From: Gammaproteobacteria bacterium
GTDB lineage: Bacteria > Pseudomonadota > Gammaproteobacteria > Steroidobacterales > Woeseiaceae
Assembly: GCA_029863705.1 (NCBI GenBank)
Contig: JAOTUU010000015.1
Coordinates: 1 to 32,176, forward strand
Direction: 5' to 3'
DNA: 32,176 nucleotides
Positions 1 through 32,176 of the stretch are shown here, one piece after another (within the stretch, counting starts at the first letter, position 1; each line of letters opens with the position of its first letter). The notes below the pieces were generated by a model, which saw only the letters and a list, made by a program, of their open reading frames with translations, searched no databases and was not told where the DNA came from. Made by a program: the position numbers and the translations under genes.

Positions 1-51
1 GAGGACTGGTATCGCTTAATTGAGGCCCGCAACGGACAGCCGGTACCCTGA
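1..51 (+). CDS. C-terminal end of an unidentified gene (partial)
   Basis: The first 48 bases read as an open frame, EDWYRLIEARNGQPVP, closed by TGA at 49-51. The upstream part lies outside the window. The composition looks protein-like, and a plus-strand gene would converge on the amylase gene ending at base 62. Sixteen codons are too few to name a family, and a chance open frame of this length is possible. A transporter, regulator or glycosidase of the same utilisation locus would fit the position, but that is only a guess from context. Confidence 0.35.
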   Translation, partial: EDWYRLIEARNGQPVP

Positions 52-61
52 TACGGAGTAA

Positions 62-2056
62 CTACGGTGTGGCGTGGTACACAGTGGCCGTTCGAAGAGG
101 CACCGTTATCGCGACGACGCCGGAAGCGTCAGCAGCAATAGTGCCACTGCCACCGAGCACGATATCGAAATCCGCATTCGGACATGAGGTCATCGCGGAT
201 ACTGGCTGATCTTGACTGCTGTAATTGATCGCAATCACGGCACATGCGCTGGCCGAATTGCGTGCAAACAGCAGCACTGGATCGCCACCTTGGGTCTGCA
301 CGTCCAGGTTGCCTGCACCAATCACAGGATAGTTGTTTCTCAAGGTCATCAGTTCGCTGTAGTAGGCCAACAAAGATGTTCCATCGGCGGATTCAAGTTC
401 GACGTTCTGCGTCGTTGAATTCGCCGACAGTTCACGAAACGGCATGACTGCCGAAAACCCGGCATTGTTCGGGTCGCTCGTCCAGCTCATGGGCGTGCGC
501 AGCGCAGCGTCGCCGGATAAGCCTGCCGCGCCCGCCAATCCGATTTCTTCTCCGTAATAGGTGAACGGTGTACGCGCCGCCAACAGGTAGCTGGCCGCGG
601 CGAGCTTGTATTGCTCCTGGTTACCGTTGAGTTGGTTCCAGATGCGGTCACCAGCAAAACTATCGTGATTCGAAAGAATCAACGGCATGTAATCTGTGCG
701 CGCGAGCTCGAGCTGATCGACGAAGTTGGAATCCACGGTACTGTTTCTGGCCGAATTCAATATCGCGCCGGGCACCTGGAAGGCGAATGCGCGCCCGCAG
801 GATGTGGCTGCAGCATAGTCAGCCGGTGACGCAGGGGCCTCGCAAACGAGGTAGCGCTTGTTGTAGCTGTTGATGAGAGTCTGCAACTCTCCGAGTAGCG
901 TGTGGTTCTCCGGCGCATCCTCCCACTCACCCGAACCGTTCTCAAACAGTACGCTAACAGCATCAAAGCGGAACCCGTCGACGCCCTTGTTAAGCCAGAA
1001 GCGAAGATTGTCCTTGTGAAACTCCACAACTTCAGAGTTGCGCAAATTAAAATCGGGCATCAGCGGAGAAAAAATTCCGTAGTACCAGCCGTTGCCATTG
1101 TTTCGCCAAGGGTCGCCGGCAAAAGTGTTCCAGCCCGAAGGTTGATTCACTTCCCAGACATACCAGTCACGCTTGTCGTTTGCCGACGATGTCGACGCGT
1201 CCAGAAACAAGGGATTAGTGCTCGCTGAATGGTTGATCACGTAGTCGATAATGACCGCGATACCGCGATTGTGTGCTTCGGTCAGCAGTAGTTCGAAGTC
1301 CGTCATCGTGCCATATTGCTGTTCGATCGCACGATAATCCTCGACAGCGTAACCGTGATCGTTATCGGCACTTTCGGTAACCGGCATCAGCCAGATTCCG
1401 TTCACTCCAAGCCCGGCAAGATAGTCCAGCCGCGAAATCAATCCCTGGATATCACCGGCGCCGTCACCGTCGGAGTCCTGGTAGCCGCGAACATAGATCT
1501 CGATAAAGCCCGCGTAGTCCGCCCAATCGGCCGGCAAACCGCTGTCCACATCGTTACTAACGACGCTCGATAGATCCAGGTTAACGGACGCATTTCCGAG
1601 CGCGTTCAATGCCGCCAATGCGTCCGCCTCGTTGTCAAACAGGGTTCCAATGGTGCCATTTAGTGACGCGACTGTATCCTGTACGACCCAGGCTCCGGCC
1701 GCAAAGTCTTGCGGCACAAGTGTAAGATCGTAGATCGGACTCTTGAGATCGCCGTTGTGCGCGATGAGATTCAGATTACCCGCTCGGTTGGTAATCGGAA
1801 TCTCGAATATCGCGGCTCCGTTCTCTACACGATTGAAAGAGCGCGGCGAGTTCCACGTCGTGGCTACGCTTGCATCGATCGCGCTGCCCCAAAGGTGCAG
1901 CCCCCAGCCGCTGTAAGCAGGTTCCACACGCAGATAGTTAATCGTAATCGTGCTGGCTGGAGGCGGCGGTGGCGGCGTCGATTTGCTCCCACCGCCGCCG
2001 CAGGCCTGCAGCGACAACACGAAGCAAATTAATGCCGCTATTCGGTTTGTTGACAC
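62..2056 (-). CDS. GH13 alpha-amylase family lipoprotein with N-terminal CBM41/PUD-like module
   Basis: Predicted endo-acting alpha-glucan hydrolase (or related GH13 transglycosidase) attached to the envelope. Residues 1-19 form a lipoprotein signal ending in LSLQAC, followed by a Gly/Ser and poly-Pro linker. Residues about 37-125 resemble the pullulanase-associated CBM41/PUD module (YSGWGLHLWG motif), which binds alpha-glucans. The GH13 barrel follows from about residue 185. Its catalytic set is complete: nucleophile D365 in GFRFDAV, acid/base E406 in YLVCEAP, and D465 in the SNHD motif. A beta-sandwich-like C-terminal region closes the 664 residues. The start is GTG at 2056, with GGAG about 7 bases upstream, and it overlaps the end of the preceding esterase gene by 19 bases, implying translational coupling. 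It is the last gene of the halogenase-GH43-esterase-amylase series. The exact product (maltose, maltodextrin or other) cannot be read from sequence. Confidence 0.9.
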   Translation of the reverse strand: MSTNRIAALICFVLSLQACGGGGSKSTPPPPPPASTITINYLRVEPAYSGWGLHLWGSAIDASVATTWNSPRSFNRVENGAAIFEIPITNRAGNLNLIAHNGDLKSPIYDLTLVPQDFAAGAWVVQDTVASLNGTIGTLFDNEADALAALNALGNASVNLDLSSVVSNDVDSGLPADWADYAGFIEIYVRGYQDSDGDGAGDIQGLISRLDYLAGLGVNGIWLMPVTESADNDHGYAVEDYRAIEQQYGTMTDFELLLTEAHNRGIAVIIDYVINHSASTNPLFLDASTSSANDKRDWYVWEVNQPSGWNTFAGDPWRNNGNGWYYGIFSPLMPDFNLRNSEVVEFHKDNLRFWLNKGVDGFRFDAVSVLFENGSGEWEDAPENHTLLGELQTLINSYNKRYLVCEAPASPADYAAATSCGRAFAFQVPGAILNSARNSTVDSNFVDQLELARTDYMPLILSNHDSFAGDRIWNQLNGNQEQYKLAAASYLLAARTPFTYYGEEIGLAGAAGLSGDAALRTPMSWTSDPNNAGFSAVMPFRELSANSTTQNVELESADGTSLLAYYSELMTLRNNYPVIGAGNLDVQTQGGDPVLLFARNSASACAVIAINYSSQDQPVSAMTSCPNADFDIVLGGSGTIAADASGVVAITVPLRTATVYHATP

Positions 2057-2970
2057 TCGTGCTCCAGGTCTTTCATCGCCTCGGCAAACGCTGTGCCGAG
2101 ACGCACGAAACCCTCCGTGTCGTAGTGCCAGGCATCGCTCGAGTGCGTCAGGTCGTCGGTCACCGTGACATAGGTGGCGCAGGCATCGTCGTCCACGTAC
2201 GCTTGCTGGGCCTGCTGTACAGTTTCGATGTAATCCATGACGGAGCCGTCCTCTGCCATCCCAGAATCCGTGATCTTGCCGATGACCACAGGCAGGTCAT
2301 CAATGCGCAGCGCGGCTCGAAGCAAATTCATCAACCGCTCCAGGTTCGCCCGGTAATCATCGGCGGCCGCCTGACTGTCATAGGCATCCGCCTCGCCCTG
2401 CATCCAGACAATGCCGGCTGGAACCAGTCGATCGGCAACCCCGTCGCCGTCTATGTCCGTATGTGCCAGCGCGTTGCGCATTGTCGTCAATGCGTGGTCG
2501 TACTGGTTGATGCCAGCACCGTCGGAGAAGTCGGGGTGCCAGTTACCGTAACCAACGCCAATTGCCAGCCCCGAACCGCCTAGCGCGTACTTGATAATGG
2601 CGATTTTCGAGCCGGGCGCGAGATCCGCTATCGTCCGGCCGAACAACAACTCGGGGCCGAATCGATTCGATAGCTGATTGGTCTCGCCATCTGTCTTGAA
2701 CCCGGTGCCATGACCAGGCTGCAGTTGCTGCCAGATACCAACGCCACCATTCGTTTCATTGTCGAGCGCCATTTGTCCGGTGAAAATCATTACGTCCTGA
2801 GACGTATGCGTCGCGTCCTTCGGCAGTTGGTCGACGTAACCGAAACCTTCCATATTCGACTGGCCGCCCAGGTAGTACAACTTGTACTCCGCGGCGTTCG
2901 CGGTGGAGATAACGCTCCCTGCAAGCGCTAACGTCGTGAGCACTGCATAGCCGATATTACTGAGCTTCAT
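2038..2970 (-). CDS. Secreted SASA/CE6-like carbohydrate esterase (sialate O-acetylesterase family)
   Basis: Predicted exported SGNH-type esterase removing acetyl groups from a glycan. Residues 1-27 form a Sec signal peptide with cleavage near ANA|AEY. The nucleophile is S38 in the GQSNM block, the WMQGE block gives E193, and D279-A-W-H282 supplies the DxxH dyad near the C-terminus. All the catalytic blocks of the SASA (PF03629) family are therefore present in 310 residues. The ATG at 2970 is preceded by AGAGAGG at good spacing; an open frame extends to 3069 but has no comparable ribosome site. The gene starts inside the last codons of the GH43 gene (14-base overlap) and its end overlaps the amylase start. 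Members act on acetyl-xylan or sialic acids. The GH43 neighbour favours a plant or algal hemicellulose, but specificity is not visible. Confidence 0.85.
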   Translation of the reverse strand: MKLSNIGYAVLTTLALAGSVISTANAAEYKLYYLGGQSNMEGFGYVDQLPKDATHTSQDVMIFTGQMALDNETNGGVGIWQQLQPGHGTGFKTDGETNQLSNRFGPELLFGRTIADLAPGSKIAIIKYALGGSGLAIGVGYGNWHPDFSDGAGINQYDHALTTMRNALAHTDIDGDGVADRLVPAGIVWMQGEADAYDSQAAADDYRANLERLMNLLRAALRIDDLPVVIGKITDSGMAEDGSVMDYIETVQQAQQAYVDDDACATYVTVTDDLTHSSDAWHYDTEGFVRLGTAFAEAMKDLEHECQQTE

Positions 2971-4690
2971 TTTGCCTCTCTTGCCGGTAATACCAGTCAT
3001 CTCTGGTCCCCGCGTTTGAATTGAGATTGAATGACTCGAAATCCGCATAATTATCAGACACCATCCCATTCGCAGAGGCGTACAAGCCGACGTAGACGCC
3101 CGTATAGTTGTAGCCCCTCAGGAAATAAGGAGAAAGCGCCGTACCGTCCACGCTTTCACCTATTTCATGCCAGTTTTCACCGTCTGTGGAGTAGTAAAAA
3201 CCGTAGTCAAGGTAGGTTCCCGCAACCTTGAGGTACACGGTATCGCCATCGACAGGCTGCTTGGCCAATAGCGTAACGTCCCCGTACAGAGATTGTGAGA
3301 GTCGCAGATGATTACCAGCATCACTCGAGGCCATTGTCAGCATAAATGCTGACTTGTCATTTTGAATGACGATCAGGCCGGCCTCTTCGTCGGTCGACGG
3401 ACCAAACGTCATCTCGGTAGCCGCATCAAATTCGAACTGCCGCTGTCGTAAACCGACAAAGCTGTACTGCGCTTGCTCAGCGACAGCACCCGGCTGCAAA
3501 TACAATCTCAGCGACCCTTCGTTATCAGTCAGGCTGTGGAAAACCTGCGTCGGCGCGCGCCGGAAATTCCATTCAAGTCCAAGTGTCGGCTTCTCGAAGT
3601 CATCGATGAATTTCCCGAATTCCTGTTGCGAGGTATCTGCGAACGGCACCGGGTAATGAAGTTCTATTCGCCCGGTTTTCGGACTGAACACCGGAAATGT
3701 CAGCTTCTCCTCTTTCCACCAGTAGTGTTCGGTCTCCCAGACCACCGGCAACAGGAATGTCTCTCTGCCAAGGATGCCGTGCCTGCCATCGACCAACCTC
3801 CAACCGAGTGCGACCGCATACCAACGACCATCCTGAAGTTCAACGAGATCGGCATGACCAACGCCGGTTATCGGAAAGTCGTAACTCAGTTGCCGGTGGG
3901 TCAGAACCGGATTGCGGGGATTATTCTGGTAGGGACCCGTGATGTTCTCGCTAATCGCAACGGCCAACGCGTGTTCGTAGGCTGTACCGCCTTCCGAAAT
4001 CAACAGGTAGTAATAGCCGTCCTTCTTATAGATGTGCGGACCTTCGGCCCACACGCCACCACAACAACCGCGCCACAGGTAGTGCCGCTCGCCGATCAGC
4101 CCCATGCTGTCGAGGTCGAGTTCCTGCAACCATATTTCAGCTTGCCCATCGAACTCCGGATCGGGCGGCATGTGGTTGCCGACATACCAGGCCCGACCAT
4201 CGTCGTCGAAGAACAGCGATGGATCGATTCCCGGCGCACCTTCGATTACATGCGGCGCAGACCAGGGTCCTCGCGGGTCATTGGCAGTGACGATGAAGTT
4301 CACCATGTTTCCCGCAACGTTGTTCGTGGTGATGATGTAGAACAGACGATCATGGTGTCGAATCGTCGACGCGTGGATTCCATCACTCGACTTGATGCCA
4401 CTTAGCTCGGCCTGTGTCGGCTCGTGAATGGCATAACTGATCAATTCCCAGTTGACCAGATCCCGGCTGTGGTAAACAGGAATCCCCGGAAAATACTCGA
4501 ATGTAGAGTTAATCAGGTAAAAGTCTTCATCCACACGGACAATAGACGGATCCGGTGCAAAGCCAGGAATGATCGGATTGCTGAATGTCGGTACAGAAGG
4601 CTCGTCATGCTCGTCGGCGTCCTGCGCACACCCGGCCACCAGGAGAAAGGCGACGCAAATCAGCGTAAATTGAGGACGCAAGCAGATCAT
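2957..4690 (-). CDS. GH43 family lipoprotein (beta-xylosidase / arabinofuranosidase type)
   Basis: Predicted five-bladed beta-propeller glycosidase releasing xylose or arabinose from oligosaccharides, anchored as a lipoprotein (signal ending LLVAGC, then an acidic linker). Counting from TTG at 4696, the inverting catalytic triad is D49 in FAPDPS (base), D158 in GIDPSLF (pKa modulator) and E218 in WAEGPH (acid). The segment NPIIPGFAPDPSIVR and the following EYFPG..V.HS.DLVNW are typical of the XynB-like GH43 group. Residues from about 365 to 560 look like the C-terminal GH43_C2 beta-sandwich. ATG at 4690 is chosen because an AAGG lies about 10 bases upstream. An in-frame TTG at 4696 that overlaps the halogenase stop is an alternative adding two residues. 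A GH43 enzyme next to a starch-type amylase is an unusual substrate mix. Confidence 0.9.
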   Translation of the reverse strand: MICLRPQFTLICVAFLLVAGCAQDADEHDEPSVPTFSNPIIPGFAPDPSIVRVDEDFYLINSTFEYFPGIPVYHSRDLVNWELISYAIHEPTQAELSGIKSSDGIHASTIRHHDRLFYIITTNNVAGNMVNFIVTANDPRGPWSAPHVIEGAPGIDPSLFFDDDGRAWYVGNHMPPDPEFDGQAEIWLQELDLDSMGLIGERHYLWRGCCGGVWAEGPHIYKKDGYYYLLISEGGTAYEHALAVAISENITGPYQNNPRNPVLTHRQLSYDFPITGVGHADLVELQDGRWYAVALGWRLVDGRHGILGRETFLLPVVWETEHYWWKEEKLTFPVFSPKTGRIELHYPVPFADTSQQEFGKFIDDFEKPTLGLEWNFRRAPTQVFHSLTDNEGSLRLYLQPGAVAEQAQYSFVGLRQRQFEFDAATEMTFGPSTDEEAGLIVIQNDKSAFMLTMASSDAGNHLRLSQSLYGDVTLLAKQPVDGDTVYLKVAGTYLDYGFYYSTDGENWHEIGESVDGTALSPYFLRGYNYTGVYVGLYASANGMVSDNYADFESFNLNSNAGTRDDWYYRQERQNEAQ

Positions 4691-4692
4691 CT

Positions 4693-6186
4693 TCAACTTG
4701 CCTTACAGAACATCTCCAGAAAGTCGTCGTGACTGGGGATTTTCGGCATTGGCTGCAACTTGGTCTTCTTCGTGTTTTCCAGCTTTTGCTTGAGCTGTTC
4801 CTCCGTCAGGGTATCGGCAAGCGGATGATAATCCTGGGGCATGATTCCCTGCCCCAACATGACCTGAAGCCACGAGGACTCGAGGAAAATATCCATGTTG
4901 TCCTTTGTCAGCGTCCCGGTTGCCCTGAACAAATCCATCTTCTCGGTAATGCGCTCTGGCACAGCCATATCGCGTACACCACGCCAAAACTCACTGTCGT
5001 CTCGCTCAGTTAGGTGGTAGTGCAAGATGATGAAGTCCCGAATGTATTCGAATTCGTATTGTGATTGCCGGTTATATTCGTCCATCAGTTGCGTTGTGAC
5101 GCCGGCGTGCGGGAACAGCGTAATCAGCCGCACGATGGCAGACTGAATCAGGTGAATACTCGTCGACTCGAGAGGCTCGAGGAAGCCGCTCGACAAACCA
5201 ACGGCCACGACATTTCGATTCCATTGCTTGCTCGTACGCCCGGTTCTAAAGGGAATGATCTTCGGCTCGGCTATTGCTTTTGAGTCCAGGTTATTCAGCA
5301 AAATATCGGCCGCCTCGTCATCACTGTAGTGCTGGCTACTGTAGACCAGGCCGTTGCCATTGCGATGTTGCAGGGGAATTCGCCATTGCCAACCCGCCGA
5401 ATGCGCAATGGACCGGGTGTATGGCAAAGTCTCCTGGAACCGGTCGGAAGGCACTGCCATGGCACGGTCACAAGGTAGCCAGTGACCCCAGTCCTCATAG
5501 CCCGTATCCAGCGCCTGGCCAATGAGCAGACCCCGGGTACCGGAACAGTCAACAAAGAAATCGCCAGAGATCTCCGTGCCGTCTTTCAACGTCAGGGTCT
5601 CAACATAGCCGCTTTCGGCATGGACGTGGACCTGTTCAATCATGCCTTCTGTACGTTTGACCCCGAGTTTTTCGCTGTACTTCCTTAGATATTGGCCATA
5701 CAGCGAAGCGTCAAAGTGATACGCGTATTGCATTTCCCAGACCGGATCGTTGACCTGCAATTTGGCGAATTTGCCGGCCTCGGCACAAAGGTAATTCAGG
5801 TCATAGTCCCAAAGGTTCGACTCGTATCCTGCTTGCTGGGCGCGAACCCAGAAATGATGAAAATGGCAGAATGCCTGGCTTCGCCCCGGCGCACCGAAGG
5901 TGTGGAAGTACTTTTCACCCTGGACTCGCCAGTTTTCGAATTGAATCCCAAGCTTGATCGTCGCCTTCGTTTCACGAAGAAATTCAGCTTCATCAAGCCC
6001 GAGTACGTTGTTGGCTAACTGGATGGGTGGGATGGTCGCCTCGCCGACGCCAATGATGCCGATATCTTCCGATTCAACGAGTTCGATATCCAGTTGGTCC
6101 GCATACAGCCGCTTGAGTAGTGCAGCAGACATCCAGCCGGCTGTGCCGCCACCAACGATCACGACTTTCCTTATCTTGTCCTTCAT
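4693..6186 (-). CDS. Flavin-dependent 'tryptophan halogenase' family protein
   Basis: A 497-residue FAD-dependent enzyme of the tryptophan-halogenase family (PF04820). The FAD-binding GGGTAGW motif is at residues 12-18. A lysine at 78 (ATIKLGIQF) sits where halogenases hold the catalytic Lys that forms the haloamine or guides HOCl. The WQWRIP block at 266-271 is the family WxWxIP motif, and EPLEST at 337-342 carries the conserved glutamate. By sequence it could be catalytically active. ATG at 6186 has GAGGGT upstream. It heads the downstream part of the locus, its stop touching the GH43 start. Homologues commonly sit beside TonB receptors in sugar-utilisation loci of Caulobacter and Xanthomonas relatives, but their substrate is not established to my knowledge. 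Halogenation of free tryptophan is not implied by the context; modification of a glycan, aromatic side group or protein is possible. Confidence 0.88.
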   Translation of the reverse strand: MKDKIRKVVIVGGGTAGWMSAALLKRLYADQLDIELVESEDIGIIGVGEATIPPIQLANNVLGLDEAEFLRETKATIKLGIQFENWRVQGEKYFHTFGAPGRSQAFCHFHHFWVRAQQAGYESNLWDYDLNYLCAEAGKFAKLQVNDPVWEMQYAYHFDASLYGQYLRKYSEKLGVKRTEGMIEQVHVHAESGYVETLTLKDGTEISGDFFVDCSGTRGLLIGQALDTGYEDWGHWLPCDRAMAVPSDRFQETLPYTRSIAHSAGWQWRIPLQHRNGNGLVYSSQHYSDDEAADILLNNLDSKAIAEPKIIPFRTGRTSKQWNRNVVAVGLSSGFLEPLESTSIHLIQSAIVRLITLFPHAGVTTQLMDEYNRQSQYEFEYIRDFIILHYHLTERDDSEFWRGVRDMAVPERITEKMDLFRATGTLTKDNMDIFLESSWLQVMLGQGIMPQDYHPLADTLTEEQLKQKLENTKKTKLQPMPKIPSHDDFLEMFCKAS

Positions 6187-6228
6187 TTGACCCTCACCCT
6201 CTGTGCGTACAGCGAAGACGATCGAGCA

Positions 6229-6257
6229 ATTTTATCAGGCCTTTGATTTTTGCATAA
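6229..6257 (-). promoter_or_regulatory. Possible promoter for the halogenase-GH43-esterase-amylase genes
   Basis: On the minus strand TTATGC (6252-6257) and TAAAAT (6229-6234) are separated by 17 bases, upstream of the halogenase ATG at 6186. The -10 is good and the -35 is weak. It lies just beyond the receptor terminator, where a separate promoter would be useful, but read-through from the receptor is the alternative. Confidence 0.3.
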
Positions 6258-6288
6258 AAAAACCCTGCCAGCAGAACTGGCAGGGTTT
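6256..6288 (-). terminator. Rho-independent terminator after the TonB receptor gene
   Basis: A 12-base perfect stem (aaaccctgccag / ctggcagggttt) closes a 5-base loop. Read on the minus strand it runs straight into seven T residues, the classic intrinsic terminator. It begins about 20 bases after the receptor stop codon and precedes the halogenase gene, so it should reduce transcription from receptor into the enzyme genes. Confidence 0.88.
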
Positions 6289-6308
6289 CTGGCTAAAGCC
6301 ATGCGAGC

Positions 6309-9233
6309 TTACTTGAACCTGTAATTGACGTTCAACAGGTAGTTCGCACCAAAGGTCTGATACTTTGTCACTTCTCGCGCATCGCTGTTCGTTTGCAGCG
6401 TGTCCTCGTCCGTCAGGTTCTGGCCCTGCAGCGAGATAAACAGACCATCCAGTGCATCGATTCCGGCAAGACCGAAGTCGAAGCCGATCTGCGCATCGAT
6501 CAGTTCCGCGCCCTGATCAACGGCCGGCGTCAGCGCCAAGCTCAACTGAGGTGTCTCTGTCGAGAACGCGCTGCGCTTGGTCCACGAAACACGCGCCTGG
6601 AAACCGCCTCTCTCATAGTAGACAGTCGACTGCAATGATCTCTTCGACAAGCCTGGTACCGGCTGGCCGCCGTCCAACTGGCCATCATACGATGCTACCG
6701 ACGCGATCAAACCCAAGCCGTCCAGTGCTTCCGAGACTTTGTGGAACGGCAGGTTGCCCTGCAGCTCCCAGCCCCTGACGAAGCCTTCAAGCCCGTCTGC
6801 CTTGGCCGAGACAACTCCGAGGAATGTCCCAGGCGTCACAGTCGAACCGTCGCTCGGATCGGTCGTCTCGTGGTAACCGGGAACGTAGAAATCCGTGAAG
6901 TCGGCAATAAACGATCCATCGGCGTGCCAATTGGTCAGGTCCTTGTAGAAGAAAGCTGCTGAAACAAAGCCATCGTCGGCGAAGTACCAGTCGTAGGCAA
7001 GATCGAATTGATTGGCCTCAAGTGGCTTCAACCTGGCGTTACCCAGACTTGCGCTCCACGGCCCGTTTAGAGGGTCGGTGCTCGACACGTTGGCGAAGTT
7101 GAAATTGAAGTTAACCTGGCCATTCGGCTTCATCTGATCCATACGGGGTCGACTGATCGACTTCGACAGAGCTGACCGGAGGATGTGGCCGTCCATGAGT
7201 TCGAAGTTGATGTTGAAGCTTGGCAAGACGTCCGTATAGTCATCGCCATCACTGGCGTCCACCGTCTCAACAAAGCCACTCGGCCCGATCGCCGCGCTGA
7301 GGCCTGTGCCTTTCTGGTCGGCGCTGATAATCTGCACACCGAAATTACCGTTGACTACTACGTCGCCGATATTCGTGTCGAAGTCGACTTTCGCGAACAC
7401 TGCCGTCAGCTGCTCATCGATCGTGTAGCTGTCGCCTTCACGATCCGGCTGCAGAATCGCGGCATCGCTCGCTGTATAGAAACCACTCTGGAACATGCCC
7501 AGACCGTCATAAGCAACCATGGTTCCGAGACCAAAGGCGCTGAGATCCGTCACGCCAAAGCGGACGTCCTCGGGGATCGGGCCATCAGCCGGCCAGGTCG
7601 GCGCAGTCAGGTAGTAGCCACCATTGTCCTTGGACTTGCTACGATCCGAGTAGTAGACACCAAACTCGACACCGCTCAGGATGCCGACGTCCAGCGAACG
7701 CTCTGCTGTAACCTTCAGGGTCGTCAGTTCTTCGTCAAAGATGGGCTCGTTGATGAAGCCGTCCTGTGCCTCATTCGGACCGATTGTCTCGCCATTCGGT
7801 CCAATTGTGTCGGCGAACTGGGGCAGATTCTGCATGCCACCACCCCAGCCTTGTGGGCCGGCCAGCGTGATTGTGTTGAAGTCGCTCAGATCGACCGGTG
7901 CAAGTGTCGGGTGATTGCCATACATGGCGCCCGTCGGTGTCATCGTCCACGAACGCGGTGTCGGGCTACCCTGCGAGTCGAGACCCGCGCGGCCGACACC
8001 CGAATAGCTTTCGATGTTCGTGACGCGCTTGTCGGATTCGCTGAGCGCCGCATCGAAATTGAGCGACCAGTCATCGTTGAGATCGTATTCGACGTTGATA
8101 CCGAATGTTGTCAATTCGGCGTCCTTGCTCTCAGCGTCGTTGCGGATGACGGACGTGAAACCTTCGTAGAATCCCGACGTCACCAGGCCGTTTTCAAGGC
8201 CGGTAACGGTGTAGGCGGTTCCACCCCACTCGGGGCCGCCATCCTCGATACCGCGGAAAACCTTGTCCTCTGTGTAATCGATGAACAGGGCGTCCAAAGT
8301 CACTGTCAGGTCGTCATTCGGGGCGAATTGCAGAACGGCGCTGACCGTATCGCGCTCCAATACACCGGAGCGAACAAAAGAATCGTGGCCGCCCAGAATT
8401 TTCTCACCACCGTTCAACGTGATGCCCGGACCTGCCGTAGCATTGCCCAAATTAACGTCCGCATAGCCCCAGCCACGGAATTGCACCTCCTGGCTCGGCG
8501 ATTCAGTCGTTGCGACAGCCACTGCCAGGCCAACGGTGTCATCGGCAAAGGTATCGGAGTAGCTCAGTGCAAGGCGATGACCAGTGTCGTCAAAGTCCGG
8601 GTTTGCCGAACTCAGGTCATTCGACTCGTAGTTGGCGTTGATGACGAGATAGGACTCTTCATCGAGCGGTCGCGCGGTACGCAGATCGACGATACCAGCG
8701 ATACCGCCAGTGGTCATCGTGGCATCAGGTGCCTTGTAAACGAGCACACCCTTGATGATCTCTGAAGGATACAGGTCGTACTCGACATTACGGTTGTCAC
8801 CGATACCAAGCAATTCGCGGCCATTCATCGTGACGCCGCTGTAGTCCCCTTTAAAACCGCGGACAGAGACGTCACTCGTGCGACCGTTTACGCGCTCACC
8901 GGCAAGGCCTGGCAGGCGGGCCAATGACTCGGCGATACTGGAATCCGGCAATTTGCCGATGTCCTCAGCCGAGATGGCTTCGACAATTGTTGAAGAGTCG
9001 CGTTTTGTGCCGATCGAGTCGACCAGGCTTTGGCGGAACTTACCGTAGGAAATGATTTCCTCAATAACGTCACCATCGGCGGCTTCATCCTGAGCCATTG
9101 CTGCCGTCGGCAGAACCATGGCGCCCGGCAATGCTGCCGCTACGGCGAGCGATACCGCTGAGCGCCGGATATTCATTGAAAAACTGGTTTCGTCAGCTGC
9201 TTGCTGCGCTTTGTTGCGCTTTTTGGTGACCAT
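6309..9233 (-). CDS. TonB-dependent outer-membrane receptor (Xanthomonas/Caulobacter type)
   Basis: Predicted 22-stranded outer-membrane barrel importing an oligosaccharide with energy from TonB-ExbBD. The chosen ATG at 9233 gives 974 residues and has GGGGGAA 8 bases upstream; frames extending to 9326 lack such a site. A long N-terminal region ends in a signal peptide with cleavage near AMA|QDE (residue 47). The plug covers roughly 60-190, with IVEAISAEDIGKLPDSSIAESLARLPG, YDLYPSEI and GGIAGIVDLRT blocks typical of the TonB-Xanth-Caul subfamily. The barrel runs to a terminal aromatic strand ending NVNYRFK. The gene is divergent from the malQ-glg operon and upstream of GH13/GH43 enzymes, so maltodextrins or a related glycan are likely cargo. 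The cargo itself is inferred, not seen. No SusD-like partner is present, as expected outside Bacteroidetes. Confidence 0.93.
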   Translation of the reverse strand: MVTKKRNKAQQAADETSFSMNIRRSAVSLAVAAALPGAMVLPTAAMAQDEAADGDVIEEIISYGKFRQSLVDSIGTKRDSSTIVEAISAEDIGKLPDSSIAESLARLPGLAGERVNGRTSDVSVRGFKGDYSGVTMNGRELLGIGDNRNVEYDLYPSEIIKGVLVYKAPDATMTTGGIAGIVDLRTARPLDEESYLVINANYESNDLSSANPDFDDTGHRLALSYSDTFADDTVGLAVAVATTESPSQEVQFRGWGYADVNLGNATAGPGITLNGGEKILGGHDSFVRSGVLERDTVSAVLQFAPNDDLTVTLDALFIDYTEDKVFRGIEDGGPEWGGTAYTVTGLENGLVTSGFYEGFTSVIRNDAESKDAELTTFGINVEYDLNDDWSLNFDAALSESDKRVTNIESYSGVGRAGLDSQGSPTPRSWTMTPTGAMYGNHPTLAPVDLSDFNTITLAGPQGWGGGMQNLPQFADTIGPNGETIGPNEAQDGFINEPIFDEELTTLKVTAERSLDVGILSGVEFGVYYSDRSKSKDNGGYYLTAPTWPADGPIPEDVRFGVTDLSAFGLGTMVAYDGLGMFQSGFYTASDAAILQPDREGDSYTIDEQLTAVFAKVDFDTNIGDVVVNGNFGVQIISADQKGTGLSAAIGPSGFVETVDASDGDDYTDVLPSFNINFELMDGHILRSALSKSISRPRMDQMKPNGQVNFNFNFANVSSTDPLNGPWSASLGNARLKPLEANQFDLAYDWYFADDGFVSAAFFYKDLTNWHADGSFIADFTDFYVPGYHETTDPSDGSTVTPGTFLGVVSAKADGLEGFVRGWELQGNLPFHKVSEALDGLGLIASVASYDGQLDGGQPVPGLSKRSLQSTVYYERGGFQARVSWTKRSAFSTETPQLSLALTPAVDQGAELIDAQIGFDFGLAGIDALDGLFISLQGQNLTDEDTLQTNSDAREVTKYQTFGANYLLNVNYRFK

Positions 9234-9277
9234 TGAGCATTCCCCCGGAAGGTCTGGATTCATATAACTTCTCTCGC

Positions 9278-9306
9278 ATCTTAAGAACCGCACTATCGAG
9301 GGGCAA
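9278..9306 (-). promoter_or_regulatory. Candidate sigma-70 promoter of the TonB receptor gene
   Basis: On the minus strand TTGCCC (9301-9306) and TAAGAT (9278-9283) are spaced by 17 bases, about 45 bases upstream of the receptor ATG at 9233. The adjacent palindrome at 9331-9344 lies just upstream of the -35, a position fit for an activator or for repression by blocking polymerase. Confidence 0.45.
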
Positions 9307-9316
9307 TGCAATGCAA

Positions 9317-9346
9317 ACGTATTCATTCCTTGAATACGTATTCATT
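9317..9346. promoter_or_regulatory. Palindromic operator-like site between receptor and malQ
   Basis: TGAATACGTATTCA (9331-9344) is a perfect 14-base palindrome with a central CG, the usual form of LacI-family operators. The half ACGTATTCATT occurs twice in direct orientation, at 9317-9327 and 9336-9346, 19 bases apart, so two regulator dimers or an extended site are possible. It sits in the divergent spacer between uptake and glycogen genes. No regulator gene lies in the window, so the binding protein is inferred. Confidence 0.6.
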
Positions 9347-9382
9347 GAGTTGCGGGGGGTGCTCCTCATGATTAGTTTCCCA

Positions 9383-9403
9383 AACTGTTAATTGCGAACA
9401 GTT
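9383..9403. promoter_or_regulatory. Second inverted repeat upstream of malQ
   Basis: AACTGTT (9383-9389) and AACAGTT (9397-9403) form an inverted repeat with a 7-base spacer, ending 20 bases before the malQ ATG. The place and form suggest a repressor site overlapping the malQ promoter or leader. Its half-site differs from the 9331 palindrome, so a different regulator would be expected. No convincing -35/-10 pair for malQ was seen; TTGAGT near 9346 with TGATTA near 9369 is a weak candidate. Confidence 0.4.
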
Positions 9404-9423
9404 CTCAAACATAAAAGCAACCG

Positions 9424-10971
9424 ATGACCAATAAGCACGAAGAATCTGTTCTGCCACCAGGCAGGCAAGCCGGCGTCGGCCTGCACATAACATCCTTGCC
9501 GGGACCTTATGGCATCGGCGAAATCGGCCAGCATGCGCGGCAATTCGTCGACGCGATGCGGGATATGCAACTTGGCGTCTGGCAATTTCTTCCGACCGGC
9601 CCGACCGCCTACGGCGACTCGCCCTACCAGCCACTGTCGACATTCGCAGGTAACGAGCTTCTGATCGACATCGCTGAATTGATTTCTTCAGGCTTCCTGA
9701 CCGAAGAAGAGGTCTCCGAACTAACAACGCTGCCGAGTGACTTCGTCGACTACGGCGCCCTGATTCCTATAAAGAACCACCTGCTGAGATTGGCGGCTGG
9801 CCGCTTCGAGGAAAGAGCCAGTTTAGAGCTAAAAAAAGCCTGTGATGATTTTGTCGAGAAAAACGACAAGCTCTGGCTACATGATTATGCGCTGTTTCGG
9901 ATCCTCAAAACGCAGCACGGCGAGAGACCCTGGCCCGAGTGGGAAGCCAAGTACGTACATCGCAAGCCGCTAGCGCTGCGAGAGTTCGAATTGACTGTTG
10001 ATACTGAAATCGCTGACGCCAAAGTCCTCCAATTTCTGTTTTATCACCAGTGGCAGCGCTTGCGCAGCTATGCCAATGAGCGCGGCGTGCGGCTTTTCGG
10101 TGACATGCCGATCTGCATCGCACTCGACAGCTCGGACGCGTGGGCCAACCGGGAAATACTGCGTATCGACCGCGACGGCAATCCCGATCATGTTGCCGGC
10201 GTTCCACCAGACTATTTCAGCGCGGACGGCCAGTTGTGGGGTAACCCGCTGTATGCCTGGGATATTCACGCCGCCGATGGCTACCGCTGGTGGATTGAGC
10301 GCTTGCGGGCTTCGGCCGACCTTAACGATATTGTTCGTATTGACCATTTCCGTGGCTTCGAATCGTACTGGTCAGTTCCAGCTGATTCGGAAACCGCGCG
10401 CACGGGCACCTGGGAACCGGGACCTGGCGATGCGATTTTCGACGCGATGGAAAAAGCACTGGGGAATCTTCCGATCGTAGCCGAGGATCTGGGTGTCATT
10501 ACGCCCGCCGTCGATGAGCTCCGCGACCGCCACCAGATTCCCGGGATGGTCGTGCTGCAATTTGATGTGGCGGACGAGGACTTCGATTTGCTAACTGTCG
10601 CCGAGAACAGAGTTTGCTATACCGGCACACATGACAACGATACGACGGTAGGCTGGTTCCGCGGCAGCCCCGACGACATCCGCAGCGATCTCGAAATCAA
10701 ACAAACTCAACAAGCGGTTCTGCAGGTCACCGGCGGCAGCGCTGAAACCATACATTCTGACCTGATCAAGGCGGCGTTATCGACGAATGCCCGGCTGGCG
10801 ATCGCACCGATGCAGGATTATCTGGGCCTGGGGTCCGAGGCCCGGATGAACATACCAGGCACGTCGAGCAACAACTGGCGTTGGCGGGTCAGCGATGAGC
10901 AATTGGGCAACGGTGTCCGAGTGCAGGTCGCCGCCTGGGTTAGTGATTCCGATCGCGCACTACAAAACTGA
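9424..10971 (+). CDS. malQ: 4-alpha-glucanotransferase (amylomaltase)
   Basis: GH77 disproportionating enzyme that transfers maltosyl and longer units between maltodextrins, making chains long enough for phosphorylase or synthase and releasing glucose. The N-terminal GVGLHITSLPGPYGIGEIG and the GDSPYQPLSTFAGN block are GH77 signatures. The catalytic residues are the nucleophile D307 in VRIDHFRGF, acid/base E354 in AEDLGVI and D404 in GTHDND. At 515 residues it is the short Thermus-type form without the long N-terminal extension of the E. coli enzyme. ATG at 9424 has only a weak ribosome site. It is first in a plus-strand series with glgC following 91 bases later, divergent from the TonB receptor, linking maltodextrin import with glycogen metabolism in the cytoplasm. 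Confidence 0.95.
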   Translation: MTNKHEESVLPPGRQAGVGLHITSLPGPYGIGEIGQHARQFVDAMRDMQLGVWQFLPTGPTAYGDSPYQPLSTFAGNELLIDIAELISSGFLTEEEVSELTTLPSDFVDYGALIPIKNHLLRLAAGRFEERASLELKKACDDFVEKNDKLWLHDYALFRILKTQHGERPWPEWEAKYVHRKPLALREFELTVDTEIADAKVLQFLFYHQWQRLRSYANERGVRLFGDMPICIALDSSDAWANREILRIDRDGNPDHVAGVPPDYFSADGQLWGNPLYAWDIHAADGYRWWIERLRASADLNDIVRIDHFRGFESYWSVPADSETARTGTWEPGPGDAIFDAMEKALGNLPIVAEDLGVITPAVDELRDRHQIPGMVVLQFDVADEDFDLLTVAENRVCYTGTHDNDTTVGWFRGSPDDIRSDLEIKQTQQAVLQVTGGSAETIHSDLIKAALSTNARLAIAPMQDYLGLGSEARMNIPGTSSNNWRWRVSDEQLGNGVRVQVAAWVSDSDRALQN

Positions 10972-11062
10972 AAGTTAAGCAGTTTTTCCAAAATTGATAC
11001 CCACCCGGGCCGTGAGTCTGGCAGACTTGAAGCGTCAAAGTCTGACCTCGGGAATACCCAAC

Positions 11063-12346
11063 ATGGCCGCACAGATATATTCCGACGATCCGCGCTTCAT
11101 CAGCCGACTGACGCGGGAAACACTCGCATTGGTACTTGCGGGCGGGCGCGGCTCGCGCCTTTACGAACTAACTAACTGGCGGGCGAAACCTGGGCTGTAT
11201 TTCGGTGGAAAATACCGAATTATTGATTTCGCGCTGTCCAACTGCATCAACTCAGGCATTCGACGTATGGGCGTGCTGACACAATACAAAGCGCACTCGC
11301 TGATCCAGCATCTCGTACATGGCTGGTCGTGGTTCCAGGCCGGAAGTCGCGAATTCGTAGAGATTCTGCCAGCCTCGCAGCGAGTTGGTGGCGAGTGGTA
11401 TCGCGGTACTGCAGACGCCATCTACCAAAACCTCGATATTATTCGCACGCACGAACCGAAATTCGTTCTGATTCTGTCCGGCGACCACATTTACAAGATG
11501 GACTATGGCCCGTTCCTCGCCGCCCATGCCGACAAAGAGGCGGACATGACGATTTGCTGTATCGAAATGCCGCTCGAAGAGGCGGCCGGGCAGTTCGGCG
11601 TCATGACCGTCGACAAGACCGGTCGCATCATCGCCTTCGATGAAAAGCCCGAGAAACCGAATCCCATACCGGGTAAACCCGGTGTGTGCCTCGCATCAAT
11701 GGGTAATTACCTTTTCAATACCAATTTCCTGTACGAACAGGTTATCAAGGACGCCGACACGCCCGGAACGCAACACGACTTTGGTCGTAATGTTATCCCG
11801 TCGATCATCGATGAACATAAAGTCTATGCCTTTGCTTTCCGCGATCAGGAAACCGATGCGCAGGCCTACTGGCGCGACGTCGGCACGCTCGATGCTTTCT
11901 GGGAAGCGAATATGGAGCTGGTATCAGTATCACCACAGCTCAATTTGTACGACCAGAAGTGGCCTGTTTTTACACACCAGATTCAGTCTCCCCCGGCAAA
12001 GTTCGTATTTGATGAAGAAGGCCGACGCGGCGAGGCCATACAGTCGATGGTTTCCGGTGGCTGCCTGATCTCCGGTGCGAAAGTAACAAATTCGTTGATG
12101 TTCTCGCGCTCGGCAGTAAAGTCATACAGCAGCATCGACCAAGCTGTTGTTCTGCCGGATGTAACTGTCGGGCGCCACTGTCGCATCACTCGCGCCATTA
12201 TCGATCGCGGCGCGGAGATCCCGGATGGCACGGTAATCGGCGAAGATCACGATGCAGATCGAGAACGCGGTTTCCGCGTCACCGAAAGTGGCCTAACACT
12301 TGTAACGCCCGACATGCTGGGTCAACAGTTACATTTCACGCGCTAA
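11063..12346 (+). CDS. glgC: Glucose-1-phosphate adenylyltransferase (ADP-glucose pyrophosphorylase)
   Basis: Makes ADP-glucose from glucose-1-phosphate and ATP, the committed and normally allosteric step of bacterial glycogen synthesis. The nucleotide-binding [13 protein letters not shown] follows the N-terminus. [37 protein letters not shown] and the sugar-phosphate-binding FDEKP are all present, and the C-terminal left-handed beta-helix region ([11 protein letters not shown] and [13 protein letters not shown]) is complete. ATG at 11063 gives 427 residues, the usual length, with GGGA about 8 bases upstream. An open frame back to a TTG at 10994 would add 23 residues of unlike composition and was not chosen. 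It lies between malQ and glgA in the operon. Confidence 0.95.
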
Positions 12347-12361
12347 CGTAGGTCTGCCGTC

Positions 12362-13912
12362 ATCGGAACAAAGCACGTCATATTCATTGCCGCGGAAAAC
12401 GGTGCCCTGCCAGGAGGAAAAGTCGGCGGCGTGGGCGACGTCGTGCGCGACCTGCCTGCCGCCCTGTCGGGGGTCGGGTGGAACGCCACTGTCCTTACGC
12501 CATCTTACGGTATGTTTCATCGACTACCCGGGGCGAAGCAGATTGGAACGATCGAAGTTTTATTTCGGGGCAAAGAACAGGCGCTGCAGGTATTTGAGAT
12601 TCCGGGCAGCGAAGACAGCGTGTGTAACATCGCGTTTGAACACCCATTTTTTTCACCCGCCGGTTCCGGGGTGATCTACAGCGATGACGATCCGGATCGG
12701 CCATTCGCCAGCGACGCCAACAAATTCGCTTTTTTCTGCACTGCGGCCGCCGCGTGGATAGATCAGCAACAACAATTGCCGGATATCGTGCACCTGCACG
12801 ACTGGCACGCTGCCTTCTATTGCGTATTGCGTAATTTCGCCGACGGTTACAGGCGCCTGCGCGACATACGCACGGTATTCACTATTCACAATCTTTCTTA
12901 CCAGGGAATACGCCCTATTTCTGGCGACGAGTCATCGCTCGAGTCCTGGTTCCCGGATCTGCGCTACACCTACTCCGCAATCCGCGATCCGCATATCGCA
13001 GAATGCTTCAACCCTATGGCAACAGCGATTCGCCTCGCGGATGTGGTTAGCACTGTATCTCCGACCTATGCAACCGAGATCTGCCGGCCGAGTAACGACG
13101 AGCAGGGGTTTATTGGTGGCGAAGGCCTGGAGAAAGAACTCGACACTGCCAGTCACGACGGTCACCTGATCGGCATCTTGAATGGTTGTAACTATCGGCA
13201 ACGGGTCGGTCGTCGGCCAGGCTGGCAACGCTTGCTCAACATGGCAACGGAACAGGTTGATGCGTGGCTGGCTGAGAACCCGTCATCGCGAATGCATGCA
13301 CTCGCCAAACGAAGGTTGGCATCATTACCGAAACGACGGCCAAAGAATGTCCTGACGAGCGTCGGCCGACTCGTGCGACAGAAAGCCGCCCTGTTCTTTG
13401 AAGAGATGCCTGATGGGCGCGTAGCGCTCGAACACGTTCTTGATATCGCCGGCAAGGATGGCATTTTAATCTTGCTTGGCAGCGGCGAGCCGCAATACGA
13501 ACAGCGTATGGTCGAGATTGCCGAACACGCAGACAATTTACTGTTACTGTGTGGGTTCTCCGCAACGCTTGCAGATCCACTCTATCGCGCCGGCGACCTG
13601 TTCCTGATGCCTTCGAGTTTCGAACCGTGCGGCATCAGTCAAATGCTCGCAATGCAATTTGCGCAGCCTTGCGTGGTACACGGCGTTGGTGGCCTCAAGG
13701 ATACGGTTAAGCACGAGCGCTCTGGATTTGTATTCGAGGGAAATACTTCGCACGAACAGGCCGCCCACTTTGTTGAAACAGTCCAGTTAGCGCTGAACGT
13801 CAAAGCTAACGATCATGACCGCTGGCAAAGCATCTGTATTCGCGCCGCGTCCGAGCGCTTTAGCTGGAACGAGTCGGCCCGACAGACGGTAGAGAATCTT
13901 TATGAGCATTGA
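12362..13912 (+). CDS. glgA: Glycogen synthase, GT5 (ADP-glucose dependent), apparent non-canonical start
   Basis: Elongates alpha-1,4-glucan from ADP-glucose in the cytoplasm. The N-terminal [16 protein letters not shown] and [13 protein letters not shown] carry the Lys-Gly-Gly that binds ADP-glucose. [19 protein letters not shown] and C-terminal [15 protein letters not shown] plus VGGLKDTV complete the GT5/GT-B pattern. The region after NGCNY lacks the usual W.P..D segment, so this is a diverged branch. The frame is open from the glgC stop at 12344-12346 (same frame), but no ATG, GTG or TTG occurs before GTG at 12431, which lies after the essential KVGG motif. I place the start at ATC 12362, 9 bases after AGG (12350-12352), giving 516 residues; ATA 12380 and ATT 12386 are alternatives. 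The end overlaps glgB by 11 bases. Confidence 0.88.
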
Positions 13913-16088
13913 TACCGACATCAAGCGTAATGGCGACGCGTTTACTGCCCTCGCCGAGGGTCGCCATCGCGACCCGTTCGCTCTGCTCGGCGTCCACAGC
14001 GTTGGCAAATTGCGTGTCGTGCGAGCTTTTCAACCCCAGGCCAAGCAGGTTGATCTCATCGATGCTGATGGCAACCACCTTGCAGACATGCAAAAGGTGC
14101 ACTCCGACGGACTGTTCGTAGCAGCCATGCCGCCGAGAAAACGCCGCTACCGGCTTCGGGTTACTACACACGACGGTCACATCGCAGACATCGAAGACGC
14201 TTATCGTTTTCCACAATCGCTTGGCGATATCGACTTGTATCTGCTTGGCGAAGGGTCGGACCGGCAGATCTACAACAAGCTCGGCGCGCAGGTGATTTCG
14301 CTCGAGGGCGTTCCAGGCACACGCTTTGCTGTTTGGGCGCCTAATGCGTCGCGCGTAAGTCTCGTCGGCGACTTCAATGACTGGGACGGGCGCCGTCACA
14401 TCATGCGACTTCATCCGGCTAATGGCATTTGGGAATTTTTTCTTCCCGGCGTTGGCGGTGGCGCACGCTACAAATTCGAAATGCTCGATAAAGACGGCAA
14501 GCTGCTGCCGTTAAAAACAGATCCTTATGGCAATTACCATGAGCCCCCGCCTGGCAACGCCTCTATCGTTTACGAAAGCGGCTATCAATGGAAGGACAGC
14601 AGCTGGGTCGGCAAGCGCAGCGTCGTCCCTAATCTCGATAGTCCTGTCAGTATTTACGAAGTTCACCTCGGTTCATGGCGACGCAAGGCTGATGAGGGCA
14701 ATCGATACCTTACGTACCGGGAGCTCGCGGATGAGCTCGTCGACTATGTTGCGGATATGGGGTTCACTCACATTGAGCTGCTGCCGATATCGGAGCATCC
14801 GTTCGACGGCTCCTGGGGTTACCAGCCCATTGGCATGTTTGCCCCGACGCAGCGTTTCGGTAGTCCCGATGACTTTCGATACTTCGTCGACCGTTGTCAC
14901 AACGCCGGCATAGCTATCATCATCGACTGGGTGCCGGCGCACTTTCCCAAAGATGAACATGGCTTGCGACAGTTTGACGGTACGGCATTGTACGAGCATG
15001 AGGATCCTCGCAAAGGCGAACACGCGGACTGGGGCACGTTGATCTTCAACTTCGGGCGTCGAGAAGTGATCAACTACCTGATTGGCAGTGCGCTGTACTG
15101 GATCGATGAGTTTCACATCGACGGCATTCGTGTCGACGCAGTCGCGTCGATGCTTTATCTGGACTACTCGCGCGAAGCGGACGAGTGGCTTCCGAACGAA
15201 CTTGGCGGCAATGAAAACCTCGAAGCGGTCGCGTTCTTGCGTAAACTCAATGCCGAGGTACATGCTCATGGAGCGACTTCGTTTGCCGAAGAATCCACTG
15301 CCTGGCCCGGAGTGTCGCGCCCGGTCGACATGGGCGGACTGGGGTTCACCTACAAGTGGAACATGGGCTGGATGAACGACACATTGTCGTACATGAGCGA
15401 AGAACCGATTCACCGCAAACACCATCATGACATGATGACGTTTGGACTCGTCTATGCATTCACCGAGAATTTCGTCTTGCCGTTGTCACATGATGAGGTC
15501 GTGCATGGCAAACACTCCCTGCTCGGGCGCATGCCCGGTGACGAGTGGCAGCGATTCGCAAACCTTCGGGCCTACTACGCCAGCATGTACGCCCACCCGG
15601 GCAAGAAACTGATGTTCATGGGTGGCGAAATCGCACAAGGCCAGGAGTGGAGTCACGACCGATCGTTGGATTGGCATCTGTTGGAGTATCAGAACCACAG
15701 TGGCGTGCAAATCCTGGTCAAAGACTTGAATCATGTATACACGCAAACTCCAGCGCTCCATGAGATCGACTTTTCGGACGAAGGTTTCGAGTGGATAGAC
15801 TGGGATGATCACGACAACAGCGTGCTGTCGTGGATTCGCCGCGACAAGTCTGGCGGATACGTAATCTGTATATCCAACTTTACGCCTGTTACCCGTTACG
15901 ACTACCGAATTGGTGTCGCAACAGGAAACCCACTTAAAGAAATCATAAACACTGACGCGGAAAAATACGGCGGCAGTGGCACTGGCAACGGCGTTATCAC
16001 TCCCAGCGAGCAGCAACATTATGGCAAACCGTTTTCGGCATGCCTTACAATCCCACCGCTTGCAACGCTCATACTTTTGCCTGAATAA
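13902..16088 (+). CDS. glgB: 1,4-alpha-glucan branching enzyme
   Basis: GH13 enzyme that cuts alpha-1,4 chains and rejoins them as alpha-1,6 branches during glycogen synthesis. The 728 residues match the long E. coli-type enzyme: an N-terminal module (DPFALLGVH), a CBM48 module around residues 125-230 ([20 protein letters not shown]), then the GH13 barrel. Catalytic residues are D412 in [11 protein letters not shown]463 in [10 protein letters not shown] and D531 in [12 protein letters not shown]-terminal beta domain finishes the protein. ATG at 13902 lies within the last codons of glgA, so synthase and branching enzyme are translationally linked. glgP follows after 26 bases. Confidence 0.96.
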
Positions 16089-16114
16089 TCAGAATTCCTT
16101 ACGGAGCACGATGA

Positions 16115-18622
16115 ATGTCTGCACGATCTGACAAAACAGTGGGAATGGGTGATATGGAGCTGTTACGGGCGCCCGACTTGCCAATGACTTCCGAAGCTAT
16201 TCTCAAAGACTTCACACATTACTTCGGGCGTATGCTCGGCAGACGCACTGTGCGCACGAAGTCGCCATTTCTTTACCAGGCAGTTGTCTACGCAGCGCGC
16301 GATCGAATCATGGAGCGCTGGGGTGACACGCTCAAAGCGATCGAACGCGATGACAATCGCCGCGTCAGCTACCTTTCGCTTGAATTCCTCATGGGCCGCT
16401 TGCTGCGCAATGCGCTATTGAATCTCGGTATCGAACATGAAACATCCGAAGCACTGCAGCGTATCGGCCTCGATCTGGAAGACGTCTACGACCGCGAACA
16501 TGATGCAGGTTTGGGCAACGGCGGGCTCGGCCGCCTCGCTGCTTGTTTCCTCGACAGTTGCGCGACAATGGCGTTACCTGCGGTTGGCTATGGCATCCGC
16601 TATCAATACGGCATGTTTCGCCAACGCATAGAAAATGGTTATCAGTACGAGGAACCGGATTCCTGGTTGCGTGAAGGCTTTCCCTGGGAAATCGAGAGAA
16701 TTGAGTTTACGCAGACAGTAAAATTTGGCGGCCACACATCAGTCACCAAAGATGCAAAGGGTGTGAAACATCATCAATGGACTGACACTCAGGATGTCCT
16801 CGCGATTCCGTACGACGTGCCTATTCCCGGATACAGGAATGGCATCGTCAACACATTGAGACTTTGGTCGGCAGAGGCAACCGATGAATTCGACCTTGAC
16901 GAGTTCAATGCCGGCAGTTACACCGATGCGGTTGCGTCCAAGAACCTCGCCGAGAACATCACGATGGTTCTGTACCCGAACACAGCCACCGAAGGCGGCC
17001 ACGAGTTGCGCCTGCGACAGCAATACTTTCTCGCGTCTGCCAGCCTCCAGGATGCACTTCGCTATTTCACCTACCATCACGGTAACGACGTCAGGCTGTT
17101 TGCCGAGAAGAACTGCATGCAGCTGAACGATACACATCCTGCGATTGCCGTCCCCGAACTCATGCGGCTGCTGATGGACGAGTTTGATCTCGAGTGGGAC
17201 GAGGCCTGGGAAGTTACCAGTCAGACCATGGCGTATACGAACCACACGCTGTTGCCTGAAGCGCTCGAGATGTGGCCTGTTTCAATGTTCCGCCGCCTGT
17301 TGCCACGCCTTCTCGATATCATTTATGAGATCAACGCACGCTTCATCACCGAGATCGGCCGTCGGTGGCCCGGCGATAATGAACGGATACAGCGCATGTC
17401 CCTGATCCAGGAAGGCCACGAACCGATGATCCGCATGTCCTACCTCGCGATTGCCGGAAGCTTTTCCGTCAATGGCGTGGCCGCATTGCATTCAGAATTA
17501 CTGAAAGAAGGTCTGTTCCGGGACTTCGCCGAGTTGTGGCCAGAGAAATTCAACAACAAGACGAATGGCGTCACTCAGAGACGCTGGTTGGCCGCATGCA
17601 ACCCTGCCCTGGCCAATCTTATTTCGGACAAGATTGGGTCAGGCTGGGTGACGGATTTATCAGAACTCAGTAAGCTCAAAACATTTGCGGAAGATGAAGC
17701 CTTCCATGAAGAGTGGCGCGCCATAAAACTCGCCAACAAGGTGCAGCTGGCACGAAACATCGAACGGAAAACCGGCCTCGATGTGCCAACCAGCATGTTG
17801 TTCGACGTACAGGTGAAACGCATCCATGAGTACAAACGGCAGTTGCTGAACCTGCTGCACGCGATTCATCTTTACGACCGTATCCGTCGCGGTGACGGTG
17901 ATGACATTGTGCCGCGCGCCATAATAATTGGCGGCAAGGCCGCGCCGGGCTACGAAATGGCGAAGAGCGTCATTAAGTGCATCAACAATGTCGCTCGTAT
18001 CATCAACACCGACCCGGCAATGGACGACCGCCTTCGTCTCATCTTTTATCCCGACTACAACGTCTCAGCAATGGAATTGATCTGCCCTGCGGCGGAATTA
18101 TCCGAGCAGATCTCGACGGCCGGCAAGGAAGCCTCCGGAACTGGCAATATGAAGTTCATGATGAATGGCGCAATCACGATGGGTACGCTTGACGGCGCAA
18201 ACGTGGAAATCCGCGAGGCGGTCGGTGAGGAAAACTTTTTCCTCTTCGGCCTGACAGTCGATGAGATTAACGAACGTCGTGGCCGATATGACCCGCAGGC
18301 GATTATCGAGGCGGACGAGGACCTCAAGCGTGTCATGCGCCTTGTTGAGAGCGGCCATTTTAATCCTTTCGAAAAGGGAGTATTCGACTCAGTAGCGCAG
18401 TCAATTCGTGAGCCGGCTGACCTGTGGATGACGGCGGCTGACTTCCGCAGCTTTGTTGACGCTCAGGAGCACGCGGCGCAGGCATATCGGGATCAAACTC
18501 ACTGGACAAAGATGAGCATCCTGAACACGGCGTCTTCAGGAAGGTTCTCGACCGATCGCACGATGCAAGATTACAACGAAGACATCTGGAAACTCGAAGT
18601 AATTAAGCTCAATCGCGAATGA
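16115..18622 (+). CDS. glgP: Glycogen/maltodextrin phosphorylase
   Basis: GT35 enzyme releasing glucose-1-phosphate from the non-reducing ends of glycogen or maltodextrin, using pyridoxal phosphate. The 835 residues match the family. SYLSLEFLMGRLLRN, GLGNGGLGRLAACFLDS, LNDTHPAIAVPELMR and VKRIHEYKRQLLN are diagnostic, and the PLP lysine is K680 in GTGNMKFMMNGA. Of two nearby ATGs the one at 16115 is chosen, with GGAG 8 bases upstream; ATG 16111 is in another frame. Its TGA overlaps the glgX ATG. Whether it prefers glycogen or maltodextrin cannot be decided from sequence, but the place among glg genes favours glycogen. Confidence 0.95.
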   Translation: MSARSDKTVGMGDMELLRAPDLPMTSEAILKDFTHYFGRMLGRRTVRTKSPFLYQAVVYAARDRIMERWGDTLKAIERDDNRRVSYLSLEFLMGRLLRNALLNLGIEHETSEALQRIGLDLEDVYDREHDAGLGNGGLGRLAACFLDSCATMALPAVGYGIRYQYGMFRQRIENGYQYEEPDSWLREGFPWEIERIEFTQTVKFGGHTSVTKDAKGVKHHQWTDTQDVLAIPYDVPIPGYRNGIVNTLRLWSAEATDEFDLDEFNAGSYTDAVASKNLAENITMVLYPNTATEGGHELRLRQQYFLASASLQDALRYFTYHHGNDVRLFAEKNCMQLNDTHPAIAVPELMRLLMDEFDLEWDEAWEVTSQTMAYTNHTLLPEALEMWPVSMFRRLLPRLLDIIYEINARFITEIGRRWPGDNERIQRMSLIQEGHEPMIRMSYLAIAGSFSVNGVAALHSELLKEGLFRDFAELWPEKFNNKTNGVTQRRWLAACNPALANLISDKIGSGWVTDLSELSKLKTFAEDEAFHEEWRAIKLANKVQLARNIERKTGLDVPTSMLFDVQVKRIHEYKRQLLNLLHAIHLYDRIRRGDGDDIVPRAIIIGGKAAPGYEMAKSVIKCINNVARIINTDPAMDDRLRLIFYPDYNVSAMELICPAAELSEQISTAGKEASGTGNMKFMMNGAITMGTLDGANVEIREAVGEENFFLFGLTVDEINERRGRYDPQAIIEADEDLKRVMRLVESGHFNPFEKGVFDSVAQSIREPADLWMTAADFRSFVDAQEHAAQAYRDQTHWTKMSILNTASSGRFSTDRTMQDYNEDIWKLEVIKLNRE

Positions 18623-20619
18623 TCGAAGCAGGTAGTCCAATGCCGCTCGGTAGTACCGCCGATGCCGAAGGCACTAACTTTGCGGTCTTTTCGTCTGTAG
18701 CCGACGGCATTGAGCTTTGCCTGTTCGATACGAACGGCAATGCGACGCAGAATCATCAACTTCACAAAAGCGCAGATGATATCTGGCATGGCTATCTGCC
18801 CGGCTGTGGCCCTGGACAGCTATACGGCTACCGCGTGCACGGACCCTTCGAGCCTGAAAGCGGTCTTAGATGCAACCCGGCCAATCTGCTTATCGACCCC
18901 TATGCACGTGCCATACAAGGTGAGCTCGTCCGAAACGACGCCGTGCACGACGACAACGCCCATGACAGCGCGGCATTCGTACCGAAGGGGTTGGTTATCG
19001 CCGATAGTGCGGTACCTGGATTCAATCGCCCTCAGATACCGTGGTCGGAAACGATCTTCTACGAGGCGAACGTGCGCGGATACACGATGCGCCATCCAGC
19101 AATCATTGAATCCGATCGTGGTACGTTTAATGGCATGCGTAACAAAGAGGTAATTGCGTATCTCAAGGCGCTGGGCATCACATCGCTTGAGCTGATGCCG
19201 GTTCACGATTTCATTGATGAATACCACCTTGTTAGCAATGGCCTGAGAAACTTCTGGGGTTACAACACACTGGCGTTTTTCGCGCCGAGCCAACGCTACG
19301 CAATTGCGAACCCGGTCGCAGAATTTCGCGATATGGTACGCAGCATTCACGATGCCGGGCTCGAGGTCATATTGGACGTGGTATACAACCACACGGCCGA
19401 AAGCGACGAGCTTGGCCCTTCGCTGTCTTTTCGCGGTCTCGACAACCTTGCCTATTACCGTACAGAGCCCGATCGTCCGGATGTTTACGTGAACGACACC
19501 GGTTGCGGCAACACGCTTAATACTGACCACCCTCGCGTGCAGCAGCTGATTCTGGACAGCCTCCGCTACTGGCATCGTGACATGGGTGTGGATGGTTTCC
19601 GCTTCGATCTCGCGCCGGTACTTGGCCGCCATGATCACGGATTTTCCCCAAACCACCATTTACTCGAGACCATTTCGAGTGACGCACGATTGCTCGATGC
19701 CAAACTCATCGCGGAGCCCTGGGATCCCGGCCCCGGTGGCTACCAACTGGGGCAGTTTCCGCAGCGTTGGGCCGAATGGAACGATTTATATCGCGATGAC
19801 GTGCGGCGTTTCTGGCGAGGTGATGACAAATCCAGCGGCGGCCTCGCCCGACGTTTGCACGGTTCTTCTGAAGTTTTTGAGCACAACGGTCGATTACCCT
19901 TCACGAGCGTCAATTTCATCGCCAGCCACGACGGCTTCACACTCGCCGACGTTGTCAGCTACGAAAAGAAACACAATGAAGCAAATGGCGAGGACAGCCG
20001 CGATGGTCATTCTCATAACTACAGCTGTAACTACGGTGTGGAAGGGCCTTCAGAAGATCAAGCGATCGTTGAGCTTCGCCGGCGACAACGTCTCAATATG
20101 ATGGCAACGCTATTGTTGTCTCAGGGAACACCTATGTTGCTGGCAGGCGATGAGTTTGGGCACTCGCAACAGGGCAATAACAATGCCTACGCCCAAGACA
20201 ATGACATCGGCTGGCTCGACTGGTCCGGTTTGCAGCAGGATCCCGACTTCGTTTCGCAAGTTCGGCAGCTCATACAGCTGCGCAAGCAAACGCCGTTAGT
20301 GAGACTGGAACAGTACCTTCATGGGAGCCTCGAGACCGACTCCGGCACTTTGGAAATTAGCTGGCTGACACCGGACGGTGAGCCCAAAGCAGACGACGCC
20401 TGGGAAAATGGCAGAGTGTTCTGCATGTTGGTTTCCGAGTCTGGAACGGGCGGAAAAATGTCAGCTGCAATTCTTATTAACGGTACCGATACTGTATGTG
20501 AGTTTACTTTGCCGTCACTCGGTGAGTGGCAGTTGGCTTTTTCGACGTCCGATATCGAACGACCTGCAACAACAGTTGGTGCTTTGTCGATTGCGTTGTT
20601 GCTCTGCGAGGGCGCTTAG
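18619..20619 (+). CDS. glgX: Glycogen debranching enzyme
   Basis: GH13 isoamylase-type enzyme hydrolysing the alpha-1,6 links of phosphorylase limit dextrins, so it completes breakdown begun by GlgP. An N-terminal CBM48 (GTNFAVFSSVADGIELCLFD; GYRVHGPFEPESGLRCNP) precedes the barrel. Catalytic residues are D330 in GFRFDLAPV, E366 in IAEPWDPG and D438 in ASHDGF, close to the E. coli positions. At 666 residues it is full length. The start ATG overlaps the glgP stop in an ATGA arrangement. It is the last gene of the operon, and its TAG overlaps by 4 bases the stop of the opposing small lipoprotein gene, with no terminator hairpin seen between them. Confidence 0.94.
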   Translation: MIEAGSPMPLGSTADAEGTNFAVFSSVADGIELCLFDTNGNATQNHQLHKSADDIWHGYLPGCGPGQLYGYRVHGPFEPESGLRCNPANLLIDPYARAIQGELVRNDAVHDDNAHDSAAFVPKGLVIADSAVPGFNRPQIPWSETIFYEANVRGYTMRHPAIIESDRGTFNGMRNKEVIAYLKALGITSLELMPVHDFIDEYHLVSNGLRNFWGYNTLAFFAPSQRYAIANPVAEFRDMVRSIHDAGLEVILDVVYNHTAESDELGPSLSFRGLDNLAYYRTEPDRPDVYVNDTGCGNTLNTDHPRVQQLILDSLRYWHRDMGVDGFRFDLAPVLGRHDHGFSPNHHLLETISSDARLLDAKLIAEPWDPGPGGYQLGQFPQRWAEWNDLYRDDVRRFWRGDDKSSGGLARRLHGSSEVFEHNGRLPFTSVNFIASHDGFTLADVVSYEKKHNEANGEDSRDGHSHNYSCNYGVEGPSEDQAIVELRRRQRLNMMATLLLSQGTPMLLAGDEFGHSQQGNNNAYAQDNDIGWLDWSGLQQDPDFVSQVRQLIQLRKQTPLVRLEQYLHGSLETDSGTLEISWLTPDGEPKADDAWENGRVFCMLVSESGTGGKMSAAILINGTDTVCEFTLPSLGEWQLAFSTSDIERPATTVGALSIALLLCEGA

Positions 20620-20879
20620 TTTCCAGCCATTAATGACGATAGCGTCTTTCTGTTGATGCAAGCGCAACGCTCCGTTGCCATTCTGGTCTCGCAATAGCTG
20701 ATAGATCCGGCGGGGCACCTGAGGCCGACGCGCACAGCACGCCTTTGAATGCTGCGCTCGCGCGCTTCGACGGCGGACCAGTCACCTGTTACGAGCGCTT
20801 TCTCTTCAAGTCGCTCCAAAGATGGACCGGACGCGCACCCCGCCAGCAAACATGCAGTCAGAATCAAAACAACCCTCAT
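20616..20879 (-). CDS. Small lipoprotein with TGDWSAVExRER motif (first of two related genes)
   Basis: An 87-residue predicted lipoprotein of unknown function. The signal MRVVLILTACLLAGC ends in a canonical lipobox. The mature part has a charged helix-like segment, ERLEEKALVTGDWSAVEARER, then a short Cys-containing tail (C..GSISYC and ERCACI). The ATG at 20879 has a strong AGGAGGT 8 bases upstream. A shorter paralogue is at 21167-21406, sharing the L..LE..AL.TGDWSAVE.RER segment and the C-terminal paired Cys. It converges on glgX with a 4-base overlap of the two stop codons. No known family was recognised. The duplicated motif and clean translation signals argue that it is real. Confidence 0.75.
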   Translation of the reverse strand: MRVVLILTACLLAGCASGPSLERLEEKALVTGDWSAVEARERSIQRRAVRVGLRCPAGSISYCETRMATERCACINRKTLSSLMAGN

Positions 20880-21166
20880 ATTCCGTACCTCCTGAGCCAG
20901 CGTCTGTGTTGCGCTGACAAGCAATTGGTACCGCGAAGCCTGCGTCTGAAAGGTGACTAAGGCCACATTCTGGCGTCAGGAATTAGTGAGCGCGATTGTC
21001 TTGCGTTTGGGCAACACATTCATCTTCGAGAAAAATGCTGTATGCCAGTGTGTTGTGGAAAAAAAACCACGCTTTGAACATAAGCAGGTTTTTGGGACGC
21101 AGATCACACTTGTGAGGACAGAAGTCCTGGTTTTGTAAATACCTGCGCTACAAGAGATCGGCGTGA

Positions 21167-21406
21167 CTAATATTTTCTGTAGCACGTGCAATGTTCGACA
21201 GCGCCTTCGTCAATACAAACACGAAGCTCATCTTCCGAGCATTTCGGAAGGTCTCCTCCTTGCTGCGTTCTGTTGACTCGTTCGCGAAGTTCGACGGCCG
21301 ACCAATCGCCGGTAAGCAGCGCTTGTTGCTCCAGTTCCTCGAGGGGTATAGCAGGCGCGCACGCCCCCAATATGCATAAGACAAATATGCTGGTTATCGC
21401 CTTCAT
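21167..21406 (-). CDS. Small lipoprotein with TGDWSAVExRER motif (second related gene)
   Basis: A 79-residue predicted lipoprotein with signal MKAITSIFVLCILGAC and lipobox ILGAC. The mature part shares LEELEQQALLTGDWSAVELRER with the gene at 20616-20879 and ends in a tail with four Cys (LPKC, LRVC, EHCTC). The two mature domains are clearly homologous over about 55 residues, while spacers and flanks are unalike, so this looks like an old tandem duplication. The four Cys could form disulfides in the periplasm or bind a metal; nothing in the sequence decides. ATG at 21406 is chosen because the lipoprotein signal begins there. An upstream open frame to 21592 is unlike protein and antisense to the next small gene's region. 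Confidence 0.72.
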   Translation of the reverse strand: MKAITSIFVLCILGACAPAIPLEELEQQALLTGDWSAVELRERVNRTQQGGDLPKCSEDELRVCIDEGAVEHCTCYRKY

Positions 21407-21470
21407 GTCAAAATTCGACAGCGTCCGCTGAGATTTGTTCAGCCAAATATGATCAGGTGAACATCCTGTG

Positions 21471-21683
21471 CTACACCAGGCGTGACTCGGAGCAATCATC
21501 TTCCGGCAGGATATTGCCATCGGGCGAGAGCACGAATGCACGCATTTGCCAGGCGATGCAGAAACTGCCCGTCTCGTCCGGGTTCTCCGCAACCAATATC
21601 TCGTCGGGCGCGATGTTGCGCCGCGCGTGCTCGCTTAGCAGTTTGGCAATACTCGTCTTTTCTGCTGCATATACGATATCCAT
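21471..21683 (-). CDS. Small cytoplasmic protein of unknown function (70 residues)
   Basis: A short acidic protein without signal peptide or membrane segment. A perfect AGGAGG lies 7 to 8 bases before the ATG at 21683, which is the main reason to believe it. The sequence begins [21 protein letters not shown] and continues with a segment ([27 protein letters not shown]) that could form a small alpha/beta fold. No family was recognised. It lies 64 bases upstream of the second small lipoprotein gene on the same strand and could be co-transcribed with it. Confidence 0.6.
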
Positions 21684-21805
21684 GACAACCTCCTCCTACA
21701 TCACTCCTTGATGTTCATGATCAGGATAGAGCACCGATCCTTAACCTCGACTGAAAGATTTCTGAACAGACACTGAAGCGAATCATATGACGCCACGACT
21801 TGGGG

Positions 21806-21811
21806 TATATT
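21806..21811 (+). promoter_or_regulatory. Probable -10 box of the tRNA-Val gene
   Basis: TATATT lies 9 bases before the tRNA 5' end at 21821, a normal distance for a stable-RNA promoter. The expected -35 region around 21783-21788 is a poor match, so only the -10 is marked. Confidence 0.4.
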
Positions 21812-21820
21812 GGCAACTGT

Positions 21821-21896
21821 GGGCGATTAGCTCAGTTGGGAGAGCGCTGCATTCACATTGCAGAGGTCACTGGTTCGAGACCGGTATCGCCCACCA
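21821..21896 (+). tRNA. tRNA-Val (anticodon CAC)
   Basis: A 76-base cloverleaf with encoded CCA. The acceptor stem GGGCGAT pairs with ATCGCCC, the D-arm TAGCTCAGTTGGGAGAGC is standard, and the anticodon stem CTGCA/TGCAG encloses TTCACAT with anticodon CAC, reading GUG. The T-arm carries GGTTCGAGACC. It is a single gene, not in a cluster. Confidence 0.97.
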
Positions 21897-22274
21897 AGTA
21901 AATCCGGAGTCCAGGCGGACGGCGCGATACGACGGATATGAAATGAACTGGGAAGCGATCAGTGCAGTAAGCGAAATCGAATGTCGCTTCTCGTCCGCGC
22001 TACATTGAAAGGATTCCAATCTCAATGCAGCGTCTGTAGTCATGAATGGCTGCTGCAGCACAGAGTTCCCGCCTCGAAACCCGCAAGTTCCTGAAACAGA
22101 ACAAGTTAGACTGATTCCAGAATTCCTTATCTGCGCCTAAATAACCATTTCAGCGCCAAAAGAAAGCAATCAACGAGTAGCGATAGACACACATCAGAGG
22201 ACCATTATAATTTCACCAGAAACAATTCAAACGCAAATAAATGTCGTTCATTGATTCGGCACTGGGAAGAGAAT
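21897..22274 (+). other. 378-base spacer without a recognised gene
   Basis: Between tRNA-Val and the diguanylate cyclase no open frame with a credible ribosome site was seen. A short inverted repeat (CATTGA at about 22006, TCAATG at about 22021) has no T-run and is not a convincing terminator. The last 130 bases are A-rich and likely hold the promoter of the downstream gene, but no clear -35/-10 pair stands out. No copy of the 23.8-32 kb repeat family occurs here. Confidence 0.5.
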
Positions 22275-23342
22275 ATGTCGACAGATGAAATCGGGCATGG
22301 GCTAAGTCATACGATTGCCGGCGCGGCCACGATGCGAATCGCATCGCTCCACAAAACAGATAGTTTCTATACGCCGCTGGAAGAGCGTTTCGAACGTATC
22401 ACTCGTCTTGGCAGGAATGCGATGGGAGTTCGCGTTACGTGTGTCACACTGATCGCGGGCGAAACCGTGTGGTTCAAATCCGTCCTTGGCTGGCGCGTTT
22501 CTGAGTTGCCGCTAAAAGACAGTCTGCAGCAGCCGATGTTGGAAAGTGGCAAGCCGCTGATCGTCCCGGACACACACAAAGACCCGCGATTCAAGAAGTT
22601 GCCGCTGGTTGTCGGGAAGCCGAAGTTTCGGTTTTATGCGGGTTACCCATTGCGAGATAGCGACGGCAAGATCATCGGTACGTTCTGTGCTCTTGATGTT
22701 GCGCCGAAAATGGCCGACCACGGGCTGGGTGAGATGCTGGCAGACCTGGGGCAGCTGGCTGAACGTGAATTGTTGACTACCGATTTGTGGAATGCGCAAA
22801 GCCAGCTCGTTGGCAAACTGGACATAGCACGGCGCCAGGCTCTTTTGGACCCACTGACTCGAGTTTGGAACCGCAGAGGAGGTGGGGAACTGCTTGAGAT
22901 GGTGCAGCAGGAAGCTATCTCCAGCGGCGAGCAGTTTGCGATTGTGTTGGTCGACATCGATCATTTCAAAGAAATCAACGATCAGCACGGGCACGCGATC
23001 GGCGACCAGGCTCTGAGAAAAGTTGCTGCCAGTATTACTGCATCGATTCGACCCGATGATGTAGTGTCGCGATACGGTGGTGATGAATTCCTTGTGATAT
23101 TGCGCAATGCAACGCCTGGCATATGCAGGTTGGTAGCGGAAAGGATTTGCGGAAAGATCCAGACAACACGGGTGCGCACAGCTGATGGCGGCCTGGCTGT
23201 ATCCGCCAGCCTTGGTATGGTTGTCAGTGATTCCAGTGAAACGACGACGGTTTCACAGCTAATCGAACGGGCCGACAAAGCTCTATACCAAACCAAGCAT
23301 CGGGGGCGAAACGGGGCGACCATCTGGACGGACGACAATTAA
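22275..23342 (+). CDS. GAF-GGDEF diguanylate cyclase
   Basis: Predicted cytoplasmic enzyme making cyclic di-GMP from two GTP. Residues about 25-170 look like a GAF sensor domain (TLIAGETVWFKSVLGW, FYAGYPLRDSDGKIIGTFCALD). A short helix leads to a GGDEF domain from about 185 to the end. The active-site signature is intact, RYGGDEFLV, with GGDEF at 268-272. The product-inhibition site RxxD (RPDD, 259-262) sits five residues before it, so feedback control by c-di-GMP is expected. ATG at 22275 is chosen for the GGGAAGAG just upstream; the frame opens at a TTG at 22251. There are no membrane segments. The GAF ligand is unknown, and no partner gene is adjacent. Confidence 0.92.
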   Translation: MSTDEIGHGLSHTIAGAATMRIASLHKTDSFYTPLEERFERITRLGRNAMGVRVTCVTLIAGETVWFKSVLGWRVSELPLKDSLQQPMLESGKPLIVPDTHKDPRFKKLPLVVGKPKFRFYAGYPLRDSDGKIIGTFCALDVAPKMADHGLGEMLADLGQLAERELLTTDLWNAQSQLVGKLDIARRQALLDPLTRVWNRRGGGELLEMVQQEAISSGEQFAIVLVDIDHFKEINDQHGHAIGDQALRKVAASITASIRPDDVVSRYGGDEFLVILRNATPGICRLVAERICGKIQTTRVRTADGGLAVSASLGMVVSDSSETTTVSQLIERADKALYQTKHRGRNGATIWTDDN

Positions 23343-23429
23343 TTATCTACGATAAGCGCTGGCCGACTATACTTAATGGGCTAGATACAACAACAATACT
23401 AAGCAGAAAACTCCTAGGGGGACCGACTC

Positions 23430-23792
23430 ATGACTAAGAAAGCACTCATTTGTATTTCTTTTCTCGCAGCGACATTCCTTTCGGCCACTACGATGGCGGA
23501 AGATGGGGTGGCAGCTGATCCGGAGCATTACACAGTCGAATTTGAAAACGACAAAATTCGAATCATACGGATCAAATATGGTCCGGGCGAAAAGTCCGTT
23601 ATGCATACGCATGGCCCGAACGCGGCAGTTTTTCTGACCTCAAATGCCGTTCGCTTTACCCTGCCTGACGGCACATCCGTGGACACGATCTCAGAGGCGG
23701 GTGCCACTCAATGGTCCGATTCGGAAGAGCATTTACCAGAAAACCTGAGCGACGAAATACTGGAAGTTGTTCTCGTTGAACTAAAAGAATAG
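23430..23792 (+). CDS. Exported cupin-fold protein
   Basis: A 120-residue protein with a Sec signal peptide (MTKKALICISFLAATFLSATTMA, cleavage near MAE). The mature part is a single small cupin: PGEKSVMHTHGPNAAVFLTSN matches the first cupin motif with two His but without the usual Glu, and the second motif is degenerate, so metal binding is uncertain. GGGGGA lies 9 bases before ATG 23430, and TATACT at 23368-23373 is a plausible -10. It stands alone between the diguanylate cyclase and a convergent TPR gene. A periplasmic sensor, isomerase or binding role cannot be separated by sequence. Confidence 0.78.
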   Translation: MTKKALICISFLAATFLSATTMAEDGVAADPEHYTVEFENDKIRIIRIKYGPGEKSVMHTHGPNAAVFLTSNAVRFTLPDGTSVDTISEAGATQWSDSEEHLPENLSDEILEVVLVELKE

Positions 23793-23842
23793 TAACTGCG
23801 AATACAGCGGTTTAAGTCATGGCCGGCACTTCACCGTTTCTG

Positions 23843-23930
23843 GAGCGTCGTCTTATGGCCGTTGGCTGCCTATCGTTTCATTGGATATTCAATAAACTCA
23901 GCGTCCGCTTTTGATAAAAGCGGACATACG
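23843..23930 (-). repeat. Mosaic palindromic repeat, copy 1 (3' half, reverse orientation)
   Basis: Contains a perfect hairpin, GTCCGCTTTT and AAAAGCGGAC (23903-23925) around a 3-base loop. The reverse complement matches the third hairpin of the copy at 27968-28124 (CCGTATGTCCGCTTT start). The flanking 23843-23880 resembles the fourth hairpin (GGCAGCC.ACGGCCATAAG). It lies between the ends of two convergent genes. There is no T-run, so it is not a standard terminator, though it could protect the 3' ends of transcripts. Confidence 0.75.
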
Positions 23931-23979
23931 GCTACGTGACTGAAAACCCTCTCAATCCACGGACTATCAAACGTGCGGT

Positions 23980-25593
23980 TCAATTATTTGGTCCTGACAG
24001 GCTAGCGGCCACGCTCTCGAGCTGCTCTAGTAACCTGGTGTAGCGCGGATCCGAGCGAAGATTCGCGAGGTCCTCGTCGTTGCGCATCCATGCGGCGCTG
24101 ACCGTGCCATGCTGCACCGCGGCATCGAGATATTCCATCGCGCTCTCAAGTTCGCCGAGCGTGGCAAGATTGCACGCCACGTTGTAAAGCACGACCGGGT
24201 CGTCTGGATCTATTTCGATCGCACGGTGCAACCAGCGCTTCGCGCGTTCGGTATCGCCAAGGACCACCAGCGTGCCCGCGCCCAGGTGATAGGCCCGTGC
24301 ATCGTCAGGGTTCCACTTGAGGTTATTCTCGACAACCTGGATCGCCTCCGCGGACTCTGCAACGGCCTCCTCATCGCGGCCGAGGCCACGCAGCACCTGT
24401 ATGCGCAGGCACCTCGACTGGTAATCGGTCGGGTCCATTTCACCGGCAGTCTTGAATAACTCGATGGCCTCCTCGAGCCGACCCTGGTGGAAACGCGTAC
24501 GCGCGAAATAATAATGGGCTTCGAACAAACGTGAATTCAGCTCCAGTGCTTTTTCGAATTCTGCCTCTGCTGCATCGAAGTCGTTGCTAATGAGATACGC
24601 TAGTCCGCGCGATGCATGCGCCTCGGCCAGACTCGAATCGAGCTCCAGTGCCCTTTTGCTGGCACTCCGCGCCTGCTTCGCGTAACCCGGCAGTGGATCC
24701 GCGTACATGACAAGAAAGGAAAAGCAGTCTGCATAGCCGGCCCAGGCCGGTGCGAACTCCGCGTCAATATCGATCGCCTGGCGGAACATCTGCTGCGCAT
24801 ACTCGATATCCGTTTTTCGAAATCGTTTGAAAAACTGGCGACCGCGAAGGTAGTACTCGTAGGCGCCGACATCCTTGCTCACCTTTGTCCGGAGTGCAGA
24901 ATGCTGCTTCGGTGTCAGTGACTCGAGCAAGGCCTCTGCGATGCTCTTCGCGATTTCGTCCTGGATCTTGAACACGTCCTGCAATTCTTGATCGAAACTC
25001 TTGGACCAAATGTGATAGCCATCAGCTGTCTTGACCAGCTGCGCCGTAATACGCAACTGGTTTCCTGACTTGCGAACACTGCCTTCGAGCAAGGTCTTAA
25101 CGCCCAAATCGCGCCCTATTTGGCGGACGTCTGCGGCACCGGTGCTGTACAAGAACGATGATGACCTGGCTGCCACGGCGAGCTGCTGGACCTTGCTCAA
25201 CGCATTGAGAATCTCCTCTGCGATTCCTTCGCAGAAAAATCCCTGATCCTGTTCGGGGCTCATGTCGACAAAAGGTAATACGGCGATCGAGGGCTTGTCG
25301 CCAGCTTCGGCAGCCTCGTCTGAATACCTCAAGGTTCGACGGATTCCATGGGGCGTAATATCGAAGATCCAGGTGAGTATGACGGTGACCGGGAAGCCGA
25401 TAATCACGAGCACAATGAGTGTGATCATGACCCAATTCGGGAACCCTAGCGGCTGGAATGTAATTTCGCCAATCTGCAGCAAGACGAAAGCGGCGACTGC
25501 ATAGGCTGCGGTTACAGGATAAACCCCGCGTCGCTTCAGCTCGGCCGATAATATCGCCGGGGAAAAAAATCGTTTTTTGTTCGGGCCAGCCAC
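23980..25593 (-). CDS. Membrane protein with FlgO-like domain and TPR repeats
   Basis: A 537-residue inner-membrane protein. Two hydrophobic segments (about 25-43 and 54-77) are followed by a cytoplasmic or periplasmic region. Residues about 102-215 match the FlgO-like / CadC-associated domain: SIAVLPFVDMSPEQDQGFFCEGIAEEI, LGVKTLLEGSVRKSGNQLRIT and DGYHIWSKSFD. Several tetratricopeptide repeats (about 240-520) follow, with A.A.Y.RG..Y and LDP-type signatures. The family is often joined to a winged-helix or adenylate-cyclase N-terminus; here only two membrane helices are present. The start is GTG at 25593, the only one available, because an in-frame TGA lies two codons upstream; the ribosome site is weak. 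The TPRs suggest a scaffold or protein-interaction role. Topology is not certain. Confidence 0.82.
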   Translation of the reverse strand: MAGPNKKRFFSPAILSAELKRRGVYPVTAAYAVAAFVLLQIGEITFQPLGFPNWVMITLIVLVIIGFPVTVILTWIFDITPHGIRRTLRYSDEAAEAGDKPSIAVLPFVDMSPEQDQGFFCEGIAEEILNALSKVQQLAVAARSSSFLYSTGAADVRQIGRDLGVKTLLEGSVRKSGNQLRITAQLVKTADGYHIWSKSFDQELQDVFKIQDEIAKSIAEALLESLTPKQHSALRTKVSKDVGAYEYYLRGRQFFKRFRKTDIEYAQQMFRQAIDIDAEFAPAWAGYADCFSFLVMYADPLPGYAKQARSASKRALELDSSLAEAHASRGLAYLISNDFDAAEAEFEKALELNSRLFEAHYYFARTRFHQGRLEEAIELFKTAGEMDPTDYQSRCLRIQVLRGLGRDEEAVAESAEAIQVVENNLKWNPDDARAYHLGAGTLVVLGDTERAKRWLHRAIEIDPDDPVVLYNVACNLATLGELESAMEYLDAAVQHGTVSAAWMRNDEDLANLRSDPRYTRLLEQLESVAASLSGPNN

Positions 25594-25701
25594 CGTTCAA
25601 GTCTACGATAAGTCGCAGTCCATAAGTACACAGTGCTGCACAATAAGTCGCGTCCGAGCAAAAACAAAGAAGCCTTTTCTGAGTTTTTTTGGGAAGCAAG
25701 A

Positions 25702-25730
25702 GAGCTTAACTTCGATCCAAGGTTTATACT
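25702..25730 (+). promoter_or_regulatory. Possible promoter of the EF-Tu domain-2-like gene
   Basis: TATACT at 25725-25730 is a strong -10; the -35 near 25702-25707 (GAGCTT) is poor. It lies about 40 bases before the ATG at 25772, in the divergent spacer with the TPR gene. Confidence 0.3.
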
Positions 25731-25771
25731 GAGAGTACAGCGAAGGCTGGAGCATGAGTTGGGAGAGTGAC

Positions 25772-26026
25772 ATGACTGAGACAAAAATCGGCACAGTAAC
25801 CCACTACTACAATCACTTACATGTGGCGGGTGTGACGATTGCCGAAGGCGAACTACATACAGGCGACACCATTCACGTCAAGGGCCACACGTCAGACTTC
25901 GAGCAAGAAGTCGAATCGATGCAGATCGACCATGAAGCGGTGGAAGTCGCCAAACCGGGCGACCAGATCGGGCTTACGGTGATTGAGTACGCAAGGGAAC
26001 ACGACACTGTCTATATGGTGACCTAA
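25772..26026 (+). CDS. Stand-alone EF-Tu domain-2-like (OB/beta-barrel) small protein
   Basis: An 84-residue cytoplasmic protein with no GTPase domain. IGTVTHYYNHLHVAGVTIAEGELHTGDTIHVKGHTSDFEQEVESMQIDHEAV..AKPGDQIGL has the beta-barrel pattern of translation-factor domain 2 (the 'elongation factor-like' small proteins): a V/G..Y....VA.V.I..G.L..GD.I...G start, then S.Q.....V..A..G...GL. ATG at 25772 has GGGAG at good spacing; an ATG at 25754 is further from it. A function is not known; binding to RNA, ribosome or another protein is a fair guess. It is divergent from the TPR gene and followed by a reverse-oriented repeat copy. Confidence 0.8.
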   Translation: MTETKIGTVTHYYNHLHVAGVTIAEGELHTGDTIHVKGHTSDFEQEVESMQIDHEAVEVAKPGDQIGLTVIEYAREHDTVYMVT

Positions 26027-26054
26027 GTCTGACCCAACGCCTACCTATTCTAGG

Positions 26055-26128
26055 GTCCGCTTTACCCCCGAAAGCGGACATCCAGCCAAACTTGTCCCGA
26101 GGGGCTGCTAATGACCCAAAGCGGACAT
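26055..26128 (-). repeat. Mosaic palindromic repeat, copy 2 (5' half, reverse orientation)
   Basis: A perfect 9-base stem, GTCCGCTTT / AAAGCGGAC (26055-26079), has loop ACCCCCG. It is followed by GACCCAAAGCGGACAT (26113-26128). The reverse complement aligns with the first two units of the copies at 30335 and 30980 (TGTCCGCTTTGGGTCA, then TGTCCGCTTTCGGGGGTAAAGC). It lies just after the stop of the EF-Tu domain-2-like gene. Confidence 0.8.
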
Positions 26129-26148
26129 CCAATTAGAGACGAGTTTCA

Positions 26149-26643
26149 ATGAGAATAAGAAACGGTGGTGTATTACTCGCGTGTGCAGCCCCACTAGTAT
26201 TTGCGGGATGTACGATCGATAAGCAAGAAGCGAAAGACCTCGTTAATGATCCATTTATTGATCAACAATCGGAGATTCGTGAAGCCGTATTGTCGATCAA
26301 AAGGGACATAGAATCGTCCAACATTGTGGGACTTCAGGCCATACACCTCGAAAGCGAAAAGTTCACGAAATTTGGGCCACGCAGCTTTGAACGTCAGGAT
26401 GTCGCAAGCACTAACGAGTCAGAGGCAGGGTTCTTTAGCTCAATCAGCAACGCCAAGTACGAAGCAAGAGACTTGAAGATTGACGTATTTGGTGACGTAG
26501 GAATCGCCACCTACTACCCGGAGGTCAGCTTTGTAAGGGACGGAAACGACGTTGAAGTGAGCGGCCGACAAACTCTCGTGTTCCTTAAGACCGATTCCGG
26601 CTGGAAGCTTGTGCACGAGCACGGAACCGTTAGAAGACCATAG
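26149..26643 (+). CDS. NTF2/SnoaL-like lipoprotein
   Basis: A 164-residue predicted lipoprotein with signal MRIRNGGVLLACAAPLVFAGC and lipobox VFAGC. Residues about 40-160 have the form of the SnoaL/DUF4440 NTF2-like fold: a long N-terminal helix (IREAVLSIKRDIESSNIVGLQAIHLESEKF), then strands ending in VEVSGRQTLVFLKTDSGWKLVHEHGT, a typical SnoaL_3 closing motif. The ATG at 26149 has only a weak purine-rich site. No catalytic residues are recognisable; a binding or small-molecule enzyme role is equally possible. An IS30 element lies 65 bases downstream. Confidence 0.75.
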   Translation: MRIRNGGVLLACAAPLVFAGCTIDKQEAKDLVNDPFIDQQSEIREAVLSIKRDIESSNIVGLQAIHLESEKFTKFGPRSFERQDVASTNESEAGFFSSISNAKYEARDLKIDVFGDVGIATYYPEVSFVRDGNDVEVSGRQTLVFLKTDSGWKLVHEHGTVRRP

Positions 26644-26649
26644 CTAACC

Positions 26650-26705
26650 AACGGCCGGTTCTGGCCGAAAGCAGCCACTCGCCAGGTTGTATACTGAGTG
26701 GCTGG
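26650..26705. repeat. Mosaic repeat fragment and 34-base hairpin left of the IS30 element
   Basis: GGTTCTGGCCGAAAGCAGCCACTCG resembles the fourth unit of the repeat family (CTTACGGCCAAAAGCAGCCATCG in the copy at 27968). The part 26672-26705 is a hairpin with a 9-base stem, CAGCCACTC and GAGTGGCTG. A near-identical sequence is found inverted at 29410-29444. Orientation of the fragment is ambiguous because it is palindromic. Confidence 0.6.
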
Positions 26706-26708
26706 TCA

Positions 26709-26739
26709 TGACTGCGATTTCAACCGGTCGATGCAACAC
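26709..26739 (+). repeat. Left terminal inverted repeat of the IS30 element
   Basis: Starts TGACTGCGATTTCAACCGG and pairs with 27909-27939 except for one C/T difference at the sixth position. Confidence 0.85.
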
Positions 26740-26773
26740 CTAAGCTCTAACTATAGAGCGGGAGGTGTTGATA

Positions 26774-27928
26774 ATGAAGCAGAGAAGGTATTTCACTCAG
26801 ACCGAGATCGCAGAGGTCTATGACCGCTGGGAGAACGGCGAGTCCCTTAACTCGATAGCCCGAAGTCTGGAGCGCGGTCACTCAGCGGTGCAAGGCATGT
26901 TGTCGAGAACCGGTGGCATCCGACCCGCACCAAAACTACGCTCACATCTTGCGCTGACACTGACCGAACGCGAAGAGATCTCTCGAGGTGTTGCCGCCGG
27001 CCACTCGATGCGAACGATCGCCTCACAACTCGGGCGAGCGCCGTCGACAGTCAGCCGCGAGGTTAACCGCAACGGTGGCCGGCGATGGTATCGCGCCAAC
27101 AAGGCTGACGAAGCAGCCTGGCAGCGAGCACAGCGTGTGAAGACCTGTAAACTGGCCAAGAACCCTGCGCTGGCACGCATCGTGGCTGAGAAGTTGATGG
27201 GTCGCTGGTCGCCACGTCAGATCGCAGGTTGGTTGAAGCGCCGCTACCCGGACGATGAGAGCTTCCAGGTGTCACACGAGACGATCTACTTAACCCTGTA
27301 CATCCAGGCCCGCGGGGCCTTGAAGAAAGAGCTGATCAAGTACTTGCGACGCAGCCGCGCCATGCGTCGTTCACGCCATCACACACAGAAGACGAGCAAC
27401 CATGGGCGCATTGTCGGTGCCGTGTCGATCAGCGAGCGACCACCGGAAGCCGAGGATCGTGCGGTCCCGGGTCACTGGGAAGGTGACCTCATCTGCGGCA
27501 GCAACAACAGCCAGATCGCGACCCTGGTAGAACGTCACACGCGCTACGTGATGTTGGTGAGAGTGCCGAGCAAGGACACCAAGACCGTCATCAATGCGTT
27601 GATCAAACAAGCGCACAAGTTACCGCGGGAACTCTACAAGTCTTTGACCTGGGATCGCGGCAAAGAGATGGCCGATCACAAGCGCTTCAGCCTGGCGACC
27701 GACATCGACGTGTACTTCTGCGATCCACAGCAACCGTGGCAGCGTGGCTCAAACGAGAATACGAATGGACTCTTGCGACAGTACTTCCCAAAGGGAATGG
27801 ACTTGTCGAACGTGCATCAGAATCGACTAAATGCTGTTGCAAGACAACTCAACGAACGGCCGCGAGAAACGTTACAATTTTACTCACCGGCGGAGAAGTT
27901 TAATGAATGTGTTGCATCGACCGGTTGA
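26774..27928 (+). CDS. IS30-family transposase
   Basis: A 384-residue DDE transposase. N-terminal helix-turn-helix segments (LTLTEREEISRGVAAGHSMRTIASQLGRAPSTVSREVNRNGG) recognise the element ends. The catalytic triad of the RNase H-like core is visible: D in GHWEGDLICG, D in TWDRGKEM, and E in SNENTNGLLRQYFPKG, which is the IS30 signature. ATG at 26774 has GGAGG 8 bases upstream. An earlier in-frame GTG at 26765 overlaps that site and was not chosen. There is no frameshift or stop, and the coding end runs into the right inverted repeat. Confidence 0.95.
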   Translation: MKQRRYFTQTEIAEVYDRWENGESLNSIARSLERGHSAVQGMLSRTGGIRPAPKLRSHLALTLTEREEISRGVAAGHSMRTIASQLGRAPSTVSREVNRNGGRRWYRANKADEAAWQRAQRVKTCKLAKNPALARIVAEKLMGRWSPRQIAGWLKRRYPDDESFQVSHETIYLTLYIQARGALKKELIKYLRRSRAMRRSRHHTQKTSNHGRIVGAVSISERPPEAEDRAVPGHWEGDLICGSNNSQIATLVERHTRYVMLVRVPSKDTKTVINALIKQAHKLPRELYKSLTWDRGKEMADHKRFSLATDIDVYFCDPQQPWQRGSNENTNGLLRQYFPKGMDLSNVHQNRLNAVARQLNERPRETLQFYSPAEKFNECVASTG

Positions 27929-27939
27929 AATCACAGTCA
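27909..27939 (-). repeat. Right terminal inverted repeat of the IS30 element
   Basis: Reads GTGTTGCATCGACCGGTTG at its inner end, complementary to the left repeat at 26709-26739. It overlaps the last codons of the transposase gene. Confidence 0.85.
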
Positions 27940-27967
27940 CTAGCGGCCGCTCGGAAGCATATCACCC

Positions 27968-28124
27968 CGATGTCTGCTATCGGGGGTAAAGCGGACGTTT
28001 GGTAGCCCGCGGATTGAGAGAATTTTCAGTGAGCTAACCGTATGTCCGCTTTCATCAATAGCAGACGTTCAGATTGCTAGAAATCGAGCAAATCGAAGGG
28101 CTGCTTACGGCCAAAAGCAGCCAT
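27968..28124 (+). repeat. Mosaic palindromic repeat, copy 3
   Basis: Units 2 to 4 of the family. Unit 2 is TGTCTGCTATCGGGGGTAAA followed by GCGGAC; unit 3 begins TGTCCGCTTTCATCAATAGC and closes with AGACGTT; then come the linker GAAATCGAGCAAATCGAAG and hairpin unit 4, GCTTACGGCCAAAAGC. From AGCAGACGTTCAGAT through GCTTACGGCCA it is almost identical to the copy at 30980-31170. Its first unit seems interrupted by the IS30 element. The next gene's stop codon is 10 bases to the right. Confidence 0.85.
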
Positions 28125-28134
28125 CGTGCAGCCC

Positions 28135-29379
28135 TTATTGCTTTTTTCGTTGAGCTATTCGCGCAGCCACTTCTGCCAAGTATGCCTCTTTTTCCATTCT
28201 CAGCCTTTCGTATCTCTGACCCAGCTCGGACAGAGCCCAAGCCTCAGGATCATGCGGTGGATCCATCAAATGATGGTTCTTGGATTTGTCCCACTCGTAG
28301 ATCATCACGTATTGAGGGTTATTGACCAGTGGCTTAATCGTATATACGCGACCACCAGACTCGCCAAACGGGTCTGAAGGCTCGTCAGTTATTGAGCCAC
28401 CGACACTGTCGAATGAACGAACATCGGCAGGCAGCGGCCTGGCACGTCGGTAATTGTGAGCTGTTGAATACTCTCTGGCGTCTGCCGGAATTGCAGCGAT
28501 GCGATCCAGGACGTGGCCAGAAGGCTTACACGGCACCTGTAGCCTCATGTGTTTGCCGTGCGTAAATAGATAGCCGTTACCGGCACCGGTTTGTTCAGGG
28601 CCCGTAGTTTGCTGCACGGCCTCAAACGCAGCGACGTTTTCCCGCGCCCTGTCGGCGGCCTGGTTCGGCAGGTCAGGTGCCTGTTCGCGACTGTTGGCGA
28701 ATGCCGGCGAAGAGTCTTGCTGATCGCACGGATAGGTGATACCGGTTCGCTCAACATAGCTTTTGTAATTCATCTCGAATGACAAAATGGATTGCAGCTC
28801 TCCGCTTTGTGCGTGGATGACGTATTCGTCTGCATGATCGGCGGCTTGGTCGAGTACAAGCTCGTCAGTATTGGGATCCAGCAGGTGCGGTCGAAGCTCG
28901 AGTTTCACAGTATTTACTTGTGAAATAGTCTTCAGGATCTGATCCTTTGCCTGCCGATTCAGGCCCGTCTCATTTTCGATCGCCTCTGCTAATTGACCAT
29001 TTTGATCATATCTATCAATGCGGTTATAGATGCGCGTTCCGATCCAGGTGTTGCCGTAGTTGCCGCCCATGCCGAGGCTTTGCAGCACGATCGGAGGAAC
29101 ATCCGCAAATGGCGTGAAGGTGATCTCTGCGGTCGAGTTTCTGAGGGCGTTGGTATCGATCCTCGCAATCCGGATACGGCCGTTTGAATGCCATTTTGCC
29201 TCCTCGTAGCGAAGCTCGTCCGCCCCATTTCGCTCCAGGGCAGCCCGTGCCTCGGCGTCCGGGACGTCAATAACAACTTCAGAATAGGGCACTGTCTGCG
29301 CCTGGGTAATGCCCGTGCAGAGAAGCAGGGCCGTCGAAACAAAGCTGAAAACAGTCGCCAGAATGATCAAGATTCGCAT
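28135..29379 (-). CDS. Secreted protein of unknown function (414 residues)
   Basis: An N-terminal signal peptide (MRILIILATVFSFVSTALLLCTGITQAQ, cleavage near AQA|QTV) directs export. The mature protein shows no membrane segment. It has two Cys (YPCDQQ and VPCKPS) that could form one disulfide, a Gly-rich patch (LGMGGNYGNTWIGTRIYNRIDRYDQNGQ) and a charged, helical C-terminus ending in RIAQRKKQ. No catalytic motif or known family was recognised, and the length is consistent with a periplasmic or extracellular protein. ATG at 29379 has AAAGGAG about 13 bases upstream, longer than ideal. It stands alone, bounded by repeat copies on both sides. Confidence 0.7.
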   Translation of the reverse strand: MRILIILATVFSFVSTALLLCTGITQAQTVPYSEVVIDVPDAEARAALERNGADELRYEEAKWHSNGRIRIARIDTNALRNSTAEITFTPFADVPPIVLQSLGMGGNYGNTWIGTRIYNRIDRYDQNGQLAEAIENETGLNRQAKDQILKTISQVNTVKLELRPHLLDPNTDELVLDQAADHADEYVIHAQSGELQSILSFEMNYKSYVERTGITYPCDQQDSSPAFANSREQAPDLPNQAADRARENVAAFEAVQQTTGPEQTGAGNGYLFTHGKHMRLQVPCKPSGHVLDRIAAIPADAREYSTAHNYRRARPLPADVRSFDSVGGSITDEPSDPFGESGGRVYTIKPLVNNPQYVMIYEWDKSKNHHLMDPPHDPEAWALSELGQRYERLRMEKEAYLAEVAARIAQRKKQ

Positions 29380-29409
29380 GCCAATCCGAGCGGCTCCTTT
29401 GGGTCGATA

Positions 29410-29444
29410 CCAGCCTCTGAGTATACAACCTGGCGAGCGGCTGG
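29410..29444 (-). repeat. Second copy of the 34-base hairpin, inverted
   Basis: The reverse complement reads CCAGCCGCTCGCCAGGTTG then TATACTCAGAGGCTGG, differing at only a few positions from 26672-26705 beside the IS30 element. It lies upstream of the start of the secreted protein gene and abuts the repeat copy at 29441. Confidence 0.7.
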
Positions 29445-29581
29445 TTTTGGGAGTATAGCGGTCACTCAGCGGCCGATATTCACAAAGCCTCTATCTGAGC
29501 GTCCGCTTCAACCGATAGCGGTCATTCAAAACTCAGGATATCGAGCAAATCGACCGGCAGCTTACAGCCATAAGCGGCCAT
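29441..29581 (+). repeat. Mosaic palindromic repeat, copy 4 (diverged)
   Basis: Contains GCGTCCGCTTCAACCGATAG, the linker ATATCGAGCAAATCGACC and unit 4 GGCAGCTTACAGCCATAAGC. It is more diverged than the other forward copies, especially in the first half. It lies between the start of the secreted protein gene and the terminator of the epimerase-like gene. Confidence 0.75.
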
Positions 29582-29583
29582 AG

Positions 29584-29603
29584 AAAAACCCCGCCGAAGC
29601 GGG
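29584..29603 (-). terminator. Rho-independent terminator after the NAD(P)-binding protein gene
   Basis: On the minus strand CCCGC-TTCG-GCGGG forms a stem with a UUCG-type tetraloop, followed by GTTTTT. It lies 45 bases beyond the stop codon at 29648 and directly beside repeat copy 4. Confidence 0.75.
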
Positions 29604-29647
29604 AATCTCAATGTCGGTGACAGGCTCAATAGCCTGGATGTACGAGC

Positions 29648-30271
29648 CTAATACGAAACGCCCGGCGTCATGCGAATGTAGCTATCGTCTGCCAGCTGGG
29701 TCAATACGAAATCGGCGACATCAGCACGGGAGATTTTGAGTTTGAGTCCCTTTTCAGTCGCCGGAAACCCGTGGCAGTAATCACCGGTAAGTTCGCCGTC
29801 GGTGTACGCCGCTGGACGGACGATCGTCCAGTCCAGCCCACTTCTTATTACATGGTCTTCCTGAGAGACATGATCGGCGAATGCCGCGCGTAGCAGCATG
29901 CCAAACATGACGTACTTCCATAGGAAATTCAGATTGTCGCGGCTGTCGCCTACACCAAGGGTTGAGAGGCAAACAAGCCGCCGCGTGCCGCTTTTTTGCA
30001 TTGCCTGAATGATATTGCGAGTACCCGTCGAGCGAACTTGACCTTTACTGCCTGCGCCCAATGCAATCAGGACAGCATCATGATCTGGCACTGCCCGATC
30101 GACGGCTGCCGAATCCATAACGTCGCCCTCGATAATTTCGAGGCTCGCGTGACTAATCGCCAATTCCGATGGATCGCGGGCAAATGCGGTAACTGTATGA
30201 CCCATTTCGAGTGCTTGCGTTACTAGCAGGCGACCGACCGTACCGGTGGCGCCAAAAATTAGAACTTTCAT
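29648..30271 (-). CDS. NAD(P)-binding NmrA/atypical-SDR family protein
   Basis: A 207-residue cytoplasmic Rossmann-fold protein. MKVLIFGATGTVGRLLVTQALEMGHTVTAFARDPSEL carries the dinucleotide-binding GATGTVG. Later segments GDVMDSAAVDRAV, RLVCLSTLGVGDS and SGLDWTIVRPAAYTDGELTG are typical of the SDR_a5/biliverdin-reductase-B-like group; the active-site Tyr-xxx-Lys of classical SDRs is not present as such. ATG at 30271 has AGAGAAG upstream; the open frame extends to 30304 without a better start. The substrate is unknown; flavin or quinone reduction, or redox sensing, are the usual options. It is a single gene with its own terminator, bounded by repeat copies. Confidence 0.85.
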   Translation of the reverse strand: MKVLIFGATGTVGRLLVTQALEMGHTVTAFARDPSELAISHASLEIIEGDVMDSAAVDRAVPDHDAVLIALGAGSKGQVRSTGTRNIIQAMQKSGTRRLVCLSTLGVGDSRDNLNFLWKYVMFGMLLRAAFADHVSQEDHVIRSGLDWTIVRPAAYTDGELTGDYCHGFPATEKGLKLKISRADVADFVLTQLADDSYIRMTPGVSY

Positions 30272-30334
30272 GCTTCTCTCTATATCTTCCTCGAAAACAA
30301 ACATCCGCAGGTGGTCATCTAGACTCTATCCGAA

Positions 30335-30525
30335 TGTCCGCTTTGGGTCACAAGTGGCCCTTCAGGAGTAGTTTAGCTGAATGTCCGGTTCCGGGGGTAA
30401 AGCAGCCACTCGGAACCCGCATTTTGGAAAGCTACGATTTGAACGTCTGCTTTCACCCAAAGCGGACGCTCATAACACTCGAAATCGAGCAGATCGAAGA
30501 GCGGCTTGCGGCCAACAGCGGACAT
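30335..30525 (+). repeat. Mosaic palindromic repeat, copy 5 (full length, 191 bases)
   Basis: Units in order: TGTCCGCTTTGGGTCACAAG with GGGTCAC/GTGGCCC hairpin; TGTCCGGTTCCGGGGGTAAA; GAACGTCTGCTTTCACCCAA with stem CGTCTGCTTT/AAAGCGGACG; linker GAAATCGAGCAGATCGAAG; and CGGCTTGCGGCCAACAGCGG. It has the same length and order as the copy at 30980-31170. It ends 12 bases before the stop codon of the DUF1428 gene. Confidence 0.9.
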
Positions 30526-30537
30526 CGCACACCTGAT

Positions 30538-30903
30538 TTAAAGCTCAATTATTGGATCGAAACCACCATAAATAAGACGTTTACCGTCGAGCGGCATTGG
30601 ATTTTTCTTTGGGTCCATCCGTTCGTCCTCGAACTCCTCAGACATCATTTTCTGCATCGCAGCATCGCGGGTATCTTTGTCAGGCCATTCGATCCATGAG
30701 AATACAACTGATTCCTCCGCCGTCGCCTTCACCGCTTTACGAAAATCGGTGGCCTTTCCTTCGGGCACGTCGTCACCCCAGCATTCGATCACTCTCGTAG
30801 CGCCAAGCTCGGTGAAAATGGTGTCCGCCTTCTTCGCGTACTCGATAAACTTCTGCTTGTTTGCAGTCGGAACAGCTATTACAAAACCGTCGATGTAGCT
30901 CAT
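30538..30903 (-). CDS. DUF1428 family protein (YbaA-like)
   Basis: A 121-residue cytoplasmic protein with the DUF1428 pattern throughout: MSYIDGFVIAVPTANKQKFIEYAKKAD, GATRVIECWGDDVPEGKATDF, and ERMDPKKNPMPLDGKRLIYGGFDPI near the end. The fold is a ferredoxin-like dimeric alpha-beta barrel; the function is not established. ATG at 30903 has AGGAG 8 bases upstream. The gene lies alone between two full-length direct copies of the mosaic repeat (30335-30525 and 30980-31170), an arrangement that would allow deletion or duplication by recombination. Confidence 0.9.
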   Translation of the reverse strand: MSYIDGFVIAVPTANKQKFIEYAKKADTIFTELGATRVIECWGDDVPEGKATDFRKAVKATAEESVVFSWIEWPDKDTRDAAMQKMMSEEFEDERMDPKKNPMPLDGKRLIYGGFDPIIEL

Positions 30904-30979
30904 TGCTCTACTCCTGAAAACACAGTGACGACTACCAGATAGGCGATTTGCCGGGTCGCGCAACTCATGGTGGAGTCAG

Positions 30980-31170
30980 TGTCCGCTTTGGGTCACAAGT
31001 AACCCTTTAGGACTAGTTTAGCCCAATGTCTGCTTCCCGGGGTAAAGCAGTCATTCGGAAGTGGCGTTTTCGGTAGTCCCTAGCTGAACGTCTGCTCTCA
31101 CCCAAAGCAGACGTTCAGATCGCTAGAAATCGAGCAAATCGAAGGGCAGCTTACGGCCAGAAGCAGACAT
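30980..31170 (+). repeat. Mosaic palindromic repeat, copy 6 (full length, 191 bases)
   Basis: Aligns with 30335-30525 from TGTCCGCTTTGGGTCACAAG to AGACAT without net insertion or deletion. It has hairpins TGCTTCCCGGGGTAAAGCA and AACGTCTGCTCTCACCCAA/AGCAGACGTT, linker GAAATCGAGCAAATCGAAG, and GCAGCTTACGGCCAGAAGC. Unlike the other placeable copies it lies between two gene starts, those of DUF1428 (leftward) and the membrane-anchored protein (rightward), in a 389-base spacer. No gene is seen in the rest of that spacer. Confidence 0.9.
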
Positions 31171-31292
31171 TCGTAAGATTGCGCCTGGGTCACGTTGCTT
31201 CGTTTACGGTTAAGATGCCCTTAACGTGACTGCTGTAATAGTTGCGGCACATCGTTCCTGATTGTTACCGGTAGTCGGTCAATGGAAAATCC

Positions 31293-31976
31293 ATGAAGAT
31301 TCCAAAACTCCCCTGGGCCAGACTTCTCGCCGAGGGCGCCCTGATAATTGTCTCCGTATATCTGGCGATCGTTCTTGAAGGTATGTCGCGGGATCGCGAA
31401 TCAGCTCGGGCGGCTCACATTGCGCTGGCCCAGATGCTCGACGAGATGCGCGAAGATCGATCCGACGTCGCCGAAATCCGGGCAATTCAGATCGAGCGAG
31501 ACGGGCAGTACAAAGCTCTGATCCATTCGTTGACAAGTCCCGATACCATGCCGCTCGACCCGGTGGCAGACGCAATGGACTCGATCTTCTTTTCAAACCG
31601 GACGCTTTATCCTCGACGCGCAGCGTGGACTACTATGGTCGCCGCAGGACAGTTGGCCGAGCTCGACGATCCCGCTCTCGTCACGCGGCTCGGTAATTTC
31701 TATGAAAGCGTTACGGTTCGGGTTATCGATAGCGGCCAGGACTACGACGAGAATATTAACGAGATCGGGCGTAACTCGGCAACGGAGATCTGGGACGGGC
31801 TTAATGGTCGATTGCTGATTAATGATGTCCACCAACTTACAAAGTTTCAGAATCAGCTTCGGTATTTGCACATCGGGTGGAACATCTGGTACCTGGATCG
31901 AATGGACGATTACAACCAGAGGCTGGACTCACTGATCATTGATATCGAGTCGTATCTGAAACAACACGCTGGCTGA
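31293..31976 (+). CDS. Membrane-anchored protein, DUF6090-like
   Basis: A 227-residue protein with one N-terminal hydrophobic segment (about 12-32, LLAEGALIIVSVYLAIVLEG) and a largely helical, charged remainder. The order 'K.P...LL.EG.LI..SV.LA....G' followed by R and a coiled, acidic stretch is like the DUF6090-type anchored proteins best known in Bacteroidetes, but I am not certain of the family. The uncleaved anchor would place the rest in the periplasm or cytoplasm. ATG at 31293 has only a weak TGGAAA upstream. No catalytic motif is seen. It is a single gene with a diverged repeat 20 bases after its stop. Confidence 0.7.
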   Translation: MKIPKLPWARLLAEGALIIVSVYLAIVLEGMSRDRESARAAHIALAQMLDEMREDRSDVAEIRAIQIERDGQYKALIHSLTSPDTMPLDPVADAMDSIFFSNRTLYPRRAAWTTMVAAGQLAELDDPALVTRLGNFYESVTVRVIDSGQDYDENINEIGRNSATEIWDGLNGRLLINDVHQLTKFQNQLRYLHIGWNIWYLDRMDDYNQRLDSLIIDIESYLKQHAG

Positions 31977-31995
31977 TGGAATGCATCGCATTTAT

Positions 31996-32029
31996 AAACG
32001 ACGGCCGCTTCGGGTCAGTAGCAGTCGTT
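31996..32029 (+). repeat. Mosaic palindromic repeat, diverged fragment
   Basis: AACGACGGCCGCTTCGGGTC followed by AGTAGCAGTCGTT resembles unit 1 of the family, with an imperfect stem (AACGAC/GTCGTT ends). It lies just after the 31293-31976 gene and reaches the stop codon of the partial gene at the right edge. Confidence 0.5.
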
Positions 32030-32176
32030 ACCACGAACCGAGTACGCCCAGCTCCTGGAACAGGTAAATTAATTGTGCCGAAAATGCAACAACAGCCGCT
32101 CCCAGTTGGATCGAGCGACGCTCCGTGATAAATGCAGCGATTGCCACAGCGATAATTACACTATAATTAATCCATA
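32028..32176 (-). CDS. C-terminal part of a probable membrane protein (partial)
   Basis: An open frame of 49 codons runs from the right edge to TAA at 32028-32030. It reads a hydrophobic segment SVIIAVAIAAFI, a basic turn TERRS, and a second hydrophobic segment AAVVAFSAQLIYLFQEL, ending GVLGSW. This looks like the last two helices of an inner-membrane protein with a short cytoplasmic loop. The rest lies outside the window. No family is recognised. Confidence 0.5.
   Translation of the reverse strand, partial: WINYSVIIAVAIAAFITERRSIQLGAAVVAFSAQLIYLFQELGVLGSW

Follow-up and report, generated by a model that had tools for sequence, protein, structure and literature searches.

Paired palindromic repeats between single genes in a Woeseiaceae contig: candidate recombination sites of an integron-like cassette system

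The window, by which we mean the whole stretch of 32,176 nucleotides analysed here (GCA_029863705.1, contig JAOTUU010000015.1, positions 1 to 32,176), ends in a series of genes separated by copies of a palindromic repeat. The features of this part are as follows, L, M, N and R being the palindromes described below:

23430..23792, plus strand: first array gene, 120 aa, no Pfam match, no repeat upstream of it in the window
23847-23966, minus strand: partial repeat (N-R half, diverged), 48 bits
23980..25593, minus strand: TPR gene (Pfam) between repeats, an exception in lying on the same strand as the repeats
25754..26026, plus strand: small gene, EF-Tu domain 2-like (Pfam), antisense to the next repeat
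26052-26128, minus strand: repeat, L-M half, 56 bits
26149..26643, plus strand: putative cassette gene, SnoaL-like (Pfam)
26648-26712, minus strand: L-R repeat, L site interrupted by IS30
26713..27935, plus strand: IS30-family element in the L site, transposase gene at 26765-27928 (NF033563)
27936-28125, plus strand: L-M-N-R repeat, left end truncated by IS30, 154 bits
28135..29379, minus strand: putative cassette gene, 414 aa, no Pfam match
29388-29582, plus strand: complete L-M-N-R repeat, 177 bits
29648..30304, minus strand: putative cassette gene, NAD(P)-binding (Pfam)
30332-30526, plus strand: complete L-M-N-R repeat, 190 bits
30538..30963, minus strand: putative cassette gene, DUF1428 (Pfam)
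30977-31170, plus strand: complete L-M-N-R repeat, the best-scoring copy, 199 bits
31293..31976, plus strand: DUF6090 gene (Pfam), an exception in lying on the same strand as the repeats
32001-32029, plus strand: L site at the contig end

Several of these genes have relatives in comparable surroundings. A homologue of the first gene adjoins repeats in genome G013 (blastn, 92%, locus L138, 498-54), and a paralogue of the SnoaL-like gene, on contig C47 of the same genome as the window, likewise does so (blastn). The DUF1428 gene is also found between repeats in G013, in the same relative orientation (77% at the amino acid level), with unrelated flanks and neighbours. The NAD(P)-binding gene has a homologue in G012 (locus L104, 81% at the nucleotide level), which no repeat directly adjoins in the flanks examined.

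The IS30 element in the L site shows a clean 2-bp duplication (AC) that pairs its left flank with contig C216, and the window contig is therefore probably chimeric at this element. At the other end, the start of contig C358 is identical to the end of the window contig at 156 of 157 bases and is followed by four further plus-strand repeats; judging from this overlap, C358 appears to be the continuation of the array. IS30 copies were found in or at repeats in several genomes, which, together with the duplication within the L site, would be compatible with IS30 as the mobiliser, the hairpins being its targets or remnants. We consider this very improbable, because none of the longest 90 of 156 alignments joined the window element to the G010 stretches, although G010 has the longest arrays. 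IS30 rather resembles a parasite that uses palindromes as targets.

The basic repeat unit consists of two 24-nt sites, L and R, each with the form GNCNGCTT-N8-AAGCNGNC, i.e. two inverted 8-nt boxes (GNCNGCTT) flanking an asymmetric 8-nt spacer. The spacers, TGGGTCAG in L and TCGGCCAG in R, have identical polarity. In the 191-nt form of the window, two extra palindromes (M and N) lie between L and R, and the outer arms of one such copy are 77% complementary; single palindromes occur too. An earlier note on this DNA had proposed, from paired changes in the stems, that structure rather than sequence is conserved. This was not supported: the palindromes are kept as sequence in 337 copies, in which one column pair (28-58) clearly covaries, with no other clear pair, so that the paired changes are weak. 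With a strict pattern, which retained 16 units only, covariation gave no clear signal. Of the window copies, two keep the supposedly fixed linker exactly and two carry an altered version; C216 and the short form have another sequence there or no linker.

The description of a multi-copy family was borne out. Eight copies or fragments lie in the window between 23847 and 32029 (at least seven in 8.2 kb had been counted), and the first 23.8 kb proved free of the repeat as claimed, the best match there having an E-value of 0.26 with a profile made from 14 G010 copies only. This profile, built solely from the copies of another genome, recovered the same window places. The anticipated further copies were present in the genome (12 blastn matches in 3.68 Mb, window copies counted), where a covariance model gave 62 rows at E <= 1, some being both strands of one copy. 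The repeat forms a single mosaic family that differs from simple REP elements, again as proposed, and that none of the described Rfam families matched: at the gathering score the window yielded tRNA only, and 23780-32176 yielded nothing near threshold. Matches at E <= 0.001 were obtained in 24 of 40 genomes searched. Hits were also obtained in 3 of 398 genomes of the phylum (R1) and in 9 of 369 of the class (R2), few candidates per genome being scored in R1 and R2. The own genome is counted each time. An exact DNA pattern of the repeat, which among the loci examined matches the G010 stretches only, gave 0 matches in viral contigs, and no blastn match to one 818-base array stretch was found in plasmids. 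No description of such a system was found in the open-licence literature, judging by titles and abstract openings.

In the arrays of relatives the repeats also separate genes, and their orientation is fixed relative to these genes, two features that the earlier note had missed. Among the matches listed, repeats were clustered at gene-size spacing. Neighbouring repeats (150-2500 bp apart, at least 25 bits, weaker nhmmer matches dropped) were on the same strand in 139 of 144 pairs, and in 118 of these 139 same-strand pairs the longest intervening ORF was antisense to the repeat (binomial 1.4e-17; 36 of 36 in G010). These counts and the next refer to stretches that were picked for containing repeats and to ORFs called mechanically on fragmented assemblies. 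When we took ORFs flanked on both sides by same-strand repeats (at least 17 bits, within 400 nt on each side, weaker nhmmer matches dropped), 165 of 181, from 14 genomes, were antisense to the repeat, and the median distance from stop codon to next repeat was 25 nt. The rule was broken by the other 16 ORFs and by two window genes (23980-25593 and 31293-31976).

Such a short distance, and the stable predicted folds of the repeats, are what would be expected of transcription terminators or mRNA-end stabilisers travelling with accessory genes. This explanation is improbable, since the unit, with its asymmetric spacer, is maintained at the sequence level and a related site occurs 3' of a recombinase family in other taxa (see below). 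More credit, though still not much, goes to selfish REPIN- or MITE-like elements that insert behind genes in variable regions, the genes being shuffled by homologous recombination between copies only. The palindromic units, their mosaic forms, the single palindromes and the position close behind stop codons are all compatible with it; the nearly constant co-orientation of neighbours (139/144) speaks against it, and no link with a RAYT was seen. The RAYT-like carrier suggested in the earlier note was not supported: of 13 genomes with arrays that were tested, 6 gave no Y1_Tnp match, 15 Y1_Tnp loci showed no repeat above 10.2 bits, and no RAYT gene was found with the same repeat at its flanks. 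RAYT was therefore rejected as carrier.

The gene content of the arrays is variable. Only 19 homologous pairs were found among the 181 flanked ORFs (E <= 1e-6, 60% coverage), including three pairs of IS30 transposases. In G010, G015 and G018, arrays that adjoin the same core genes had no common cassette ORF by blastp with these cut-offs, and the same was true of G010 and G032, which belongs to another family. Furthermore, the aligned ends of the genes for DAHP synthase and pseudouridine synthase are separated by 0.15 kb in G014 but by 1.8 kb, with four repeats, in G015. We read these as the empty and occupied versions of one site. The joint absence of genes and repeats speaks against REPIN-like insertion, although a deletion in G014 would fit as well.

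A candidate enzyme is a protein of about 208 aa encoded in or beside some arrays of several relatives, at varying positions relative to the array. The residues R, K, H, R, H and Y, which we take to be those of tyrosine recombinases, were invariant in 12 of 12 sequences, and the fold matched XerA and Cre; by its residues and predicted catalytic fold, the protein is thus a tyrosine recombinase. A site-like hairpin is often found 3' of its gene. At 77 loci (leaving out L269, cut by a contig end, and L229, G015's own locus), repeat-profile matches within 200 nt behind the stop codon numbered 19 versus 1.14 expected at the weak score of at least 8 bits, and 10 versus 0.94 at 10 bits, while 6 and 5 matches, respectively, were found upstream of the start. 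The link was weaker at strict cut-offs (5 versus 0.64 at 12 bits, 2 versus 0.52 at 15 bits). A motif for the R half, composed after the sequences had been seen, was present at 22 of 78 loci (L269 left out; 0.5 expected, shuffled mean 0.1). The GGCGCAAAAGC core of array sites in G082 recurs in the hairpin that follows a recombinase gene of that genome.

Repeats of at least 12 bits were near 5 of 8 loci of this recombinase and absent near 3; for control tyrosine recombinases, in two overlapping sets, the figures were 0 of 12 and 1 of 30 (the latter set omitting the recombinase loci of array genomes), the single case being FimB-like. A FimB-like recombinase (L125), present in 4 of 40 genomes, was considered as the array enzyme and interpreted as cargo, in spite of repeats near 3 of its 4 loci (L150, L151 and L153). 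Proximity alone therefore does not single out an enzyme, and the ~208-aa recombinase may itself be cargo. It was intact in only 5 of 45 genomes (G007, G011, G015, G032 and G082); G016 and G205 have remnants, and neither the own genome nor the array-bearing G010, G002, G013 and G018 yielded it. Pfam recognised no recombinase among ten ORFs located at the ends of three arrays or close to them. Matches to the ~208-aa recombinase occurred in cultured Massilia, Methylomonas, Paraburkholderia and Aidingimonas, with site-like repeats in the Massilia and Aidingimonas loci.

Somewhat better than evenly, we favour the view that the repeats are the recombination sites of an integron-like gene-cassette system with its own sites and enzyme. 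Direct support comes from the anatomy of the sites, the coupling of genes to repeats, the differing gene content at the same places, the one occupied/empty site and the statistical link between recombinase and site. We infer recombination itself, with crossover in the spacer, and the identity of the enzyme: a tyrosine recombinase, most likely of the ~208-aa family, would recombine sites of the same polarity, and a gene could then be released together with one repeat and inserted at another copy, which may be a lone repeat behind a core gene.

We give an even chance to the broader proposal that this is a second, independent cassette capture system of Proteobacteria, with a short tyrosine recombinase and tandem 24-nt core sites (GNCNGCTT-N8-AAGCNGNC), forming single-gene arrays at several chromosomal places that are passed between families and, like CALINs, persist after the enzyme is gone. 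Integrons are the textbook example of cassette gene capture. If the proposal is true, the existence of another system with different sites would imply that cassette storage arose more than once. Many genes of unknown function in uncultured bacteria would find a home, and new recombination sites would become available. The presence of the recombinase in cultured genera makes the system testable.

Among known systems, pdif modules, which are Xer-mediated, also consist of genes flanked by tyrosine-recombinase core sites, but the arrays differ in box sequence and in their tandem double-site layout; XerC/XerD are possible users of the repeat sites. REPINs likewise are paired palindromes of about 85 bp forming families within a genome, according to the part of the source consulted (PMC3116915), but the present repeat has no Y1 transposase link, the spacers of its L and R sites share one polarity and its copies are clustered between accessory genes. 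CGTC-tagged repeats are palindromic with no known transposase, as here, but they are short, and the part of their description consulted gives no single-gene array order (PMC3733652).

The closest likeness is to integrons and CALINs, in which, as in the repeat arrays, single genes follow one another in tandem and in one orientation, each with a structured site behind it, the arrays are long and a recombinase gene is often missing. CALINs are also, in the part of the source consulted, alike in array anatomy and in their mostly unknown cargo genes (PMC8618304). That the arrays are themselves degenerate integron arrays without integrase (CALINs) is nevertheless the least probable of the readings considered: attC core boxes (RYYYAAC / GTTRRRY) at the ends of the sites were found in attC order in 0 of 337 copies, and in the opposite place in 2 of 337. 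IntI was above cut-off in 1 of 12 genomes, which is not the own genome, and on that contig repeats lie about 60 kb from IntI with none in the surrounding 16 kb; IntI, which does not accompany the arrays, was rejected as their enzyme. Compared with integrons, the repeat arrays lack these core boxes and IntI, their sites are conserved as sequence, several arrays occur per genome (G010, G015, G205), and the tyrosine recombinase linked to them is a different, shorter one.

The earlier note had described a mosaic family of palindromic repeats between the genes in the last part of the window, and our searches bore this out: between 23847 and 32029 one repeat occurs eight times, as a copy or a fragment. 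The same places were recovered with a profile made solely from another genome's copies, and the best match of this profile in the first 23.8 kb had an E value of 0.26. The genes encoded there include a glycogen/starch set (alpha-amylase, GlgB, phosphorylase and a GlgX-like enzyme) and a TonB receptor. The repeat had no match in Rfam at gathering scores, and a permissive search gave only two microRNA matches, at chance level. The window form is 191 nt long and comprises four palindromes in the order L-M-N-R; relatives commonly carry a shorter version (about 85 nt) with L and R only. Alignment of 337 copies showed that each of these two 24-nt sites consists of GNCNGCTT, 8 nt and the inverted box, the commonest spacers being TGGGTCAG in L and TCGGCCAG in R, with the same polarity. 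The boxes were conserved at the sequence level, and most of the stem positions that vary changed independently. Clear covariation was observed for columns 28-58 (211 of 337 paired, 4.9 standard deviations above shuffles), and weak covariation for a few other pairs. Conservation of structure rather than of sequence, as proposed in the earlier note, was therefore unsupported. The palindromes may represent pairs of protein-binding boxes.

An IS30 element (26713-27935) lies in the L site of one repeat and is present in more than one copy in the same genome. When the sequence to the left of the window's IS30 is put together with that to the right of the copy on contig C216, a complete L site results, in which 2 bp (AC) are duplicated. 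Judging from these junctions, the two halves of the window were probably wrongly joined at the IS30, the left half belonging with C216; such a misjoin would account for the change of repeat strand at this point. The right end of the window appears to continue in contig C358 (156 of 157 bases identical).

Further copies were indeed present elsewhere. One repeat model (R1) gave matches at E <= 0.001 in 24 of 40 genomes searched, including the window's own. Another model (R2) was run on 15 chosen genomes and matched in 13; counting both strands and scoring 150 candidates per genome, it gave 79 matches in G010, 77 in G015 and 73 in G032, a member of another family. In wider samples, both including the window's own genome and with few candidates scored per genome, matches were found in at least 9 of 369 genomes of the class (R2, E <= 1e-6) and at least 3 of 398 of the phylum (R1).

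The repeats separate single genes (cassettes) arranged in arrays with a marked polarity. Sixteen copies in 8 kb of G010 were all on the + strand, and in each of the 36 intervals between neighbouring repeats of this genome the longest ORF was on the - strand. Among 67 stretches from eleven genomes, picked because most hold repeats, neighbouring repeats 150-2500 bp apart were on the same strand in 139 of 144 pairs, with the longest ORF antisense to the repeat in 118 of the 139. When more stretches were included (fourteen genomes), 181 ORFs were flanked on each side, at no more than 400 nt, by co-oriented repeats, a count that may include two ORFs from one interval; 165 were antisense, and the median distance from stop codon to repeat was 25 nt. 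Only 19 pairs of these ORFs were homologous, three being IS30 transposases. Pfam (at 0.001) gave no match for 18 of 30 scanned array ORFs, and the matches of three of the other twelve were to little more than domains of unknown function. Six of the eight non-IS genes of the window kept the orientation rule, the exceptions being 23980-25593 and 31293-31976.

Array genes behave as exchangeable units. The DUF1428 gene of the window also occurs in G013, between repeats in the same relative orientation and with unrelated flanks, and a homologue of the 23430-23792 gene, with 92% identity, adjoins repeats there. A counter-case is 29648-30304, as the flanks shown for its G012 homologue contain no immediately adjacent repeat. 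The same core genes adjoin arrays in G010, G015 and G018 (in G010, on the side of the pantothenate kinase and biotin ligase genes), and antiporter genes do so in both G010 and G032; in neither comparison did the arrays have any cassette ORF in common at E <= 1e-6. Measured between aligned ends, about 0.15 kb separates the DAHP synthase gene from the pseudouridine synthase gene in G014, and 1.8 kb in G015, where the gap contains four repeats. A stretch of 2457 bp that carries repeats, a single gene and a copy of IS30 is common to G015 and G032, from two families, at 99% identity (L089 5158-7612, L100 1-2455); we read this as a recent transfer, although a sorting error in one assembly may also account for it.

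The RAYT-like carrier suggested by the earlier note was not supported, as 15 RAYT-type loci had no repeat above 10.2 bits and no RAYT-type gene was detected in 6 of 13 array-bearing genomes. A Y1_Tnp gene on contig C162 of the window's own genome (L013 1400-2250) is flanked by a different repeat, AAAGCGGTTCGACCCC..., possibly a separate family.

Our candidate for the array enzyme is a tyrosine recombinase of about 208 aa, whose gene sits amid repeats in G015 and G032 and adjoins one in G082. It has little beyond the catalytic domain; the six catalytic residues are present in 12 of 12 sequences, and a predicted structure of modest confidence (mean pLDDT 71.6) has matches in XerA and Cre. When named genomes were scanned, 541 stretches encoding relatives were obtained, and 79 loci were kept, mostly from Beta- and Gammaproteobacteria by record title. 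With profiles built from sequences outside the recombinase loci, 77 of which were scored, we found 19 matches of at least 8 bits within 200 nt behind the stop codon (1.14 expected), 10 of at least 10 bits (0.94 expected), 5 of at least 12 (0.64) and 2 of at least 15 (0.52), the numbers before the start codon being 6, 5, 3 and 2. In array genomes, repeats of at least 12 bits were near 5 of 8 loci of this recombinase, compared with none of 12 and 1 of 30 in two overlapping control sets made up of other tyrosine recombinases. In G082, a single contig, the hairpin behind the gene has a variant core identical to that of the genome's array sites. Against this candidate, no more than 5 of 45 genomes had an intact gene, and the gene was not found in the window's own genome or G010. 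Its absence is not fatal to the reading, in which the enzyme's role is putative, because integron arrays frequently occur with no integrase (PMC8618304).

A further point against the candidate is a FimB-like recombinase, present in 4 of 40 genomes, with repeats near three of its four loci. Its genes lie next to or inside arrays at:
L125, 7444-8169, FimB-like recombinase gene
L100, 3735-4382, FimB-like recombinase gene
We read it as cargo, though proximity alone cannot tell cargo from driver. In G002 and in G018, PF00589 had no more than two matches, whose scores and sizes suggest XerC and XerD.

An integron integrase scored above the cut-off in 1 of 12 genomes, G032. No repeat was found in the 16 kb surrounding this complete gene (L108, C1:67617), the repeats on its contig being some 60 kb away, nor within 10 kb of an interrupted integrase gene in G015 (L109, C3). 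Each of these two genomes carries the new arrays as well. Core boxes in attC order were absent from the ends of all 337 copies (0/337). In the most likely reading, the repeats serve as recombination sites in a cassette system that resembles integrons but, judged by their two defining parts, is not one. It would work as integrons do, with a candidate enzyme of the same superfamily. If movement were shown, it would represent a second, independent gene-cassette system.
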